A DNA stretch of 64,000 bases from Verrucomicrobiia bacterium (GTDB taxonomy: Bacteria > Verrucomicrobiota > Verrucomicrobiia > Verrucomicrobiales > Akkermansiaceae), in NCBI GenBank assembly GCA_947462875.1, contig CANHQJ010000001.1, forward strand, positions 124,001 to 188,000. Direction: 5' to 3'. Positions within the stretch are counted from its first letter, which is position 1. Each line of letters begins with the position of its first letter. The notes beneath the pieces were generated by a model, which was not told where the DNA came from, searched no databases, and saw only the letters and a list, made by a program, of their open reading frames with translations. The translations under genes were made by a program, and so were the position numbers. Positions 1 through 64,000 of the stretch are shown here, in pieces.

Positions 1-4
1 GGAT

Positions 5-580
5 GTGCAGAGTTTTGGTAAACCGGATTTCAGGCAATTCATCGATAACACGTGGGAGATTCTCGCTGAGACGAATGGGGACTTTCAGGAGGCGGGGAAT
101 TATTCAATTCGGACCTATCGCGAGGCACTGTGTCGCATGGAGAGGTTTTTTTGTGAGCTCGATCCTGACGTGATTTGGCGTCGTCATGGGGATGAGCCTG
201 ACGATGAGGCCTTCCGGGAGATGGATGCATGCAGTCGCGAGAATTTGCGGGGTGCGCTGGAGTATTTGAAGAAATACATTGCGGTGCTTTCGGTCATGGA
301 GGCGCTTACGGGCGGCGATGCCCCTGTGGCCGCTTTTGTGGGAGATGGGGGCGTGATGGCGACGCAGGATGTTTCGGCATGGCATGGGAGCGGGCGTCGA
401 TTCGATTGGGCGCTCTTGCCTTTGGTGGCATCGGTGAATGAGATGTTAGGCAGTGAGGGCGCGGCGGAATTGAGGGCAATCGCGCATGAGGTGCATGCGG
501 GGCATCGGGATTGGCGCTGGTTTTTGGAGGGTGTGCCGAAAGAGGTGGTATGCCATGTGGAGAAGGTGATGGCGCGTTGA
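5..580 (+). CDS. hypothetical protein, possibly 5'-truncated by the window
   Basis: The 191-residue reading frame starts at a GTG close to the window edge and stays open upstream, so the true start may lie outside. It is acidic, has no signal peptide or membrane segment, and looks largely helical (for example around residues 75-105), as expected of a soluble cytoplasmic protein. I recognise no family. It is convergent with the cytochrome operon that ends at 642. Coding status rests on the length, the uninterrupted frame and a plausible amino-acid composition. No function is proposed. Confidence 0.55.
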   Translation: MQSFGKPDFRQFIDNTWEILAETNGDFQEAGNYSIRTYREALCRMERFFCELDPDVIWRRHGDEPDDEAFREMDACSRENLRGALEYLKKYIAVLSVMEALTGGDAPVAAFVGDGGVMATQDVSAWHGSGRRFDWALLPLVASVNEMLGSEGAAELRAIAHEVHAGHRDWRWFLEGVPKEVVCHVEKVMAR

Positions 581-641
581 TGCGCTAGGAACGCATCGAA
601 GAGTTGGTTCGCTGGCGAGTGTTTGCAGCGTCGAGCCGCGA

Positions 642-2324
642 TCACTCCGCAGTCTTTTTCGGCGCTGGCGTCAGTGGCTCAAAGGCACTGCTCTTGTGGT
701 AGCTGTGGCAGGTGGTGCAGTCGTGGCGGATGCCGCCTTTCGGGCTGTGGCAGTCGATGCACGACTTGATCGAGGGGAGATTGAGGTCGCTGGTGCGCTC
801 GCTGTCCATGACCTTGTGGCAGTCGATGCAAGAGAGGCCTTTTTGGTGGAGCGAGTGATCGAATTTTCCGAGCGTCATCCAGCGGGTGGGGACGCCCACG
901 TTTTTGATCAAGGGCGTGGCATTGGCGGCTTCGGCAGGCTTCACTTCGTGGCAGACGGCGCATCCCGTGAAGGCGGCGCGTTGGCCATCGGCGAACTTGG
1001 TGCCTTTGTCGGAAAAGAACACCATGTGCTCGAGGTCTTCGCCGGTTTTGTATTGGCTCTCGATGCTGGTGCGTTTGTCGGTGATGTAGCGGATGAGGTC
1101 ATCGCGGCGGGTGATGCCCTCGACATCGCGACCGAATTCTTCATATTGGATGTTGAGGCTGCGGAGAAAGGCGCGGACGTAGTAGGGGTCGCCGTGCGGC
1201 AGGGCGAGGCCGGGCGTTTTTTCATCGAACTGGAGCGTGTGGCATTCCTTGCAGTGCTCGGCGTAGGTGATGGGCAACTGGTATTCGCCGCGGGAGTCCT
1301 GCTTGTGGCATTCGATGCAATCCATTTTGCGCGGGATGTTTCCTTTGCCCATGTGGACGGCGTGATTGAACTTGAGGGTGTTGGTGTCCTTGATGCCGTC
1401 GCGGATCTGGCGGAACTCGGGATGGTCTTGATAAAACGAGGTAATGACATCGGTGTATCCTTCGGCGGGGCGCTGACGCGGTTGGATTTTTGCGGTGTTT
1501 CGCTGCGTGGCATCGATGGGCGGATGGGGATGCGGGCTGGTGCCGAGCTGGCGGGATTTTGCCATCAGTTCGGCCGAGCCGTGGCAGGCGATGCAGTAGG
1601 CATTGTCGGCGGGTGGCATGACGCCGGCGTGTTCCTTGTGGCATTCGTGACAGGCGAAATGCAAAGGCATGTTTTGCTGGTGCAGGTCTTTGCCTTGATG
1701 GCAGGTCAGGCATTTCTGATCCATGGCACCGGATGCGATCGGATCGCGACGGAGGAGTTCCGCGGGCGATAGACCTTTTTGCGAAGCGGCAAAGGCCTTG
1801 CTGTGCCAGGAGTCGGCGCCGTCCTTCGCGCCATCGTGGCAGGCGGCGCAGTGGCTGGCTTCGCCGGACAGTTGATGGTGAACGCGGGCGAAATGTTCGC
1901 TGGCGTGGATGTTGGATACGGGGCCGGGGTTGATGAAGTCATCGCGCAGGCTTTGGCTGATGCCGACGAAAAGCAGCAGCATGGTGGCGATGCAAGTGAA
2001 GACGATGGCGCGCTGGCGCTTGGAGCGGAGGGTGCGACGCGGTTGGCATTGGGCAATGGCGTTGCAGCATGTGCCATCGGGGAAGGGGCCGTTCTCGCAT
2101 TTGCCGCCGCCGGATTTCGGGCGCGTGCAGGCCCAGTGGCCTTTGGTTTCGCCGGGCTTGGTGACGAGTCGTGGCGAGCACTCGTAGGTGGCGCGGCACT
2201 CGCCTTTGGGCGACGGACCGATGCGGCAGGGGCAACCTTCACACGTATGGCCGCATTCCCAATTCACATTGGGGCGGATGTATTCGTGGGAGGCAAACTC
2301 CGGTGATGGACGGTCTTGGTTCAT
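642..2324 (-). CDS. decaheme cytochrome c with cytoplasmic Cys-rich N-terminal domain
   Basis: This 560-residue protein has three parts. Residues 20-95 hold 11 cysteines in a compact region that begins with a CGHTCEGCPC cluster. A basic stretch (RRTLRSKRQR) precedes a transmembrane helix at about 106-124, which by the positive-inside rule puts the Cys-rich part in the cytoplasm. The rest, presumably periplasmic, carries ten CxxCH heme-binding motifs (CAACH, CLTCH, CHECH, CIACH, CIECH, CKECH, CAVCH, CIDCH twice, CTTCH). It is the last gene of a four-gene operon, and its ATG overlaps the stop of the membrane gene by four bases. It probably passes electrons to or from a periplasmic partner; the terminal partner is unknown. 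The Cys-rich domain may bind a metal or an iron-sulfur cluster, but I do not recognise its family. Confidence 0.9.
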   Translation of the reverse strand: MNQDRPSPEFASHEYIRPNVNWECGHTCEGCPCRIGPSPKGECRATYECSPRLVTKPGETKGHWACTRPKSGGGKCENGPFPDGTCCNAIAQCQPRRTLRSKRQRAIVFTCIATMLLLFVGISQSLRDDFINPGPVSNIHASEHFARVHHQLSGEASHCAACHDGAKDGADSWHSKAFAASQKGLSPAELLRRDPIASGAMDQKCLTCHQGKDLHQQNMPLHFACHECHKEHAGVMPPADNAYCIACHGSAELMAKSRQLGTSPHPHPPIDATQRNTAKIQPRQRPAEGYTDVITSFYQDHPEFRQIRDGIKDTNTLKFNHAVHMGKGNIPRKMDCIECHKQDSRGEYQLPITYAEHCKECHTLQFDEKTPGLALPHGDPYYVRAFLRSLNIQYEEFGRDVEGITRRDDLIRYITDKRTSIESQYKTGEDLEHMVFFSDKGTKFADGQRAAFTGCAVCHEVKPAEAANATPLIKNVGVPTRWMTLGKFDHSLHQKGLSCIDCHKVMDSERTSDLNLPSIKSCIDCHSPKGGIRHDCTTCHSYHKSSAFEPLTPAPKKTAE

Positions 2325-3157
2325 GGAGCGGATCCGGAAAAGGAATAGACGACGATGATGTGCATCACGCTGAGAATGAGCAGAGAGTAACTGAGAGGAA
2401 TGTGTGCGAACAGCCAGACGCGGAGGCTGACTTGCAAGGCGTATTGGTAGTCGAGCAAGTGCTTTTGCTCCACGAGATCAGCGAGCTTGTTCAGGAGGTC
2501 CTGTTCGTTTTTCTTGGCGTAGCGCATCATCTCATCGAACTGCGATTGGTGCGATGCCTGTGCGGTGCGCGAGCGTTGCAGGTGAGAGAGGAAATTTTCA
2601 TGACGGGTGAAAAACAGGCCGAGCTTCTTGGTATAGAAATCAGCGATGACGGGCGATGTCTGTCCGTCCGCACCTGTGAGGATCAGTGCTTCCGCTTCCT
2701 TGCGCAGGTGATTGCGGACATGCGGGATGCGCTCGAAAGGTGTCTCAAAGCCCGCCACGGTCAGCCTTTTGGGAAACTCACGACTGATCCACAGGCCGAT
2801 GATTCCGGTGACAAATACGATGGTGAAACATGTGGCGATGATTTGATTCAGCCATCCGTGCGGCCATGAAAAACCACTGTGAACGAGAAAGATCGCGCCG
2901 GATATCAGGCCGACATAGACGTGAAGTTGCAGCCAGAAAGTAGAGCTGCCAAAGCGAAGAAAGGGAATTTTTTTGCGGAGATTGAAAAACGTGAGAAACA
3001 GCATAACACCAAAGAGCAACCAACCTGTGAGATAGGGGTGACGCGGGTAGTGGGGAAAGGTATTGGCATAGGCGACGAACAGCGCCACCACCAGAAGGGT
3101 GGTCAAGAGCAGTCCGACGATGCGTCGCCTGACGATTTCTATTTTCTTTTTAGCCAC
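2321..3157 (-). CDS. membrane protein of the electron-transfer operon, possibly b-heme binding
   Basis: I place the start at a GTG at 3157 (protein begins VAKKKIEIVRRR), giving 278 residues. A longer frame to 3262 would overlap the upstream gene by over 120 bases and begins with an unlikely His/Pro-rich stretch. About five hydrophobic helices are visible: two near the N-terminus, two around the LQLHVYVG and HSGFSWPHGW segments, and one at the C-terminus. Histidines in these helices (LQLHVYVG, FLVHSGF, FAHIPLSY, SVMHIIV) could bind heme b, as in cytochrome b561-like or PepSY-type proteins. A soluble, charged central part of about 110 residues separates the helix groups. It overlaps both neighbours slightly, indicating translational coupling. 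It likely links the cytosolic reductase proteins to the decaheme cytochrome. Confidence 0.8.
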   Translation of the reverse strand: MAKKKIEIVRRRIVGLLLTTLLVVALFVAYANTFPHYPRHPYLTGWLLFGVMLFLTFFNLRKKIPFLRFGSSTFWLQLHVYVGLISGAIFLVHSGFSWPHGWLNQIIATCFTIVFVTGIIGLWISREFPKRLTVAGFETPFERIPHVRNHLRKEAEALILTGADGQTSPVIADFYTKKLGLFFTRHENFLSHLQRSRTAQASHQSQFDEMMRYAKKNEQDLLNKLADLVEQKHLLDYQYALQVSLRVWLFAHIPLSYSLLILSVMHIIVVYSFSGSAP

Positions 3158-4866
3158 TGGGTGAGAGGGGTGATGCGGGTGAGGTTGGTGCGGCTGAGAG
3201 CATCGTGCGGGCAGGCATTCACGCAGGCGGGGCCGCTGGTTTGCTCGACACAGAAGTCGCACTTGGTGGCCTTGAGGATGGGTTGGAAATCCTCGTCCAC
3301 GAGGAACTGGCCTTTTTTCGAGCGCACTTCGACCATGCGGATGGAGTCATACGGGCAGTTCGCGGCGCAGGCACCGCAGCCGATGCAGGTATCCGGATTG
3401 ATCACCACCTCACCGCCAAAGCTGGTGCGGTGAATCGCGCCGGTGGGACAGCCGATCATGCAAACGGGATCGATGCAGTGCATGCAGGCATTGGCGATCA
3501 TCAGGTTATCGATGATGGGGCCGTGGCGCAGGAAGCGGGGATTGCCATCGTGGGTGGAGGCGCAGGCGCGCACGCAGTCATCGCAGCGGGTGCAGCGATC
3601 CATGTCGATGACCATCGATTTGGTGCCGTTGAGAAAGCGATGTTCCGCCATGAATTCCATCAGGCCGGCGGAGGGTGCTTCATCGGTTTCATCCGAATCC
3701 GCGATGGTCGGTTCGGGCAGGCTGACTTTTCCGAGTTGCTGTTCCGCCCACTTGCGGTTCGCGAATTTTTCCAATGCGGCGGTGGGGATGAAAATCAGGT
3801 GTGCGTAGCCGAGCGAACGAAGCGTGTGGGTGGACTGGAGGCTTTGTTCGGTGTTTTTCCAATGCTGCGCGATTTCCTCAAATCCGAAAACACTGCCTGC
3901 GCCGATGTAGTTCAGCGTGCGTTCGCCACCGCCGTACTTGTGGCTGACGCGGCAGAAGCCCGCGCGGATCATGTGGATGCCGTTGAGGTAATCGCCCTCT
4001 TTGACAATGATGGGCTCGTGCGCGGAGGTGGAGGCGTTTCCGTCCTTTGCCAGGCGTTTGTAGGCACCGGACCAGTTGTAATCTCCGAAGGTCTCCAGTT
4101 GCGCGGCATCGCATAGCTCGCGGTAGCTGTGTTCGTCGAGATGACTGAAGAGCGGATGATTGCTGAGAAAGGATTTGAGCGAGTTTTCCCGATAGATTTT
4201 GTCGATCCGCGCCTTGAGGGCGGGATCGTATTTCATGATGTCGCGCAGGCCTTCCCAGCTGAATTCCAACAAGCGGGTATTCGGCGATGAGGCGACGACC
4301 GTGGCCGTTCGCGGCATGCGGCTGAGCGCGGAAATTTCGCCAAACATGCTGCCCGCTCCGAGTGTTGCGGTTTGCGATCCCGAGACGACGCGTGGGTAAT
4401 CCTGCAAGTACACCGAGCCGCTCTCCGTATTGTATGAATCGTTCGAGCGACGAGATTTTTTGTTCCAGACTTCGGGTTCCCTATTGTTGTTCCAGAGCTG
4501 TGCGAAGCGGGCGATGAAACCTTTTTTCACGCTGGGCGCACGACCTAACAAACGCGGATCGATCTCGGGGCGAATCACCACGTCCACCTCGCCATCGAGC
4601 ACGAGATAGGCGGAGGTGCCGTAGTCGTCCTTGCGGATGACGATTTCACCCGTGTCAAAAGTGCGCACGGCGGTATCGAAGCGCAAAATCTCCCGCAAGG
4701 GAGTCCCCGAAGGAAAACGCGAGGGATCCATGCTGGCAAAGGGCTCGTAGCCTAACAGCATATCGACGATCTCCTCGGTCATGTTCGCATCGAGCTGTTG
4801 CTCCCAGCGATGCGGTCGCTCCGCTTGGCGGACCAGTGTCGAGAGGTTGGTGTCGGATTTTGCCAT
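3139..4866 (-). CDS. cyclic-nucleotide-binding domain / 4Fe-4S ferredoxin fusion
   Basis: The 575-residue protein has two CRP-like cNMP-binding domains followed by a polyferredoxin. The first (about 60-210, with an insertion near 100-165) keeps a canonical phosphate-binding cassette: FGEISAL at 175-181 and the RTATV arginine at 186. The second (about 285-370) has FGFEE but lacks the arginine, so it probably does not bind nucleotide. The ferredoxin part (420-565) has Cys groups CTRCDDCVRAC, CMHCIDPVCMIGC, CIGCGACAANC and CDFC...CVNAC, enough for about four 4Fe-4S clusters. There is no DNA-binding helix-turn-helix, so it is not a transcription factor. It lies between the flavin reductase and the membrane protein and probably relays electrons between them, perhaps gated by cAMP or a related nucleotide (inference). 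Confidence 0.9.
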   Translation of the reverse strand: MAKSDTNLSTLVRQAERPHRWEQQLDANMTEEIVDMLLGYEPFASMDPSRFPSGTPLREILRFDTAVRTFDTGEIVIRKDDYGTSAYLVLDGEVDVVIRPEIDPRLLGRAPSVKKGFIARFAQLWNNNREPEVWNKKSRRSNDSYNTESGSVYLQDYPRVVSGSQTATLGAGSMFGEISALSRMPRTATVVASSPNTRLLEFSWEGLRDIMKYDPALKARIDKIYRENSLKSFLSNHPLFSHLDEHSYRELCDAAQLETFGDYNWSGAYKRLAKDGNASTSAHEPIIVKEGDYLNGIHMIRAGFCRVSHKYGGGERTLNYIGAGSVFGFEEIAQHWKNTEQSLQSTHTLRSLGYAHLIFIPTAALEKFANRKWAEQQLGKVSLPEPTIADSDETDEAPSAGLMEFMAEHRFLNGTKSMVIDMDRCTRCDDCVRACASTHDGNPRFLRHGPIIDNLMIANACMHCIDPVCMIGCPTGAIHRTSFGGEVVINPDTCIGCGACAANCPYDSIRMVEVRSKKGQFLVDEDFQPILKATKCDFCVEQTSGPACVNACPHDALSRTNLTRITPLTQWLKRK

Positions 4867-4876
4867 GGTGGTTGTT

Positions 4877-6163
4877 TCAGGCGTCGATCACGATGTTTCC
4901 TGCGGGGCGGCAGATGCAGGTCAGGCAGCTTCCTTCATCGACTTCCGTCCCCGGTTCCATATCGTAATTCACGTTGCCTTTTTTGATCGCGACGAGGCAG
5001 GAACCGCAACTGCCGGCACCGCAACTGTAATCGATGGGGATGCCATTTTTCTCGGCGAAGGCGTGCAAATTCGCGCACTCGGGATCCCAGGGAACTTTTT
5101 TGCCACTGCGGGAAAACTCCACTTCGATGGCGGACACAGCGCCGTCCGCGGGTGCTGCGGCCCCATCTTTCGGACCTGCTTTGACCGTGGCTGGACCGAA
5201 GGCCTCGAACTTCACGTCTTTTTTCGGCACGCCCCATTCGTAAAGTCCGGCGACGAGAGAATCCATGAATGGTCCCGGACCGCAGAGGTAATATTCGTAA
5301 TTGCTCGATGGAAGCACTTCCTTCATCAGGTCGATGGTGACGCGGCTGTGGTGATTGTAGTGCTCGCCCTTGACATCGGTCTCGCTCGGGCGGCTGTAAC
5401 AGATGTGCAGCCGCATGTTCGGATTATTTTTCTGCAGCTCGATCACTTCCTCGCGGAACATGTGATCGACCCCGCTGCGGCAGCCGAAGAAGAAATAAAT
5501 TTCGCGAGGGTCATTGAGGTGAGTCAGCACCCGCGCCATCGCGAGCATGGGCGTGATGCCGATGCCGCCGGAAATCAACACGACAGGGCGCTCGACCTCG
5601 ACATCGAGATAGAATTTCCCGGAAGGCGCTTTGACATTCAGGATATCTCCTTCTTTCACATCATCGCAGAAGTAGGTCGATACCACACCGGGCTTGCCGT
5701 CATCGCGGATGTAACGTTTGATCGTCACTCGATAATGCTCATCGGTGAGCGCTCCATCCGAGAGCGAGTAGCAACGGATTTGCGCTTTGGGCAAACCGGG
5801 TGGCTGGACCTCGAAGGTGAGGTATTGACCGGGCTTGAAAGCGGGGAGTGGTCTGCCATTGTGCGGTTTCAGGTAAAACGAATACGTGTCGGCGCATTCC
5901 TCCACCTTGCGGGCGACCGTGAATTTCCGGAAGCTATTCCACGCGACTTCCGGAGCGGCTTGCACTTTCGCATTGAGAATCTCAAGCCGTTTTCCGAGAG
6001 TCTCGAGTTCGAGGCGGCTGCGCTTCGATTCGAACGCGTAGCGACGGGTGGCGGCCAGCCACTGGGTGCACAAGTAACCGAGCATCAGCGCGATTCCGCC
6101 CATTCCCACAATGAGAAATGGATCCGAAAACGCAGGCGAGCGAAGTAGTTCTACCAGATTCAC
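4877..6163 (-). CDS. FAD/NAD(P)H oxidoreductase with C-terminal 2Fe-2S ferredoxin domain
   Basis: The 428-residue protein resembles NqrF and phthalate-dioxygenase-reductase type enzymes. An N-terminal transmembrane anchor (about 14-35) is followed by an FAD domain with the RCYSLSD motif, an NAD(P)-binding domain with GGIGITPMLAMA, and a C-terminal plant-type 2Fe-2S domain with CGAGSCGSC and a later CLTCICRP cysteine pair. The domain order (anchor, FAD, NAD, ferredoxin) is the hybrid-cluster-protein-reductase order rather than the NqrF order, in which the ferredoxin comes first. It is the first gene of the operon, 10 bases before the cNMP-ferredoxin gene. It likely takes electrons from NAD(P)H in the cytoplasm and feeds the downstream carriers. 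I see no convincing promoter upstream. Confidence 0.9.
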   Translation of the reverse strand: MNLVELLRSPAFSDPFLIVGMGGIALMLGYLCTQWLAATRRYAFESKRSRLELETLGKRLEILNAKVQAAPEVAWNSFRKFTVARKVEECADTYSFYLKPHNGRPLPAFKPGQYLTFEVQPPGLPKAQIRCYSLSDGALTDEHYRVTIKRYIRDDGKPGVVSTYFCDDVKEGDILNVKAPSGKFYLDVEVERPVVLISGGIGITPMLAMARVLTHLNDPREIYFFFGCRSGVDHMFREEVIELQKNNPNMRLHICYSRPSETDVKGEHYNHHSRVTIDLMKEVLPSSNYEYYLCGPGPFMDSLVAGLYEWGVPKKDVKFEAFGPATVKAGPKDGAAAPADGAVSAIEVEFSRSGKKVPWDPECANLHAFAEKNGIPIDYSCGAGSCGSCLVAIKKGNVNYDMEPGTEVDEGSCLTCICRPAGNIVIDA

Positions 6164-6408
6164 GAGCGAGCAGGAAAATGATTGTTGTTAGTGCGAACGA
6201 ACGCAAACGCACAGGCGACGAACATGATGATCATTGAATGAAAAAACCAAGATTGCTCCGAGATGTCAAGGACATAACTGTGAAGCTTGTATTGCGTCGT
6301 GAGTCATTTTCAGTTCCTATGATACAAGAACAGGGGGAAGTTCTTATCTGGCAAATATTTCGCACAGGAAAGCTTGCCAAATGGGCCGCGAGTGCGTCAG
6401 AGTGCGGC

Positions 6409-7233
6409 ATGAATTTCACGGAATTTTCCTCGCGCTATCTGGTAAAGCATGGGGCAAAGATACAGCTGGGTCTGACCGATCCCGACGAGAAAACCTGGGC
6501 CCCGCCGGAGCAGAGACACCTGGGGGAGAGAAAATTAGACAAGCTCCGGGATGAGATTCAGTCCTTGCAGAAAGTGCTGTATGCGCAGGGGAAACACCGC
6601 ATTCTGATCATTCTGCAGGCCATGGACACCGGCGGCAAGGATGGCTGTGTGAAGCATGTTTTTTCGCGGGTGGATCCGCAGGGCATTACGGTCAAGGCTT
6701 TCAAAAAACCGAGCCACGAAGAACTCGCGCATGATTTCCTGTGGCGGGTGCATCCGCATGTGCCGGGCAACGGACAGATCGTGATTTTCAATCGCAGCCA
6801 TTACGAGGACATCATCGCCGTGCGGGTCAAAAAACTGCGGCCGGATGATGTTTGGAAAAAACGCTATCGTCACATCCTTGATTTCGAAAAAATGCTGGCG
6901 GACGAGGGAACCACGATTCTCAAGTTCTTCCTGCACATCTCTCCCGATGAGCAAAAAGCCCGGCTTGAGTCGCGCCTGCGCCAGCCGGAAAAACACTGGA
7001 AGCTCTTTCCGGAGGATTTGCAGGATCGGGTTCTGTGGAATGACTTCATGGCGGCATATGATGAGCTTTTGTCGAAGACCTCCTCCGCACACGCGCCGTG
7101 GTATGTGGTGCCAGCGAACCGCAAGTGGTATCGCAATTTGGTAGTGGCGCAGATCGTGGTCGATCGCCTGCGGGCCCTGCACATGGAATATCCGAAGCCG
7201 ATCTGGGATCCGAGCTCGATCGTGATCGAGTGA
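6409..7233 (+). CDS. ppk2: polyphosphate kinase 2 family protein
   Basis: PPK2 enzymes transfer phosphate between polyphosphate and nucleotides. Visible motifs are the Walker A-like AMDTGGKDG, the NRSHYEDI block (normally DRSHYED) and the lid-region RLRQPEKHWK. The N-terminal segment SSRYLVKHGAKIQLG matches the family start, so I use the ATG at 6409 (274 residues, normal length). The frame is open back to an ATG at 6238, but the extra 57 residues do not look like PPK2. No clear ribosome-binding site is seen at either start. It is divergent from the electron-transfer operon; the roughly 245 bases between them hold no other gene. A Ppx/GppA-type phosphatase at 32271-33785 could act on the same polymer. 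Confidence 0.92.
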   Translation: MNFTEFSSRYLVKHGAKIQLGLTDPDEKTWAPPEQRHLGERKLDKLRDEIQSLQKVLYAQGKHRILIILQAMDTGGKDGCVKHVFSRVDPQGITVKAFKKPSHEELAHDFLWRVHPHVPGNGQIVIFNRSHYEDIIAVRVKKLRPDDVWKKRYRHILDFEKMLADEGTTILKFFLHISPDEQKARLESRLRQPEKHWKLFPEDLQDRVLWNDFMAAYDELLSKTSSAHAPWYVVPANRKWYRNLVVAQIVVDRLRALHMEYPKPIWDPSSIVIE

Positions 7234-7280
7234 TCGCCCCGCGGACATTTTGTGAAAATTGACTCGTCGGACGCGCGGAA

Positions 7281-8375
7281 ATGCGCATGATGGGCCGCGT
7301 GCAGATCAAAGCCTTGTCCTTATTGCAGGAGCTCACCGAAGCTCATTCCGTGCCGGGTCATGAAGATGAAGTGCGGGCGATTTTTGTGGATGAACTCGAA
7401 AGCCATGGCGAGCTCAGTTGCGATGGCAGCGGCTCGGTGTTTTGCGAGCGTGGCGAAGGCCCGCGCGTGATGGTGGCAGGGCACATGGATGAGGTGGGGT
7501 TCCTGGTGCAAAACATCACGCCCGATGGCTTTTTGCAATTTGTCGCCGTCGGCGGTTGGTGGGAGCACTCGCTGTTATCGCAGCGCGTGGAGGTTCGCAC
7601 ACGGGGAGGGGACAAGATCCTTGGCGTCGTCGCCTCGCGCCCTCCGCATTTTTTGCCAGCCTCTCAGCGATCGCAGATCATTCCACTGGATCAGATGTTC
7701 ATCGATGTGGGGGCCTCCTCGCGCGAGGAAGCGGAGCGGGAAATGGGCATCCATCTCGGCGACCCGATCGCGCCCGTGAGCGCCTTCACGCCGATGGCGC
7801 GGGAGGATTATTTTATGGCAAAAGCATTCGATAATCGCGTGGGCATGGCGGCGGCGATCCAGAGCGGGCAGTTGCTGAGTGAGTCATACCACCCGAACCG
7901 CCTCATCCTGGCGGGTACGGTGATGGAAGAGGTGGGCCTGCGCGGTGCGAAAACGGCGGCGCATCATGCGAAGCCGGATGTGGCGATCATTCTGGAAGGT
8001 CCTCCCGCGGATGATACGCCGGGCTTCGCACGCTCCGAGTCCCAGGGCCGTCTCGGCGGCGGGGTGCAGATCCGGTTGTTCGATCCCACCGCCATCACCA
8101 ATCCACGGCTCGCCACGCTGGCGATGCAGGTCGCGCGCGATGAAGACATCGCCCATCAAGTGACCGTGCGCCGCAGTGGCGGCACGGATGCCGGATCCAT
8201 CCACCTCTACGGCTCGGGAGTGCCTTGCATCGTGCTGGGTGTGCCCGCCCGCTACATCCACTCGCACAATTCCATCATCGATATCAACGACTACCTCGCG
8301 ATGGTGGCGCTGACCACGGCGCTCGTTCGCCGATTGGACCAAAGCCATGTGGACGCCTTGACCTCCTATCTCTGA
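7281..8375 (+). CDS. M42 family metallopeptidase (glutamyl aminopeptidase-like)
   Basis: The 364-residue length is typical of the M42 family of cytosolic dinuclear zinc or cobalt aminopeptidases, which often form large tetrahedral complexes. Recognisable motifs are VAGHMDEVGF (metal-binding His and Asp), AFDNRVGM (bridging Asp), VMEEVGLRGA (catalytic and metal Glu), a following EG, SGGTDAGSIH, and the final PARYIHSHN histidine. All the expected catalytic residues appear to be present. It has no signal peptide. The 3' end overlaps the convergent lipoprotein gene by 10 bases. It probably trims peptides from intracellular protein turnover. Confidence 0.93.
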   Translation: MRMMGRVQIKALSLLQELTEAHSVPGHEDEVRAIFVDELESHGELSCDGSGSVFCERGEGPRVMVAGHMDEVGFLVQNITPDGFLQFVAVGGWWEHSLLSQRVEVRTRGGDKILGVVASRPPHFLPASQRSQIIPLDQMFIDVGASSREEAEREMGIHLGDPIAPVSAFTPMAREDYFMAKAFDNRVGMAAAIQSGQLLSESYHPNRLILAGTVMEEVGLRGAKTAAHHAKPDVAIILEGPPADDTPGFARSESQGRLGGGVQIRLFDPTAITNPRLATLAMQVARDEDIAHQVTVRRSGGTDAGSIHLYGSGVPCIVLGVPARYIHSHNSIIDINDYLAMVALTTALVRRLDQSHVDALTSYL

Positions 8376-9427
8376 ATTTTGGCGGTCTTGCGGTTTTTCG
8401 GCAGGTCCGCCAGCCAGGTGCCGATGTCGTGAATGACCAGGTCCTTCTGCACGTCGTACATCAGCAGGTGATGGGCCTCCGGATAGAACAGTCGCTTTTT
8501 CTCCGGTGCGTGGGATAGATGCTGGTAAAAGGAAACGACGTCCTTGCTGTCGGTGAAGTAGTCCTTGCCACCGTGCACGATCAGGGTCGGCACGCGGAAG
8601 GTCGCGGCACTCGCTTTCATCTGATCGATCAAATCGTTGAGGCTCACCAGCAAACGCAGTGTGTGGCGCTCGATGTGCCAGGCGTTGGTTTCCGATTGTT
8701 CGCTGTGCGTGGAGGTGGCGGTCATCTGGACTTTTTGTCCGCCGGATAGCGTGTCGAGAGACAGGCGGGCTGCCGGGAAAACGGTGGCGATCATGCGCAC
8801 GGCTTCTTTTTTCCAAACGGGAAAATCGCCGCGTATGCCGACTACCGGCGAGGTGATGATGATGGCATCGCAGGCGGGGCGCCTGCCCTGTTCCATATCG
8901 CTGCGGTAGGTATTGGAAAGAATCAGCGCGCCCATGCTCTCGCCTTGCCAGACGATGTTCGCCCGCGGGTGTTCCTTGCGGACGAGGTCGGTGAAGGTAT
9001 TCAGGTCGTTGAACCAGTTCTGCGGATCGTCGATGTCGCCCCGGCGCTCGCGCACGGGGTCCATGCCCTGACCGCGGATGTCATAGGCGTAAAGCCCGAT
9101 CTCGGGGCGCTCCTTCACCAGCCACTTGCCGAGGTTTTCGTAGTCGATCGAGGCACCGCAAAATCCGTGCAGAGCGATCACGATGGTTTCCGGAGCCTTG
9201 GCCTTGGGCCCCTCGGCGATAAATTTGCGGTAGGGAAACGATTGCCTGTCGGTGGTGGTAAAGGTTTTTTCGCCGAGGCGGGGCTTTTCGTACACATGAT
9301 TGACCAACGTGTATTTCGGCGAAGGCTGGCAGGAAACGAGCACAGCTGCGATGATCAAAACCACCCCATGGCGCAGCCGGGCTGCCAAATCAGAAATGGG
9401 GGAAAACAGGATCACGCCCAAAAACAT
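8366..9427 (-). CDS. lipoprotein alpha/beta hydrolase (monoacylglycerol lipase-like)
   Basis: An alpha/beta hydrolase fold is shown by the oxyanion-loop HGFCG, the nucleophile elbow GESMGA, an Asp in HGGKDYF and the catalytic His in EAHHLLMYD. This resembles monoacylglycerol lipases and lysophospholipases. The N-terminus has a hydrophobic stretch ending in a lipobox (AAVLVSC followed by QPSP), so the protein is probably lipid-anchored. The start is uncertain: GTG at 9481, ATG at 9427 (used here) or TTG at 9388, the last giving the most typical lipoprotein signal peptide. It is divergent from nuoB; a perfect palindrome lies between the two genes. Confidence 0.85.
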   Translation of the reverse strand: MFLGVILFSPISDLAARLRHGVVLIIAAVLVSCQPSPKYTLVNHVYEKPRLGEKTFTTTDRQSFPYRKFIAEGPKAKAPETIVIALHGFCGASIDYENLGKWLVKERPEIGLYAYDIRGQGMDPVRERRGDIDDPQNWFNDLNTFTDLVRKEHPRANIVWQGESMGALILSNTYRSDMEQGRRPACDAIIITSPVVGIRGDFPVWKKEAVRMIATVFPAARLSLDTLSGGQKVQMTATSTHSEQSETNAWHIERHTLRLLVSLNDLIDQMKASAATFRVPTLIVHGGKDYFTDSKDVVSFYQHLSHAPEKKRLFYPEAHHLLMYDVQKDLVIHDIGTWLADLPKNRKTAKIQR

Positions 9428-9506
9428 AGCAGATTTGCCCGTGCTGGCAACCCTTCGCTGGGATTTTCTCTTGTATTTCACGCTCCTACAGCGCGGATGC
9501 CGGGGC

Positions 9507-9524
9507 TTGTGAAAAATTTCACAA
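9507..9524. promoter_or_regulatory. operator-like palindrome upstream of nuoB
   Basis: TTGTGAAA-AA-TTTCACAA is a perfect inverted repeat with 8-base arms and a 2-base centre. It lies in the divergent intergenic space between the lipoprotein hydrolase and nuoB. It has no T-tract suggesting a terminator, so a binding site for a dimeric regulator is likelier. The regulator is unknown. Confidence 0.45.
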
Positions 9525-9582
9525 TCTACTTGAGGAAAGAGCGAAATGGGTGCAAGTTCCCAGCGCGCCTGGCGCTAAGCTT

Positions 9583-10119
9583 ATGGAGACGACAGAAATT
9601 TCACCAACGTTCGCCGCATACGATTCCAAGATCGAGGGCAACGTAATCTTCACCCGCGTGGATGCGGCGATGAACTGGATGCGCAAGAACTCGCTGTGGC
9701 CGATGCCCATGGGCCTGGCCTGCTGCGCGATCGAGCTGATGGCGACGGCATCGAGCCGTTTTGACATCTCGCGTTTCGGCATGGAGGTGATGCGATTTTC
9801 CCCGCGCCAGAGCGATGTGATGATCGTGGCCGGCACGGTGACCTATAAAATGGCGCTCGCCGTGAAGCGCGTGTGGGATCAGATGCCGGAGCCGAAATGG
9901 TGCATCGCCATGGGTGCCTGCGCCTCCAGCGGTGGCATGTATCGCAGCTACGCCGTCTTGCAGGGGATCGACAAACTGATTCCCGTGGACGTTTATATTT
10001 CCGGTTGCCCGCCGCGCCCCGAGGCCTTGATCGAGGGCCTGATGAAACTCCAGCGCAAGATCGAGGGCACCTCGGCGATGATGGAGCAGAAAAAGGAATT
10101 GCTGGAAGATCTGGCCTAA
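9583..10119 (+). CDS. nuoB: NADH-quinone oxidoreductase subunit B
   Basis: NuoB carries the N2 4Fe-4S cluster of complex I at the junction with the quinone site. The tandem LACCAIE cysteines (47, 48), GACASSGG (113) and SGCPPRP (142) supply the four ligands. The ATG at 9583 gives 178 residues, normal for the family; a GTG 33 bases upstream is possible. nuoC follows after 25 bases, but nuoA is not upstream and nuoD is not downstream, so this pair is separated from the rest of a complex I operon. Confidence 0.95.
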
Positions 10120-10144
10120 CGTTTTTTCCCAACTGAATCATCTT

Positions 10145-10711
10145 ATGTCTGCCGCCGATATCCAAAGCATCCAGGGGAAATTTTCCAACGCCGTTCTCGA
10201 TCACAAGGAATTCCGTGAGGAGTTCACTGTCACGGTGACGCTGGAATCGCTGCATGCTGTCTTGCAGTTTTGCAAAGAGACCCTGGGCTATGATTTTCTG
10301 ATCGATATCTCCAGCCTCGACCACTTCGGCGACGACCCGCGTTTCGCCATGGTGTATGAGCTGGCGACGGTCGATGACAAAAAGCACCTTCGCGTGAAAG
10401 CACCCGTAGCGGAAGAGGAAAGCGTGCCCTCGGCCTGTGACCTTTGGCTTGCGGCCGATTGGCATGAGCGTGAGGTTTATGACATGATGGGCATTCCCTT
10501 CACCAATCACCCGAATCTCAAACGCATCCTGATGTGGGAGGGCTATCCGTTTTATCCCCTGCGCAAGGATTTCCCGCTCGCGGGTCGGCCCTCGGACATG
10601 CCGGATGTGGCATTCAGTGGCGTGGCTCCGCTGGAAGGCGGTCCCTTTGTCACTTCCTGCGGCACCGATGATGTGGTGCGTCGTGAGCCACGGGCTCGTG
10701 ATCAGAAATAA
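10145..10711 (+). CDS. nuoC: NADH-quinone oxidoreductase subunit C
   Basis: This 188-residue protein matches the 30-kDa subunit of complex I: the family segment around WHEREVYDMMGIPFTNHPNL is followed by RILMWEGYPFYPLRKDFPL. The subunit packs against NuoD at the quinone-reactive module. It is a stand-alone NuoC, not a NuoCD fusion. It follows nuoB, with which it is surely co-transcribed. The next gene is a rhomboid protease, so nuoD and later subunits must be elsewhere on the chromosome if complex I is complete. Confidence 0.95.
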   Translation: MSAADIQSIQGKFSNAVLDHKEFREEFTVTVTLESLHAVLQFCKETLGYDFLIDISSLDHFGDDPRFAMVYELATVDDKKHLRVKAPVAEEESVPSACDLWLAADWHEREVYDMMGIPFTNHPNLKRILMWEGYPFYPLRKDFPLAGRPSDMPDVAFSGVAPLEGGPFVTSCGTDDVVRREPRARDQK

Positions 10712-10722
10712 TCCCTTCGATC

Positions 10723-11439
10723 ATGATCCGCACGCTGAGAGAGTTGATGCGGGCTCGTTGGTCATGGGGTGCCGTGTTGCTGTTACTCGCGATTCAGGCA
10801 TGGGTGGAGATGCGCGGCGGTTACCTCGCCGTTGCCGATCTTTATGAGCGTTGGGGCCTGTCACCGGATGCATGGCGGCAGGGGCATTATGTTTCATTGA
10901 TCACCTATGCCTTTTTGCATGATTCCTTCACGCACGTGATCTGCAATGGCCTGATGCTGTTGTTTCTCGGTGCGCGATTGGAAAGCTGGCTGGGCGGCAA
11001 ACGATTGCTCTGGTTGTGGCTGGGCGGCATTCTGGCGGGCGGATGTATTCACCTGTGGATGAGCGGCTCATCGGAGGCTGTCTTAGTGGGGGCATCCGGC
11101 GCGGCGATGGCATTGCTGCTTTGCTTCACCACGCTCTCGCCACAGTCCCGCTTCTTTCTATTGCCACTCTCGGCGGGAAACGTCGGGCTGGGTGTGTTGA
11201 TCAGCTCGTTGATTCTGATGCTGCTCGATCCTCATGCGCCGATTGCTTTGTTCGCAGGGTGGGGGAAAGCGATCACCGCGCGGCTGGGCGATGACATGTT
11301 CCGCATCGGCCATGCCTGCCATTTTGGTGGGGCCTTGTTCGGGTATTTGTTTGCGAAATGGATGCTGCGACGCCCGGTTACGTTAGAGGAATTGCGCGAG
11401 AATCGCCGCAGGCGGGAAAACGCAGAACAGGGCACGTGA
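10723..11439 (+). CDS. rhomboid family intramembrane serine protease
   Basis: The 238-residue polytopic membrane protein has the rhomboid hallmarks: HDSFTHVICNGLMLLFLG in the second helix (with the Asn of the oxyanion hole), catalytic Ser125 in GASGA, and His200 in HFGGALFG, giving the Ser-His dyad. Rhomboids cleave transmembrane substrates within the membrane. It starts 12 bases after nuoC and may be read through from that operon, but a functional link to complex I is not evident. The substrate cannot be inferred. Confidence 0.9.
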   Translation: MIRTLRELMRARWSWGAVLLLLAIQAWVEMRGGYLAVADLYERWGLSPDAWRQGHYVSLITYAFLHDSFTHVICNGLMLLFLGARLESWLGGKRLLWLWLGGILAGGCIHLWMSGSSEAVLVGASGAAMALLLCFTTLSPQSRFFLLPLSAGNVGLGVLISSLILMLLDPHAPIALFAGWGKAITARLGDDMFRIGHACHFGGALFGYLFAKWMLRRPVTLEELRENRRRRENAEQGT

Positions 11440-11447
11440 GGGAATGT

Positions 11448-11476
11448 TTGTCGGGTGTGGCCGCAGGTGTTATCTT
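11448..11476 (+). promoter_or_regulatory. promoter-like hexamers, start codon 6 bases downstream
   Basis: TTGTCG, a 17-base spacer and TATCTT fit a sigma70-type promoter. The -10 element ends only 6 bases before the ATG at 11483, so transcription would begin at or next to the start codon. Found by eye only. Confidence 0.5.
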
Positions 11477-11482
11477 GGTGGC

Positions 11483-11821
11483 ATGCTTACGCTGAAAACG
11501 ATCGTCCTGTTGGGTTTGTCGAATGTGTTCATGACCTTCGCCTGGTATGCGCATTTGCGCGACATGAAGGACAAACCCTGGATGATCGCGGCGTTGCTGT
11601 CCTGGCTGATCGCCTTTTTCGAATACATGATCCAGGTGCCGGCCAATCGCATCGGCCATCAGGTGATGTCGGTCTCGCAATTGAAAATCCTGCAAGAGGT
11701 GATCTCGCTCAGCGTCTTCGTGCCGTTCGCGGTGTTTTTTATGAAGGAAAAAATCACCTGGAACTACGGGGCGGCGGCACTGTGCCTCGGGGGAGCCGTC
11801 TTTTTTATGTTCCGCAAGTGA
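11483..11821 (+). CDS. DMT family protein (DUF486), small membrane protein
   Basis: This 112-residue protein has four predicted helices and closely follows the DUF486 pattern: SNVFMTFAWY near the N-terminus, SWLIAFFEY then QVPANRIGHQ in the middle, LKILQEVISL, and VFVPFAVFFMKE near the end. It is distantly related to drug/metabolite transporters; the substrate is unknown. The ATG at 11483 matches the family start; a longer frame from 11444 would add an atypical stretch. A promoter-like sequence abuts the start. Confidence 0.9.
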   Translation: MLTLKTIVLLGLSNVFMTFAWYAHLRDMKDKPWMIAALLSWLIAFFEYMIQVPANRIGHQVMSVSQLKILQEVISLSVFVPFAVFFMKEKITWNYGAAALCLGGAVFFMFRK

Positions 11822-11829
11822 TTTGGCTT

Positions 11830-11857
11830 TTGCAAACGGGGGGCGATGCGATACATC
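11830..11857 (+). promoter_or_regulatory. promoter-like hexamers abutting the agmatine deiminase start
   Basis: TTGCAA, a 16-base spacer and TACATC lie directly before the ATG at 11865, leaving 7 bases. This arrangement would give a leaderless mRNA. Found by eye only. Confidence 0.4.
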
Positions 11858-11864
11858 ATCGCGC

Positions 11865-12911
11865 ATGAACGCAGCGCAACAAGGCTTTGCCATGCCGGCC
11901 GAGTGGACGACCCAGGAAGCCGTCTGGCTCTCGTGGCCGGTCGAGGATGAACGCCACTGGGCGGGCAAAAAACGCGACTTGATGGGGCGGAAGTTCGCGG
12001 AAATCGCCGCGGCCATCTCCCACTTCGAGCCCGTGCGCATCAACGCTCCGCAGCCACGCCATGCGGCCATCCGCGCCCTGTGCGAGGCGGCCAAAGTGAA
12101 TGTCCGGCACTTGGAGTTTTTCGATCATCCGAACAACGACGTCTGGTGCCGCGATCACGGGCCTATTTTTGTGAAGCACAAGGACTCGGGCGAAGTGGCG
12201 GTGGTGGACTGGGGCTTCAATGCCTGGGGTGGGAAATTCCCGCCATGGGATCTCGACGATGCGATCCCGCGTCGCGTGGCTGAATCGTTAGGCATGCGGC
12301 GTTTTCACGGCGGAATGATTCTCGAGGGCGGTGCCATCGAAATCAACGGCGTGGGGCAGCTTCTCACCACCGAGGCGGTCCTGCTCAACCCGAATCGGAA
12401 CCCGCAACTCTCGCGCACGGAGATTGAACAACTGCTGCGCGACGGACTGGGCGTGCAGGAAATCTTATGGCTCAAGAGCGGCATCGAGGGCGATGATACC
12501 GATGGCCACATCGATGACCTCGTGCGTTTTGTCTCGGACGCGGCCATGCTCGCCTGTGTGGAAAAAGACACCGCATCGCCGAATCACAAGGTCTTGCAGG
12601 ACAACCTCGCTCGATTGCACGAATTCGGCAAAACCAGCGGCGGCCCGTTTGATGTGATTTCCATGCACATGCCCGAAGCCTGTGAGGTGCCGGGTTGGCG
12701 ATTGCCCGTCTTGCCCGCTTCCTACGTGAATTATCTGTTGGTGAATCACGGTGTCATCGTGCCGCAATTCCGCCAGAAAAAGAACGACGAGCGCGCCCTC
12801 GCCATCATCAAGGAGATTTTCCCGGACCGTGAGGTCGTGGGCATCGATTGTCTCGATCTCGTCGAAGAGGGCGGAACGCTGCATTGCATTTCTCAACAGC
12901 AGCCAGCGTGA
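11865..12911 (+). CDS. aguA: agmatine deiminase
   Basis: The 348-residue protein belongs to the peptidyl-arginine-deiminase-like agmatine deiminases, which convert agmatine to N-carbamoylputrescine and ammonia in putrescine synthesis. Family signatures are MPAEWTTQEAVWLSWP near the start, WCRDHGPIFV, EGGAIEINGVG, the GDDTDGHIDDLVRFV His/Asp block, and the catalytic Cys in GGTLHCISQQQP at the C-terminus. The ATG at 11865 fits the family start. No N-carbamoylputrescine amidase gene is adjacent, although the two are often neighbours. About 100 bases after the gene hold nothing recognisable. Confidence 0.93.
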   Translation: MNAAQQGFAMPAEWTTQEAVWLSWPVEDERHWAGKKRDLMGRKFAEIAAAISHFEPVRINAPQPRHAAIRALCEAAKVNVRHLEFFDHPNNDVWCRDHGPIFVKHKDSGEVAVVDWGFNAWGGKFPPWDLDDAIPRRVAESLGMRRFHGGMILEGGAIEINGVGQLLTTEAVLLNPNRNPQLSRTEIEQLLRDGLGVQEILWLKSGIEGDDTDGHIDDLVRFVSDAAMLACVEKDTASPNHKVLQDNLARLHEFGKTSGGPFDVISMHMPEACEVPGWRLPVLPASYVNYLLVNHGVIVPQFRQKKNDERALAIIKEIFPDREVVGIDCLDLVEEGGTLHCISQQQPA

Positions 12912-13011
12912 TTTCTGGTTGTCGGTGATGCGCGACCAGGCCCACGGGGTATGGCTATCAAAATATCTGTTGGTTTCTCAGAATGGGAAATCCATATTTT
13001 TCTGCCTGCCA

Positions 13012-14592
13012 TTACTTCAATCCATACACTTTCCTCGCGTTGTCGCGATAGATTTTCTGGCGGACTTCGTTCGGGAGATCGAGCTCTTCCAGGAATGTGT
13101 AATGCTGGTTCATCTGCTTGTCTTTGCTGCCGAATGACCACCAGCCTTCGTCGGTGGCCCAGAGGATTTTGTCCTGATGGCGGATGAGAAATTCGCGGGC
13201 GTACTTGCGGTCGCGGTTGAGGACCTGGATGACCACGTGGCCGGACATGTCGGCGTAGAGATTCGGGTGCTCCCGGAGTTGGCGGTCGCAGGTGCCGTTG
13301 CCGAGCTGCCGCCACCAGTAGGCGTGGGCCACGACCTTGCACTTCGGAACCATCTTGAGCACGCGATCGACGCGCTCCATGCCCGGCTCGACCATGTTTT
13401 TGTTTTGATCGATGTGAAACATCACGGGCAGTCCGACCTTTTCGCAGGCTTCATAGAGCATGACATTCTTCGGGTCATCGAACATCAGGCCGACGCCGTA
13501 GTGCTCGCCGAAAGCGATGGCTCCATCGGAAATCTCACGCTGGAGAATCTTGACCGCTTCATCGATGGTGGCGACTTCGCCGGGGTCGATGATGGTCATG
13601 CGGTCGATGCGGCCGCGGTAGAGGCGGAAATTTTCGAGCATGGTGGCGCGTTCCTCTTCCGTCTGCGGACGCGAGCCTTTGTGATTGAGCGGGCTGACGA
13701 TGCAGCGTTCGACATTGCGCTCCTGCATCCATATCGCCACGGCGCGGAGTCCGAGTGGCGTGACGGACATCGCATGCACATGGGGATCGACGAATTTGAT
13801 ATCGCTCGGTGGCTTGGGGGCGGTGGCGGCGAGTTTGCTCTGCAACGGGATCATTTGTCCGGCGTAACGTTCGCCTAACAGAAGTTGACTGTTGGTGTCG
13901 TAGTATGCGCCGGTGCGGGTGAGTTGATCGGCGGAAACGAAGGCCGTGGCGTGCGTGAGTTCGGCAAATTTCGCGATTTGTGCATTGAAGGCGGGACTGT
14001 CGTAAATTTGTCCGGCGATGAAGGGCAGGTTCGGATCGCTGAAATCGGTGCGGATTTGTGAAACGAGGGTTCGCAATTTTTCCACGTAGGAATCGGCATT
14101 CGCGCGATCGCTCTCGCCCTGGTGCCAGAGCACGCCGCGGAGCGTGCCGTGATTCATGGCGGCTTTGGTGCGCTTGCGGGCGCCGTAGTAGAGTTCCGAC
14201 TTGCCGAGCCAATCATCGATCCTGGAATCATCGCTGGCGTTGACGATGAGGCCGATGGAGAGGTTTTTGTCCTGCTCTAACATCTTGCGAACAAAGCCAT
14301 AGCCCGGTCCGAGTTTTTGGATCGCGGGATCTTTGCTGACCGATGAATAGCGGTTGAGCGGATTGCGGGCGGGCTCCCATTCGTTTTTGTCGTTGAGCAG
14401 GTAGCAGCGGTCGATGATGTCACTGGCATCCGCTGGGATTTCCGCGCGACCCGCCATGTTCGCTTCGCCGATCAGCAGGTAGAGCTGCAAGTCTTTTGGC
14501 GCTCCCGTGGGGGTGGGGGATTGACCGAAAAACCGCGACCCTGCCATCGCGATGAGGACGCACACGAGAAAGGAAAGATAGATGCGGGACAT
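13012..14592 (-). CDS. secreted fusion of sialate O-acetylesterase-like and amidohydrolase domains
   Basis: The 526-residue protein has a signal peptide (1-23), an SGNH/sialate-esterase-like domain (about 34-255) and an amidohydrolase-2 TIM barrel (about 265-525). In the first domain the block-I motif, usually GQSNM, is GEANM at 42-46, so the catalytic Ser is Ala44. WHQGESD (156-162) is kept, but the C-terminal Asp-x-x-His is not visible, so this half is probably not an active esterase. The second domain keeps its metal ligands: HVH at 271-273, a His in MFHIDQ, a His in VVAHAY and an Asp in WATDEGWW. The protein probably binds a sugar-like ligand with one half and hydrolyses or decarboxylates something with the other; the substrate is unknown. 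Its neighbours are other exported hydrolases. Confidence 0.88.
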   Translation of the reverse strand: MSRIYLSFLVCVLIAMAGSRFFGQSPTPTGAPKDLQLYLLIGEANMAGRAEIPADASDIIDRCYLLNDKNEWEPARNPLNRYSSVSKDPAIQKLGPGYGFVRKMLEQDKNLSIGLIVNASDDSRIDDWLGKSELYYGARKRTKAAMNHGTLRGVLWHQGESDRANADSYVEKLRTLVSQIRTDFSDPNLPFIAGQIYDSPAFNAQIAKFAELTHATAFVSADQLTRTGAYYDTNSQLLLGERYAGQMIPLQSKLAATAPKPPSDIKFVDPHVHAMSVTPLGLRAVAIWMQERNVERCIVSPLNHKGSRPQTEEERATMLENFRLYRGRIDRMTIIDPGEVATIDEAVKILQREISDGAIAFGEHYGVGLMFDDPKNVMLYEACEKVGLPVMFHIDQNKNMVEPGMERVDRVLKMVPKCKVVAHAYWWRQLGNGTCDRQLREHPNLYADMSGHVVIQVLNRDRKYAREFLIRHQDKILWATDEGWWSFGSKDKQMNQHYTFLEELDLPNEVRQKIYRDNARKVYGLK

Positions 14593-14695
14593 GGCGGTGA
14601 GGATGCTAACGCGTCTTTACCATACGTTGCCAGTCATCCATTGTCTATCTCCGTATGGGCAGCGAAGATGCCCACGTCGCCATGCGTGCCGGCAT

Positions 14696-15889
14696 TTACC
14701 GCGGAGGGCGCTGTCCGGCGGGAGGTGCGCCGCGGTATTCCTCGGGAGTCAGTTTGCCGTCGGCATTTTTGTCCAGGGATTTCATGGCATCGATGGCGTT
14801 CTCCAGTTCCTGACGATCGAGAATGCCATCGGCATTTTTGTCGAGCGCGCCGATGAGAGGCATGCGATGAGGGCCTGCGGCAGGTGGCGCGGCATCGGGT
14901 TTTTCTTTGTCCTCTCCGGGCAAGGGTGGGCCTTCCATGATGCCGCGGGGAGCGCCACCGAGGGGAGCGGGGCGGGGACCCGTACCCGGCGGCATGTCAC
15001 CCTTGCGGAAACTGGCATCAGGCTCACCGCGCCAGAGACGCGCCACAAAGGGGAACTCGGCGCTGATGCAGTAGTAGTAGGTTCCCTGGGGAAACTCGGG
15101 GGTGACCCCGTAGCGGCCGTTGCATTCATCGAGGTCGCCCGATCCTTTGACATAGGTGAAGTCCTGGGCGAAGCGGCCGTCGTAAGGGCCGCCGGGTCCG
15201 GTCGGTGGTTCCGGGCGGGTGCCTTTTTTCAGTTGGTAGCTGGATTTCATTTTGCGCAGCGGGCTCTTGGCATCCTTCGGATCGGTGTGAGCCTGCGCGG
15301 TATACACGGGAAAACCATCGGCGGACCAGGCGACCAGCAGCATGTTCTTATCGTCGCCTCCCTTTTCTTTGACCAGACCCGTGGGCAAGGCATGATAGTG
15401 GTAGGCACCGTTCGGTTGGACGTGGGCGTTGTGTTCATCGAGCCCGAGATTCAAAAATCCGGTCGCGGCTTCGTAGCGCCAGCCGGAGCGCATGTCGTTG
15501 TTCCATGATTCGCCGGTTCCCGGCTCGAAGGGGACGCCGTTGATGGCCACGCCCCACCAGTAGCCGCCGCGTTGGATCGGTGCGGTGGCCTCTTGGGGAT
15601 GCAAAGGAACGCGGAAGCTGTAGCTTTGGGGCTTGATCGCATTGGGATTGCCACGGCGCGGAAATTCCCCGGGCTTGTGATCGGGAATGCCGTTAGACTC
15701 GATTTTGACAAATTCTCCCTCGGTGGTCAGTGTGACTTTCCCGCTGAGAGGAGTTTGTCCCAGTTGCACCAGGTGCAAGTCATGCGTCTGCTCTGTGCCG
15801 GTTGTATCCGTATGATCGGGGTGAGCATACGCCAGGCTGGTGAGGGCGAGGGAGGTCGTGAGAAGTTTGAGAAAATGCGGTTGTTTCAT
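14696..15889 (-). CDS. secreted YHYH-domain protein with C-terminal EF-hands
   Basis: The 397-residue protein has a signal peptide ending near residue 22 and a YHYH domain, named for the motif visible in GAYHYHALP; another conserved segment is WSADGFPVY, and GTYYYCISAEFP occurs late in the domain. A proline/glycine-rich linker follows, then two EF-hand calcium loops (DKNADGILDRQE and DKNADGKLTPEE). The YHYH family occurs in marine and soil bacteria; its activity is not established. Export and calcium binding are supported; the function is unknown. It stands alone on the minus strand between two other exported-protein genes. Confidence 0.88.
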   Translation of the reverse strand: MKQPHFLKLLTTSLALTSLAYAHPDHTDTTGTEQTHDLHLVQLGQTPLSGKVTLTTEGEFVKIESNGIPDHKPGEFPRRGNPNAIKPQSYSFRVPLHPQEATAPIQRGGYWWGVAINGVPFEPGTGESWNNDMRSGWRYEAATGFLNLGLDEHNAHVQPNGAYHYHALPTGLVKEKGGDDKNMLLVAWSADGFPVYTAQAHTDPKDAKSPLRKMKSSYQLKKGTRPEPPTGPGGPYDGRFAQDFTYVKGSGDLDECNGRYGVTPEFPQGTYYYCISAEFPFVARLWRGEPDASFRKGDMPPGTGPRPAPLGGAPRGIMEGPPLPGEDKEKPDAAPPAAGPHRMPLIGALDKNADGILDRQELENAIDAMKSLDKNADGKLTPEEYRGAPPAGQRPPR

Positions 15890-15988
15890 GAGGTGAGATG
15901 CGTTTCAGAGAATGAAACAGAAACTTAGCGGATCCGTCGCGCATCTTTACCAAAACTTTACACATTCATGGTCGCTCGTGTCGCGACC

Positions 15989-16870
15989 TCATTTCAGCCA
16001 TTGGTTCTGGCGCAGCCATACCAGCAGGTCCTTGGCCCAGGGATGCACCTCGCCGGGAGCGGCGCCGTTTTTGCCAATGCTCAGCCCGATGCCGTGCGGG
16101 CCTTTCTGATAGACGTGCAGGTCGTAGGGCACCTTGGCTCGTTGCAGTGCCGCGGCGAATTGCAGGGAGTTTTCGACTTTCACCACGGGATCATCGGTGG
16201 TGTGCCAGACGAAACAGGGGGGCGTGTCTTTGGTGACTTGTTTTTCGTTCGACAGGAGTTCGATGAGTTCGGGCTGCGGATGATCGCCTAACAGATTTTT
16301 GCGTGAACCGGCATGGGTCAGCTCGCCCATGGTGATGACGGCGTAGCAGAGAATGCCGAAATCGGGGCGGCTGCTGAGATTGTCGATAGAGAATTTGTCG
16401 CTGTTTTTTTCCGTCTCGAAGTGGGTCAGCAAGGTGGAAGCCAGGTGTCCGCCGGCGCTGGAACCCATGACACCGCAGCGGGCGGGATCGATATTCCACT
16501 CTTTGGCTTTCGAGCGCAGCAAGCGCATGCCGCGTGCGGCGTCATTGAGCATGCTGGGATGGCGGTAGCCGGCGGAGCCGAGGCGGTATTTCAGCACCAC
16601 GGCGGCGATGCCTTGTTCGACGAGCCAAGTGGCGTAGCCTTCTCCTTCGTGTCCGGCCAGTCCGCCGTAACCACCACCGGGGCAGACCAGAATGGCAGTG
16701 GTGGGCGCTGATGCATTCTTGGGCAAATAGGCCGTGAGAGTGGGCGTGTCCTTATCGGTCGTGCCGCGGGCATCACTGGCACCGTTCGGATAGAGCGGGA
16801 TGGGTTCCAGCGGCGCGGCATGGGCCAGAGCGGCGATGGCGGGAATGAGCAAAGGAAGAAGGTGTTTCAT
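15989..16870 (-). CDS. secreted alpha/beta hydrolase (acetyl-esterase/xylanase-like)
   Basis: The ATG at 16870 gives 293 residues beginning with a clear signal peptide (MKHLLPLLIPAIAALAHA). The domain resembles BD-FAE-type carbohydrate esterases: the oxyanion-hole segment CPGGGYGGLAGHEGEGYA, nucleophile elbow GSSAGGHLAS, an Asp in WHTTDDPVV and a catalytic His in GPHGIGLS. Many relatives remove acetyl or feruloyl groups from plant polysaccharides. A longer frame reaches 16969 but would overlap the adjacent metallopeptidase-like gene. The neighbourhood of secreted hydrolases fits polysaccharide breakdown; the precise substrate is not known. Confidence 0.88.
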   Translation of the reverse strand: MKHLLPLLIPAIAALAHAAPLEPIPLYPNGASDARGTTDKDTPTLTAYLPKNASAPTTAILVCPGGGYGGLAGHEGEGYATWLVEQGIAAVVLKYRLGSAGYRHPSMLNDAARGMRLLRSKAKEWNIDPARCGVMGSSAGGHLASTLLTHFETEKNSDKFSIDNLSSRPDFGILCYAVITMGELTHAGSRKNLLGDHPQPELIELLSNEKQVTKDTPPCFVWHTTDDPVVKVENSLQFAAALQRAKVPYDLHVYQKGPHGIGLSIGKNGAAPGEVHPWAKDLLVWLRQNQWLK

Positions 16871-16892
16871 GTTACGCGATGGGTGTGGGAAC

Positions 16893-17594
16893 TCAGGGAA
16901 TTTTTCCCCAGATGTCTTCCATGAGTTGATAGACGGTGGGCTCCTCCTGTTTGAGCTCGCCGGCGACAAAGGGGAAAAAATCGTTGGATCCGAAATAACT
17001 CTCGGTCATTTCGGCGAAAAATTCCTTGTGATCGGTGAGCGCGTAATGCTTGCCGCGCTGGCCGCCATAGGTGGGGATGGATTCGTATTTGCCGCTGTCG
17101 CGGAATTGTTTCGATGCCGCGAGGATGCGCTTTTCCTCGAACCCCAGCACTTGATCGTGGTAGGCGTGGGCGAGTTCGTGAAGGATCACAAGCGGCATGC
17201 GGCGGTTCGAGGAGGGCGAGAGAAGTCCCTCGACCTGCGGGATGTGAACGCAACGGGCGAGTTGCTCGCTGTAGCCGTTGTCCTTGAGCCAATCGGCGCT
17301 GGGGTGGTATTGCATCGCCCGCAGTTTGCCGTGATCGAGATCCATCTGGATGACGACCTTTTTCAAATCTGCCAAGGCTTTTTCCGGCACGAGGATGGTG
17401 ATGGCCACGAGTTTGGATTGCAGCACGCTCAGGGCCTTCTGCCCCTTTTCTTTCTGCTCGCCGTTGAGCAGGCGTTGGTCGACCCGTACGGTCCAGCCTT
17501 CGATCGTGCGGGTTTCATGCTGGCTTGGCAGATCCTGCGCGGTGGCGAGGTGTAGCAGCGAGAAGGCGATGGCAATGAGACGAAAAATCGGCAT
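16893..17594 (-). CDS. exported zinc metallopeptidase-like protein (HExxH)
   Basis: The ATG at 17594 gives 233 residues with a signal peptide (MPIFRLIAIAFSLLHLATAQ). HELAHAYHD provides the HExxH zinc and catalytic site; EFFAEMTESYF about 60 residues later offers a Glu that could be the third ligand, as in gluzincins. I do not recognise a named peptidase family. The gene lies 22 bases upstream of the esterase gene on the same strand, so the two are probably co-transcribed. The start region of the divergent SGNH hydrolase gene lies just upstream. Confidence 0.8.
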   Translation of the reverse strand: MPIFRLIAIAFSLLHLATAQDLPSQHETRTIEGWTVRVDQRLLNGEQKEKGQKALSVLQSKLVAITILVPEKALADLKKVVIQMDLDHGKLRAMQYHPSADWLKDNGYSEQLARCVHIPQVEGLLSPSSNRRMPLVILHELAHAYHDQVLGFEEKRILAASKQFRDSGKYESIPTYGGQRGKHYALTDHKEFFAEMTESYFGSNDFFPFVAGELKQEEPTVYQLMEDIWGKIP

Positions 17595-17663
17595 GGCATG
17601 GCTACGTGGGAAGTTTTGAAATTTATCATGACAGTCAGAAAGGTTTCTGTCAGACACGTTCTC

Positions 17664-18446
17664 ATGCGAATGCTGAAACAGACGATGGGCTTTTGCCTAG
17701 TGATGCTTTATCTCATGCCATGGTCCATGGCTGCGGAAAAAAAGGAACCACAGCGCATCCTTTTCATCGGCAACAGCTACACCGGCGTGAATCAGCTGCC
17801 GAACATTTTCAAAGAGATCGTCACCAGTGCGGGGCATGCCGCGCCGGTCATCCAGGCTTCCCATCCCGGAGGCCGGACCTTGGAACAGCATCTGGGCATC
17901 GTGGCCTCCACGCAAAAGATTCAAGAAGGGAAATGGGATGTGGTGGTTCTGCAAGGCCAGAGTCAGGAGGCGTCACTCGCGGAGGTCAATGAAGGTATCC
18001 GCAATAGTTTTCTCACCAGCGGAAAATCGCTATGCGAGATGATACGCAAAACAAGTCCTGATGCCCGGATTGTCTGGTATCAAACATGGGCGCGCCATGC
18101 CGAATACTGGAAAAACCCCAAAGCTGATACAGCCATCGGCACATCTCCCGCGGAGATGATGACTCGCAATCAGAAATGGTATGTACGTCTGTCACAAGAG
18201 AATGCCGGATCGACGGTCGCACGGGTAGGGGAGGCATGGGCTGGCTACTACCGCACGCATCCCGGAAAAGATCTGCACGTCGCTGACAATTCCCATCCGA
18301 CCTTTGCCGGTTCCTATCTCGCGGGATTGGTACTGTATCAAACCGTTTATCAGGCTCCTGCCGCGAAGATCGCCTATCGCGGCAATCTCAGCGAGACCGC
18401 TGCGGTGGAATTGCAGAACGCCGCCGCGGCCTTGACAAAACCGTGA
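17664..18446 (+). CDS. secreted SGNH/GDSL-type hydrolase (DUF4886-like)
   Basis: From the ATG at 17664 the protein has 260 residues and a signal peptide (to about WSMAAE). Block I is FIGNSYTG, where the serine of GNS is the likely nucleophile, and the C-terminal DNSHPTFAGSYLAG holds the Asp-x-x-His-like pair. This pattern fits the SGNH fold used by esterases acting on glycans or lipids. The frame is open back to 17598, but the signal peptide supports the later start. Its stop is immediately followed by the stop of the convergent metallo-beta-lactamase-fold gene. Confidence 0.85.
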   Translation: MRMLKQTMGFCLVMLYLMPWSMAAEKKEPQRILFIGNSYTGVNQLPNIFKEIVTSAGHAAPVIQASHPGGRTLEQHLGIVASTQKIQEGKWDVVVLQGQSQEASLAEVNEGIRNSFLTSGKSLCEMIRKTSPDARIVWYQTWARHAEYWKNPKADTAIGTSPAEMMTRNQKWYVRLSQENAGSTVARVGEAWAGYYRTHPGKDLHVADNSHPTFAGSYLAGLVLYQTVYQAPAAKIAYRGNLSETAAVELQNAAAALTKP

Positions 18447-19067
18447 TCAGCCCAAGTACGGATTGCTGCGAATTTCACGACCGATCGTAGTGGAACCGCC
18501 GTGTCCCGGATAGACTTTGGTTTCCGCCGGGAGTGACAGGAGCTTGCCCCGTATGCCTTGCAAGAGCAGCCGGTGGTCGCCGTGACCGGGGATGTCGGTG
18601 CGGCCGATCGATTGCTGAAACAGGGTGTCGCCCGAGAACAGGGTTTGGTGATCTTTCAGATAGAACGTGACCGAATCAGGCGAATGCCCCGGCACATGGG
18701 CCAGGGAAAAACTGAAGTCATCGATCTCCAACGGATGATCCGTGGTGAGCAATTCGTCGACACGATAGGTTTTCACATCCGGCATGCCCCACGAGCGGGA
18801 GACATGTTCGAGAGTCAGTTGTGTGTCGTAGTCGGCAAACGCATGGATCGTGGCGCCCAGCGCCTGCACGGCCGCGGCATCCATGACGTGATCGAAGTGC
18901 TGGTGTGTGAGCAGCAGATGGGACGCACGCAGACCTTGTTGCTGGAGCCATTCAGTCACGCCTTCGGGAGCATCGATGAGAATGCCGCCGGAAGCCGTGG
19001 GCAGAAAGTAGCCGTTGGTTTCGGCGATGCCGCCCGTGTAGGTCAGAAAAAAAGTAGCCGAATTCAT
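18447..19067 (-). CDS. MBL-fold metallo-hydrolase (glyoxalase II-like)
   Basis: The 206-residue cytoplasmic protein shows the metallo-beta-lactamase signature HQHFDH, then HVPGHSPDS, SGDTLFQQSIGRTD and the final YPGHGGST, which together bind two metal ions as in hydroxyacylglutathione hydrolases. The short form lacking the extended C-terminal substrate domain is common among bacterial YcbL-like enzymes. Physiological substrates are probably thioesters or similar. Convergent with the SGNH hydrolase with no gap. Confidence 0.92.
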   Translation of the reverse strand: MNSATFFLTYTGGIAETNGYFLPTASGGILIDAPEGVTEWLQQQGLRASHLLLTHQHFDHVMDAAAVQALGATIHAFADYDTQLTLEHVSRSWGMPDVKTYRVDELLTTDHPLEIDDFSFSLAHVPGHSPDSVTFYLKDHQTLFSGDTLFQQSIGRTDIPGHGDHRLLLQGIRGKLLSLPAETKVYPGHGGSTTIGREIRSNPYLG

Positions 19068-19194
19068 GTGCGGGTATCGAATCGTTGCAGCACAGGGAAG
19101 TCAAGAATCTTGCTTGACCCACGCAAGCGATTCATGGCATAGCCATAGTAACCAACGTAGTCTGCAAAGATGATTGCGCATCGGGAATCGTACC

Positions 19195-22100
19195 ATGAAA
19201 ACAACCCCACCCCAAACTCCGCTGTGTCAACCGATCACCGCGATCCTGCTTCGCCTCTGGGTGTTGCTCTTTGTATGTGCTTCCCCGGTTCACGCGCTGG
19301 AACCGGAATCACGCATCACCATTGCCGTATTGCCGCTGGAGGATCAGACCAAAGACGCCCATGAGGCGCACTGGCGGCACTCGCTGTCGCGGATGATCAC
19401 ATTGCCCATGGAGCCGGTCCAACAAGTGCGCATCTACGTGGCGGACGCGATGGAATACGGATTGCGCCGATGCCAGATCGAGGCTGGTTCGCCCATCCCT
19501 GCGGAACAGGCGAGAACCATAGGCGAGATCATCGAGGCCCGTCGGGTGGTATGGGGCCACTACCGGCGCGAGGGAAAAAACTGGACCGTAACCGTGCAGG
19601 TCATGGTGGTTGCTGACGGAAAAACCTCGGAACCTATTTCCGCTACTTCGGACAATTTGCTCACACTCTCGCAGCGGTTGGCGGAGAAAATCCTGACGGA
19701 ACTCAAGGTGTCACCGACGGCAGAGGAGAAGAGCAAAATGCAACGACGGACCACCGAATCCGCCGAAGCGCTGGAGTATTACAGCCGGTGCTACCAGTTG
19801 ATGACGGATCGCAAACCGTATGAAGAAATCGGACAAATGGCGCAGAAAGCGATCAAGGCGGATGCCCGCTTTGCCGACGCTTACACGGCATACGGGGTCT
19901 GTCTTCTGACTCAGGGCAAGTTTCCGGAAGCACGTGCGCAATTCCAGAAAGCGCTCGAATTAAAGCCGGACGAAGATCGTGCCTTGTTGGCACTGGGGGT
20001 CATGACTGGCATGGAGAACAATTTTGACGAAGCTGCGAAGTTGCTGCGTTCCGCGGTGGAACACGGACCGGATGATCCGGAAAACTACGTGCGACTGGGG
20101 GAGCTCCATGCGATGATGAAAGAGACCGATACGGCTGTGAAATTGCTGGAAAAAGCGTTGAAACTCAATCCGGTGTCGGCAAGTGCCCATTCGCAGTTGG
20201 GCTTGAGTTACGCGCTCATGGCCAAAAAGGACCTGGCGGTGCGCGCCATGGAGAGTGCCGTCATGATCGATCCGAACGATGCCGGAGTCTACCAGATGGT
20301 GTCACAAGGATACGATCGGTTGGGCATGAAATCCCAGGCGATCGAATTTCGCGAAAAGTTCCTGGCCTCCGCGAAAAAGAGCGGAATCAATCCGTCTTTG
20401 CTCACGGCGTATGAGAAACGCCTGCAGGAATTGCGGGACACTCTCAAGGTGGAATATGTGGTCGCCACGGAACCGCGACGCTACAACGCGGACGAGCTGA
20501 GGAAAGAGCTGCGCGAGCGTCTCACGCCAGAGGAGTTTTCCCAGTTGCTCTATCCGTTGGACGCCACTCCAGCGATGAAGCAATGGGCGCAGGAGATCAC
20601 CAAGGGAGCCAAGGATGATAGGGAAAAAGCCCGCGCCTTGTATGACGCTCTGGCTCAGCATCTGAGTCCGGCGGCGGGAGGCGCGCGAACGGCGCGGCAG
20701 GTATTTGAAGATTGGAAAAAGCCGGACACTTCTTTTCAATGCCAGGAATATGCGCGGCTATACGTCGCACTGGCGAGAGAAGTGGGATTGAACGCGTATT
20801 TCGCCCGCGTGGACCAGGATCATAACGATCAAGTCATCCTGCATGCCTGTGGTGCGGTTTTTCTATCGGGAAAAATCATCTTGGTGGATGTCAGCTACCG
20901 TTGGTTCGGCATTCCGCATAAAAAATTTACGATCAATAACGACTATGAGGCCGTGGTGATGCAGATGAACCAGAGCGATGGCTTGGCCGGTAAACGAATT
21001 GCCGTGAAATTACAGCCGGATGACTTGTCTCTGTTCAATCTCGCTGGAGTTCTGCTAAGCGAAAACGATACGGCGGAGGCGAAGGCAGTCATTGAACGGT
21101 ATCTGCAATTGGAGTCAGAAACCTGGATGAAGCATTTCGCGCGCGGGTGTCTGGCATGGATGGAAAAAGATCTGGACTCCGCGGAGAAGGAATTGCGGCA
21201 GTCGATCGAAATCTATTCCGGTGAATCATCCGCCCATTTCCACCTTGGCCAGATCTTGCTGCATAAAAAGGATTTGGCGGGAGCTCTGGAAGCATTTCGC
21301 AGTTGTATTCAACAGCGACCATCCCCTGCGAGGGAGATGAAATGCCGTCGTTACATTGCGCTGATTCATGAAAATCTCGCCGAGCCAAGTCAAACAGATT
21401 CCCAGATTCTGAAAGAAAAATGGCGTGGGCAATGGCTGTTGGAAACTCAGTGCGAGTTCAATTTCTTTGAGTGGTCTCCGGAGATTGGTCCCGCCATAGG
21501 ATTGATCTACGACTCTCGCACCGAAGCGCTGGAGGTGGAGATCGAGGCCCTGCGACGTCAGTCAGAAAAAGAACCGCAAAACGCCCTATGCCGTTTTCGT
21601 ATGGGGTTCCTGTTGCGACAAGCGATGCGGACCAAGGAGGGTGACATCGCCATGGAGGATGCACAGCGCGTAGCGCGATCCATCATAAAACAACGACCCA
21701 CGGACCTTGATGCCATCCATGTGCTGGTGTGCAGTTTGCAGGGCACCGAGGAAGCGGGAACGCTTGCGAAAAAGGCCGTGGAGACGGTTCCGGGTGACTG
21801 GCGGTCATGGATGTGCCTGGCGCATCATCAGAGTTATGTTTTTCTGCGAGCCTTGTTCCAGGGAATGGAGAATCTCCCAGCTCAGGGCTATGACGTGAAA
21901 CGAGCGGAAGAGGCGATTTCACTGCGTTCCGGTTCCCCGTCAGAATGTCTGAAGCTGATCAAAATGATCAACGAATGTTATGCCACCGCCAACAAAGCTG
22001 TGGAACTATCGAAAGACTCCGGTCAAGCATTGGTGTATTTGTTAGGGATGCGATCCACTCTGGGAGCGTATCTCAGGGCCCTGCAAAACAGCGCTTCCGT

Positions 22101-22977
22101 GAGTGAGGATGAGACATCTACCATAAAAACGAATTTGCAGATTCTCGCCAGGGCCGCTCAAGCCTCTCAGGACAATCCGGAAGTTCTTGCGGCGATCTCG
22201 CTGATTCAGTTGACATGGGTCTCGTCACTTGCGCGTTTCGAGCAGGGTGCTCACTTCGATCCAGCTGCCGCGCAAAAGAAGGCGCTGGGAGTGATCGAAC
22301 CCAACATGAAACGCTTGTTGACGCTAGCGGAGCAGAAGGATTCCGCGCTGGCGGCGGTCGCGTATGAGGGGTATGCCGCGATTCTTCTTTCGGAAAAAGG
22401 CGCAGGTATATCCGTGGAACTGCCCGCCAATTTCGCGGAGCGCCTGGACCAGGCCGTGACCGCAGCGCCACAGCGAATCATGTTGTGGGATTTGAGAATC
22501 ACCCATGAGGCCTTGAAGAAAAGTTTCAATCAAGCTCATGTCATGGTTTGCCATGAACTGGCGCTAAAGCGCATCAAACTTTTCCCCACGGCACGCGGGT
22601 ATGCGATCCTGGCGTCCACAGCGCCGGTCGGTAGCGATGAACTGATTTACTGGGAAAAAGCGGCTGCGATGGAGCCTGACAATTTGTTTTATGCACTCAA
22701 CGGCATTGCCTCGAAGATGTATGCCGATTCCAGTGAGGACGGCCTGACAGCTGCGCTGAAACGTCTGCAGGAGATGGGGGATTTAGGTTACGAAAACGGT
22801 TACTGGGAGCAAAATCCCCAGCACAATCTGTATCGCATGCGTTTGTTTGTCATTCAGCAGGCATTGGCAGGAAAACGGGATTCGTCTCGTCGCGCACTGG
22901 ACCAACTCATGCGCAACAATCCTGCTGATGCTCAAGTGCAAAGAATGAGTGAATTGCTGAACAATCAACCGGAGTGA
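19195..22977 (+). CDS. exported TPR protein with transglutaminase-like domain
   Basis: The 1260-residue protein begins with a signal peptide (cleavage near ASPVHA). After a domain of about 150 residues resembling the TolB-like/adenylate-cyclase-associated region that precedes TPRs, several tetratricopeptide repeats run from about 210 to 390. A transglutaminase-like core follows with Cys516 (in FQCQEYARLYVAL), His550 and Asp565 in the expected order, then further TPR-like helices to the end. TPRs suggest protein-protein scaffolding; the transglutaminase-like core may be a cysteine peptidase or only structural. It is a single gene followed by a strong terminator. Confidence 0.85.
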   Translation: MKTTPPQTPLCQPITAILLRLWVLLFVCASPVHALEPESRITIAVLPLEDQTKDAHEAHWRHSLSRMITLPMEPVQQVRIYVADAMEYGLRRCQIEAGSPIPAEQARTIGEIIEARRVVWGHYRREGKNWTVTVQVMVVADGKTSEPISATSDNLLTLSQRLAEKILTELKVSPTAEEKSKMQRRTTESAEALEYYSRCYQLMTDRKPYEEIGQMAQKAIKADARFADAYTAYGVCLLTQGKFPEARAQFQKALELKPDEDRALLALGVMTGMENNFDEAAKLLRSAVEHGPDDPENYVRLGELHAMMKETDTAVKLLEKALKLNPVSASAHSQLGLSYALMAKKDLAVRAMESAVMIDPNDAGVYQMVSQGYDRLGMKSQAIEFREKFLASAKKSGINPSLLTAYEKRLQELRDTLKVEYVVATEPRRYNADELRKELRERLTPEEFSQLLYPLDATPAMKQWAQEITKGAKDDREKARALYDALAQHLSPAAGGARTARQVFEDWKKPDTSFQCQEYARLYVALAREVGLNAYFARVDQDHNDQVILHACGAVFLSGKIILVDVSYRWFGIPHKKFTINNDYEAVVMQMNQSDGLAGKRIAVKLQPDDLSLFNLAGVLLSENDTAEAKAVIERYLQLESETWMKHFARGCLAWMEKDLDSAEKELRQSIEIYSGESSAHFHLGQILLHKKDLAGALEAFRSCIQQRPSPAREMKCRRYIALIHENLAEPSQTDSQILKEKWRGQWLLETQCEFNFFEWSPEIGPAIGLIYDSRTEALEVEIEALRRQSEKEPQNALCRFRMGFLLRQAMRTKEGDIAMEDAQRVARSIIKQRPTDLDAIHVLVCSLQGTEEAGTLAKKAVETVPGDWRSWMCLAHHQSYVFLRALFQGMENLPAQGYDVKRAEEAISLRSGSPSECLKLIKMINECYATANKAVELSKDSGQALVYLLGMRSTLGAYLRALQNSASVSEDETSTIKTNLQILARAAQASQDNPEVLAAISLIQLTWVSSLARFEQGAHFDPAAAQKKALGVIEPNMKRLLTLAEQKDSALAAVAYEGYAAILLSEKGAGISVELPANFAERLDQAVTAAPQRIMLWDLRITHEALKKSFNQAHVMVCHELALKRIKLFPTARGYAILASTAPVGSDELIYWEKAAAMEPDNLFYALNGIASKMYADSSEDGLTAALKRLQEMGDLGYENGYWEQNPQHNLYRMRLFVIQQALAGKRDSSRRALDQLMRNNPADAQVQRMSELLNNQPE

Positions 22978-22987
22978 ATGTGCCAAT

Positions 22988-23023
22988 AAAAAAAACCGAC
23001 CGGGGCGAGCCGGTCGGTTTTTT
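22988..23023. terminator. bidirectional Rho-independent terminator
   Basis: An A-run, the 9-base stem ACCGACCGG / CCGGTCGGT with a 6-base loop, and a T-run make a symmetrical hairpin. It lies between the convergent TPR gene and the GAPDH gene and should stop transcription from both sides. Confidence 0.9.
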
Positions 23024-23038
23024 CGATGAGAGAAGCCA

Positions 23039-24978
<1,940 letters not shown>

Positions 24979-24981
24979 GCT

Positions 24982-25671
24982 TTAGTATAACGCCGGTGAG
25001 GTCGAGATTTGTCTGTGTCGATGACGGAATGCCAGGGCTGCGGCAACGGCTGTGGCCAGCGCGATCAGTTGATAGCCGGAGAGTCCGAGGAAAGGCTTGG
25101 GAGTGGCGCGGAGGAATTCATGGCTGAAGCGAAAGATGCCATAGGCGATGAGAAACACATGAAAGTGCTGCGTAGGCCAGCGGTGTTTGGCGCGCAAGAG
25201 CAGCAGAAACAACAGCATCAGTGCGAGAAATGCCATTTCCACCTCCACCGCCGGCCAGCGACCTTGCGGGGTGACGATGCCGAGGCAGCAACCCGCTTGC
25301 AGGCAGCCGATGCGCCCGAGCATGAGGGGCAGCGGCAGAGTGATGGCAAAACGATCGCCGGTGATGCGAGGGTAGCGCAGCGATTTTTTCGCGATTTCCA
25401 CGCCGATCCAGCCGCCGGGCAGCGCACCCATGACCGATTTGCCCGTGAGCCAGAGTGTCCAGCGCTGGGGGTGATCGAAATACAGCCAGCCCTCCGCCAC
25501 AAGATAGGCGATCTTCGCCCCGAGAAGTCCGCCGATCAGGCCGAATCCATACAAGTAGAGCAATTGATGATCCGTCCGCGCCGCACGCCACCAGAGAGCG
25601 ATCCCGACCAAGACGCCGAGGATGGCGAAGAGTTGATAAAGCGGCGAGGCGTTGGAGAACGGAAATGGCAT
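24982..25671 (-). CDS. divergent prolipoprotein diacylglyceryl transferase (Lgt)-like protein
   Basis: The 229-residue polytopic membrane protein resembles Lgt, which moves diacylglycerol from phosphatidylglycerol to a lipoprotein cysteine. Seen: several helices, GGLLGAKIAY, SVMGALPGGWIGVE (matching the Lgt GG.SFHGG-like region only loosely), GRIGCLQAGCCLG (the family usually has GRxGNFxNxE) and YGIFRFSHEFLRAT near the end. It is shorter than typical Lgt (260-330 residues) and the signature changes are large, so another phospholipid-dependent transfer is possible. It is in the same operon as the radical SAM and PDZ genes. Confidence 0.7.
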   Translation of the reverse strand: MPFPFSNASPLYQLFAILGVLVGIALWWRAARTDHQLLYLYGFGLIGGLLGAKIAYLVAEGWLYFDHPQRWTLWLTGKSVMGALPGGWIGVEIAKKSLRYPRITGDRFAITLPLPLMLGRIGCLQAGCCLGIVTPQGRWPAVEVEMAFLALMLLFLLLLRAKHRWPTQHFHVFLIAYGIFRFSHEFLRATPKPFLGLSGYQLIALATAVAAALAFRHRHRQISTSPALY

Positions 25672-25680
25672 CGCTTTTCC

Positions 25681-26097
25681 TCAATAAGACGCCACCGCCA
25701 TGCAGGCGCCTACGAGCAAAAAGGAGAGCGCGGGGACTAACAGGATTTGATACGCGAAGAAGCGAAGACCATGTAACAAGATCAGCTTCTGGCGTTCCGA
25801 AGGCGATGCCACGATGGTGCTGGGTGAAAAGAATCCATCAAAGCAGCCGATGCCGAACGTGAGGCCGATGACCAATACGCCGAACAGTGTCAGCCCGACA
25901 TAATCCGGTGCCGAACGAAATACCGCGTTAGTGAAATAAGCTACGGCAAACGCGATGGCATAGAAGAGAAAGGTAGGCATGCACCAGACGATCAGGCGGA
26001 AGCACCCATGTGGGCGCCGCTGCGGGGACAGCGACGCGGCGGCAGCGGCTTCCGCTTCGATCTCCAGGGCGGAGCGTTCGGGAGGTTGTTCTAACAT
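25681..26097 (-). CDS. small membrane protein, paralogue of the 28166-28576 protein
   Basis: The ATG at 26097 overlaps the end of the radical SAM gene by seven bases and gives 138 residues. After a short acidic, Ala-rich N-terminus come three to four transmembrane helices. Its first helix (RLIVWCMPTFLF) and last segment (FFAYQILLVPALSF) correspond to QLIVFLMPTMVA and FFIVQVFVLPLAIT in the 28166-28576 protein, with similar spacing, so the two are paralogues. No family name is recognised. Its tight coupling to the radical SAM and Lgt-like genes hints at a membrane role. Confidence 0.7.
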   Translation of the reverse strand: MLEQPPERSALEIEAEAAAAASLSPQRRPHGCFRLIVWCMPTFLFYAIAFAVAYFTNAVFRSAPDYVGLTLFGVLVIGLTFGIGCFDGFFSPSTIVASPSERQKLILLHGLRFFAYQILLVPALSFLLVGACMAVASY

Positions 26098-27443
26098 GAC
26101 GATGAGGGTTGTGGGGAATAGTAGCGGCAGAAGGAATCCAGTTTTCCATCGGGCCTGATGACGTGGGTGCAGCAGCGGTCGATGCGATCCTGATCCCAGG
26201 TCCATGAATCCATGAACGGCTTGATGAACAAGCGGAAGGCGTCTTTTTCTTTCATCTCGAAACGATGCAAAATGTCGCCGAGCTCGGTGTTTTCGCAACC
26301 GCACTGAATCAGATCGGCGAGCTCGTAGCGGACCTTGTCGCGCAGGAAGCCCTGCACGCTGGCGAAATCGATGAACTCGGAAATGCTGCGAACACCGATC
26401 GGAGTGCGCAGCAGGTAGCCGATGGTCGCACAGTTCGGATCGCCGCAGGGCAGGGGGGTGAAGTCCTCGAAACGCAGTCGCCCTTGTGATTGCCCCACAC
26501 TGCCGAGGATGATATCGGCAGTATTGAGAATGGCCGTTTCCTCTAACGCATTTCGCCCCGAGCGAAACATCGGCTGAAACGAAACGCCGCGACAGGCCTG
26601 GAAACCGAGTCCCACCTCGATGGTCGCGCCGAGGTGCGGCAGGTTGTGATCGGTGACGGTCATGGCCAGGGTGAAGGGAATTTTTTCCGCTTCACATCGT
26701 TCCATCGTGAGTTGCTTCATGGTTCGCAGATCACTGCCGCGCAGTTCTTTCTGACCCGCTTCCTGTGGGCCGTCGTATTGCAAATAAAGCTGCAAGTGCC
26801 CGCGCCGCGCCCGTTCGCCGAGCTGCTGGAGAAAGGCGTCTTCTTTCGCGATGCGCACGCCGTTGGTGTTGACGAGGCAGTAGTCGATGCGCGGTTCGTC
26901 ATGAATCCAATCGAGCAAGCGGAAAAACTCCGGGTGCAGGGTCGGTTCGCCGCCGGAGAGTTGCAAAATTTCGATGCGCCCCTTGCGGTCGAGCACGCCA
27001 CGAATGCGGGCGATCAGGGAATCGAAAGGATGATCCTTGAGTTTTGCGGCGGAGGCACCAACGGGAGAATCGGCAAAACACGTGGGACATGCGAGATTGC
27101 AGGAATCGACAATCTCGATCAGCGCGAGGCAGGTGGAAAGCACCTCGGTGCTGGAGTCCGTGGGATGAGCGTTTTTGCCCAGAGTGCCATCGATGCCACC
27201 CCCCGCCGAACAAGCGCACCCCGCGCCACAACTGTTCGAAGGATTTCCTTGTGCCAGCCAATAGAACCGAGCATCGCTGGAAATGCACACCGTGGTCTCC
27301 CCATGATCCGGGCAAGTGCGGGAGAGATACACTTTCGCGGGAGTGCCCGTGGTTTTCCAGACCTCCCCCGGCACGTCGTGATGACACGATGGACAGCGTG
27401 TCAGCGTGTGCTTGAGAGTTTGTTTCAGGGAGGTCAGGGACAT
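26091..27443 (-). CDS. radical SAM protein of the MJ0619/tetraether-lipid-synthase type
   Basis: The 450-residue protein has the radical SAM motif CNLACPTC (Cys115, 119, 122) and the SAM-binding segment LQLSGGEPTLHPEF. Features of the archaeal MJ0619/Tes group are also visible: an N-terminal rubredoxin-like region (Cys17, Cys20, Cys44 in TCPDHG), LQYDGPQE, QPMFRSGR, PLPCGDPNCATIGY and the C-terminal FIKPFMDSWTWDQDRIDRCC...FCRYY. Known members couple lipid chains or modify lipids, using auxiliary Fe-S clusters. An extra Cys-rich insert (CGAGCAC, 72-78) is present. It is the first gene of an operon with a small membrane protein, an Lgt-like and a PDZ protein, which supports a membrane-lipid role. 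The substrate is unproven. Confidence 0.85.
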   Translation of the reverse strand: MSLTSLKQTLKHTLTRCPSCHHDVPGEVWKTTGTPAKVYLSRTCPDHGETTVCISSDARFYWLAQGNPSNSCGAGCACSAGGGIDGTLGKNAHPTDSSTEVLSTCLALIEIVDSCNLACPTCFADSPVGASAAKLKDHPFDSLIARIRGVLDRKGRIEILQLSGGEPTLHPEFFRLLDWIHDEPRIDYCLVNTNGVRIAKEDAFLQQLGERARRGHLQLYLQYDGPQEAGQKELRGSDLRTMKQLTMERCEAEKIPFTLAMTVTDHNLPHLGATIEVGLGFQACRGVSFQPMFRSGRNALEETAILNTADIILGSVGQSQGRLRFEDFTPLPCGDPNCATIGYLLRTPIGVRSISEFIDFASVQGFLRDKVRYELADLIQCGCENTELGDILHRFEMKEKDAFRLFIKPFMDSWTWDQDRIDRCCTHVIRPDGKLDSFCRYYSPQPSSSC

Positions 27444-27463
27444 GGAGGAAAGTGTGGAGTTTT

Positions 27464-27483
27464 CAGTGATCAGTGATCAGTGG
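27464..27483. repeat. tandem heptamer CAGTGAT in the radical SAM leader
   Basis: Two CAGTGAT units are followed by CAGTGG, creating two TGATCA palindromes. The repeat lies between the likely -10 element and the radical SAM start, where a regulator could bind. Confidence 0.5.
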
Positions 27484-27509
27484 ATAGAGAAAAGACTGAG
27501 GCAATACAA
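27481..27509 (-). promoter_or_regulatory. likely promoter of the radical SAM operon
   Basis: On the minus strand TTGTAT, a 17-base spacer and TATCCA lie about 40 bases upstream of the radical SAM ATG at 27443. The -10 hexamer overlaps the end of the CAGTGAT repeat. Confidence 0.45.
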
Positions 27510-27552
27510 TCAAATTCCTGGCCTGTCGTGATGGTATAATGCGTTTTTCCTC

Positions 27553-28014
27553 TTATTTAAAAATGCCACTGATCACCTCTCGCGGCACTCTAATCATGCT
27601 GGATTGATTCTGTTGCGAAAGATGTTTGAAAGCGCGATCTATACCCTCGTCTTGCCCCCGTACCTCGCCCAGCCACTGGAGCACGATGGTTCTGGCACGA
27701 GAGGAATCCTTGAAGGCGACAGCACCAGGTGCGTATGGTTCGAATGCCCCATGATATCCGTCTCTGCCTAGCTCAGGATCATTAGGAAAAACGAATTTGT
27801 AGGAATCCCCCTTGCTGTCTGTGATTTTCACACAAACGGTAGGTCCGCTATCTAACATGATGTCGCCATTCACGCGTTTCAGAGGCAATGCCATGGAATT
27901 GAACGGCGGTTCCTCCTTAGCCAGATCAATCGTGGCATGAGATTTCCAGACGATGAATCCAGTGACTGCCGCAATCATCGCGCTTCCGATTATGAATTTG
28001 CGTGGCCTGTTCAT
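27553..28014 (-). CDS. hypothetical membrane-anchored protein
   Basis: The 153-residue protein has an N-terminal signal anchor (about 6-24: FIIGSAMIAAVTGFIVW) followed by a soluble, probably periplasmic domain of about 125 residues. The domain has beta-like segments (GPTVCVKITD, SYKFVFP) and ends in a helical, charged part. I recognise no family. It lies between the two paralogous membrane protein genes on the same strand. About 150 bases after the next upstream gene (28015-28165) contain no gene. Confidence 0.65.
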   Translation of the reverse strand: MNRPRKFIIGSAMIAAVTGFIVWKSHATIDLAKEEPPFNSMALPLKRVNGDIMLDSGPTVCVKITDSKGDSYKFVFPNDPELGRDGYHGAFEPYAPGAVAFKDSSRARTIVLQWLGEVRGQDEGIDRAFKHLSQQNQSSMIRVPREVISGIFK

Positions 28015-28165
28015 TATTCTATCATATATCTCAAGGCTTGTGAGTGGGAGGTGGAAATTTCAGTGAGTGGTGGGTGCAAACAATAAAGGGATACTCTCCA
28101 TTGGGCTTCAATAAAAAAACTTTTTATGATCAAGATTCGCAGTCGAATGGAGGCTTTCGGCCTTG

Positions 28166-28576
28166 TCAGAATAAAGCTGCGAGGAAGAAGGCGAGGATGG
28201 TGATGGCGAGGGGGAGGACAAATACTTGGACAATAAAAAAGTGGATGCTATGCCACAACAGTGCCCCCCTGCGTTTGGGGGCGGTGCTCGGATGGGCGGC
28301 ATCGTAGATGCGCGCGTGAACATAGCCGAGGGCGAAGATTGTGAGGCCGAGGGCGATGAAATACCCGAGAGCGATCCAGTCGCCATCGATCTGATAACGG
28401 GCGATCCAGGGCAAGCGCTGGATGATGGCGATGAAACCAGCGCCGCAGGCTGCCACCATCGTGGGCATCAAGAACACGATCAACTGATACCAGCGCAGGG
28501 AGCGATTGGCGGGCGGCAATTCTGGCTCCTGAGGTGCGATCAGGGGTTCTGATGGATCTGATGATTCTGTGGGCAT
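28166..28576 (-). CDS. small membrane protein, paralogue of the 25681-26097 protein
   Basis: Starting at the ATG at 28576, the 136-residue protein has a Pro/Glu-rich N-terminus and about four transmembrane helices. Matching helices at both ends (see the 25681-26097 entry) show common ancestry with the membrane protein next to the radical SAM gene. A longer frame to 28648 is open, but its extra residues would run into the upstream palindrome. Function unknown; divergent from the coiled-coil protein gene. Confidence 0.7.
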   Translation of the reverse strand: MPTESSDPSEPLIAPQEPELPPANRSLRWYQLIVFLMPTMVAACGAGFIAIIQRLPWIARYQIDGDWIALGYFIALGLTIFALGYVHARIYDAAHPSTAPKRRGALLWHSIHFFIVQVFVLPLAITILAFFLAALF

Positions 28577-28618
28577 GGGAGCGGCTGATGGTGCAAGGAA
28601 ATAGGGCAAGGGATTTTT

Positions 28619-28638
28619 CGATTTTTTCGATAAAATCG
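28619..28638. promoter_or_regulatory. palindrome between divergent genes
   Basis: CGATTTT-TTCGAT-AAAATCG forms a perfect 7-base-arm inverted repeat in the 87-base space between two divergent genes, 25 bases before the plus-strand ATG at 28664. It could be an operator; no family is recognised. Confidence 0.35.
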
Positions 28639-28663
28639 CTAAAGGCAAACGTATAAGAAACGG

Positions 28664-30766
28664 ATGAAGTTACAACATTTGACACGCAATACGATTTGTG
28701 GTCTGGCCCTTAGCTGTGGTTTGGCCGTGGTTCCCGTGATGGCGAAGCCCGCCGCGACCAGCATCACCTTGAATGCCCAGGGAGAAAAACTCCAGACGCA
28801 GTATGCCGCCGAGCTCCGTGCCTTGCAGCAGGAAATCATCCGTGAGCTGCCGAAGCTCGACGCGAGCAAACAAACGGCCTTGCAGAAGGCGGGGGATGCC
28901 GTTTTGAAAGCCCAGGCCGATGTGGAGGCGAGCCAAAAGAATGCCAATCAGGTAGCGAGCGCCAAGGGCTTGGTAGATCACGCGAAAGGCAAATGGATCG
29001 GCGGTGCGGAAAAGGGCATCGCTGCGGCGAAAGCGGCTCTGGCCAAGGCTAATGACGCCACCGCGCGAGCGGCAGCTGAAAAAGATCTGGCGCAATGGGA
29101 GCAAAACAAAAAGGACGGCCTCGCGGCCTTGGCCGAGCGTCAGGCGTTGTTGGACAAAGCCCTGAAAGAAGATGCCGCCAATCGCAAGGTGCTTGAGAAG
29201 GCGCAGGAGGCTCTGGCCAAGGCGCAGGCGGAAGAAGTCAGCGCGGCGAAAAATTTGTTATCGCAGATGGCCTCGGTTCTGACCACCGATAAGCTCGATG
29301 CCAAAATCGTGAAGTGCGTGGTGATGCTGGAAGCGACTCCCGCGGGCCTGGCGAGCTTCGCCCAGGAAAGCCCGGAAAAAGCGGCATTGGTCGATCAACT
29401 CCTCAAGAATCCCGCGATGATGAAAGCCATGCTGGTTTCCGGTGGCGCCGCGTTCGGCCAATACGGCAAAGCGATGGAAATTATCACCACGATCCAGAAA
29501 ACCTGCCCCAAGTCGGCCGACGGCCATTTGCAGCGCCTCGCCCTCGCCACCGCTCTGGAGCACGCCAAGCCGATCGAACAATCGAATCCGGATAGCGTCA
29601 AGGACGGCCCTGCTTTTGTCGATCCGGTAAAACGCTATCAGCATTATGAAAAAGCTTATCTCGATGGCGAACTGGATCCCGCTTTCAAAAACTTCACCGT
29701 CTGGGAATACCGCAATGTGATCGATTGCGATGCCCCGGATGAAATCCTCCAGTGGGGTCGCACGATGCTGCGCAATTACCGCCCCGATCACATCTACAGC
29801 GCCGATTACGGCTGGCGCTATGTGGCTGCCGTGAAAACCGAAGTGCCCTATGGATCACAAAATGTCCACCTCGATATCCCGAGCCAGCACAAGTACCAGA
29901 ACATCGCCAAAAATGGCGGCGTCTGCGGGCGTCGTGCGTTTTTCGGACGTTTCATGCTAAAGAGTTTTGGCATCCCCACCTGGGGTGTAACGCAGAAAGC
30001 CCACGCGGCTCTCAGCCACTGGACGCCGAAGGGCTGGGTCGTCAATCTCGGTGCCGGATTCCAGGCCAGTTGGTGGGATAAGGAAGAGGTGTCGATGAGC
30101 GGCACGCAGTTTTTGTTAGAATCTCAAGCTCGCGCGCACACAGACAAATACATTCAGGTCCAACGCGCGCAGTGGGTCAGTCAGGTGCTCGGTGAGCCCG
30201 CCTACAACGAGCGCAAGAAGGTCGCTGGTGGCTTGTGGAGCAATGTGGGACTTTATCTTGCCAAGCAACTCGCCGCAACGGCATCGACGCTGGGTCCGCT
30301 CGGCCAGGAATTGGGCGAAGCGAACGAGCGCGAGCAAAAAGTGGCATCGGACGCTGTTTCCGCAGCGGACACGAAGGTGACTGTTGCCCAGGGCATCATC
30401 ACGATTCCTGCCGTTGCGCACGCAAAAACTTCCGGCAAAGCGGCGGCGATGAAAAGCTATGCGGGCGGCATGCAGATTCACGCACTGGGCGGCTTCAAGG
30501 CGGATTATGTGATCGATGCACCCGCTGCAGGAAAATACGTGCTCACGGCTCGTGTGGCCACGGTACAGGATGGGCAAAAGTTTTCCCTCTCGACCAATGG
30601 CGGCGCTGCGACGGAATCGGGCGTGCCCTACACGGTCGGCATGTGGCAACCTACCGCGCCTGTAGAAGTCACTCTGCAACGGGGGAAAAATACGATCCAG
30701 TTTGCTATGACGCCCGAAAGCCGTGGGGTGACCATCAAGGATTTCACGCTCACACCTGCGAAGTAA
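28664..30766 (+). CDS. exported coiled-coil protein with transglutaminase-like and CBM-like domains
   Basis: The 700-residue protein has a signal peptide (to about VVPVMA), a long Ala/Lys-rich coiled coil (about 30-205), a helical region, then a transglutaminase-like domain: Cys421 in [13 protein letters not shown], His447 in KAHAALSHW, and an Asn or Asp position in WVVNLG. The last 120 residues form a beta-rich domain ([13 protein letters not shown]...[22 protein letters not shown]) like carbohydrate-binding domains appended to Verrucomicrobial and Planctomycete enzymes. Such proteins probably act at the cell envelope or on extracellular polymers; the activity is unknown. A sulfatase gene follows after 22 bases, so they are likely co-transcribed. 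Confidence 0.82.
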
Positions 30767-30788
30767 TTCCTTCACCCAAACCCAACCC

Positions 30789-32171
30789 ATGAAATCATTA
30801 TTACTGGCCATCGCCATGGCCTCCGGCGCGTTTTGTGCGGCTGGGGCGGAGAAACCCAACATCATTTTCATCCTCAGTGACGACATCGCCCAGGGCGATC
30901 TCGGGTGCTACGGGCAGAAAATCATCCAGACCCCGCGCATCGATCAGATGGCGCGCGAGGGCACTCGTTTCCTGCAAGCCTACTGTGGCACCACCGTCTG
31001 CGCGCCGAGCCGGACATCGCTGATGACTGGTCTGCACAGCGGTCATGCGCCGGTGCGGGGGAACTGGGAGATCGCGCAGGGGGAAGGGCAGTATCCGTTG
31101 CCGGAAAAAATTGTCACGGTGGCGGAGGTGCTCAAACCACAGGGCTATGCCACGGCGGTGATGGGAAAGTGGGGCATGGGTATGTTCGGCACCACCGGCG
31201 ATCCGCTGAAACAGGGCTTCGATCACTTTTTCGGCTACAACTGCCAGCGCCATGCGCATTCGTATTTTCCGGCGTATCTCTACGAGGATGGCAAACGCAT
31301 CGAACTCCCGGAAAATGCCAAGGGTGCGAAAAAGACTTACGCACAAAACCTCATTCAGAAGGACGTGCTGAAGTGGGTGCGGGCGAAGAAGGATGAACCG
31401 TTTTTCCTCTACTACGCGGCTACGCTGCCTCACGGCACGCACGAAATCGATGACTACGGCCTCTACAAGGACAAGCCGTGGACGCCGGAACAAAAAGCCT
31501 ATGCGGCGCAAGTCACGCGGCTCGATAGCGACATCGGCGCGTTGATGGATTTGTTGAAGGAATTGAAGCTCGATGAAAAAACCATCGTGATGTTCGCGGG
31601 CGACAATGGTTCGTCTTTTTCGCCGCAGTCGGACATCGGCAAGCTCTTCGACCAGGCATCGAACGGCATGCGCGGTTTCAAGCGAGGGCTCTACGAAGGC
31701 GCGCTGCGCCAGGCGGCGATCGCCCGCTGGCCGGGTCAGATTCCCGCAGGCAAGGTGCGTGAGGAACCATGGGCCTTCTGGGATTTCCTGCCCACTGCCG
31801 CGGAACTGGCAGGCACGAAAGTTCCCGCCCAATCCAAGACCGATGGTCTTTCGCTGGTATCGTATCTGAAAGGCGGCCCCGCTCCGCAGCGCGATTACTA
31901 CTACTGGGAACTGCACGAGGGCAAGCCGATCCAGGCCGTGCGTTTTGGCAAAAATCTCGAATGGAAAGCGGTCAAAAACGGCCTGCAGGCACCCGTGGAG
32001 CTCTACGACTTGAGCAAAGATCCCGGCGAGTCGAAGAACATCGCGGCCGATCATTCGCCGGTAGTGAAGCAGGCGGTGGCGCTGATGAAAGACGCACACG
32101 CGGAAAATCCCGATTGGCCCCTCACCGGCCCTGCAGAGGTGCGCAAGAAAAAAGGGAAAAAGGAGAAGTGA
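30789..32171 (+). CDS. secreted arylsulfatase-type sulfatase
   Basis: The 460-residue protein has a signal peptide (about 1-20) and the sulfatase fold: metal-binding DD in [16 protein letters not shown], the formylglycine site Cys71 in CAPSR followed by TSLMTG, PHGTHEI, and FAGDNGSSF near the middle. The Cys-type CxPSR site needs conversion by a formylglycine-generating enzyme; none is encoded in the window. Sulfatases of this kind remove sulfate from algal or host glycans. A Lys/Glu-rich tail ends the protein. Directly downstream is the REPIN-like hairpin element. Confidence 0.93.
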
Positions 32172-32176
32172 GCTCC

Positions 32177-32267
32177 AATAAGGAGAAGGGGTTTGCAACC
32201 CCTTTCACAATCCCGGCATGCGCTCTATCACGATGAAAAAAGGGATTGCAAATCCCTTCTCCTTATT
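32177..32267. repeat. REPIN-like inverted pair of a roughly 30-base palindromic element
   Basis: Two copies of an element beginning AATAAGGAGAAGGG lie in opposite orientation, about 28 bases apart, between two convergent genes. Each copy contains its own hairpin. In the left copy the hairpin is GGGGTTTGCAACCCC; in the right copy, read on the minus strand, it is GGGATTTGCAATCCC. The changes compensate each other, so pairing is preserved. The arrangement resembles paired REP sequences (REPINs) and may also act as a bidirectional terminator. Confidence 0.75.
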
Positions 32268-32270
32268 GAC

Positions 32271-33785
32271 TCACCCATCGGTCTCGACGACTACGCTCAG
32301 CCCGAAGGTCTGGGTGAACAGGTCCGCTTTTGATTCCATGGCGAGCTTTTCGACGGTCGCATCGTTCACTCCGCGCAGTTTGAGGATCATCTTGTCCTGT
32401 TGCAGCACGATGCCGATATCGTGCACGCGCTGGTGGTGGGTGCGCTCTAACGCATCGGCCACTCGCAGCAGGGAAGCGAGCTTGCAGACGCGCACGCGGT
32501 CATCGGCACTGAGGTCGGCATAGTCCGGGTGATCCGGGCGTGGCGTGGAGTGGCGATGGTAGCGCGCGACGAGTGCGACAAGGGTGATGTCCAGCCGGTC
32601 CAGTCCGAAAATTTCCGAATTGAGGATGATGTATTGCGAGTGCTTGTGGTGCGAGCGCGGGCTGATGTAGGAGCCCACTTCGTGAAGAATCGCGGCGCAT
32701 TGCAGCAGCAGCGCCTCGTGATCGCCCATCTGGTGCAGGTCTTGCAAGTGGGTGAACAAGTGCAGGCAGAGCTTGGAAACGTGATCGCCGTGGCGAGGAT
32801 CGGAGTGATAGCGCTCGGCGAGGATGTGGGTGGCGCGCAGCACTTCTTCCTCGAAGGTGCCGATGAGAGTTTTGGAAATGAGCAGGTCGTGAAGCAGGCC
32901 TTGTTCGTAATCGGAAACGGGGAGATACATTTCCGGCAGGCGCAGCATTTCGGTGATGGCGATGGCGATTTCCATGGCGGGCAGCAGGGCCTCGGCGGTG
33001 TGGTAGTCAAGGTTGAACTTGCGCACCAGGTCGTAGTCGGAAAGTTCCGCCGCTTGCTGGATGAGTTGTTTCATGGTTTTCAACGGACAGGCCTGGCCCG
33101 GCTTGTTGAGGAAGGGTGCCATCAACTGGATCTCGTAGCCGATGATGACAAGGGCCTCGATTTTTTCCGATTCGTAGTCGAGCCGGATTTGTTCCAGATT
33201 ACCGCTGGCGTGCTGGCGGATGAGGTCGAGCAGCGCCGCGCCCTCGGCATTGGAATTCTGCACGGCCTCGCGCGTGCGGTGGGTGCCGAGGCGATAGGAG
33301 GTGTAACGGGCGATGACGCCTTTTTTGAAAAGCAGGGCGCGGGTATTGCCGGGGCCGACGTGGATGACCAGCGTGCAGTTGCGTTTCATCGCCGGCGTGT
33401 CCATCAGGCGGCGGCGGGTTTTCAGATAGATCAGACGCGTCATCTCTCCATCGTCGATGGGATCGAGATGCACGCCACAGGCAACGCGGATGCGGTTGAG
33501 GAACACATCGTGATTGGTCGCCTCCGGCAGGATGTTGGTGGCGACGGCGCGCGTCAGTTGTTTTTCCGGCAGGCCGAGCTCGCGCAAGGTTTTTTGATAG
33601 CCGTGGATGATGCTGACGATGCGCTCCGTGGTGCTGGGGGATATCACGCCGCGACCGAAAATGTCATGAGCGAGGGGCGCGGGCTGTTCGAGGAAATCGA
33701 TGGGCGTGATCGTGCCATCCGCCGCTTGCTCGCCGATGAGCAGGGAGACAGAACTGGCACCGATGTGGAGAGAGATGACTTGCAT
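32271..33785 (-). CDS. Ppx/GppA-family phosphatase with HD-type domain
   Basis: The ATG at 33785 gives 504 residues. The N-terminal part has an ASKHA fold (ISLHIGASSVSLLIGE, the second phosphate loop in VIHVGPGNTRALLF), as in exopolyphosphatases and (p)ppGpp phosphatases. A C-terminal HD-like region has ILHEVGSYISPRSHHKHS and LVARYHR, where the usual HD is HE. This is the two-domain Ppx layout. Likely substrates are polyphosphate or pppGpp. Together with PPK2 at 6409-7233 it suggests polyphosphate turnover. The gene is convergent with the sulfatase across the REPIN-like element. Confidence 0.88.
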   Translation of the reverse strand: MQVISLHIGASSVSLLIGEQAADGTITPIDFLEQPAPLAHDIFGRGVISPSTTERIVSIIHGYQKTLRELGLPEKQLTRAVATNILPEATNHDVFLNRIRVACGVHLDPIDDGEMTRLIYLKTRRRLMDTPAMKRNCTLVIHVGPGNTRALLFKKGVIARYTSYRLGTHRTREAVQNSNAEGAALLDLIRQHASGNLEQIRLDYESEKIEALVIIGYEIQLMAPFLNKPGQACPLKTMKQLIQQAAELSDYDLVRKFNLDYHTAEALLPAMEIAIAITEMLRLPEMYLPVSDYEQGLLHDLLISKTLIGTFEEEVLRATHILAERYHSDPRHGDHVSKLCLHLFTHLQDLHQMGDHEALLLQCAAILHEVGSYISPRSHHKHSQYIILNSEIFGLDRLDITLVALVARYHRHSTPRPDHPDYADLSADDRVRVCKLASLLRVADALERTHHQRVHDIGIVLQQDKMILKLRGVNDATVEKLAMESKADLFTQTFGLSVVVETDG

Positions 33786-33845
33786 GACGTCGGAATACAG
33801 AGAGCATGACTCTACGCAGGGAAAAGGAAAAGGGCAAACTTGCAC

Positions 33846-34397
33846 TCAACGCCGACGTCGGGCTTTTTTCTTCGGCTTCGGCTTGAAGTCGAACTCCTCG
33901 ATATTGAATTTTTCCGCGTCCCAGATGCCTTCATACCAACTGACCATGCCGTCGCAGAGTTCGTAGTATTCAATGGTCCCGCCGCAGGCCTCGGGCGGGC
34001 AGGCGCGGGCTCCTTCGATCATTTTGGGCTCGGTTTCCTCGGACTCGAAGCTGTTTTCGATCGCCACCTCGTGGATCCATTCATCGGCGTAGTCGTAGAG
34101 GTAGAGGAAACGTTTCGGCAGTTTGATGCGACCGATGAAGCCCTGCAAGGTGATGTCGTTTTCGTTTTGAAAACTATCGGCTCCCTTGAAGCGATCGGGG
34201 TGCGGCTGGGCGATGACATCGCGCAAGAATTTTCCTTTGCCGTGGCGGAATTCGTGGTCGTACTGGTGCTCCCAGCCCATGGCGTATTGCAGGGCGGTGT
34301 GGAACTGGGCGAAGGTGTAGTGCGCGGGGACGGTGAAGCGACGCCAGATTTCCGGTTTGATGCCGTAGAGGGTGACTTTGACGGTGTAGTGTTTCAT
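33846..34397 (-). CDS. plasmid pRiA4b ORF-3 family protein
   Basis: The 183-residue protein matches the pRiA4b ORF-3-like family: VTLYGIKPEIWRRFTVPAHYTFAQFHTALQYAMGW is the characteristic start (broken here as VTLYGIKPEIWRRFTV then FAQFHTALQYAMGW), followed by HEF, YDYADEWIHEV and PPEACGG. The family occurs on plasmids, in IS1096-type elements and on chromosomes; its role is not established. It overlaps tsaD by four bases (ATGA) and is probably translated with it. A basic tail (KPKPKKKARRRR) ends the protein. No other sign of a mobile element is seen. Confidence 0.9.
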   Translation of the reverse strand: MKHYTVKVTLYGIKPEIWRRFTVPAHYTFAQFHTALQYAMGWEHQYDHEFRHGKGKFLRDVIAQPHPDRFKGADSFQNENDITLQGFIGRIKLPKRFLYLYDYADEWIHEVAIENSFESEETEPKMIEGARACPPEACGGTIEYYELCDGMVSWYEGIWDAEKFNIEEFDFKPKPKKKARRRR

Positions 34398-35407
34398 GAG
34401 ACCAAGGGCAGGTTGGGATGAATGGGGGTTTCGAGGGAGTCGTGCTGGCCGTCGAGGTGTCGCAACAAGGCCGCGAAGGCGATCATCGCGGCGTTGTCGG
34501 TGCAGAGGGACGGATCGGAGAGTGACAGGGTGAAACCATCTTTTTCACAAGTGGACTGGAAGGCCCGACGCAGGGCTCGATTGAGCGAAACACCGCCGGA
34601 GAGGGCGAGGTGCTTGAGACCGGACTCGCGCACGGCGCGGAGGGATTTTTGCAGCAATACGTCGATGACGGCTTCTTGGAAGGAAGCGCAGAGATCGGGG
34701 GTGTCGGCCTCGAGGTCGGCGAGTTTCGGCAAGGTGTACAGCACGCTCGTTTTCAGGCCGGAGAAGGAAAAATTCAGATGCGGTTCGTGGAGCAGTCCGC
34801 GCGGGAAGGCGAAGCGCTGGGGATTTCCCGTGAGGGCGCTGCGTTCGATGTTCGGCCCGCCGGGGTAGGGGAGACCGATCATTTTGGCGACCTTGTCGAA
34901 GGCCTCGCCTGCGGCATCGTCGAGCGTGCTGCCGAGCTTTTGATAGGAAGACGCGGCATCCACGCGCAGCAACAGGGTGTGGCCGCCGGAGATGATGAGG
35001 GCGATGTGCGGTGGCACCTGCGATCCGGCGACGAAGGGTGAGAGCAAATGCCCTTCTAGGTGATTGATCGCGAGAAACGGCTTGCGCATCGCACAGGCCA
35101 TGGCCTTCGCGGCGGTATTGCCGATGAGCAGCGACGACGCCAGTCCCGGGCCAGCCGTGGCGGCAAAGGCATCGATCTGCCCGATGGTGACGCCGGCATT
35201 TTTCAGAGCGGTCTCCACAAGCGGACGCAGGATCAGCGAGTGATTGCGTGAGGCAAGCTCGGGCACGACTCCGCCGTACGGTTGGTGGAGAGGGATTTGC
35301 GAGGAAATTTCCGATGAGAGAATTTCCGCAGCGACTCCACATTCGCCCCGCACAACGGCTACTGCGGTTTCATCGCAGGAGGATTCAATGGCAAGGACGA
35401 TGGACAT
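34394..35407 (-). CDS. tsaD: tRNA N6-adenosine threonylcarbamoyltransferase
   Basis: The ATG at 35407 gives 337 residues beginning MSIVLAIESSCDETAVAVV, the Kae1/TsaD signature. It continues with GGVVPELASRNH, the metal-binding NHLEGH and ISGGHTLL, all typical. TsaD, with TsaB, TsaE and TsaC, makes the t6A37 base of ANN-decoding tRNAs. The other genes are not nearby. A longer frame to 35491 would add a Pro/Leu-rich stretch that is unlikely to be coding. Confidence 0.96.
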   Translation of the reverse strand: MSIVLAIESSCDETAVAVVRGECGVAAEILSSEISSQIPLHQPYGGVVPELASRNHSLILRPLVETALKNAGVTIGQIDAFAATAGPGLASSLLIGNTAAKAMACAMRKPFLAINHLEGHLLSPFVAGSQVPPHIALIISGGHTLLLRVDAASSYQKLGSTLDDAAGEAFDKVAKMIGLPYPGGPNIERSALTGNPQRFAFPRGLLHEPHLNFSFSGLKTSVLYTLPKLADLEADTPDLCASFQEAVIDVLLQKSLRAVRESGLKHLALSGGVSLNRALRRAFQSTCEKDGFTLSLSDPSLCTDNAAMIAFAALLRHLDGQHDSLETPIHPNLPLVS

Positions 35408-35581
35408 GGCAGGAAGAGCGGAAAGCGGGAGAATGCGGAGCAGAGGCAGAGCGGGCAAGTGGAAAATGGGCGGATGCGTTGGAAATGCCAATGGGACGTG
35501 ATTTTATGAATTGCCTCCTGAGCGGGAAAAAGGCATGGTCGGTCTGTTAGTAATAACCAAATCGCGTCGCCTCAGACAACC

Positions 35582-36301
35582 ATGTCAGAACTCCAACAGA
35601 AAGTGACGATCCCTTCACTTGCAGCTCCTGTGCGTGTATCGCGTTGTTGGATGTTGTGGTCGTCGTTATTGATCTGCGGCATACAGCCGTTGCAGGCGGG
35701 GATGACATCCTATGGCGTTGATTCCGTGGCGGGCTTCCGGTTGCAGGCCTTGTCGTTTTTTCTCTTTTTGCTGTTGGTATTGAGCTGGGGCTTGAAGCGT
35801 TTGTGGAACGGATTGCGCCCGGCGTTTCCTTCGTGGCCGGTGTTGACGTTTCGCTGGGCGTTTGGTCTGTTGCTGTTGTTTGGTCTGCTGATCCATGTGG
35901 TATTGACGATGATCGCCGGCGCACGCGAGCTGATGACCCCGGCGGCTTGGGAGAAAGATGGCCCACGTTATCGGCTGCGTGTGACGCCCGTGAACGAAAG
36001 CGTGCCGCGCAATCTCAGGCTCGCAGGGATCGAGGAAATCAAGGAGCGCATTTGGCAGTATGCGTTAGAGCACAAGGGGGCGGTGCCTGATGGGCCGTTT
36101 GGCGGGGAAATTCCGTGGAAAGAGTGGCGGGCGCCGACGGGGGGCGTGTATTGTTATCTCGCGCGCAAGAGCATCGGTGGCGGCAGGGAGTTGTTGCTCT
36201 ATGAACCCACGGAAGCGGGGAGCAAACGGTTTGTGCTGCTGTGCGATGGCAGCATCGAGGAGTGGAGCGAATCGAAAATCCATCAAACGCTGGAGGACTG
36301 A
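35582..36301 (+). CDS. hypothetical membrane protein with pseudopilin-like C-terminal segment
   Basis: The 239-residue protein has hydrophobic segments near residues 22-40, 52-72 and 88-112. The C-terminal half is soluble; its IEEIKERIWQYALEHKGAVPDG pattern (helix ending in a Gly/Pro-Asp turn) resembles the mature part of type II secretion pseudopilins, without the prepilin cleavage site. The next gene encodes a protein with the same layout and starts within four bases of the stop, so the two are a co-transcribed, possibly related pair. Function unknown. Confidence 0.72.
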   Translation: MSELQQKVTIPSLAAPVRVSRCWMLWSSLLICGIQPLQAGMTSYGVDSVAGFRLQALSFFLFLLLVLSWGLKRLWNGLRPAFPSWPVLTFRWAFGLLLLFGLLIHVVLTMIAGARELMTPAAWEKDGPRYRLRVTPVNESVPRNLRLAGIEEIKERIWQYALEHKGAVPDGPFGGEIPWKEWRAPTGGVYCYLARKSIGGGRELLLYEPTEAGSKRFVLLCDGSIEEWSESKIHQTLED

Positions 36302-36304
36302 GTG

Positions 36305-37102
36305 ATGGAGGAAATCACGAAAAAGCGATGGATGGGTTGCAGCGGAGCATTTATTGCTGTCTTGGGCCTGATTGTTCTTTTCATGGCGTTGATGGCAGGC
36401 GCAGCTTTCATTGTTGAAGTGCCCTTGTACCTGGCATTCGGCTGGGTGTTTTTTCTCAAAGACAACATCATGCGCATGACCTTCGGCTGGGAAATGATCG
36501 CCAGTTCGGCGCTTGGTTTGCTCTTTTGCCTATGGCTGACAAATGCCTTTTGCCGCTGGGTGGCGCGTCAAAAAAATCGGGAACCGTGGCGTTTTGCGCA
36601 GACTCTCCGACTGAATGCGCTGGTGTTTTTGTTTTTCGCCGCATCCTGCGCGCTGGTGGGGACAGTACATCAATCGATCTGGCTCCTGAGCAATCCCGTG
36701 GTGGTGAATCGCTCCAGAAATAGGGATTTGACGCAGAATATTTCCAAGCTGAAACAGGTTTATTTGCAGATCATGGATTATGAAGCGGAACATGGAATTT
36801 TTCCTGATTCGCTGCAAGTGCTGATAGACGAGAGCGATACAGCAGATAAGGAAATTTTTTATGCCACAATGCGAAAAACGAAAGAGCCTTTTCTCTATTT
36901 TGGCAAGGGCCTGAGCACATCGGAAAATGGCGGGAAAGTGATTTTGGTGTCGCCGTTTTTGTATGAGGATCGTCTGGTGTATCTGCGCGTGGATGGCTCC
37001 GCACGCAGCGAACGCGTTCCTCCAGATCGGCGAGCGGAAGAGAAATTCGAGGATCTGATCCGAGATGGGTTTTGGCCTGAAAGGAAAGTGAATCCTGAGT
37101 GA
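36305..37102 (+). CDS. hypothetical membrane protein, partner of the preceding gene
   Basis: The protein has 265 residues from the ATG at 36305 (a GTG three bases earlier is possible). Predicted helices lie near 15-40, 55-78 and 95-120. The soluble C-terminal half begins NISKLKQVYLQIMDYEAEHG then IFPDSLQVLIDE, again resembling a pseudopilin-type helix followed by a short turn. It lies directly after the similar 35582-36301 gene. No family is recognised; the pair may be a lineage-specific membrane complex. Confidence 0.72.
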   Translation: MEEITKKRWMGCSGAFIAVLGLIVLFMALMAGAAFIVEVPLYLAFGWVFFLKDNIMRMTFGWEMIASSALGLLFCLWLTNAFCRWVARQKNREPWRFAQTLRLNALVFLFFAASCALVGTVHQSIWLLSNPVVVNRSRNRDLTQNISKLKQVYLQIMDYEAEHGIFPDSLQVLIDESDTADKEIFYATMRKTKEPFLYFGKGLSTSENGGKVILVSPFLYEDRLVYLRVDGSARSERVPPDRRAEEKFEDLIRDGFWPERKVNPE

Positions 37103-37120
37103 TAGGCGGAGGCCGCAAGC

Positions 37121-38026
37121 TTGACAGAGTTCTGTGTGGAAATCTTGTCGTTGCTATGCGATAGATTTCGTGTGCAGTTGCAGTTTCGCGATCGGTGTCT
37201 TGTGTTTCCTCGTCGTCCTTTGATCATGGGGATTGTGAATGTGAATGATGATTCGTTTTCGGCGGATGGGAGTTTGGAGAAGGATGTGTTGGTGGCATTG
37301 ATCCGTCAGCAGATCGCGCAGGGTGCGGATGTGATTGATATCGGGGCGGAGAGCGCGCGGACGAATCGGGCGGCGATTGAGGTGGAGGAGGAGTTGCGGC
37401 GGTTCCGGTTGGTGATGGGGATGTGGCAGGAGATTTGGCAGGCCTGTGAACCCATCGATGCCCAACAGGTCTGGCCGCCGGTGCTATCGGCAAATACCTG
37501 GCGGCCGGAGGTGGTGCGTGGGGTGTTGGAGCTCGGTGCCGAGTGGGTCAATGACATGAGCGGCTTGCCCGATGCGCAAAATGCGCGGCTGTGTGCCGAT
37601 GCCGGGGCCGCCTTGCTGATCATGCACAGCGTGGGGGAGCCGAAGGTGCCCCATTTTCACCAACAGTGGGACGATGTGATGGCGAGCATGCTGCGGTTTT
37701 TCGAAGAGAAAATCGCCTTGGCCGAAGCGGCGGGCTTGTCGCGCGAGTGTCTCATGCTCGATCCGGGCATTGATTTTGCCAAGCAGAAAGAGGATAACCT
37801 GACGGTCTATCGGAATTTGGAGCAATTGACAGTATTCGGCCGCCCTTTGCTCGTGCCGGTCTCGCGCAAGACGGTGATAGCCGATGTGTTAGGCATCGCC
37901 GATCCGCGCGATCGTGATGCGGCGACGATCGCGTGCCTGACGTGGTGCATGCAGCGCGGAGGGAATGTTTTCCGCGTGCACAACGTCGAGGCGGCATCGC
38001 AGGTGGTGCGATGTTTTTGCGATTAG
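37121..38026 (+). CDS. folP: dihydropteroate synthase
   Basis: The TIM-barrel enzyme joins p-aminobenzoate to hydroxymethyl-dihydropterin diphosphate in folate synthesis. Family motifs are PLIMGIVNVNDDSFS (usually NVTPDSFS), DIGAESARTNR (usually GGESTRPG), NDMSGL, LMLDPGIDFAK and VSRK. The loop-1 sequence deviates at Thr-Pro. From a TTG at 37121 it would be 301 residues; a GTG at 37172 is also plausible because homology starts about 20 residues in. It overlaps the convergent serA by four bases. Confidence 0.88.
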   Translation: MTEFCVEILSLLCDRFRVQLQFRDRCLVFPRRPLIMGIVNVNDDSFSADGSLEKDVLVALIRQQIAQGADVIDIGAESARTNRAAIEVEEELRRFRLVMGMWQEIWQACEPIDAQQVWPPVLSANTWRPEVVRGVLELGAEWVNDMSGLPDAQNARLCADAGAALLIMHSVGEPKVPHFHQQWDDVMASMLRFFEEKIALAEAAGLSRECLMLDPGIDFAKQKEDNLTVYRNLEQLTVFGRPLLVPVSRKTVIADVLGIADPRDRDAATIACLTWCMQRGGNVFRVHNVEAASQVVRCFCD

Positions 38027-39618
38027 AACGCCATGACCAGAACACGCAGGATGCCTGGCGTGTTGCGAAGCGTTTCCAGCAAGGACACCGGTGGCTCCGA
38101 ATCCACTTCGATCACCGTCACGGCGCGTGAGCGGTCGGCGGTGCGGGAGAGGGCCATGTTGGCGATGTTCACGGAAGCCGCGCCGAGCAGGGTGCCTACG
38201 GTGCCGACCATGCCGGGACGATCGTCGTTCTCCACAAACAGGAACTGGCCGGAGACGTTGGTTTCCACGTTGTGGCCGGCGATGTGGACGATGCGCGGCT
38301 GGGTGCCGAGGAAAGTGCCCGCGACCACGATCTCATCGCTGCCTTTGATCACATCGACTTCGATCAGCTCGGTGTAGGGGGTCTCGATGGCGACCGAGGA
38401 TTTTTGCACTACCAGACCGAAGGCCTTGGCGACGGCGGGGGAGTTGATGAGGTTGACCTGCGCCTCGTTGCGGGCGGAGGAGAGATAGCCGGTGAGAACC
38501 GAGCGGGTGATGAGTTCGGTATCCATCTCGGCCACGGGGCCGGCGAAGGAGACGCGGATGGCATCGGCCTGACCGGGGCCGATCTTGGCGGCGAGTTTGC
38601 CCAGTGCGCTGGCAAGGTCCATGTACTTGCCGACCTCGGCGATGGTTTTGGCATCGAGGTTGGGCATGTTCACGGCGTTGCGGATTTCGCCGGTGACGAG
38701 GAAATCGCGCACCTGGTGGGCCACTTCGATGCCGACGTTTTCCTGCGCTTCCGCCGTGGAGGCACCGAGGTGCGGGGTGAAGACGGTTTTTTTCGCGGAA
38801 AACAGCGGGAAGTCGGCGGGCGGGGGTTCGACTTCATAGACATCGAGCGCGATGCCAGCAAGGTGGCCGGAGTCCAGCGATGCCTTGGCGGCGGCTTCAT
38901 CGACGAGGCCGCCACGGGCGCAGTTGATCACCAGCGCGCCCTTGTTCATTAGGGCGAGGCGTGAGGCGTTGATGATGTGTTTGGTATCGTCGTTGAGTGG
39001 AATGTGCAAGGTCACCACGTCGGCACCGGCAAGTGCCTGATCCACGGTTTCCGCGAGTTCCACCTTGAGTGCCTGGGCACGGGCGGCGGTGAAAAACGGA
39101 TCGTAGGCGATCACATGCATGCCGAAGGCCTGCGCGCGTTTGGCGAACTCCGTGCCGATGCGGCCCATGCCGAGAATGGCAAGGCGTTTGCCATACATTT
39201 CGCAGCCCTCGAAAGACTTGCGATCCCACTTGCCTGCGATCATCGAGGCATGCGCCTGCGGGATGTTTCGCGCGAGCGAGAGCATCAGCGTGAAGGCGTG
39301 CTCGGCGGTGGAAATGGTATTGCCGCTGGGTGTGTTCATCACCACCACGCCGTGATCGGTGGCGGCCTGGCGGTCGATGTTGTCAACGCCCACGCCCGCG
39401 CGTCCGATGGCTTTCAGGTTCTTGGCCGCGGCAAATACCTCGGCGGTGACTTTCGTTTGCGAGCGCACGACGAGACCGTGGTAGTCGCCGATGATTTTCA
39501 ACAGTTCTTCCGGCTTCAGGCCGGTGTTGACATCGACTTGGATTTCCGGAGCGGAGGCGAGAGCTTCGACCCCTTTTTCCGAGATGGGGTCCGATACGAG
39601 AACGCGAAATAGTGCCAT
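38023..39618 (-). CDS. serA: D-3-phosphoglycerate dehydrogenase with ACT domain
   Basis: The 531-residue long-form SerA starts serine synthesis by oxidising 3-phosphoglycerate. The substrate domain begins VLVSDPISEKGVEAL. The NAD-binding motif GMGRIGTEF, catalytic NCARGGLVDE and TPHLGAST are clear. After about 310 the ASB domain and a C-terminal ACT domain (FLFVENDDRPGMVGTVGTLL) follow, consistent with feedback control by serine. The start is supported by the family alignment; a promoter-like sequence ends nine bases upstream. Confidence 0.96.
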   Translation of the reverse strand: MALFRVLVSDPISEKGVEALASAPEIQVDVNTGLKPEELLKIIGDYHGLVVRSQTKVTAEVFAAAKNLKAIGRAGVGVDNIDRQAATDHGVVVMNTPSGNTISTAEHAFTLMLSLARNIPQAHASMIAGKWDRKSFEGCEMYGKRLAILGMGRIGTEFAKRAQAFGMHVIAYDPFFTAARAQALKVELAETVDQALAGADVVTLHIPLNDDTKHIINASRLALMNKGALVINCARGGLVDEAAAKASLDSGHLAGIALDVYEVEPPPADFPLFSAKKTVFTPHLGASTAEAQENVGIEVAHQVRDFLVTGEIRNAVNMPNLDAKTIAEVGKYMDLASALGKLAAKIGPGQADAIRVSFAGPVAEMDTELITRSVLTGYLSSARNEAQVNLINSPAVAKAFGLVVQKSSVAIETPYTELIEVDVIKGSDEIVVAGTFLGTQPRIVHIAGHNVETNVSGQFLFVENDDRPGMVGTVGTLLGAASVNIANMALSRTADRSRAVTVIEVDSEPPVSLLETLRNTPGILRVLVMAF

Positions 39619-39627
39619 GGCGCGCGC

Positions 39628-39656
39628 AGGCTAGTGTCGCGGGGGATGACTGTCCA
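39628..39656 (-). promoter_or_regulatory. promoter-like hexamers abutting serA
   Basis: On the minus strand TGGACA (39651-39656), a 17-base spacer and TAGCCT (39628-39633) lie so that only nine bases separate the -10 element from the serA ATG at 39618. By eye only. Confidence 0.45.
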
Positions 39657-39695
39657 GCGACAAAAGCGGCATGTCGCGCAAAATGTCGCAATCGC

Positions 39696-40988
39696 TCACG
39701 TCAGCAATTCCTGATCCGCGCTGGCGAGGTCATCCTGCACGGCCTCCGCCTCTTTGATTTTCTTTTCCCAGATGAAACGCCGGAACAAGACCTTGATCGC
39801 GGCCGTGAGGGGCACCGCCAGCAAGGCACCCACGAATCCACCGAGAATGACCGTCCAGAAGACCATCGAGAAAATCACCGTCATCGGATGCAGCCCCACC
39901 GAGTCGCCCACGATTTTCGGCGCGGTCACCAGCGAGTTGATTTGCTGCACCACCACAAAAATGATGACCACGCCGATCGTGTAGGACATCGGATCCAGAT
40001 TCCAGATGGCGCCGCCCTTGGCGTGGAACCAGCCGATGATGCAGGCCGGAATCAGGCAGAGGATATTGCCGATGTAGGGAATGACGCCGAGAATCGCCAT
40101 GAACACACCGATGAGAAACCCGTAGGGCAGGCCGTAAAACGTCAGCGCGATGCCGACCAGAATGCCATCGATGAACGCCACCAGCACCTGGCCGCGGAAG
40201 AACGAGATCAGGTAGCCGTTGATTTCCTGCAGGGTATCGATGAGCTCGCTCTTGAAGCGCGAGGCCCGGAGCGGCACGTAGTCGTGCCAATGCCGCTGGA
40301 TGCTGGCGGAGTCTTTGAGGAAAAAGAACAGATAGATCGGCACCATCACCAGGCCTAACACAAAGCCGAAGATGCCGATGATTTTCGAGGTGCCCAGCGT
40401 GGTCCACTCCCAGATGCGGCCCTTGTAATCATAGAGCATGCGTCCGGCGCGGGTGTCCCAGAAAAATTCCAGCGTGGCCGGCGCCTTGCGCTTGGGGATG
40501 GGTTCGATGACTTTACCCGTATCGTCCACTTCCGTGAGAACCCAGCCGACCACGTTGCCGCGCTGCTCGTTTTGTTGTTGGCGGAGAAAGGCGGCGATCT
40601 GCTTCGAAAGCGAGTCGTTTTCCGTCGATTCCACCTGCTTTGCAGTGGTCGCGCTGATCTTGTGGGTGAGCATGGCGCGCGCCTGATTGACGCCGGGGAG
40701 GATCGCGAGGACCAGCAACATGCCGCCAAGCAACAAGGCCGCATAGACCACGATCACCGCCTTGAGACGCGAGAGTTTCCAGCGCTCCAGGCGCCGGACC
40801 AGCGGATCGAGCAGATAGGCCACGATTCCGGCGACGATGACCGGGATCAGCACCGGCTGGAGAAAACCGAACAACTGTCCGGTCAACCAGATCAGCCCGA
40901 CCAGCAACAGACCGAGAATCAGGATCGACACGCCCGTGGCGGCATTCCACAGGGTGCGGATTTGAAAAGCAGTAGGATAATTTCTCAT
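39696..40988 (-). CDS. AI-2E family transporter
   Basis: The 430-residue protein has about eight transmembrane helices in the order typical of the AI-2E/PerM family: two near the N-terminus (25-75), a soluble stretch (about 100-200), and the remaining helices with family segments LGVIPYIGN and a late VFWTVILGGFVGALLAVPLTA. Members are permeases of varied or unknown substrates, including Na+/H+ antiporters, so the name does not prove autoinducer transport. It is separated from serA by about 80 bases and divergent from ispF. Confidence 0.9.
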   Translation of the reverse strand: MRNYPTAFQIRTLWNAATGVSILILGLLLVGLIWLTGQLFGFLQPVLIPVIVAGIVAYLLDPLVRRLERWKLSRLKAVIVVYAALLLGGMLLVLAILPGVNQARAMLTHKISATTAKQVESTENDSLSKQIAAFLRQQQNEQRGNVVGWVLTEVDDTGKVIEPIPKRKAPATLEFFWDTRAGRMLYDYKGRIWEWTTLGTSKIIGIFGFVLGLVMVPIYLFFFLKDSASIQRHWHDYVPLRASRFKSELIDTLQEINGYLISFFRGQVLVAFIDGILVGIALTFYGLPYGFLIGVFMAILGVIPYIGNILCLIPACIIGWFHAKGGAIWNLDPMSYTIGVVIIFVVVQQINSLVTAPKIVGDSVGLHPMTVIFSMVFWTVILGGFVGALLAVPLTAAIKVLFRRFIWEKKIKEAEAVQDDLASADQELLT

Positions 40989-41067
40989 GCGCGCTCACTG
41001 TGCTAGCAGAAAACGCGCCGCTGCCCATGAGAAAAATGCGCGCATTTTCAACACACAGGAAATACCA

Positions 41068-41097
41068 TTGCATGATCGCCGCATTCGAGACTAGTCT
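41068..41097 (+). promoter_or_regulatory. promoter-like hexamers abutting ispF
   Basis: TTGCAT, an 18-base spacer and TAGTCT end eight bases before the ATG at 41106, leaving no room for a conventional leader. By eye only. Confidence 0.4.
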
Positions 41098-41105
41098 GGC
41101 GGGGC

Positions 41106-41588
41106 ATGATAGGAATTGGATACGATGTGCATCGTTTTGCCGAAGGTCGCCCGCTGATACTCGGCGGAGTGGAAATTCCGCACACGCACGGGCTGGAAGG
41201 GCACTCCGATGCCGATGTGCTCTCACACGCGATTGCGGATGCCGTGCTGGGCGCGCTGGGCGAGCCGGACATCGGGCATTTTTTCCCGCCGGGAGACCCG
41301 GGCTGCAAGGACATCTGTTCCCTGCGCATTTTGGAAAAAAGCCGCCAACGCTGCGAGGAACTGGGCTTTCGATTGGTGAACATCGATGCCACCATCATCG
41401 CCGAGGCTCCGAAGGTGCTGCCGCATCGCGATGCCATGCGCGCGGCGATCGGTGCGGCGCTGGGACTCCCGCCCGCACGGGTCGGCATCAAGGCGACCAC
41501 CAACGAAACCATGGGCTTTGTCGGCAGGCGTGAAGGGATTGCGGCGATGGCAGTGGCCATGGTGAGCGCGATCCCTGCGGATGCCTGA
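41106..41588 (+). CDS. ispF: 2-C-methyl-D-erythritol 2,4-cyclodiphosphate synthase
   Basis: The 160-residue enzyme of the non-mevalonate isoprenoid pathway forms the cyclic diphosphate from CDP-methylerythritol phosphate. Metal ligands Asp7 and His9 (YDVHRF) and His41 (LSHAIAD) are in place, as are EGHSDADV, DIGHFFPP and the C-terminal KATTNETMGFVGRREGIAA. Length and start agree with the family. Other pathway genes are not adjacent. ftsH follows after 120 bases with its own leader. Confidence 0.96.
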   Translation: MIGIGYDVHRFAEGRPLILGGVEIPHTHGLEGHSDADVLSHAIADAVLGALGEPDIGHFFPPGDPGCKDICSLRILEKSRQRCEELGFRLVNIDATIIAEAPKVLPHRDAMRAAIGAALGLPPARVGIKATTNETMGFVGRREGIAAMAVAMVSAIPADA

Positions 41589-41596
41589 TGGGGGAT

Positions 41597-41614
41597 TTTG
41601 CAAAAATTTGCAAA
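41597..41614. promoter_or_regulatory. operator-like repeat upstream of ftsH
   Basis: TTTGCAAA-AA-TTTGCAAA is both a direct and an inverted repeat, about 95 bases before ftsH. It has the same 8-2-8 layout as the palindrome at 9507-9524. A TAGGCT hexamer at 41643-41648 could be a -10 element, but no good -35 was seen. Confidence 0.4.
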
Positions 41615-41708
41615 AAACATTTTCCTTTTCCCTTGTGTGGCGTAGGCTATCAGCAGATTGACCGTCGATGAAACACTTCGCTGAGGGTCACGCGTTTCCT
41701 TATTTACC

Positions 41709-44060
41709 ATGTCTGATTCATCGCCCCAACCGCAAGACTCTCGCGATCCGAACCGCAATGCTCCCGAATCTCCCGGGGTGAACTGGCGTCTGTTCGGCCT
41801 GCTGGGTGTTGCCCTGCTCGTCCTGACCATCGCCTATTTCAACACGGATTCTTTTGGCGGGAAGACGAAACAAATGAGCTACAGCGAGTTCCGCAAGGCT
41901 TATGATCAGGGGCTGGTCGTCACGGAAGATGTGCGTCGCCCGTTTGAAGTGGTCACCCGCGACAGTCTCTACATTGCCAGCGTGAGTGGTTGGCTCAAGC
42001 CCGAGCCCGCACGCGATGCGAACGCTACCAAACAACGCAGCGCTTTTCAGGTTCCGGTGGACATCGTGCTCAATCAGGATGTTCTCAACCGTGTGCTCGG
42101 CAGTGATTTGAAAATCACCCGCGCGGAGACCTTGCCCGCCTTGCCGGAAGCGGGAGAAATTCTCACACTGCAAGCCTTCCGCAAAGCGCTGGCCGCCGGC
42201 GAAGTGAAGCGCGATGACCTGCAATCGCCTCTGCGCGTGGTCATTGCCAAAGACAACTCCGCAGTGCTGGAAGGCGTGCGCGAGTGGCAGCCGATCATCG
42301 CATCTACCGCTCCGCTCGATCCGAAAACTCTCACCCGTTTCGAGGTCAAGGTGGACACTCTGATGCAAAAGGAGGAACTCTCCGAGCTGCTCGCCGCCGG
42401 CGCCAAGCGCACAAGCGTGAGCAATACCTTTGGCAACATGATGATCAGCTTGCTGCCCATCATTCTCATCGTGGCGGTGCTGATCTTTTTCTTCCGCCAG
42501 CAAATGAAGTCCGCGGGACGCGGAGCGATGAATTTCGGTCGCAGCAAGGCCCGTCTGCTGACGATGGACAAAAACAAAGTCACTTTCAAGGACGTCGCCG
42601 GCATTCAGGAAGCGAAAGAGGAGCTGCAGGAAATCGTCGAGTTCCTGCGCGATCCCCGCAAGTTTCAGAAGCTGGGCGGCAGCATTCCCAAGGGCGTGCT
42701 GATGGTCGGCGCGCCGGGCACGGGCAAGACGCTTCTCGCCCGCGCGATCGCCGGTGAGGCGGATGTGCCGTTTTTCTCGATCTCGGGCTCGGACTTCGTG
42801 GAAATGTTCGTGGGCGTCGGTGCCAGCCGTGTGCGCGATATGTTCGAGCAGGGCAAAAAGAACGCGCCTTGTTTGATCTTCATCGATGAGATCGATGCTG
42901 TTGGTCGCCATCGCGGTCAGGGCATGGGCGGCGGCAATGACGAGCGCGAGCAGACCCTGAACCAGATGCTGGTGGAGATGGACGGTTTCGATACCCAGGA
43001 GGGCGTGATCATCATCGCCGCCACCAACCGCCCCGATGTGCTCGATCCCGCGCTGCTGCGTCCGGGCCGTTTCGACCGTCAGGTCACCGTGTCGCTGCCG
43101 GATGTCAATGGCCGCGAGGAAATCCTGCGCGTGCACGTGAAAAAAATCAAACTGCAAGCCGGTGTGGATCTCTCCCGCATCGCCAAGGGCACGCCCGGAT
43201 TCTCCGGCGCGGAGCTGGCGAACCTCATCAACGAAGCCGCTCTGCTTGCCGCGCGACGCAACCTTTCCGCCGTCACACTCGATGAACTGGAAGAAGCGCG
43301 CGACAAGGTCCGCTGGGGCCGCGAGCGCCGCAGTCTCGCGATGAGCGACAAGGAAAAAATCGGCACCGCCTGGCACGAGGCCGGTCACGCCTATCTCAAT
43401 GTCATTCTCAAGCACTGCCACCCGCTGCACAAAGTCACCATCATCCCGCGCGGGCCCTACCTCGGCGCGACGATGTACTTGCCCGATGGCGACAAGTATT
43501 CCACGCAGAAAAAAGAAGCGCTCGATAGCCTGGTCATGACTATGGGCGGTCGTATCGCCGAGCAATTCCATAGCGAGGACATTTCCAACGGAGCCGCCGG
43601 AGACATCCGCCAGGCCACCCATCTCGCCCGTCAGATGGTTTGTGAGTGGGGCATGAGCGAGAAGCTCGGCATGATCGGCTACAGCGAAACCGAAGGCAGT
43701 TCCTTCCTCGGTCGCGATTTCGGCAAGAGCCGCGATTATTCGGAAGCGACCGCGCAGGCGATCGATGCCGAAATCAAAAAACTCATCGACGATGCTTACG
43801 CCAAGGCCGAGAAACTTCTCAACGAAGGCCGTGACAAGGTCGAGCTGATCGCGATGGCGTTATTGGAATTCGAAACTCTCGACGCCAGCCACGTGCGTGA
43901 CTTGGTGGAGTTCGGGGAAATGAAAGATCCGCCGCCAGCGCCGAAACCACCACCGATTCCTGACGAGCTCGCGAAAAAAGACGCAGCCAAGTCCGCGACG
44001 AAGGAGGAAACGCCCGACGATGGTGCCATCCCTGGCGAAGTGGTGGGCGCGCCGGCCTGA
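41709..44060 (+). CDS. ftsH: ATP-dependent zinc metalloprotease FtsH with duplicated periplasmic domain
   Basis: The 783-residue protein is about 140 residues longer than E. coli FtsH. Two transmembrane helices (about 27-44 and 244-262) bound an extended periplasmic region in which an FtsH_ext-like domain of about 88 residues occurs twice (57-143 and 153-239). The AAA module has Walker A GAPGTGKT, Walker [12 protein letters not shown] and the second region of homology [21 protein letters not shown] (only partly listed here). The peptidase has HEAGH and a downstream acidic ligand in [12 protein letters not shown]. It degrades misfolded membrane proteins. The C-terminal tail is Pro/Lys-rich. 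Confidence 0.97.
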
Positions 44061-44091
44061 GGCGAGAATTTTTCATCACCCGATCACCACG

Positions 44092-44117
44092 GCGCTGCCT
44101 TCGGGGGGCGCTTGTGT
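44092..44117 (+). terminator. possible terminator after ftsH
   Basis: GCGCTGCC, a TTCG loop and GGGGGCGC can form an eight-position stem with one mismatch and a T-G pair, followed by a T-rich stretch. It lies 31 bases after the ftsH stop and before the release-factor-like gene. Confidence 0.35.
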
Positions 44118-44140
44118 TGTTTCAGGCACTCTTCACTTCC

Positions 44141-44542
44141 ATGATCTCCCCGGAAAAAATCCTCGCACAAGAAAAACGCATGCTCGCTTTGGGCATACGC
44201 GAGGAGGATTTGGTCGAGAAATTCATCCAGGGCTCGGGCTCGGGCGGGCAGAAGATCAACAAGACCTCCTCCTGCGTTTATCTGAAACATGAGCCCACCG
44301 GTCAGGAGGTGAAATGCCAGCGCGAACGCTCGCGCGAGTTGAATCGCTATCTCGCCCGCAAGGAACTGTGCGACAGGCTCGATGAAATCCAAAACGGTGC
44401 CATTTCGCGCCGACAGCAGGAAATTGAAAAAATCCGTCGTCAAAAGCGACAAAAATCGCGCAAGCAAAAACAGCGCATGGTCGCGGACAAACGCAAGCAA
44501 TCCGAAAAAAAGCAACAGCGCCGTGCCACGGGTGCGGAATGA
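44141..44542 (+). CDS. peptide chain release factor-like protein (GGQ domain only)
   Basis: The ATG at 44141 gives 133 residues. It has the peptidyl-tRNA hydrolysis motif GSGSGGQKINKTSS followed by VYLKHEPTGQEVKCQRERSR, as in class I release factors, but no stop-codon recognition domain. The C-terminal third is a Lys/Arg/Gln-rich helix, as in ArfB/YaeJ and mitochondrial C12orf65, which rescue stalled ribosomes by placing a basic tail in the mRNA channel. The start after ftsH suggests it may be co-transcribed unless the weak terminator works. Confidence 0.9.
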   Translation: MISPEKILAQEKRMLALGIREEDLVEKFIQGSGSGGQKINKTSSCVYLKHEPTGQEVKCQRERSRELNRYLARKELCDRLDEIQNGAISRRQQEIEKIRRQKRQKSRKQKQRMVADKRKQSEKKQQRRATGAE

Positions 44543-44590
44543 ATACCCGCTGATAAAGCCATCTCGGAAAATGCGTAGTGACCCGTGTCA

Positions 44591-45496
44591 ATGAAACGAT
44601 TCCTTTTTCTGCTTCCGTTAGTCCTGCTGGCCCTTCCTTCTTTTGCGCAAAAAGCGGCGTCCAAGCCGGGGGCGATCGGTGGCGATGCGCCTGCGGGGAA
44701 ACCTTATGTCTATAAAGAGAGCGCAGGCAAGCCGCGCAAGATGGAGATCTATTTTCCGCCCGGACACGATGCCGCGAAGGCGAAGGTGCCGGGCATGATT
44801 CTGTTCCACGGCGGTGGGTGGAGCGGGGGATCGTTGTCGCAGTTTCGCATCGCGTGCGCCTACTTCGCCAGTCGCGGCATCGTGTGTGCGACGGCGGAAT
44901 ACCAAATGCTCAACGGTGCCGATGCGAAAAAACTCCCGCCCGGCGTGACGAAAAAACGCGTCTGTGTCACCGATGCCAAAAGTGCCATTCGCTGGTTCAA
45001 ACAGCACGCCGGCGAGCTCGGCATCGATCCAAAACGCATCATCACCGGCGGCGGTTCGGCGGGTGGTCACATCAGCGCCCTGGCGACGCTGAATCCCGGT
45101 CTCAACGACCCCGCGGATCCGAAAGACATCGATACCAGTGTGGTGGCGTATCTGTGGTTCAATCCGGCATTCGAGCCCGGTGATGAGAAGGATGCGGAAA
45201 TTGACATCCTGCGCCATGTGAAAGCCGATCTCCCGCCCGCGATTGCGTTTTTTGGCGATCAGGACACTTGGAAAAAGGGCTGGGACATCGCGTTTGCAAA
45301 ATGGCAGAAGGTCGGTAACAAGAGCATCGACTACCAAATCGCCGCAGGACAAACGCATAGTTTTTTCAACAAGGATCCTTGGCAAACCGTCACGCTCATC
45401 GCCGCGGACCGTTTTCTGGTGAAACACGGCCTGCTCACCGGTGAGCCGACCTTGAAAGCCCCCGCCCGCGGTGAAAAACTGACTCCCGCTCCCTGA
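44591..45496 (+). CDS. secreted alpha/beta hydrolase
   Basis: The ATG at 44591 gives 301 residues starting with a signal peptide (MKRFLFLLPLVLLALPSFAQ). Motifs include the oxyanion-hole HGGGWSGG, the nucleophile elbow GGSAGGHIS, an Asp in FGDQDTW and the final catalytic His in QTHSFFN. This is the acetylesterase/lipase-like group (Abhydrolase_3/BD-FAE). The flavoprotein gene follows after eight bases, suggesting co-transcription. A role in breakdown of esterified glycans is likely but not shown. Confidence 0.88.
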   Translation: MKRFLFLLPLVLLALPSFAQKAASKPGAIGGDAPAGKPYVYKESAGKPRKMEIYFPPGHDAAKAKVPGMILFHGGGWSGGSLSQFRIACAYFASRGIVCATAEYQMLNGADAKKLPPGVTKKRVCVTDAKSAIRWFKQHAGELGIDPKRIITGGGSAGGHISALATLNPGLNDPADPKDIDTSVVAYLWFNPAFEPGDEKDAEIDILRHVKADLPPAIAFFGDQDTWKKGWDIAFAKWQKVGNKSIDYQIAAGQTHSFFNKDPWQTVTLIAADRFLVKHGLLTGEPTLKAPARGEKLTPAP

Positions 45497-45504
45497 CTGG
45501 TCGT

Positions 45505-47187
45505 ATGAATATGCTGCGTCGTCTGATCATCGTATTTTTCCCTGCATCGTTTTTCTGTGCGTACGCGCAGACGGCATACCCGGTCTATCATGTGCCTGTG
45601 GGCGAAAGGAAAGTCGCCACTCAGGAAACGGACGTTGTGGTTTATGGCGGCACGTCCGCCGGTTCCATCGCCGCCATCCAGGCCGCACGACTGGGGCGCA
45701 AGACGACACTTGTTTCCTTCAACCAACACGTCGGCGGTCTGACTTCGGGTGGCCTCACGGCATCGGATCTCGGCGACAGCAAGACCATTGGCGGGCTCGC
45801 GCTCGAATACTACCAGCGCCTCGGCGCGAAGACGGAGTTCAGCTCCGCCGCCGCCGAGCAACTGTATCGTACGATGCTCACGGAGGCGGGCGTGACGGTG
45901 CTGCTGGGCCAAGCGCTGGAATCGGTGGTGATGAAGGACCGGCGCATCGTTTCCGCCGCGTTTGAGACAGGACTGACAGTGAAGGGGGCCATGTTCATCG
46001 ATGCCACGTATGAAGGCGATCTGATGGCCGCGGCGCATGTCTCCTACACGGTGGGACGCGAGCCGCGCGGCACCTACAACGAATCACTGGCAGGACAGTG
46101 GCAGGATGTTTCCTGGAAAGACGTCTATCAATTCTGCCGGTTGCCCGTCAGTCCCTATGTGGTGTCCGATGATCCGTCCTCGGGATTGTTACCGGAAATT
46201 TCCCCGCACAAGCCGGGCAAGCCCGGCGAGGGTGATTACCGCGTGCAGGCCTACAATTTCCGCATGAATCTCTCCGACAAAAAAGACCGCATCCCCTTTC
46301 CAAAACCCAAGGGATACGATCCGGCACGCTATGGATTGCTCGCGCGGTTTCTCAACTTCGACCCGAAGGTGAAATGGGTGCTGAACTACACGGTCAAGCC
46401 GATGACCGATGGACCCGTGCAACTGCGCAATGGTGATGCGAACAATGCGGGGAGTTTTTCGACGGATCTGGTGGGAGGCAGCAACCGATGGCCCGATGGC
46501 ACCTTCGAGCCCGTCACTTTCTCCCAAATGCCGCCCCCGCGTCGCGGACTGCCGGTTCCCTTGCGCGAGCTCTATCAGATCCGCGAGAAGATTTTCCATG
46601 ATCACATCACCTATCAGCAGGGACTTCTCTATTTCCTCTCCCATGACGAACAGGTCCCTTCGGCATTGCGCGAGCGGGTGAAAAAATTCGGGCTCGATCC
46701 GAGGGAGTTCAAGGATACCGGCCATTGGCCGCATCAGCTCTACATTCGTGAGGGGCGTCGCATGGTATCGGACTATGTCATGACGCAGGCGAACTGCGAG
46801 AAGGATCGCATCGCGGAGGACTCGGTCGGCCTCGCTTCGTATCCCATGGATTCGCACTTTTGCCAGCGTGTGGTGGTCGAGGAAAACGGCAGGACCACGG
46901 TGCGCAATGAGGGAGGTTTCGGCCACCCCTGCAAGAAGGGTGCCTATCCCGTTTCCTATCGCTCCATCGTGCCGAAACAAGCCGAATGCGAAAATCTGTT
47001 CGTGCCGGTCTCGCTGTCCGCCTCCCACGCCGCCTTCGGTTCGATCCGCATGGAGCCGGTGTTCATGATCCTGGGTCAAAGCGCCGGAACCGCAGCCGCG
47101 TTGGCCCTCGCGGACCATCAGTCCGTCCAAGAGGTTCCTTATGGCAAACTCAAGGAATTGCTGGTCAAACAAGGGCAGAAGTTGTGA
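45505..47187 (+). CDS. secreted FAD-dependent oxidoreductase
   Basis: The 560-residue protein has a signal peptide (to about CAYAQ) followed by an FAD-binding Rossmann motif (VVVYGGTSAGSIAA, then QAARLG). Other family segments are HVGGLTSGG, DATYEGDLMAAA and, near the end, GQSAGTAAALA. It belongs to the FAD-dependent oxidoreductases (FAD_oxidored, PF12831) common in Planctomycetes and Verrucomicrobia next to sulfatases and glycan-degrading genes. The substrate is unknown. Exported flavoproteins usually need Tat, but no twin-arginine motif is visible here, so the route is uncertain. Confidence 0.88.
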   Translation: MNMLRRLIIVFFPASFFCAYAQTAYPVYHVPVGERKVATQETDVVVYGGTSAGSIAAIQAARLGRKTTLVSFNQHVGGLTSGGLTASDLGDSKTIGGLALEYYQRLGAKTEFSSAAAEQLYRTMLTEAGVTVLLGQALESVVMKDRRIVSAAFETGLTVKGAMFIDATYEGDLMAAAHVSYTVGREPRGTYNESLAGQWQDVSWKDVYQFCRLPVSPYVVSDDPSSGLLPEISPHKPGKPGEGDYRVQAYNFRMNLSDKKDRIPFPKPKGYDPARYGLLARFLNFDPKVKWVLNYTVKPMTDGPVQLRNGDANNAGSFSTDLVGGSNRWPDGTFEPVTFSQMPPPRRGLPVPLRELYQIREKIFHDHITYQQGLLYFLSHDEQVPSALRERVKKFGLDPREFKDTGHWPHQLYIREGRRMVSDYVMTQANCEKDRIAEDSVGLASYPMDSHFCQRVVVEENGRTTVRNEGGFGHPCKKGAYPVSYRSIVPKQAECENLFVPVSLSASHAAFGSIRMEPVFMILGQSAGTAAALALADHQSVQEVPYGKLKELLVKQGQKL

Positions 47188-47353
47188 CGGCTGGTTCTGG
47201 CGATGGTTGAACATGGCAAGGTCCCTGTTTGCGGAATCATTTTACGCAGATTTAGGTTTGATTTTGGTAGGTGTTCGGTGTAGAAAGAAACGTATCTTGT
47301 CGCGGCGATCAAAACCCGTGATCGATTTCCTCCCATTTTCCTTCGCAAAACCC

Positions 47354-50300
47354 ATGAAGCTGATTGTCGCTTTGACTTGTCTTATTTTTTTGCTGCCTCG
47401 CGTTTCCCTGGCGCAGACTAGCATCAATGCCGTGTATTTCGGTCAGACGCACGTGCTGAAAGCTTCTGATACCAATTTCGGCATGGTGGGCAATAGGGAA
47501 GCTTTGATCAAGGTCCATGTGATCAACCCCGCCACACCCGCATCGCCCGCGGTATCCGCCACACTGACGGCGAGTGGTTTGCCCAATCTTGTGGTGCCAC
47601 TCACCGGGCCGGCCACATTGCCTGCTTCGATTCCTGACGGTCCGGGTGTGGTCCAGCATTCGTTTGCGAATTGCTTCACCGGTTATATCCCCGCCAATTA
47701 CATGAAAACGGGCCTGCAAGTCACGATCAATGCAGGCGCGGGCGTAAGCACGACGATCTCGAACATGGATGTTGGCGCACCGACGAAGGTGATCATGACG
47801 ATGTTCGATGTGCATTATTTTGCCAAAACGACCGGCGATTACCCCAGCGGAACTTTTGCTGAGGTGGAGGCGAAGTGGCCTGTTACGGATCTGGAGGTGC
47901 GCCGACTCAATGACATCGTGTTTCCCGAATTGGTCATCCCGCCTCGGGCGGATGTGGGTGCGAAGGCGGTGCGCGTCAAATCAAAGGCGGAGTATTTTGT
48001 GCAGACGGGACTAACATTTGATGGCGAGCAGTCCGCGGCCTTGGAATGGAATGGTGCCCTGAAGCGTGCGGCAGGGAAATCGGGGCGATGGAGTCTCTAT
48101 TATTTGAATGTTTATAACGCTGTTGCCGGTGGTCAGGCGGGAGGATTTGCCGGTGTGGGCAACGGAACGAGTCAAGGAATTCTCCATCATGAGCTCGGAC
48201 ATGCGCTGTCTCTTCCTCACTGGGGCGACAGTGCGGCTTACCCCTACAAAGGCGACATGTATGGGATTCAGGCACCATCAAATTATAATGAAACGCACGC
48301 AGGGCCGACATGGGCCTTTCATTTGCCGACGAAGAAGTTCATTCCGCCGACGGTTCAGTCCGGAACTGGCGCTGGAGCTTACAAGGTCGATCCCATGCAA
48401 GGAGGGGGGACGGGCGACCAAGAGTCCCCTTATTTGCTGAACCATTTCTCGGATTACTCGGTGAATCAGATGCGAAATTACTTGCACGGTCATGTCGTGA
48501 TCTGGAATTCCGCGCTCAATAGCTGGGCCCAGTGGAATCAATCGACCGGAGGCTACACCACCACGGTGAGCAACAATGGGGTGCAGTTTCCCACCACGCG
48601 CGACACGCAGGTGATCAGCATCATGGCCTCGCTGTGCGGCTCCAATCCGGGCATCAACATGGTCTATCCGCCGATCGGTCCCTACACGGCAGGCTTGATT
48701 CGTCTTTTTGATCCCTCGGTCTCGGCGGATCGCACGGCGGCGACGAACACCGGTTTCGCTCCCTCTGATGGCTGCGACTATTGTGTGCGCGTGGTGCAAG
48801 GCGGCGTGACGAAGACCTATATGCTGGCTGCGTCCAATCTGACTTCGGCGAATCCGTTTGCGGAATCGAGCCTTCTCACGGAAGCGATCAATTTGCCCGC
48901 ATCCGGCGGTGATGTGACAAAAATCGAACTGCTCTCCACGCCGAACGCGGAGGACGTGGGTCTGCCAGCCAATCCAGCGGTGCTTTATACGTGGGCGCCA
49001 CTAATGCCCGAGCCGGGAACGTGGGATTTGCCGCCTTCGGCAAACAGCTCATCTGCGGTTACAATGACCGCATCGACAGGTGAGCTGGCCTATGGTTATA
49101 CAGGCCCCGTGGAGTATCAGTTCACCGAGACCACTGGCAATCCGGGGGCAACGGATAGCGCTTGGCAGGCAAGTCGCAGCTACACCGACACCGGACTCAC
49201 TCCGGGCACGACCTACAGCTACACGGTTGCCATTCGTGCGGGCGCCCTGGCCACCACGGCATCAGAACCCGCATCCGCGACAACGCCATCCGCCAGTTTC
49301 GCCGAGACGATCACAGTCAATGCCACGGAGCCATTCAGTCTGCAAAGTGGCAGCGGCTACAAAGCCGTTAACAACCTTGGCACCTTCGATGCCGCGACGG
49401 CGGATAAGCTGGTTGTGGTCATTGGAGCGGAGAACGCCAACAACGATCACTACGCGCTCACGGGAGTGCGCTACAATGGCAAGCAGATGATCGAAGTGGT
49501 GCAACAAACAGGCGTCACTGCCGATGGAGCCGTTGCAATCTATTACCTCGATAACCCCGGTCCGGTCGGCTCCGGTATCACGGTTTCCGGCTACAATGCG
49601 AATGGCGGACTGGGCACGGCTTATGCTCTTTCCGGCACGGCTCCCGGCTTCGGCGCGTTCAATAGCCGAAGGGGCAATTCGATCACCTCGGTGCCGATCA
49701 CGACATCCGCCGCCAAGTCCCTTGTCATCGCCGCTTTGCAAAATTCCGGCAATGCGAACAGCGCGGGCACCCCCGCCGCCAGCTCGCCGCTCACCCAGAG
49801 CCATGGCACGTTTTGGGGCAGCCAGTGGGGCAGCCTCGCCACCGGGCACCAACAGGTCGCCTCCCCGGGAAACATCACTCCCACCTTCACTACCAACACC
49901 GGTGGCAGTTACAACATCAACATCGCGGCCGTAGAATTTCTCGCGGCAACCACGCCCGGCAGCACATGGGTGCAGACCGTCGGTGGTGCGCAAAACTGGA
50001 CCACGGGCGCAAACTGGATCATCGGCGCCGCACCCTCACCGATCGCGGGCGACACCGTGGATTTCAGCACCGTCAACATCGCTGCTAACACCACCGTCAC
50101 ACTCGGAGCAGATCGAACCGGCGGCTTGTGGAAATTCGGCGACACCACGGGCGCGCAAACGTGGACGATCAACTCCGGAAATACCATCACCCTCGCAGGC
50201 GCCACGCCCACCATCGAAGTCGTCAACAACAGTGCCCAGCTCAACTGCGTCGTCGCGGGCACCGCTGGTCTCACAAAAACCGGCGCGGGCACTTTGCATC

Positions 50301-53300
50301 TCAACGCCAGCAACACCTACGGCGGCGTCACCCGCATCAACGCCGGCACGCTGCAAGCCACCACCCTCGCGAACGGCGGAAGCGCCAGCAGCATCGGCTC
50401 ATCTTCCACTGCGGCGAGCAATTTGATTCTGAACGGCGGCACTCTCGAATACATCGGCGCGGCCGTCAGCACCAACCGACTCTTCTCACTGCAAGCCTCC
50501 AGCACGATTGATGCTTCGGGCACGGGTGCGGTGAACTTTACCAACGCAAGCGCGATCGGGTTTAACGGTGGCACGACTGCGAAAACACTAACGCTCGACG
50601 GAACTAACACGGGTGCCAATAACCTCACCGCCATCATCGGCGACAACACGGGCGTGACTTCTCTCACCAAGTCCGGCACCGGCACCTGGGTGCTTTCCGG
50701 GGCTAACACTTTCACCGGCGCGACGATCATCAACGGCGGCACACTGCGACTCGCCAACGTGAATGCACTGCAGGATTCCAGCCAGGTCAATATCAACAAC
50801 GGCACGAATGCGGGGACGCTGCATCTCGCGACCAATACGGCATTCACGACATTTCCGACGATCGGCGGTGGTTCGAGCGCTCAAGGCACCATCCTTTCGG
50901 ACCGATCGTCTGCCGGAGCCGGTCTTACGCATGTGCTCGGTGCGGTAAACATGGGCGTGAATACTTACAATTTCGCCGCCGGCACCAATGTGACCAGCGG
51001 CACGGCCGGAATCTCTTTCACCAGCATGAGCCTGAGCGGTGGCGCAAACGGCACCACCGTTCTCAATCCCACCACGGCCAATCTCACCATCGCCGGCGCG
51101 GTCTCGATCCCGAGCGGCGGTATCACCAAGACTCTCAATCTCGGCGGCACCAGCACGGGAAGCGCCATCGGCGGGGCGATCACCAATGGCATCGGCACTC
51201 TCTCAGTGACTAAGAGCGATACCAGCACGTGGACGCTCTCCGGTCTCAGCGCTACCGCTGCCAATAATTACACCGGTGCCACGATCATCGACGAAGGATC
51301 GCTGCGCTTTACCACGACCAATCCTTCTCTCACGGGCAGTCTTACCTTTGGTTCTGCCGCAGGTGGCACCAACTCCGGTGCTTTGAATCTGTCGAATGCC
51401 AGCGCTACCTTTGCCGGTGCATTCCTCTGCCGAACCAACTCCGCTAATGCCATCACCATCGGCAGCGGTCGGACATTGCAACTCAACGGAGCCTTCACGG
51501 TGGGCTACAATACCACCGTTCTCCCGCATTCCACGACCGAGCTGGATATCACGGGCGCAGGCAGTCTTTCCATCGGCACCAGTCTCGCGCCGACGAATGC
51601 CAATTTCCTGATCGGTAATGGCTCGACCACGAACGTGGGCAACACAGGCATCCTCGACATGAGCGGCCTCACGACATTTTATGCAAATCTCGGAATAGGC
51701 CTATTCCGAGTCGGCAGTCCGACGAATAGTGGCAGCGCCAATGGCGGCGGTTCCACGGTGATTTTAGCCACTAACAGCACCATTCAGGCCGCCACCATGC
51801 TCTTGGGAAGTCCTGACGGATCGGTCAACGGTGGCAGCGGCGCTGTGCAATCACTCAAACTTGGCAGCGGCACCAACGTGATCAACGTGGACACGATCAA
51901 TCTCGGCGGCATCGGCACCGGCGACGGTCGCAGCAGCGGCAACCTCAGTTTCAACGGTGCCTCCGGAACGCTGAAAATTCGCAGTCAGGCCGATTCCGTC
52001 AATGGTCGTGCCAATCTAACGATCGGCGTCGTCAACATGAACACAGGCGTCGGTCAAATCGAGAACCTGTTTGACACCACCGGGCATTCCTCCGACTTGA
52101 GATTCGGCAGCATCCAAATCGCCTCCCGTACGATGGGAGCGGGCATGACTACGGCGCAGTTCCAATTCGATAACGGAACGCTCAATGTCAACGATCTTAC
52201 CGTCGGCACCCGCAGCGGCACGGCAGGAGCTTCGACCACCACAGGCATAGTCACCCTTGGCGGTGGATCGGTCACGATCAACAATACCGGCGGTCCCATT
52301 CAGCTCGGGGTGAACTCGCTTTCTTCTGGTACAGCAGCCGGCACTCTCTCGATTTCAGGTGGCACTGTTTCCTTCTCCGCCAATGCCGGCACCTCCCTCC
52401 GCCTCGCCGATGCCACAGTCGCCGGCGGTACCGCCACTGGAAATCTGAACATCAACGGTGGCACGCTGACACTTGCCGGCGATATCGTCCGCGGCGCGGC
52501 GATCGGCACCAGCAATGCCATCGTAAAACTCAGCGGTGGCACACTCAACATGGGCGGTCACGACATCGGAGCCGCAGCTAGCGGAGCGATCACCTTCACC
52601 GTCGAATCCGGCGTGTTGCAAAACGTAGGCACCATCAACGGCACGGGAGGACTCCTCAAGACGACGGCGGGCACGTTGACCATTTTCGGCACAAACAATT
52701 ACAGCGGCAGCACCACCATCAATGCTGGCACGCTCGCCCTCGGCGCGAGCAATGCGCTTCCTAACAACCCTATCGTGATTGGCGCTGCCACGTTGAATGC
52801 CGCGACTTTCAGCGATACCTTGGGAACGCTGGGCATCACTGGCAGCGCGGTGATCAATCTGGGAACGGGTGCTACTCTCAGCTTTGCAAGCAGCAGTGCG
52901 GTCGATTGGTCCAGCGGCACACTCACTCTCACCGGCACCTATGTTTCCGGCTCGTCACTCCGCTTTGGCACAAGCAGCAGCAGTCTCACCGCCGCCCAAC
53001 TCGCCAAAATTTCTAAGCCCGGCGGCGGTGCTGTGACTCTGAATGCCAGCGGTTACCTCATCGATGTACCACCGGGCAGCTATGCCGCCTGGGCTTCCAC
53101 GAATGCACCCGGTGGAACGCCCGATCTCGACTCCGATGGCGATGGCGTGAGCAACGGCATCGAATACGTGCTCGGCGGCACCGGCCTCACCAAAGATGTT
53201 TCCCTGCTGCCTGCCACTTCGCTGTCAGGGTCAAACATCCTTTTCTCCTTCAAGAGAATCCAGGACTCGATCAACGCCAATACCGTCGTGACCATTCAAG

Positions 53301-53482
53301 CTGGTAGCACCTTGCAAGTGTGGCCGGGCAGTTACAACGTCGGAGCCACTAGCGAGACTTCGTCCGCTGGTGTGTCCGTTGTGAAAGGAGTTCCTGCCGG
53401 TTATGACACCGTGACCTTGAGCATCCCGCGTGCACTCGATGACAAGAAATTTTTCCGCCTTAACGTGAGCATCACACCTTGA
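47354..53482 (+). CDS. secreted metzincin-like protease with Fn3 and autotransporter-associated beta-strand repeats
   Basis: The ATG at 47354 gives 2042 residues with a signal peptide (to about VSLAQ). Residues 22 to about 400 look like an M66-type metzincin: HELGHALSLPH (279-289) has the HExxHxxxxxH zinc spacing and is followed by W. A fibronectin-III-like domain (around 575-650) and a beta-rich domain follow. From about 880 to 1950 there are autotransporter-associated beta-strand repeats (GLTKTGAGTLHL, TGATIINGGTLRL, SGSTTINAGTLALG). The C-terminus has a DSDGDGVSNGIEY segment typical of Verrucomicrobia and no obvious beta-barrel or PEP-CTERM tail. It probably sits outside the cell; substrate unknown. 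The frame is open 213 bases further upstream but without a signal peptide. Confidence 0.88.
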   Translation: MKLIVALTCLIFLLPRVSLAQTSINAVYFGQTHVLKASDTNFGMVGNREALIKVHVINPATPASPAVSATLTASGLPNLVVPLTGPATLPASIPDGPGVVQHSFANCFTGYIPANYMKTGLQVTINAGAGVSTTISNMDVGAPTKVIMTMFDVHYFAKTTGDYPSGTFAEVEAKWPVTDLEVRRLNDIVFPELVIPPRADVGAKAVRVKSKAEYFVQTGLTFDGEQSAALEWNGALKRAAGKSGRWSLYYLNVYNAVAGGQAGGFAGVGNGTSQGILHHELGHALSLPHWGDSAAYPYKGDMYGIQAPSNYNETHAGPTWAFHLPTKKFIPPTVQSGTGAGAYKVDPMQGGGTGDQESPYLLNHFSDYSVNQMRNYLHGHVVIWNSALNSWAQWNQSTGGYTTTVSNNGVQFPTTRDTQVISIMASLCGSNPGINMVYPPIGPYTAGLIRLFDPSVSADRTAATNTGFAPSDGCDYCVRVVQGGVTKTYMLAASNLTSANPFAESSLLTEAINLPASGGDVTKIELLSTPNAEDVGLPANPAVLYTWAPLMPEPGTWDLPPSANSSSAVTMTASTGELAYGYTGPVEYQFTETTGNPGATDSAWQASRSYTDTGLTPGTTYSYTVAIRAGALATTASEPASATTPSASFAETITVNATEPFSLQSGSGYKAVNNLGTFDAATADKLVVVIGAENANNDHYALTGVRYNGKQMIEVVQQTGVTADGAVAIYYLDNPGPVGSGITVSGYNANGGLGTAYALSGTAPGFGAFNSRRGNSITSVPITTSAAKSLVIAALQNSGNANSAGTPAASSPLTQSHGTFWGSQWGSLATGHQQVASPGNITPTFTTNTGGSYNINIAAVEFLAATTPGSTWVQTVGGAQNWTTGANWIIGAAPSPIAGDTVDFSTVNIAANTTVTLGADRTGGLWKFGDTTGAQTWTINSGNTITLAGATPTIEVVNNSAQLNCVVAGTAGLTKTGAGTLHLNASNTYGGVTRINAGTLQATTLANGGSASSIGSSSTAASNLILNGGTLEYIGAAVSTNRLFSLQASSTIDASGTGAVNFTNASAIGFNGGTTAKTLTLDGTNTGANNLTAIIGDNTGVTSLTKSGTGTWVLSGANTFTGATIINGGTLRLANVNALQDSSQVNINNGTNAGTLHLATNTAFTTFPTIGGGSSAQGTILSDRSSAGAGLTHVLGAVNMGVNTYNFAAGTNVTSGTAGISFTSMSLSGGANGTTVLNPTTANLTIAGAVSIPSGGITKTLNLGGTSTGSAIGGAITNGIGTLSVTKSDTSTWTLSGLSATAANNYTGATIIDEGSLRFTTTNPSLTGSLTFGSAAGGTNSGALNLSNASATFAGAFLCRTNSANAITIGSGRTLQLNGAFTVGYNTTVLPHSTTELDITGAGSLSIGTSLAPTNANFLIGNGSTTNVGNTGILDMSGLTTFYANLGIGLFRVGSPTNSGSANGGGSTVILATNSTIQAATMLLGSPDGSVNGGSGAVQSLKLGSGTNVINVDTINLGGIGTGDGRSSGNLSFNGASGTLKIRSQADSVNGRANLTIGVVNMNTGVGQIENLFDTTGHSSDLRFGSIQIASRTMGAGMTTAQFQFDNGTLNVNDLTVGTRSGTAGASTTTGIVTLGGGSVTINNTGGPIQLGVNSLSSGTAAGTLSISGGTVSFSANAGTSLRLADATVAGGTATGNLNINGGTLTLAGDIVRGAAIGTSNAIVKLSGGTLNMGGHDIGAAASGAITFTVESGVLQNVGTINGTGGLLKTTAGTLTIFGTNNYSGSTTINAGTLALGASNALPNNPIVIGAATLNAATFSDTLGTLGITGSAVINLGTGATLSFASSSAVDWSSGTLTLTGTYVSGSSLRFGTSSSSLTAAQLAKISKPGGGAVTLNASGYLIDVPPGSYAAWASTNAPGGTPDLDSDGDGVSNGIEYVLGGTGLTKDVSLLPATSLSGSNILFSFKRIQDSINANTVVTIQAGSTLQVWPGSYNVGATSETSSAGVSVVKGVPAGYDTVTLSIPRALDDKKFFRLNVSITP

Positions 53483-53527
53483 GCGTATGCGATACGATTC
53501 CCAACACCCTGCTTTGTCGAAGTTGTC

Positions 53528-54367
53528 ATGCCGCGCACAGTGATCCATTGGCTGATTCCATTGGCTTTCCTGATGGTGATGATTTTCGCAGTTTTTTCTG
53601 AAAAAACGCCCCAAATCGGCCCCGAGGAAAAACCGCAGCATCCGATAACAACCGAGATTGATCCCTCCCGGATTCTTGTCCGACCATTCCATACCAAAGA
53701 CCATCAAACCGCCCTCGCACTCGACGGCGGAGCGATTCCCGCCGCGAATGGCCAAGTGCCGAGTGTGGTGATGGGGAAAAATATTCTGCGCACCGTTCAT
53801 CTCGCGTGGGTGCACGACTGGAGCCAGCCCGAGTGCCGCAGCGTCTTCCAAAACTTGCAGGCACTGTATGCCTCGGAGCAGGGCGCTTCCCTTCCAGCGC
53901 TCAAAATTTACCTCAACCCGGTCTTCTCCGATCCTGCGGGAGAAGCGCTTCACCGCGCCATGATGCAGGTGTTTTTTCGCTCCCGTATCCGCGAGAACTA
54001 CCTGATCCTCGCCGCTGAGTTGAGCAACGGCACGCTGTCGCCCGACGCCGGGGCGATCCGCAAGAGAGTGGAAGAAATCGATCCGAACCTGATCGATGAT
54101 TGGGATACCCCTGCGGATTGGCTCAACGGAGATATCGAACATACTTTTTCCATTGCCAAAGTCCAACAAGCCCGCAACGAAGCTGTTCTGGGCCCTCAGA
54201 GCCCGGCCCAGTTGACCTCCCTGCTAGCCATTCTGCCGCCACAGGCCGGCCGCCAGGAACTCTTCGACTTCCTGCAGCAGGCAAACAACAGCCAGCGCGC
54301 CTGGTTGCAACAAACGGCCGATCCGGCAGCAGCGCCTGCCGTGTCTCGTCAAGAATCCGGCGAGTGA
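53528..54367 (+). CDS. hypothetical membrane-anchored protein, thioredoxin-like
   Basis: The 279-residue protein has an N-terminal signal anchor (about 7-23) and a soluble domain. The segment LRTVHLAWVHDWSQPECRSV then LKIYLNPVFSDPAGEALHRAMMQVFF resembles a thioredoxin-like fold such as DsbA, with a strand, loop and helix in order, but only a single Cys and no CxxC. It would thus not be a classical disulfide oxidase. The C-terminal part is helical and Gln-rich. It follows the giant protease gene by 45 bases and may be co-transcribed. Confidence in the fold is low. Confidence 0.6.
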   Translation: MPRTVIHWLIPLAFLMVMIFAVFSEKTPQIGPEEKPQHPITTEIDPSRILVRPFHTKDHQTALALDGGAIPAANGQVPSVVMGKNILRTVHLAWVHDWSQPECRSVFQNLQALYASEQGASLPALKIYLNPVFSDPAGEALHRAMMQVFFRSRIRENYLILAAELSNGTLSPDAGAIRKRVEEIDPNLIDDWDTPADWLNGDIEHTFSIAKVQQARNEAVLGPQSPAQLTSLLAILPPQAGRQELFDFLQQANNSQRAWLQQTADPAAAPAVSRQESGE

Positions 54368-54534
54368 GGGTGTGCTTTTTATCCAAAGACAGACTCAGCC
54401 AGAAATGAGGTCGATGTGTGATTGATGCGGCTTCCTTTTCACGATGCTCAGGTCCTTGCGGCAGATAACGCGGTAATGAGTCAAATGCGAGTAGATTTCA
54501 GATGCCAAGAGGATCATCAAGTTTTTGCATGGTA

Positions 54535-54564
54535 TTGACGGTTCTTGCAAATGAGTGCTAGATT
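54535..54564 (+). promoter_or_regulatory. likely promoter of the subtilase gene
   Basis: TTGACG (54535-54540), an 18-base spacer and TAGATT (54559-54564) lie 21 bases before the ATG at 54586. The remaining part of the 218-base gap shows no gene. Confidence 0.5.
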
Positions 54565-54585
54565 GCTTCGTTTTAAAAATTGCGT

Positions 54586-57500
54586 ATGAATGATTGCAGC
54601 ACCCTAATCGCGCGTAGTGTCCCAAGTTCGTCCGGCCTCTGTGGGCGTTTGTTTCGTCGGGTGTGGTCTGTGTTTCTTGTGTTGGCTGTCGTACTGCTGT
54701 GCCGTCCCGAAATGCTGCATGCGGCGGGTGCGGTGGGCGTGGAGGAGGGGATGCGTTTTGATGGCAATGAGGCGCGGCCGGATCGTTTGATCGCGCGGTT
54801 TGTGCCGGATTTGGCTGTGCCGGAAAAGGAGATCACGAACAAACTGGCAAATTTCGGCGTTTCGATTTTGCGAAGAGATGCCATGGTGCCGGGATTGGTG
54901 GTGCTGCAGCTCGATGCGCCGGTGAAAGGAGAGAATGCCGCGGATCAACTCGCGGCGCTGATCAAGAAACTGAATGCCACGGGCTGGTTCCGCTACGTCG
55001 AGCCGGATTGGATCGTGAAAGCTCTGGCGACTCCGTCCGATGCCGCGTTTGCCGATGGCAGGCTCTGGGGTCTGCGCAATACGGGGCAGTCGGGTGGCAC
55101 GGCGGGCGCTGACATCGATGCGATGGACGCATGGGACATCACGACCGGTTCGGCATCGGTGGTGGTGGGCGTGATCGATACGGGAATCCGCTACACCCAC
55201 CAGGACCTCGCCGCGAACATGTGGGTGAATCCCGGCGAAATTTCCGGCAACGGGATCGACGATGATGCCAATGGTTACATCGACGATGTGTATGGGATCA
55301 ACTCGATCACGGGATCCGGAAATCCGATGGACGATAACAACCATGGCACGCACTGCGCGGGCACGATCGGTGCCGTGGCGAATGGCGGCGGACCGCATGT
55401 GGGCGTGGCGTGGAATGTGCGGCTGATGGGGTTGAAATTTCTCTCTTCCACGGGCTCGGGCTCTACCAGCGATGCCATCGAGTGTGTGAGTTACGCTGTC
55501 GCACGTGGTGTGAAAATCCTGAGCAATTCCTGGGGCGGCGGGGGATACAGCCAGGGTATGTTTGACAGCATCGTGGCCGCGCGGAATGCCAATGTCATTT
55601 TCATCGCCGCGGCCGGTAATGAATCCAGCAACAATGACCAGGTGGTGAATTATCCATCGAACTATGACGTGGCGAACGTGGTCGCGGTGGCGGCGCTGGA
55701 CCGCAATGACCAACTGGCGAGTTTTTCGAACTACGGGCTGACCACCGTGGACATCGGCGCACCGGGCGTGGCGATTTATTCGACGACGGCCGAGAGCAAT
55801 ACGGCCTACAGCACCTATGACGGCACCAGCATGGCCACGCCTCACGTGGCGGGTGCCGCGGCCCTGTCGCGGGCGGCGTATCCGGCGGCCACTTTCTCGG
55901 AACTCAAACAACGGCTGATGAGTGCCGCGCGTCCGGTCTCGTCCTTGGCGGGGAAATCCGTGACGGGGGCCACGCTCGACGCTCGGGCCTCACTCACAGT
56001 TGCTGCGGATGGTGTTTTGGAAATCAAAGCGCTCGCCACGCCTACGCCATTGCGGGCGGGTTCTACCGTGAATGTGTTCGTTACCCTAACGGATTTGTCT
56101 CCGGTGCCGGGTGCCACCGTGGACGCGCGCTTCGGCACACAGGCCTATGTGCGGTTGTTGGACAATGGCAATTCTCCGGATACCGTGGCCGGTGACGGCG
56201 TGTATGCGGGGGCGATGGTGGTGCCCTCCGGTTCCACGAGTGTGGTCCTGCAGGTACAGGCGAGCGCCGCAGGCAAGACGCCCGGGTCTGCGGATTTCCC
56301 ATTCCCGATCGCCGTTCCGCCTCCCAATGATGCCTTTGCCAATCGTGCGCTCATCACCGCTGGCAGCACGCAGTCGCTCGGAACCAATGCGGATGCCTCC
56401 GCGGAAACAAGCGAGCCGAGAAACCCATCGGTCGCGGGTGGCAAAAGCGTGTGGTGGTCGTGGACCGCCGCGGCTTCTTCTTCGGTGACGATCAGCACCA
56501 CGGGGAGTTCGTTCGATACGACACTGGCCATTTACACCGGCACTTCCCTCGGCAATCTGTTGTTGGTCGGGTCCAATGATGATGCTGGTGGCGTGCAAAG
56601 CGCGGTGACATTTTCGGCAGTGGCCGGAACGACGTATGCGATTCAGGTGGATGGCTATTCTGGTGCCACGGGGGCTGTCACGTTGAATCACCCGCAAACC
56701 GGTGCCGCGCCGGGAGCTCCGGTGATTGTGACGAACCCCGCCAATGTCAGCGTGCTGATAGGGCAACCGCTGTCGATCCAAGTCGTCGCACAAGGAGACG
56801 CGACACTGGCCTATCAGTGGTATCGCAATGACCAGCCCATTTCGGGAGCTACGTCTGCCGTTTTTTCGAAACCCTCCGCCGCCTTGGGTGACGAGGGCGA
56901 GTACCAGGTGATCGTGACCAACTCGAAAGGCACGGCTTTGAGTTCTGTCGCGTATGTCGCGATCGAACAAACCGCCATCATCCCTGAAAACGATCCGTTT
57001 TCCGCTGCCACGGTGATCACCGGAGCATCGGGCCGGGTCCGTGCGAGCAATCGTCTGGCGACGGGTGAAACGGGCGAACCGAATCATGCCTCGGCCTCCA
57101 CGCCGCTGGCCTCGGTGTGGTGGAAATGGACGGCTACGGCGAATGGTCAGCTCACGCTCGATACCTTCGGCAGTTCCTTTGATACCACACTCGCCGCTTA
57201 CACGGGCACCACCCTTGGAGCGCTGACCGTTCGCGGTTCATCGAACGATGCCGATGGCACCTTGCAGAGTCGTGTATCCTTTCAAGTGCTATCGGGACAG
57301 AGCGTGTGGATCGCGATTGATGGAGCAGGCGCCGCGGAAGGGGCCATCGTGTTCAACTACCTGTTCCAACCTGATGCCGTTTCGGTGCCGAATGACAACT
57401 TCGCTTCTCGCACGGCGCTCGGTTTCGGATCGGTCACAGCCACGGGCACGAACATCGGAGCGACCGGTGAAGTCGGCGAGCCGGATCACATCGGTGCTTC

Positions 57501-59031
57501 CAGTCCGCTGGCCTCGGCGTGGTGGTCATGGACGGCACCGCAAACGGGCGCGTTGGTGATCGATACCAACGGCAGCGATTTCGATACCATATTGGCGGCG
57601 TATTCTGGCACCGCATTGAGCAACCTAACGCTCCTGGGAGGGAATGATGATGGGGGCGATGGATCGAACAGCCGCATCACACTGGCGGTGCAAGCGGGCC
57701 AGGTGTTGCACATTGCCGTCGATGGATTTGGCTCCGCCCAGGGAAGCATCAATCTGAATGTTGCCTTCACGGCTGGTGCGCTACAGCCGCCGGGAAATGA
57801 CAACTTCGCCAGTTCGTTTTTGATAGGTCCCGGCATTGATCTCGTGACCGGGAGCAATCTGTTCGCCACGGGGCAATCGGGTGAGCCGCTCCACGTCTCG
57901 GCGGTGGTAAGTCCGTTGAATTCCGTCTGGTGGCGGTGGGTGGCACCCAGTAGCGGCACGCTGACGATTGATCTGGCGGGCAGTGAGTTTAACTCCGAGG
58001 AAATGGATACGATTCTGGCAATCTATGAAGGGACAGCCTTGAATGCGCTCACGCCCGTGGCATCGAATGACGATAATCCTGATAACGCCAACACCGTCAC
58101 CAGCAAAGTGACTTTCTCCGTCGAGCCTGGGCAGACTTATCACATCGCGGTGGATGGCTTCGGCAGTGAGGTCGGCAGCATTCGCATGGCTTTGGCATTC
58201 ACCAGTTCCGCCACCACGCCTACGCTGGCGGTCGCGCTTGATCAAACGGCGCTGACCTGGACCACGGGCGGTGGCGCCTTGTGGGCGGGCACCTTTTTCC
58301 CCAGTCAGGATGGCATCGATGCCGCCCGCAGCGGGCAGATATCGGACTCTGGCGAAAGTTGGCTGCAAACGACAGTGACCGGTCCGGGCACTCTGGGTTT
58401 CTGGTGGCGGGCGGACAGCGAAGCGGACTTTGATCAGTTGCAGCTTCAGGTGGGGGGAACTACGGTGGCAACCATCAGCGGAGCTACGGGGTGGCTGTAT
58501 CGATCCGCTCCCATTCCCGCGGGCACTCAAACGGTGCGCTGGAGATACGTGAAAGATGCCAGTGTGGCGCGGGGGCTGGATCGGGGATTCGTCGATCAGG
58601 TCACGTTTGTGCCGGCAGGTTTCCTCGGTTGGATCGGCACGCATCCTTCGATTCCCGCGCAACTGCGTGGCGCGCTCGATGATCCCGATCAAGACGGCAC
58701 CGGAAATCTCATGGAATATTTTCAAAACACATCGCCCATGGATGCGCGCGCAAGGGGAGGCATCAGTGTGCCGGTCGTCTCTCCTTCAGGCCAATTCACC
58801 GCGCAATTCCGCCGCAACAAAAGCACGACCGATCTTACCGCAACCGTGCAATGGGCTCCCAATCTCTCGAACTGGGCTTCGTCCGGTCAGGCGGTTGCGG
58901 GCACGATCGTGACGATGAACCAGTCGGTCGACACCAGCCCGGCGGATCATGACATGGTCACGATTACCGGAACTGTCACCGGCACAGTCCTCAAGAATTT
59001 GTTTCTGCGCATGCACGTGTTGCAAAATTGA
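54586..59031 (+). CDS. secreted subtilisin-like serine protease with four repeated domains
   Basis: The 1481-residue protein has a signal peptide (about 20-47), a propeptide-like region (about 60-150) and an S8 peptidase domain with the catalytic triad Asp198 (GVIDTGIRYTH), His253 (NNHGTHCAG) and Ser415 (DGTSMATPHVAG). After a domain of about 120 residues come four copies of a roughly 120-residue beta-rich module marked by NDxFA, a WWxWTA-like motif, D-T-x-LA-x-Y and a final VDG; an Ig-like domain (about 715-800) separates copies one and two. A MAM/laminin-like segment (GTLGFWWRADSEADFDQL) and a DPDQDGTGNLMEYF terminus end the protein. It digests external proteins. A TTG six bases earlier is an alternative start. 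Confidence 0.92.
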   Translation: MNDCSTLIARSVPSSSGLCGRLFRRVWSVFLVLAVVLLCRPEMLHAAGAVGVEEGMRFDGNEARPDRLIARFVPDLAVPEKEITNKLANFGVSILRRDAMVPGLVVLQLDAPVKGENAADQLAALIKKLNATGWFRYVEPDWIVKALATPSDAAFADGRLWGLRNTGQSGGTAGADIDAMDAWDITTGSASVVVGVIDTGIRYTHQDLAANMWVNPGEISGNGIDDDANGYIDDVYGINSITGSGNPMDDNNHGTHCAGTIGAVANGGGPHVGVAWNVRLMGLKFLSSTGSGSTSDAIECVSYAVARGVKILSNSWGGGGYSQGMFDSIVAARNANVIFIAAAGNESSNNDQVVNYPSNYDVANVVAVAALDRNDQLASFSNYGLTTVDIGAPGVAIYSTTAESNTAYSTYDGTSMATPHVAGAAALSRAAYPAATFSELKQRLMSAARPVSSLAGKSVTGATLDARASLTVAADGVLEIKALATPTPLRAGSTVNVFVTLTDLSPVPGATVDARFGTQAYVRLLDNGNSPDTVAGDGVYAGAMVVPSGSTSVVLQVQASAAGKTPGSADFPFPIAVPPPNDAFANRALITAGSTQSLGTNADASAETSEPRNPSVAGGKSVWWSWTAAASSSVTISTTGSSFDTTLAIYTGTSLGNLLLVGSNDDAGGVQSAVTFSAVAGTTYAIQVDGYSGATGAVTLNHPQTGAAPGAPVIVTNPANVSVLIGQPLSIQVVAQGDATLAYQWYRNDQPISGATSAVFSKPSAALGDEGEYQVIVTNSKGTALSSVAYVAIEQTAIIPENDPFSAATVITGASGRVRASNRLATGETGEPNHASASTPLASVWWKWTATANGQLTLDTFGSSFDTTLAAYTGTTLGALTVRGSSNDADGTLQSRVSFQVLSGQSVWIAIDGAGAAEGAIVFNYLFQPDAVSVPNDNFASRTALGFGSVTATGTNIGATGEVGEPDHIGASSPLASAWWSWTAPQTGALVIDTNGSDFDTILAAYSGTALSNLTLLGGNDDGGDGSNSRITLAVQAGQVLHIAVDGFGSAQGSINLNVAFTAGALQPPGNDNFASSFLIGPGIDLVTGSNLFATGQSGEPLHVSAVVSPLNSVWWRWVAPSSGTLTIDLAGSEFNSEEMDTILAIYEGTALNALTPVASNDDNPDNANTVTSKVTFSVEPGQTYHIAVDGFGSEVGSIRMALAFTSSATTPTLAVALDQTALTWTTGGGALWAGTFFPSQDGIDAARSGQISDSGESWLQTTVTGPGTLGFWWRADSEADFDQLQLQVGGTTVATISGATGWLYRSAPIPAGTQTVRWRYVKDASVARGLDRGFVDQVTFVPAGFLGWIGTHPSIPAQLRGALDDPDQDGTGNLMEYFQNTSPMDARARGGISVPVVSPSGQFTAQFRRNKSTTDLTATVQWAPNLSNWASSGQAVAGTIVTMNQSVDTSPADHDMVTITGTVTGTVLKNLFLRMHVLQN

Positions 59032-59087
59032 ATGCCATCGTTGTTCCACGGAGTGATTGGAAAGACTGGTGCCTTGCCTGAATCGGG

Positions 59088-59115
59088 TTGACGCATTTCC
59101 CTGTGGGTGTATGAC
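59088..59115 (+). promoter_or_regulatory. promoter-like hexamers abutting the 59125 gene
   Basis: TTGACG, a 16-base spacer and TATGAC end nine bases before the ATG at 59125. It would drive the aldo/keto reductase operon with almost no leader. Confidence 0.45.
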
Positions 59116-59124
59116 TTATGAATC

Positions 59125-59559
59125 ATGAAGGCAGATCGTTCACCCACTCGCAATTCACCTGGTGGATGGATTTGTTTTCTAGCGCATTTCCTGATCATTC
59201 TCTCCGCATGGACGCTGGTGATCAAATACATCTTCCCGATCTCATACGCCGCCGCTCACGGATTGCCACTCACGAGCCATGTTTTCTGGGATTTGTGGCC
59301 GGTCGCGCACTTGTGGCTCGCGTGGGTTCTGTTAAAGCCGAAATTTTACACCGCGTGGCTCGCCATCGTGATGTCCGCGATTGAGATCGTGATCATTGTC
59401 ACGCTTTTCTACCGCTTTCTCAGTTCGCCGGAACCCGAGTGGACGATCTGGCGGACCAATTGGTTTATCAATAAGATCTTTGTCCTCTCCTGTTTTATTC
59501 TCATTTTCGTAACATTCATTCGACCTAACAGAAAACGAACAAACACAGTATCACCATGA
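59125..59559 (+). CDS. hypothetical membrane protein
   Basis: The 144-residue protein has about four transmembrane helices (near 16-36, 54-70, 77-99 and 118-134) and a basic, positively charged C-terminus. Conserved-looking pairs of aromatic residues (WDLWPVAHLWLAW) sit in a loop-helix region. I recognise no family. Its stop overlaps the start of the aldo/keto reductase gene (ATGA), so they are translationally coupled; a membrane anchor or partner of that enzyme is possible. Confidence 0.7.
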   Translation: MKADRSPTRNSPGGWICFLAHFLIILSAWTLVIKYIFPISYAAAHGLPLTSHVFWDLWPVAHLWLAWVLLKPKFYTAWLAIVMSAIEIVIIVTLFYRFLSSPEPEWTIWRTNWFINKIFVLSCFILIFVTFIRPNRKRTNTVSP

Positions 59560-60476
59560 ACCGCAGAAACTCACTCAAACTGATCGGCGCTGGCGCCACA
59601 GCGCTCGGCTTTTCGCCAACCCTTGGCCTCGCGCAAGAGGCAAAGGGAGCGACGAAAAAGATACCTTCCTCGGGCGAAGAGATCCCGGTGATCGGTATGG
59701 GCACGTGGCGCACTTTTAATGTCGGCAGTGATACCGTGTTGCGCGATCGCTGCACGGAAGTCCTCAAAACCTTTTTCGCCCAGGGCGGAAGGATGATCGA
59801 CAATTCACCGATGTATGGCTCCGCCCGCGAAGTGGTGGGCTATGCTTTGAAAAAAACGGGCATTCCCGACAAGCTGTTTTCGGCTGAGAAAATCTGGACA
59901 GAGGACGTCACAGCGACCCGCAAGCAGACCGCTGAGTCCGCAGGCTTGTGGGGCGTGAAGACTTTCGACCTTATGCAGATTCACAATCTCACCGCATGGC
60001 AGGAGCACCTCGTCACGCTGCGAAAAATGAAAGAGGAGGGCGTGATTCGTTACCTCGGCATCACGACTTCGCATGGCCGGCGGCACGAGGATTTGGAGAA
60101 AATCATGAAGAGCGAGCCACTCGATTTCGTGCAACTCACCTACAACATCACTCATCGCGAGGTCGAGGAGCGCTTGCTGCCTCTCGCGGCAGAAAAGGGG
60201 ATCGCCATCATCGCGAACCGGCCCTTCGATGGTGCGGATCTGTTTGCATTGGTGAAATCGAAGGACGCCAAACTACCCGCATACGCGGCAGAGATTGGCT
60301 GCGATACCTGGGCCGCATTTTTCCTCAAGTTCATCGTCTCCCATCCCGCTGTCACCTGCGCCATTCCCGCCACCAGCAAGGTCGCTCACATGCAGGAAAA
60401 CATGGCATCGCGCCTCGGCGTCATGCCGGATGAGGCCACCCGCAAGCGCATGATCGAGACGATTGCAAAACTATGA
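59556..60476 (+). CDS. Tat-exported aldo/keto reductase
   Basis: The 306-residue protein starts with a twin-arginine signal (RRNSLKLIGAGATALG) and then an aldo/keto reductase TIM barrel: GMGTWRTF, DNSPMYGSAREVVG with the catalytic Asp and Tyr, the catalytic Lys in SAEKIW and the His in MQIHNL. The tetrad is complete. Folding before export with bound NADPH explains the Tat signal; a periplasmic reductase using a pre-bound nicotinamide is a less common idea in this family. It overlaps both neighbours by four bases, indicating a three-gene operon. Confidence 0.9.
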   Translation: MNRRNSLKLIGAGATALGFSPTLGLAQEAKGATKKIPSSGEEIPVIGMGTWRTFNVGSDTVLRDRCTEVLKTFFAQGGRMIDNSPMYGSAREVVGYALKKTGIPDKLFSAEKIWTEDVTATRKQTAESAGLWGVKTFDLMQIHNLTAWQEHLVTLRKMKEEGVIRYLGITTSHGRRHEDLEKIMKSEPLDFVQLTYNITHREVEERLLPLAAEKGIAIIANRPFDGADLFALVKSKDAKLPAYAAEIGCDTWAAFFLKFIVSHPAVTCAIPATSKVAHMQENMASRLGVMPDEATRKRMIETIAKL

Positions 60477-61153
60477 TCGACCACCTCAGCAGTTACTCGG
60501 TCAAAAACTTCATTCCTTTCATCGATGAAGTGTATTTCCGTCTCTTTGAGCGACACTTTGAAAAATGGTGGCCCGCGCATCCGTTCATGCTCGCGCTGGG
60601 GATCGCCATCATCGTCCTCGCATGGATGGGGAAAACTCGCGTGCTTGCCGTGGCTCTCACCCTGCCGCTGATCTTTTGTGCCGTGACGTTTCACTTTCTC
60701 CTATACGCGGAACTAACCCTATTGGGGAAGTACTTCGGTTGGGCTTTTCTCTTGCAGGCCGCGCTCCTCTTGCTATGGGGCTTTTCTGCGAAGCCTTCGG
60801 GAAAAGGCAAACTCAGCGTGTCCTCGCTCCTTGGATCGGCGATCGCGGTTTTCGGCATCGCCGTCTATCCCTTTCTCGTCTTCAGTGAGGAGGGGACGCT
60901 CAAAGGTGCTCAATATCTCGGCATGTCGCCCGATCCTACCATCTGCTTCGTTCTTGGCATTCTTCTCATGGCCGCGCGCCCCGTCTGGTTTTTGCTGCTT
61001 TATCCGATCCCTTTTCTTTGGGTCGCCGCCACCGCAGGAACCCTCGATACCTTCAACATTCCCCAGGCGATGACGCTGCCTATCATCGCATCCATCGCGT
61101 TGATTGGTGCGATCATTACCGCTCTCACTAGAAAATTTTTTTCTAAGGATTAG
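60473..61153 (+). CDS. DUF6064-like membrane protein
   Basis: The 226-residue protein has about six to seven transmembrane helices. The start MIDHLSSYSVKNFIPFIDE and the phrase AVYPFLVF recall the DUF6064 family of bacterial membrane proteins, whose function is unknown. It follows the Tat-exported aldo/keto reductase with an ATGA overlap and is the third gene of the operon from 59125; it could be a membrane partner of that enzyme. A DUF4139 gene follows within 40 bases. Confidence 0.7.
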   Translation: MIDHLSSYSVKNFIPFIDEVYFRLFERHFEKWWPAHPFMLALGIAIIVLAWMGKTRVLAVALTLPLIFCAVTFHFLLYAELTLLGKYFGWAFLLQAALLLLWGFSAKPSGKGKLSVSSLLGSAIAVFGIAVYPFLVFSEEGTLKGAQYLGMSPDPTICFVLGILLMAARPVWFLLLYPIPFLWVAATAGTLDTFNIPQAMTLPIIASIALIGAIITALTRKFFSKD

Positions 61154-61190
61154 CATCGGCATGTGTCATCATTTAGCAACCACCTCCATT

Positions 61191-62615
61191 ATGAAAACAT
61201 TCGCACTGACCAGTCTACTGATTTCCGCCGCCAGCGCCGATACCGCGCTGACCATATACAACCAAAACCTTGCGGTGGTCCGGGAGACCGTGCCGTTGGA
61301 GCTCAAGGCAGGGGAGACGGCGGTGAGCTTCGATCGCGCCACGGCGCAGGTGCTGGCGGATTCCGTCGTGTTGCGCGATCCCAGTGGCAAGTTTGGTTTT
61401 TCGATTTTGGAGCAAAGCTACCGCAACGATCCTGTGAGTCGCTCGCTGCTGCTGCGGCATTTTGAGGGGCAGGAGATCGATTTCCGCACCGTGTATCCCG
61501 ATGGCAAGGTGGAGGTGAAGACCGGCAAAATCATCCGCTCCGGTCACGTGCCAGGCGGACAAGCGCAGGACCCGATCATCGAGGTCGAGGGCAAACTGCG
61601 CTTCCAACTTCCCGGCGAGCCGCTTTTCCCAGCGCTCGATGATGGAGCCATCCTGCGGCCCACTCTCGGCTGGGCGATCCAAAGCCAGGCGGATGCCAAA
61701 TTCGATGCACAGCTTTCCTACCTCAGCAACGGCTTTTCGTGGGAGGCGGATTACAACATCGTCGCCCCCGAAAAAGGGGAAACCGTCTCGCTGACGGGGT
61801 GGGTGACGGTCACGAACAACAGCGGCACCGCTTTTCAGAAAGCCATGGTCAAGCTGGTGGCGGGTGAGGTGAACATCGTGCAGCCGAATGCGCCGATGTT
61901 AGGCATGGAGCGGCGCAGCAAAATGATGGCGATGGCCGATGCCGCTCCGGCCGTGACCGAAAAGGCTTTCGATGACTTCCATCTTTACACCTTACAGCGC
62001 CCGCTGACGATCCGCGACAAGGAGACCAAGCAGGTCGAATTCTTGCGTGCGCACTCGGTGAAGGCGGCGAAAAAATACATCTACGATCCCGTCTCGATGC
62101 GATTTTTCGGTGGCGGTGCACCGCAGACCCAACCGATGCAGGGACAGGAGTTTCCGAAGGATGTGGCGATTTATTGGGAGTTCAAAAACGAGGAGGCGAA
62201 CGGTCTCGGCGTGCCACTGCCTGCCGGACGCATGCGCTTCTATCGCTCCGATGACAAGGACGGCAATCTCGAATTCGTCGGCGAAAACAACATCGACCAC
62301 ACTCCGCGCAATGAATCGGTTTCACTCTTCACCGGCAATGCGTTTGACCTGGTCGGCGAGCGCAAAGTGGCGAATTTCCAACGCGACGACCGCGCCCAGT
62401 GGGTGAAGGAAACCATCGAAGTAACCGTCAAAAACCGCTCCAAGGAGCCGAGGGAAATCATCGTGCGCGAGCATCTCTGGCGCTGGATGAACTGGAAGAT
62501 CGAAAACGCCTCGATGGAGCACGTGAAGAAGGACGCGCAGAAAATCGAGTTCACCGTGAAGCTTGCGCCCGATGAGGAAAAGAAAGTCACCTACACCGCC
62601 CACTACAGTTGGTAG
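61191..62615 (+). CDS. exported DUF4139 domain protein
   Basis: The ATG at 61191 gives 474 residues with a signal peptide (MKTFALTSLLISAASA). The rest follows the DUF4139 pattern: TIYNQNLAVVRETVPLEL near the start and LSYLSNGFSWEADYNIVAP in the middle (these mucoidy-inhibitor-like beta-rich proteins are secreted or surface proteins of unknown role). Near the C-terminus KEPREIIVREHLWRW and a final ITYTAHYSW-like segment (KKVTYTAHYSW here) are typical. A longer frame reaches 61104 but would overlap the membrane gene upstream. A palindrome directly follows the stop. Confidence 0.85.
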   Translation: MKTFALTSLLISAASADTALTIYNQNLAVVRETVPLELKAGETAVSFDRATAQVLADSVVLRDPSGKFGFSILEQSYRNDPVSRSLLLRHFEGQEIDFRTVYPDGKVEVKTGKIIRSGHVPGGQAQDPIIEVEGKLRFQLPGEPLFPALDDGAILRPTLGWAIQSQADAKFDAQLSYLSNGFSWEADYNIVAPEKGETVSLTGWVTVTNNSGTAFQKAMVKLVAGEVNIVQPNAPMLGMERRSKMMAMADAAPAVTEKAFDDFHLYTLQRPLTIRDKETKQVEFLRAHSVKAAKKYIYDPVSMRFFGGGAPQTQPMQGQEFPKDVAIYWEFKNEEANGLGVPLPAGRMRFYRSDDKDGNLEFVGENNIDHTPRNESVSLFTGNAFDLVGERKVANFQRDDRAQWVKETIEVTVKNRSKEPREIIVREHLWRWMNWKIENASMEHVKKDAQKIEFTVKLAPDEEKKVTYTAHYSW

Positions 62616-62617
62616 TG

Positions 62618-62633
62618 GCGGACTGAAGTCCGC
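62618..62633. repeat. palindromic repeat after the DUF4139 gene
   Basis: GCGGACT-GA-AGTCCGC is a perfect 7-base-arm hairpin two bases after the stop, followed by GCTCCC. I recall near-identical palindromes scattered in Verrucomicrobial genomes, possibly REP-type elements; it may also slow transcription. There is no T-run. Confidence 0.6.
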
Positions 62634-62683
62634 GCTCCCTTTGTTCGTGACAAATGTGGCCAAGGGTTGCTGAATTCCTGCCG

Positions 62684-63424
62684 ATGGAGATGGCTCATAC
62701 GACTCGCCTTGGATTTACTCACGGACTCAAATCGCTGCCGAGGGCTTGTGGTGTGTTGCTGCGGGCGCCGCGGATTCTGTTGTGGCTGATTCCACCACTG
62801 GTGATCACGTTGTTGTTGGATGTTCTCGCATTTTATTACGGCTATGGATGGCTGTGCTCGTGGATAAAGAGTCTGTTGCCTGTATCGTGGGACACTTCTT
62901 GGCTGCATGCAGCGATAGGGGTGCTGTCAGCGGTTGCTGTGATTTTTTTGTTAGGGTGGAGTTTTGCCTGGGTCTATCTTACGATGACCAGTCCGTTTCA
63001 AGATTTCATATCGGCCGCCGTGGAGCGGGAGATTCATGGCGTTGCGGGACCGGAACCAGAGGGCTGGAAGGGCTTTCTCCGGAGTATCTGGCAGAGTGTG
63101 GTGCAGGCGATAGTGCTGACCTTGCTCACGCTGATTTTTTTGGTCATCGGGCTCGTGCCGCTGTTGGGGGCGATTGTGTTTTTTCTTTGGAGCGCGTTTG
63201 CGCTAGGGTATGCGTTTGTATCGATTCCCTCGGGACGTATGGCGCAGCGGTTTTCGGAGAGGCTTGCGTTTGTGCGTTGTCATCGGGGTGCGGTGCTGGG
63301 CTTGGGCGTGGTCATCGCGATCCTATCGCTAGTACCGATACTGAATGTGGTGTGCCTGCCGGTTTTTGTGATTGCGGGTACTTTGCTGTATCTCGATGCG
63401 CATCATCGTTCTAACGAAAAGTAA
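62684..63424 (+). CDS. EI24/CysZ-like membrane protein
   Basis: The ATG at 62684 gives 246 residues and four long hydrophobic regions. The start (GFTHGLKSLPRACGVLLRAPRILLWL is the first helix region; RLGFTHGLKSL is the typical entry) and the middle SPFQDFISAAVEREIHG-like segment (YLTMTSPFQDFI, AVEREIHG) match the EI24/CysZ superfamily. CysZ is a sulfate permease, but many EI24 members have no known substrate. It is not next to cysteine genes here. The gene is followed by a short gap and the convergent GH71/99-like gene. Confidence 0.85.
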   Translation: MEMAHTTRLGFTHGLKSLPRACGVLLRAPRILLWLIPPLVITLLLDVLAFYYGYGWLCSWIKSLLPVSWDTSWLHAAIGVLSAVAVIFLLGWSFAWVYLTMTSPFQDFISAAVEREIHGVAGPEPEGWKGFLRSIWQSVVQAIVLTLLTLIFLVIGLVPLLGAIVFFLWSAFALGYAFVSIPSGRMAQRFSERLAFVRCHRGAVLGLGVVIAILSLVPILNVVCLPVFVIAGTLLYLDAHHRSNEK

Positions 63425-63440
63425 AAAGGCGCGATGAGTT

Positions 63441-64000
63441 TTATCGTTTCGATGGCTCATTTTTCATGGGCACAGGGCGTTCCGGCTGAATGAATTCTAA
63501 AGGCCGCTCCCCGCGGAGCATCCGCGCGCCTTCGCCCGTGAGCCAGAGGTAGTGATCGCTGGGGAGGCCTTCGTAAGTCAGAAAAGGATTCGCTCCCACG
63601 GGCGGTTGGTTGGTGCATTTGAAGATGGCGGTGCCTTCATCCACTTCGTCAAACATGGCAACGTAGATCATCGTGGCTCCGGCCTGTTTCGCCGCGGCGA
63701 ACTGGGACCAAAGGAATTGTCCTTTGAGCCTGGGAATTTGGTCGAGTGGGAATTCTGGTTTGAGATTGTGCCAACTGAATCCGGGGAAAACGACGGACAG
63801 AAAATCCATCGATCGCTCGCGGCACCACTGACTGTCGGCTTTGTAGTATTTTTCCGCATGGGCCGTTGCCGTGGCGGGAGAGTGGTAGCGACCGGGCGTC
63901 CACGGGCTGAGGACATTGGCCAAGGCCAGGATTTCGTGCAGCGCCGGATCTTTGCTGGCATCGCGATTTTGTTCGCGCCAACCGGTGGGCACGCCGAGCA
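63441..64000 (-). CDS. GH71/99-like protein, C-terminal part only
   Basis: Only the last 183 or more residues lie in the window; the frame is open to the window edge, so the start is outside. The segment AMFDEVDEGTAIFKC and the preceding FLWSQFAAAKQAGATMIYVA match glycoside hydrolase family 71/99-like proteins of Bacteroidetes and Verrucomicrobia, which include endo-alpha-mannosidases. WCRERSMDFLSVVFPGFSWHN contributes to the same pattern. It is the final gene, convergent with the EI24-like gene. The enzymatic activity is inferred from the family. Confidence 0.8.
   Translation of the reverse strand, partial: LGVPTGWREQNRDASKDPALHEILALANVLSPWTPGRYHSPATATAHAEKYYKADSQWCRERSMDFLSVVFPGFSWHNLKPEFPLDQIPRLKGQFLWSQFAAAKQAGATMIYVAMFDEVDEGTAIFKCTNQPPVGANPFLTYEGLPSDHYLWLTGEGARMLRGERPLEFIQPERPVPMKNEPSKR

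Follow-up and report, generated by a model that had tools for sequence, protein, structure and literature searches.

Four genes lie one behind the other on the minus strand at positions 642-6163 of the window, the 64,000-nucleotide stretch of verrucomicrobial DNA analysed here, and raise the question of what a reductase, a cyclic nucleotide-binding-like protein and a multiheme cytochrome could be doing in one operon. In the order of transcription (A, B, C, D), 10 bp separate A from B, while the overlap is 19 bp between B and C and 4 bp between C and D. Domain matches, motifs and conservation bear out the earlier note, which had read these same-strand genes as encoding a reductase, a cNMP-domain ferredoxin, a membrane protein and a decaheme cytochrome. 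That gene set stands; what had been overlooked is a cytoplasmic Cys-rich domain in D and the wider island around the operon, in which a probable porin is encoded. The features of this region are:

4877..6163, minus strand: gene A, membrane-anchored NAD(P)H reductase, 428 aa (Pfam FAD_binding_6, NAD_binding_1, Fer2)
6065-6121, minus strand: TM segment of A
5609-5923, minus strand: FAD domain of A
5258-5578, minus strand: NAD domain of A
4904-5107, minus strand: plant-type 2Fe-2S domain of A
3139..4866, minus strand: gene B, two cNMP-binding-like domains and a four-4Fe-4S ferredoxin module, 575 aa (PF00027, several Fer4 families)
4297..4344, minus strand: cNMP domain 1 of B, intact phosphate-binding cassette FGEISALSRMPRTATV (column conservation)
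3751..4179, minus strand: cNMP domain 2 of B, degenerate cassette, Arg missing at the canonical position (column counts)
3187..3624, minus strand: four 4Fe-4S sites of B, DmsB/HydN/HycB-like ferredoxin module (family matches, Cys conservation)
2321..3157, minus strand: gene C, five-helix membrane protein, predicted diheme cytochrome b, 278 aa
2921-2923, 2879-2881, 2402-2404 and 2360-2362, minus strand: codons of the putative heme-ligand His of C (H79, H93, H252 and H266, respectively)
642..2324, minus strand: gene D, cytoplasmic Cys-rich domain, one TM helix and periplasmic decaheme cytochrome c, 560 aa
2046..2255, minus strand: new Cys-rich domain of D, two repeats C-x8/9-C-x2-GP-x3-G-x-C-x5/6-C-x-P (conservation)
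1953..2009, minus strand: TM helix of D (hydropathy peak at residue 106; model helix 99-122)
5..580, plus strand: 3' end of a neighbouring gene (full length G000:C1:123351-124580, between a cyclase gene and the operon; no Pfam match)

Related loci were collected by searching for B alone. In 70 of the 80 loci found in this way the four genes stand side by side, which places their linkage well beyond chance; in the remaining 10, one of them is either nearby in divergent orientation or missing at, or close to, the end of the contig. The carriers belong to Verrucomicrobiota, Planctomycetota, Alphaproteobacteria, SAR324 and others. Hence, the observation that would have led the earlier note to give up its proposal, a lack of co-occurrence in other genomes, is the opposite of what is seen across several phyla. 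Its remark that no named complex has this composition also holds for the family libraries, solved structures and literature searched. Within the window no CRP-type site was found, and promoter- or terminator-like sites in 1-6600 were not above chance.

We propose, with a probability of about 0.6 and on the basis of sequence analysis, that the products of A-D form a cAMP-responsive, quinone-independent electron conduit from NAD(P)H to the outside of the cell, with its valve in B. Electrons from NAD(P)H would pass through the FAD and the 2Fe-2S cluster of A to the four 4Fe-4S clusters of B, and from there, possibly via metal or Fe-S sites in the cytoplasmic Cys domain of D, to C. Two hemes b of C would carry them through the membrane to the ten periplasmic hemes of D, from which a tetraheme c554-like protein, a porin and a giant multiheme cytochrome would relay them to an extracellular acceptor. 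Such a conduit would skip quinones and depolarise the membrane, and would therefore need a valve. Binding of a cyclic nucleotide to the first cNMP domain of B would switch electron flow through this protein; the ligand would most likely be cAMP from the cyclase encoded next door.

At the entry point, A has an N-terminal hydropathy peak, taken as its membrane anchor, and its cluster Cys 381, 386, 389 and 416 are kept in 74 of 75 orthologs. The nearest NCBIfam profiles are those of flavohemoprotein, GbcB and PaaE, each under its cut-off. An assignment to NqrF of the Na+-translocating NADH:quinone reductase was rejected (92.2 bits against a cut-off of 295); the domain order is FAD-NAD-Fer2 in A, as compared to Fer2-FAD-NAD in NqrF.

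In B, which matches PF00027 with 83 bits (Pfam), 16 cluster Cys corresponding to four 4Fe-4S sites are invariant in 81/81 sequences. Fusion of the cNMP domains to these Cys, with no DNA-binding domain found, led us to reject a plain Crp/Fnr regulator. B was also rejected as HmcB (38.9 bits, NCBIfam cut-off 420), and its score against the DsrO profile is 53 bits, under the NCBIfam cut-off of 200. The two cNMP domains announced by the earlier note are both present, and both cassettes are kept in distant relatives, but only domain 1 has retained a binding cassette; a functional second cassette was rejected because its Arg is missing. In cassette 1, residues F175, G176, E177, R183 and R186 are invariant (81/81, across phyla), and a search of solved structures matched this region to PKA RI-alpha and PKG chains. 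Domain 1 thus has the complete cassette, with Glu and Arg (E177, R186), expected of a cyclic nucleotide receptor.

A gene for a CHASE2-class III cyclase lies 1.4 kb from D. No other match to PF00211 was found in the genome, and B alone matched PF00027; the genome is a draft, 97.7% complete, and cyclases of other classes or cNMP domains that have diverged strongly would escape these searches. This pairing lends independent support to the gating idea. The alignment of the cyclase shows that the metal-binding Asp pair, the adenylate-cyclase-type Lys and Asp, and the Asn/Arg are all kept, residues whose roles we take from established knowledge. Among the 80 loci, 12 have a cyclase within 5 kb of the operon, as compared to about 0.7 expected from cyclase density, shared ancestry being uncorrected; the linkage is not universal, the other 68 having no cyclase within the flank examined. 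A PF00211 gene is present in 20/20 genomes of the class that carry B and in 104/168 of those without B (Fisher p = 2e-4, likewise uncorrected for shared ancestry). Conservation varies among the linked cyclases: the Lys at the substrate position is missing from several Limisphaerales copies. Tentatively, and with less than even confidence, we suggest that this widespread conduit has a dedicated cyclase with a CHASE2 sensor domain, and that cAMP from this enzyme, on binding to the ferredoxin subunit, would act as a direct on-off switch of the NAD(P)H-to-outside flow, without transcription or quinones.

cNMP-like domains may bind other ligands or none, and from established knowledge many domains of the Crp/Fnr type bind no cyclic nucleotide. 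The conduit could then be real while its cNMP domains are structural or sense redox, heme or another ligand, the cyclase serving other ends. The degenerate domain 2 and the many loci with no cyclase in the flank would fit this explanation, which we nevertheless regard as rather unlikely, given that the phosphate-binding Arg and the ribose-binding Glu belong to the invariant residues of cassette 1, that the only PF00211 and PF00027 genes found in the genome are neighbours, and that near-operon cyclases of different architecture (CHASE2, 7TMR-DISM) occur in separate lineages.

On the outer side of the membrane, D contains exactly 10 CXXCH motifs (Pfam Cytochrome_C7, Cytochrom_c3_2), all kept in every ortholog uncut by a contig end. 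Together with its one TM helix, these make D a membrane-attached multiheme cytochrome as found in Tmc/Hmc/Dsr-type complexes. The positive-inside rule (RTLRSKRQR before the helix) places the N-terminus inside and the hemes outside. A porin-embedded decaheme cytochrome of the MtrA/DmsE type was rejected (TIGR03508, 29.5 bits against 192.2); unlike these, D has a cytoplasmic domain followed by a membrane helix that is not cleaved off. In that domain, Cys 24, 33, 43, 49, 66, 76, 86 and 93 are invariant (75/75, across phyla). Its model has a pLDDT of 81, and no match was obtained in Pfam, PDB sequences or a fold search (E <= 0.001). The domain possibly carries metal or Fe-S sites; Fe-S is our inference and Zn the alternative.

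The operon belongs to a larger island, of which it forms the inner-membrane part and which also encodes a probable porin. The layout on contig C1 is as follows:

C1:104857-105939: tetraheme c554-like cytochrome
C1:105975-108434: probable porin (porin-like)
C1:108437-112315: LVIVD giant multiheme cytochrome, 1,300 aa
C1:116529-119524: cytochrome c assembly genes ResB and Cytochrom_C_asm
C1:121203-123263: CHASE2-class III cyclase
C1:124642-130163: A-B-C-D operon

The porin-like protein (819 aa) has no hemes and no Pfam match and adjoins multiheme cytochromes; its barrel fold was judged from sequence alone. In the window's genome the outer-membrane genes lie 12-20 kb from the operon, outside it, and in relatives the same genes directly adjoin it. 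One cluster of flanking ORFs mixes true tetraheme genes with antisense ORFs, in high-GC DNA, and its locus count was left unused. An HbpS-like heme-degrading protein is also encoded in the island.

Three COX1-type genes make oxygen respiration possible as well, so that extracellular respiration is not obligatory. Instead of bulk extracellular respiration, A-D might feed a periplasmic or cell-surface reductase serving, for example, iron acquisition, heme handling or detoxification. These oxygen respiration genes are compatible with such a role, as are the HbpS-like protein and the c554-family cytochrome, and the LVIVD cytochrome could be an enzyme. We consider this unlikely, because in many relatives the operon is linked to the probable porin and the 1,300-aa multiheme cytochrome, which are reminiscent of outward conduits.

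As for direction, the low potential of NADH and the membrane potential both favour outward flow. Electrons taken from Fe(II), humics or Mn(II) outside might instead travel inwards to NAD(P)+ or a cytoplasmic reductase, since porin-cytochrome conduits can work both ways and related decaheme porin systems occur in iron oxidisers (PMC6344600). This is distinctly improbable: to reduce NAD+ with electrons from outside, which would have to move against the membrane potential, would take donors below about -0.4 V, and A-D contains no quinone- or proton-coupled subunit as a driver.

The membrane step of the proposed outward conduit falls to C. Its start was set at the GTG at 3157, near which conservation begins, and the 313-aa version of the ORF list (GTG 3262) was rejected. 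H79/H93 and H252/H266 form two H-x13-H pairs on helices 3 and 5, and the four His are invariant (80/80, 80/80, 79/79 and 78/78 orthologs), which strongly supports the earlier suggestion of heme ligands in this protein. H-x13-H is the spacing of cytochromes b. On the strength of these two invariant pairs, C is very probably a diheme b cytochrome. Its orthologs match two-heme cytochrome families weakly (DUF4405, 30/38, best 4.5e-5; Ni_hydr_CYTB, 18/38; Ferric_reduct, 4/38). That C is a structural or proton/quinone subunit, and A-D a quinone-linked complex, would agree with the window's own C giving no significant family match, including to DUF4405 and Ferric_reduct, and with its AlphaFold2 model (mean pLDDT 89) finding no PDB fold at E <= 0.001, but the invariant His pairs and the ortholog matches make it very improbable.

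Several known systems share parts of this design. Like the sulfate-reducer transmembrane complexes Tmc and Hmc, and like DsrMKJOP, A-D joins in one operon a multiheme cytochrome c on the outer side, a subunit in the membrane and an Fe-S protein with several clusters, in A-D for proposed electron transfer through the membrane, and DsrM is a diheme b subunit (PMC8076601). Unlike them, it would be entered through an NAD(P)H/FAD/2Fe-2S reductase, it has cNMP domains fused to its Fe-S protein, and an NrfD-like subunit is missing from the set. With NADPH oxidases and ferric reductases it shares NAD(P)H and FAD inside, two hemes b (predicted in C) held by H-x13-H on two helices, and, in our reading, an outward, depolarising flow that needs a gate. 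In A-D, however, flavoprotein and heme b are separate and bridged by 2Fe-2S and 4Fe-4S clusters, and the window's C lacks the Ferric_reduct match.

Cyclic nucleotides are known mostly as acting on transcription, kinases and channels. The binding-cassette motif of B domain 1 is common to CRP/FNR, the PKA regulatory subunit and other cNMP receptors, whereas in B the output is a four-cluster ferredoxin module in place of a DNA-binding, kinase or channel function. Nothing relevant came from searching the literature for cNMP domains that occur together with multiheme cytochromes or with Fe-S proteins, and no described counterpart of the A-D conduit was found in the literature searched.

Described extracellular electron transfer systems rely mainly on the quinol pool. 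MtrCAB/CymA and CbcL/ImcH, which resemble the system proposed here in leading electrons from the inner membrane through multiheme cytochromes and a porin, draw on this pool (PMC6295460); the A-D set is without a quinol oxidase, and the probable porin of the island is without a Pfam match. If our reading is true, NAD(P)H would be connected directly to the cell exterior by a route containing its own nucleotide receptor, which would make A-D a ligand-gated respiratory wire. The question of gating is directly testable in this genome, where the one PF00211 cyclase and the one PF00027 receptor that were found lie near each other.

Freshwater Verrucomicrobia have a putative porin-multiheme cytochrome cluster with a novel porin, also present in IMCC26134, and the published model leaves the inner-membrane electron transfer step unspecified (PMC5615132). 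A verrucomicrobial cluster of multiheme cytochromes with a porin, here a probable one, is common to both systems, and the octaheme/porin pair of that cluster may correspond to the porin and cytochromes seen here. That report names no ferredoxin, NADH or cyclic nucleotide domain, in which it differs from A-D. A-D would be a candidate for the step left open in this system, which was proposed for humic-rich lakes; it occurs in several phyla, and the IMCC26134 genome carries A-B-C-D (locus L052).

The four genes proposed by the earlier note were all found on the minus strand at window 642-6163, in the order A, B, C, D, and are separated by one 10 bp gap and two overlaps.

Genes of the operon (window positions)
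6163-4877, minus strand: gene A, reductase with a hydrophobic N-terminal helix, a FAD domain, a NAD domain and a plant-type 2Fe-2S domain
4866-3139, minus strand: gene B, ferredoxin with two PF00027-matching regions and four 4Fe-4S sites
3157-2321, minus strand: gene C, membrane protein, predicted diheme cytochrome b
2324-642, minus strand: gene D, cytochrome c with Cytochrome_C7-type matches and 10 CXXCH motifs

Beyond the operon and divergent from it, ordinary genes encode a PPK2 polyphosphate kinase and an M42 aminopeptidase (window 6238-8375). NuoB-like and NuoC-like reading frames (window 9550-10711) suggest a conventional complex I nearby.

A B ortholog spanning most of the protein occurs in 20 of 188 genomes of the class, counting the window's own (44-55% identity in the other carriers); C lies beside it, usually with A and D as well. 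No full-length B match was found among the other sampled members of the window genome's family. A B alignment was then scanned against one genome per species (84,980 species). The earlier note had suggested looking for co-occurrence, and the four genes do recur together across several phyla, all adjacent in 70 of the 80 loci analysed, which are the best of 455 confirmed relatives, so that the true spread is wider. In the ten remaining loci, either a divergent A lies nearby (4) or the contig ends at or near the operon with a partner missing (6). By record title, the loci come from Verrucomicrobiota, Planctomycetota, Alphaproteobacteria (Kordiimonadales, Rhodospirillaceae, Hwanghaeella), SAR324, Candidatus Uabimicrobium and Poribacteria. 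Many of the records are metagenome bins; titles such as Akkermansia muciniphila and Klebsiella pneumoniae are apparently misassigned. The sequences show the composition and linkage of A-B-C-D.

Domain and family searches gave C no family of its own, and neither sequence nor fold search returned a similar solved structure. The possible heme ligands pointed out earlier form two invariant H-x13-H pairs (H79 and H93, each 80/80 orthologs; H252, 79/79; H266, 78/78). In an AlphaFold2 model (mean pLDDT 89), both pairs lie on long helices, the last of which, at 59 residues, would have to extend past the membrane. Orthologs weakly match DUF4405, Ni_hydr_CYTB and Ferric_reduct, in agreement with a two-heme cytochrome b. 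Hence, the prediction of C as a diheme b cytochrome is well supported.

Residues 1-105 of D contain two similar four-Cys repeats without a match in Pfam or PDB. Their eight cysteines, invariant across phyla (75/75 sequences), could bind two Fe-S clusters or Zn. Next come a positively charged stretch and a single membrane helix; by the positive-inside rule, the Cys domain would be cytoplasmic and the hemes would face outward. In distant relatives from other Verrucomicrobia families (L119, L120, L122), B, with both phosphate-binding cassettes intact, accompanies a C-like membrane protein and a decaheme cytochrome lacking the Cys domain, with no reductase adjoining. The existence of this shorter form indicates that the core is B-C-D. 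That the longer form has both reductase and Cys domain suggests that the two may work together.

The operon belongs to a larger island, whose part left of the window also encodes an NHL propeller, ResB and Cytochrom_C_asm.

Island genes left of the operon (G000:C1, genome coordinates of the same contig, on which the window is 124001-188000)
104857-105939, left of the window: tetraheme c554-like gene
105975-108434: probable porin, from sequence appearance; no Pfam model matches
108437-112315: LVIVD multiheme cytochrome, 1,292 aa
113710-115407 (L114:2210-3907): gene with HbpS-like (heme-degrading) domains
119511-120326: FecR-like gene, adjoining the CHASE2-cyclase gene
121203-123263: CHASE2-class III cyclase
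123351-124580 (end at window 580): 409-aa gene between cyclase and operon; no Pfam match

Many relatives have the tetraheme, porin and LVIVD cytochrome genes right next to the operon. In the Planctomycetota/Alphaproteobacteria form, the porin and the LVIVD cytochrome are replaced by a pentaheme cytochrome and a different probable porin. In loci of Planctomycetota, Alphaproteobacteria and SAR324 (L090, L086, L085 and similar loci), the operon comes with a pentaheme cytochrome and a probable porin of 500 aa, and a tetraheme c554-like gene usually precedes B. The probable porins, in the window genome and in relatives, were assigned from sequence appearance, and no Pfam model matches these proteins. 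Homologs of the HbpS-like gene lie close to the operon in 17 related loci, and the FecR/cyclase pair recurs next to it in Limisphaerales loci. Part of the His/Asp spacing of the 409-aa protein recalls HD-domain hydrolases; the Pfam search was negative.

Electrons from NAD(P)H would enter at FAD, cross 2Fe-2S and 4Fe-4S clusters and then two hemes b, and leave by ten hemes c for an outer-membrane conduit. We infer direction and acceptor: the strong reducing power of NADH and a membrane that is positive outside both favour outward flow. Since the window genome also encodes three COX1-type proteins, the conduit would be an alternative outlet, perhaps used when oxygen is short. With protons set free in the cytoplasm and negative charge carried outward, such a path would dissipate the membrane potential in the manner of NADPH oxidase, which would explain the need for a gate.

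Control by a cyclic nucleotide is likely, judging from sequence and gene neighbourhood. The draft window genome has one PF00211 match, the CHASE2 cyclase encoded 1.4 kb away from D, and PF00027 matches in B only, counts that cover these two families. The two cNMP domains described earlier for B correspond to the two PF00027 regions; in cassette 1 of domain 1, E177 and R186 are invariant (81/81 sequences), but cassette 2 of domain 2 lacks the Arg. In alignment, the cyclase retains the metal-binding Asp pair, a Lys and an Asp where adenine specificity is known to be set, and Asn/Arg, which makes cAMP the likely product. Several operon-linked Limisphaerales cyclases lack the substrate Lys. In 12 of the 80 loci (the best of 455 relatives), the operon has a cyclase gene no more than 5 kb away, against ~0.7 expected by chance (76 matches in ~88 Mb of genomes that carry B; ~0.81 Mb of flank); with the count reduced to about six lineages that appear separate, p is near 1e-4. 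A PF00211 gene is present in all 20 B-carrying genomes of the class versus 104 of the 168 others (p = 2e-4, shared ancestry ignored). Apart from the window genome, no sampled member of its family has a PF00211 match.

A-B-C-D is a real, conserved electron-transfer system, apparently undescribed. Its layout is that of the Tmc/Hmc/Dsr kind, and in its working it would resemble an NADPH oxidase coupled to a porin-cytochrome conduit. Its proteins do not match the profiles of HmcB, DsrO, NqrF or MtrA/DmsE, and the literature searched describes no electron-transfer subunit of B's kind with a cNMP domain, which agrees with the earlier view that no named complex has this exact layout, novelty not being thereby proven. 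A novel verrucomicrobial porin-multiheme system has been proposed, its inner-membrane step left unspecified, with homologs reported in IMCC26134 (PMC5615132). The IMCC26134 genome carries A-B-C-D (L052).

Follow-up and report, generated by a model that had tools for sequence, protein, structure and literature searches.

A lipid is attached, or processing takes place, at a cysteine close to the C terminus in eukaryotic prenylation with ICMT and in sorting of the MYXO-CTERM type. The gene set described below resembles these systems in placing a conserved cysteine near the C terminus of its presumed substrates, although its lipid donor and enzymes would differ. The closest described proteins are, for one of its members, the tetraether synthase Tes (GDGT-MAS; MJ0619) and TrsS, a radical SAM (seleno)protein, and, for another, the lipoprotein enzyme Lgt. 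According to the available text of PMC9433317, Met439 and Tyr459 are fully conserved in 1,000 archaeal Tes homologs, yet the M439A, Y459F and Y459L variants stay active. The roles in Lgt of R143, E202, Y235, R239, E243 and R246 are taken from the accessible portion of PMC4728403.

RESULTS

Tightly packed on the minus strand of the window (the whole 64,000-nucleotide stretch analyzed here) are genes for a radical SAM (RS) protein, a small membrane protein (here called a tail protein), an Lgt-like protein and a PDZ protein (Table 1); the gene coordinates confirm the arrangement described in the first-pass annotation. The RS and tail protein genes overlap by 7 nt at the RS stop, 9 nt separate the tail protein gene from the Lgt-like gene, and another 3 nt separate the latter from the PDZ gene. 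Pfam recognizes Zn_ribbon_HMPTM (4e-11) and Radical_SAM (7.5e-9) in the RS protein, LGT in the Lgt-like protein (8.3e-21; 74.8 bits against a cut-off of 24.9) and a PDZ domain in the PDZ gene product; the window's small membrane protein has no Pfam match. No Pfam or NCBIfam family covers the tail protein. The window carries one copy of a bacterial gene set not previously listed.

Table 1. Features of the locus, in window coordinates
Feature	Position	Strand	Evidence or remark
Radical SAM (RS) gene, 450 aa, Tes/TrsS-related	26091..27443	-	Pfam, NCBIfam, PDB sequence and fold matches
Small 3-TM membrane protein (tail protein), 138 aa, presumed substrate	25681..26097	-	ATG at 26097
Lgt-like integral membrane protein, 229 aa	24982..25671	-	Pfam LGT, fold, residues kept
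PDZ protein, 240 aa, codirectional neighbor, not a conserved module part	24256..24978	-	
Second member of the small membrane protein family, tail Cys absent	28166..28573	-	Tail HMM E 2.3e-6; profile A2 E 1.9e-6
RS cluster motif C115xxxC119xxC122	27078..27101	-	Invariant in 51/51 A4 rows
RS C-terminal auxiliary-cluster segment, residues 408-439 (KPFMD...CC...C)	26127..26222	-	48/48 main-clade rows; aligns with 7tol 459-490
Tail Cys132 codon (FLLVGAC-MAVASY), lipobox-like C-terminal site	25702..25704	-	Tail Cys statistics, A2 alignment
Lgt signature region G119RIGC123LQAGC128C129LG131	25279..25317	-	R120, C123, C128, C129 in 72/72 family members

The PDZ protein, which had been counted as a member, does not belong to the module: its gene is not conserved next to RS, and a homolog was seen only in the window and at 1 of 80 related loci (L079). 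A GAPDH gene was likewise rejected as not conserved next to RS. Apart from RS, Lgt and tail proteins, clustering of the neighboring ORFs yielded no cluster that spanned more than 20 loci, and many of these small clusters consisted of overlapping or antisense frames. The window's module has no protease or methyltransferase gene. Two distant modules (G050 and G159) also have an ICMT/PEMT-like methyltransferase gene.

An Lgt-like ORF is present at 72 of the 80 related loci, on the same strand as RS in 71; five of the eight loci that lack one have less than 1.2 kb of sequence after RS. Since the RS and Lgt-like genes stay paired among homologs that are 54-91% identical, their association is not due to chance, and the coupling first noticed at this single locus holds among its relatives, by both linkage and co-occurrence. 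The six genomes out of 288 with a strong RS match are the same six that carry a strong Lgt-like match, and among 38 near relatives both strong matches fall in the same eight, giving co-occurrence in 11 of 316 distinct genomes (Fisher 1.5e-20, for genomes that are not independent); the linkage could in part reflect shared ancestry. In one assembly (G277, that of locus L097) the Lgt-like gene is kept elsewhere. Records named Haloferula luteola, Luteolibacter marinus, Roseibacillus persicicus and Chthoniobacter flavus contain the module. Three RS proteins only 27-30% identical to that of the window also adjoin Lgt and a tail protein. The same trio occurs in Nonomuraea, M. branderi, M. avium and Persicobacter, in 4/4 of the RS-Lgt pairs found on plasmid records (6 of the 10 such records with an RS relative were examined); two of the trio-bearing records are Mycobacterium plasmids. 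Relatives of RS are also present on haloarchaeal plasmids. The tail protein is absent where an RS relative or an Lgt gene was examined without the other. Two Lgt-less RS relatives that we examined adjoin SAM methyltransferase genes.

The tail proteins are small, fast-diverging, 3-TM proteins with a lipobox-like [G/A]-C at the end of the last helix and some 5 to 13 residues after it. They have the small residue and cysteine of a lipobox at a predicted periplasmic helix end, but at the C terminus rather than the N terminus. At least one tail-Cys protein was found at 73 of 81 loci and none at the other 8. A cysteine lies within the last 20 residues of 118/132 tail candidates (41% expected) and [GA]C in 86/132 (11% expected). 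With a coding filter, the figures were 92/107 for the tail Cys against 5/21 for control small membrane ORFs at a distance, and 63/107 against 0/21 for [GA]C; a first control (18/22 versus 40/77; p 0.014) was weak, its ORF picking having admitted antisense ORFs. The 14 of 132 candidates without the tail Cys include four that lie between RS and the Lgt-like gene (L081 3227, L082 3799, L082 5440 and L086 3712). Tandem, fast-diverging copies retain the cysteine (four copies in L076 and four in L114), and the tail is borne by proteins of 59 to 368 aa, some with zinc-ribbon-like N-terminal stretches (best family DZR, 8/72 at E up to 0.1). Of the 118 tail-Cys proteins, 72 were aligned in A2 and, because its rows were chosen for having the cysteine, its invariant Cys column is partly circular. 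Lysine and arginine residues total 217 on the N-terminal side of the last helix and 37 on its C-terminal side, with 70 of 72 proteins agreeing and 2 tied. By prediction the tail Cys lies in the periplasm and the RS protein is cytosolic, so that for the RS protein to act directly on the cysteine, the steps would have to run in a different order.

The idea that the tail is a genome-wide sorting signal was rejected: the tail profile, run against the window's genome, picks up the module protein and its Cys-less relative, and four weaker further matches, three of which were inspected, look unrelated. The name of NF058595, "lipo-invert putative C-terminal anchoring domain," suggests the same idea as the tail Cys, and the window's tail protein scores 17.3 bits against it (E 0.0046), below the cut-off of 37 bits. 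We rejected it as the tail protein family, since 1/72 tail proteins matched at E up to 0.1. None of the six tail proteins from other phyla matched at E up to 0.01, and its cut-off was passed in 0 of 288 Verrucomicrobiota genomes; weak matches also occur in control genomes.

At E up to 0.01, the M. jannaschii synthase (7tol/7tom; E 3e-29) is the one solved structure related to the RS protein by sequence. The RS structure model (pLDDT 80.8) has the same entries as its best match, over the full length (E 1e-30; TM 0.75/0.68), compared with E 4e-10 for SkfB. Kinship with MJ0619/Tes, as proposed from motifs alone in the first-pass annotation, is thus upheld by sequence and by the structure prediction that it had called for, and the motifs themselves (C17xxC20...C44xxH47, C115xxxC119xxC122, KPFMDSWTWDQDRIDRCC...C439) are borne out. 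The RS protein shares with Tes the zinc-ribbon or rubredoxin-like N terminus (C17, C20 and C44 in 48/48 main-clade rows, H47 in 46/48), the RS core (C115, C119 and C122 of the CX3CX2C motif in 48/48) and the FMD...RCC.H...FC C-terminal segment. These counts are from alignment A4, which comprises 48 main-clade and 3 distant RS proteins; L100, which has a stop within its stretch, was excluded.

However, the RS protein lacks the N-terminal cluster motif of Tes, CX3CX2CX2H, in place of which the window has CGAGCAC; C72 is found in 41/48, C76 in 18/48 and C78 in 45/48 rows, without the Tes spacing. At the equivalents of Met439 and Tyr459, 48/48 rows have Lys and Val. The protein scores 134.9 bits against the NCBIfam model for Tes (NF045702; cut-off 450), and its best NCBIfam score, along a full-length alignment with TrsS (NF045646), is 190.6 bits, well short of 490. 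The designation as a strict tetraether-synthase type is accordingly not supported: the RS protein is a member of a wider zinc-ribbon radical SAM family that holds Tes and TrsS and is not itself a Tes. The deep branches of the RS tree are poorly resolved. Because TrsS is a (seleno)protein, selenocysteine was considered and rejected; the lone in-frame TGA (L040) is an ordinary stop past the C-terminal motif.

The model of the Lgt-like protein (pLDDT 94.3) matches a single PDB entry at E up to 0.001, Lgt (5azb), the alignment to which supplies the residue numbering. The same fold and the equivalents of R143, E202, Y235, R239, E243 and R246 (kept in 69-72 of 72 Lgt-like members) are common to E. 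coli Lgt, the organism's housekeeping Lgt, a separate gene on another contig (G000 contig 13), and the Lgt-like family. However, H103 of the HGGL motif, which is essential in E. coli Lgt and sits at the presumed lipobox-binding region, is His in 0/72 members (Leu in 55, Pro in 14 and Ile in 3), which means that the acceptor must be bound in another way or that the activity may not be the same. The positions of N146 and E151 are Cys, the best score against the NCBIfam Lgt equivalogs is 60.2 bits (cut-off 334) and, unlike the housekeeping gene, the Lgt-like gene is tied to RS and tail proteins. Alignment A3 contains 42 of the 73 Lgt-like proteins collected. GCC-type Lgt proteins of other Verrucomicrobiota share the GRxGC...NGCC signature, and 17 of the 20 examined also lack HGG. 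Because such genes occur without RS, the cysteine changes are not diagnostic, and they were rejected as a hallmark of the module; the RS-linked Lgt proteins of G050 and G159, moreover, retain Asn. The 20 GCC-type loci (2.4-3.7 kb) had no convincing adjacent tail-Cys protein, and candidate ORFs in L212 and L224 were judged spurious.

DISCUSSION

In the current study, computation established the three-gene module, its linkage, the tail cysteine, the topology bias, the retained residues and the folds. We see about an even chance that these add up to a three-part bacterial lipidation module, made of tail protein substrates, a dedicated Lgt-like enzyme and an RS protein that alters lipid. In such a module, the small 3-TM proteins would be the substrates; the last helix would run from the cytoplasm to the periplasm and close with [G/A]-C and a short tail, presenting at the C terminus the local geometry that lipoprotein signal peptides offer to Lgt. 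The Lgt-like enzyme, in which residues for phospholipid binding and cleavage are kept, would transfer diacylglyceryl from a phospholipid to the tail Cys. The cytosolic RS protein, with its Tes fold, would abstract hydrogen from a lipid chain and so alter either the lipid of the donor or the chains already bound to protein, for instance through the coupling of chain ends. Judging from the conserved catalytic residues and the topology, the tail Cys is probably lipidated and, if it is, we infer that the RS protein would somewhat more plausibly act on lipid chains than on peptide; the RS step is the weaker of the two. A bolder version, in which an Lgt paralogue in at least three bacterial phyla puts a diacylglyceryl group on a cysteine at the outer end of the last helix and a Tes-like RS protein then joins the chain ends of this group to inner-leaflet lipid, yielding a membrane-spanning protein anchor, strikes us as unlikely. 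The lipid role first proposed for this locus survives in part: its pointer to lipid anchors stands, whereas bulk synthesis of membrane-spanning lipids is not supported, as the conserved tail-Cys partner points to protein-bound lipid.

RS enzymes require electrons, and the tail proteins may instead be membrane subunits or redox partners of an RS/Lgt-like complex, with the tail Cys as a metal ligand or disulfide partner. The zinc-ribbon-like N termini of some tail proteins and the invariant cysteine near the active site of the Verrucomicrobiota Lgt-like proteins would suit such a role. However, retention of the cysteine in tandem, fast-diverging copies better fits substrates, and the same tail ends proteins of very different size; we consider this alternative improbable. 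A radical SAM gene with several copies of a small partner next to it is a typical arrangement for RiPP maturases, a likeness that could mean that the tail proteins are membrane-bound, RiPP-like precursors whose C-terminal segment is modified by the RS protein (by cross-linking or methylation) before the Lgt-like enzyme lipidates them. RiPPs lipidated via the N-terminal lipoprotein route are reported in the available text of PMC12636315. Against this, the nearest fold is that of a lipid-tail enzyme (7tom) rather than a SPASM peptide maturase (SkfB), and what is conserved in the partner is a single cysteine at a predicted periplasmic helix end, away from the cytosol, which leaves the precursor reading rather improbable.

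It is also conceivable that the RS protein is a bacterial Tes that joins fatty acid chain ends into membrane-spanning lipids, the Lgt-like and small membrane proteins being accessory. Its fold, its sequence kinship with Tes and the retention of the RS motif, the rubredoxin-like motif and the C-terminal CC...C are consistent with this, and such a role, in branched GDGTs, was proposed for bacterial homologs by Zeng et al. 2022 (accessible portion of PMC8941075). We nevertheless regard it as quite improbable, given the score far under the Tes cut-off and the Lys and Val at the Met439 and Tyr459 positions, although the activity of the Tes variants at these residues softens the latter point. Moreover, it leaves the linked Lgt and the tail Cys unexplained, and RS relatives occur on plasmids of haloarchaea, which the same portion of PMC8941075 says make only archaeol.

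If the lipidation module is real, bacteria would possess a route for attaching lipid to the C termini of membrane proteins that combines a lipoprotein enzyme with a Tes relative. One group among the many Tes-like genes of bacteria, which are at present regarded as possible branched-GDGT synthases, would then have a different job, and the role of the bacterial Tes relatives would become testable in cultured strains.

Results

The radical SAM gene of the window, which spans positions 124001 to 188000 of contig 1 in a 3.95-Mb genome, lies in a four-gene minus-strand run (see the table), in which a 7-nt overlap is followed by gaps of 9 and 3 nt, much as the first-pass annotation had it (genes overlapping or at most 10 bases apart). 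That annotation also counted the PDZ gene as a partner; its adjacency to the Lgt-like gene proved not to be conserved. The PDZ protein has a DegP-like PDZ match (residues 67 to 213) and a coiled C-terminal part, with no protease match.

Genes of the run and a further tail-family gene in the window
Feature	Position	Strand	Remark
Radical SAM gene (RS)	26091-27443	-	ORF, 450 aa
138-aa membrane protein (tail protein)	25681-26097	-	ORF
Lgt-like gene	24982-25671	-	ORF, 229 aa
PDZ gene	24256-24978	-	ORF; 3 nt from Lgt-like gene
Second tail-family small membrane protein	28166-28573	-	Upstream of RS and of an unrelated 153-aa ORF; no tail Cys

RS scores 190.6 bits against the NCBIfam model of the TrsS radical SAM family (cutoff, 490) and 134.9 bits against that of tetraether synthase (Tes; cutoff, 450), and both models match all 51 RS homologs tested. 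The Tes structures 7tol/7tom were the only match in a sequence search of solved structures (E = 3e-29). Structure prediction, proposed earlier as a check, agreed: an AlphaFold2 model built from 51 sequences (mean pLDDT, 80.8, with poor stretches at residues 70 to 96 and 366 to 385) matched 7tom and 7tol over its whole length (TM, 0.75 and 0.68; E about 1e-30), the second-best fold match being SkfB (E = 4e-10). RS keeps the rubredoxin-like CX2C...CX2H, the CX3CX2C, and the C-terminal CC...C of Tes but not its N-terminal cluster motif, CX3CX2CX2H (metal-ligand positions were transferred through alignments to 7tol in which its residues between 338 and 458 are not displayed). The positions aligned with Met439 and Tyr459, two residues reported in PMC9433317 to be completely conserved among 1,000 archaeal homologs, carry Lys and Val in all 48 aligned RS rows. 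Because that paper also describes M439A and Y459 variants as still active, the substitution weighs mainly against counting RS as Tes and less against a similar chemistry. RS is related to Tes without being one: the kinship in the original MJ0619/Tes-type assignment stood, and strict identity, given the score and the Lys/Val change, did not. Named RS relatives come from Verrucomicrobiota records, the nearest of which carry Akkermansiaceae and Verrucomicrobiaceae names; one record bears the depositor's label "delta proteobacterium."

The model of the Lgt-like protein (pLDDT, 94.3) had E. coli Lgt (5azb) as its single PDB match at E ≤ 0.001 (E = 4e-5; TM, 0.61). By alignment, R143, E202, Y235, R239, E243, and R246 of E. 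coli Lgt are kept in 69 to 72 of 72 members, whereas H103 is absent from all 72 and the N146 and E151 positions are Cys. According to PMC4728403, R143 and R239 form the catalytic center and the HGGL region binds the lipobox. With the R143/R239 network kept and H103 lost, the donor site seems preserved and the acceptor site modified, as judged from sequence. The window's genome also encodes a separate, complete-looking Lgt, with HGG and the signature motif visible in translation. Other Verrucomicrobiota (L205 and L207 to L226) carry Lgt homologs with GRxGC...NGCC, mostly without HGG. No convincing tail protein was found in 20 such loci without a known RS neighbor (L205 and 19 of L207 to L226; 2.4 to 3.7 kb each), candidate ORFs in L212 and L224 being judged spurious.

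The claimed coupling of the two enzymes was borne out. A genome-collection scan gave 189 RS relatives, 80 of them kept as loci, and an Lgt-like ORF lies on 72 of these (same strand as RS in 71). In five of the remaining eight, the sequence ends within 1.2 kb past RS; in three (L087, L097, and L140) it does not. L097 (Haloferula rosea) is apparently the same assembly as G277, in which the Lgt-like gene is on another contig. Strong RS matches (>300 bits) occur in 6 of 288 genomes of the phylum and strong Lgt-like matches (>290 bits) in the same six; among 38 near-relative genomes, both occur in the same eight. Together, the two co-occur in 11 of 316 distinct genomes, with no exception either way (Fisher, 1.5e-20, uncorrected for relatedness among the genomes). 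The next RS matches in the phylum (G091, G050, and G159; 27 to 30% identity) again have an adjacent Lgt gene. The RS proteins that have an Lgt neighbor belong to several lineages branching deep in a poorly resolved RS tree; the pairing is either ancient or arose again. Module decay is seen at L044 (G313 contig 13), where what is left of RS is interrupted by a stop and the genome gave no Lgt-like match.

Small membrane proteins sit between RS and the Lgt-like gene or else upstream of RS, in most of the latter cases no more than about 120 nt away. We collected 132 transmembrane proteins at these sites from 81 loci, picked by hydrophobicity rather than Cys (three were added by hand from the tail-HMM match list). 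Cys occurs among the last 20 residues in 118 (41% expected from Cys frequency in the remainder of the same proteins) and [G/A]-C in 86 (11% expected); 73 loci have at least one tail-Cys protein. Four of the 14 proteins without tail Cys lie between RS and the Lgt-like gene. With a coding filter, tail Cys was present in 92 of 107 versus 5 of 21 control ORFs for small membrane proteins taken from other parts of those loci, and [GA]C in 63 of 107 versus 0 of 21, the control set being small and possibly still including false ORFs. Tandem copies are frequent (four between RS and the Lgt-like gene in L076; four Cys-bearing copies upstream in L114). The loop preceding the last helix holds 217 Lys and Arg residues in total and the part following the helix 37; the bias has this direction in 70 of 72 proteins, with ties in the other 2. 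By the positive-inside rule, the tail Cys would then sit where an in-to-out helix reaches the periplasm, the same geometry as that of an N-terminal lipobox. The window's tail protein ends FLLVGAC132-MAVASY. Neither Pfam nor NCBIfam has a family for the tail proteins. In the window's genome, the tail profile finds this protein and the Cys-less second gene, possibly a copy that has degenerated or taken on another role; four weaker matches (three of them read) look unrelated.

RS relatives also appear in 10 plasmid-collection records. In four of the six examined, an Lgt gene adjoins RS and a tail protein is present: Mycobacterium branderi (ends ...LSGGLCTGLNPADYAG and ...TVGVCTGLNPAMYTGA), M. avium (...TAGICTGLNPAMYTWR and ...SAGYCTGLNPSDYRSY), Nonomuraea (...SAGICTGINPSLYG), and Persicobacter (59 aa; ...GTGICGSLLS). 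The Mycolicibacterium and Halorarius records have a SAM methyltransferase gene, no Lgt gene, and no credible tail protein. The two mycobacterial plasmid modules (L236 and L237) have transposase genes nearby, and their tail proteins share a C-TGLNP ending.

Discussion

We propose that the Lgt-like protein probably transfers a diacylglyceryl group onto the C-terminal Cys of the tail proteins. Less firmly, lipid chains may be what RS acts on: it shares the fold of an enzyme whose hydrophobic pockets accept chain ends, and the Cys would lie on the far membrane side, whereas chain ends lie at the midplane. In two distant modules (L072 and L073; genomes G050 and G159), an ICMT/PEMT-like methyltransferase gene lies between RS and Lgt; speculatively, this would fit a CaaX-like processing of the end group.

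Lists of bacterial Tes homologs already exist, and a role in branched-GDGT formation has been suggested for them (PMC8941075 and PMC11868695). A literature search, with most subscription papers outside its coverage, returned nothing on point for the RS/Lgt pairing or for Lgt-made C-terminal lipidation. The name "lipo-invert" (NCBIfam NF058595, a putative C-terminal anchoring domain) shows that a curator has thought along similar lines about some C-terminal domain, although that model does not describe the tail proteins. As a system the module would be new, though both of its enzyme families are known; were lipo-invert shown to be the same arrangement elsewhere, the module would count as a variant of it.
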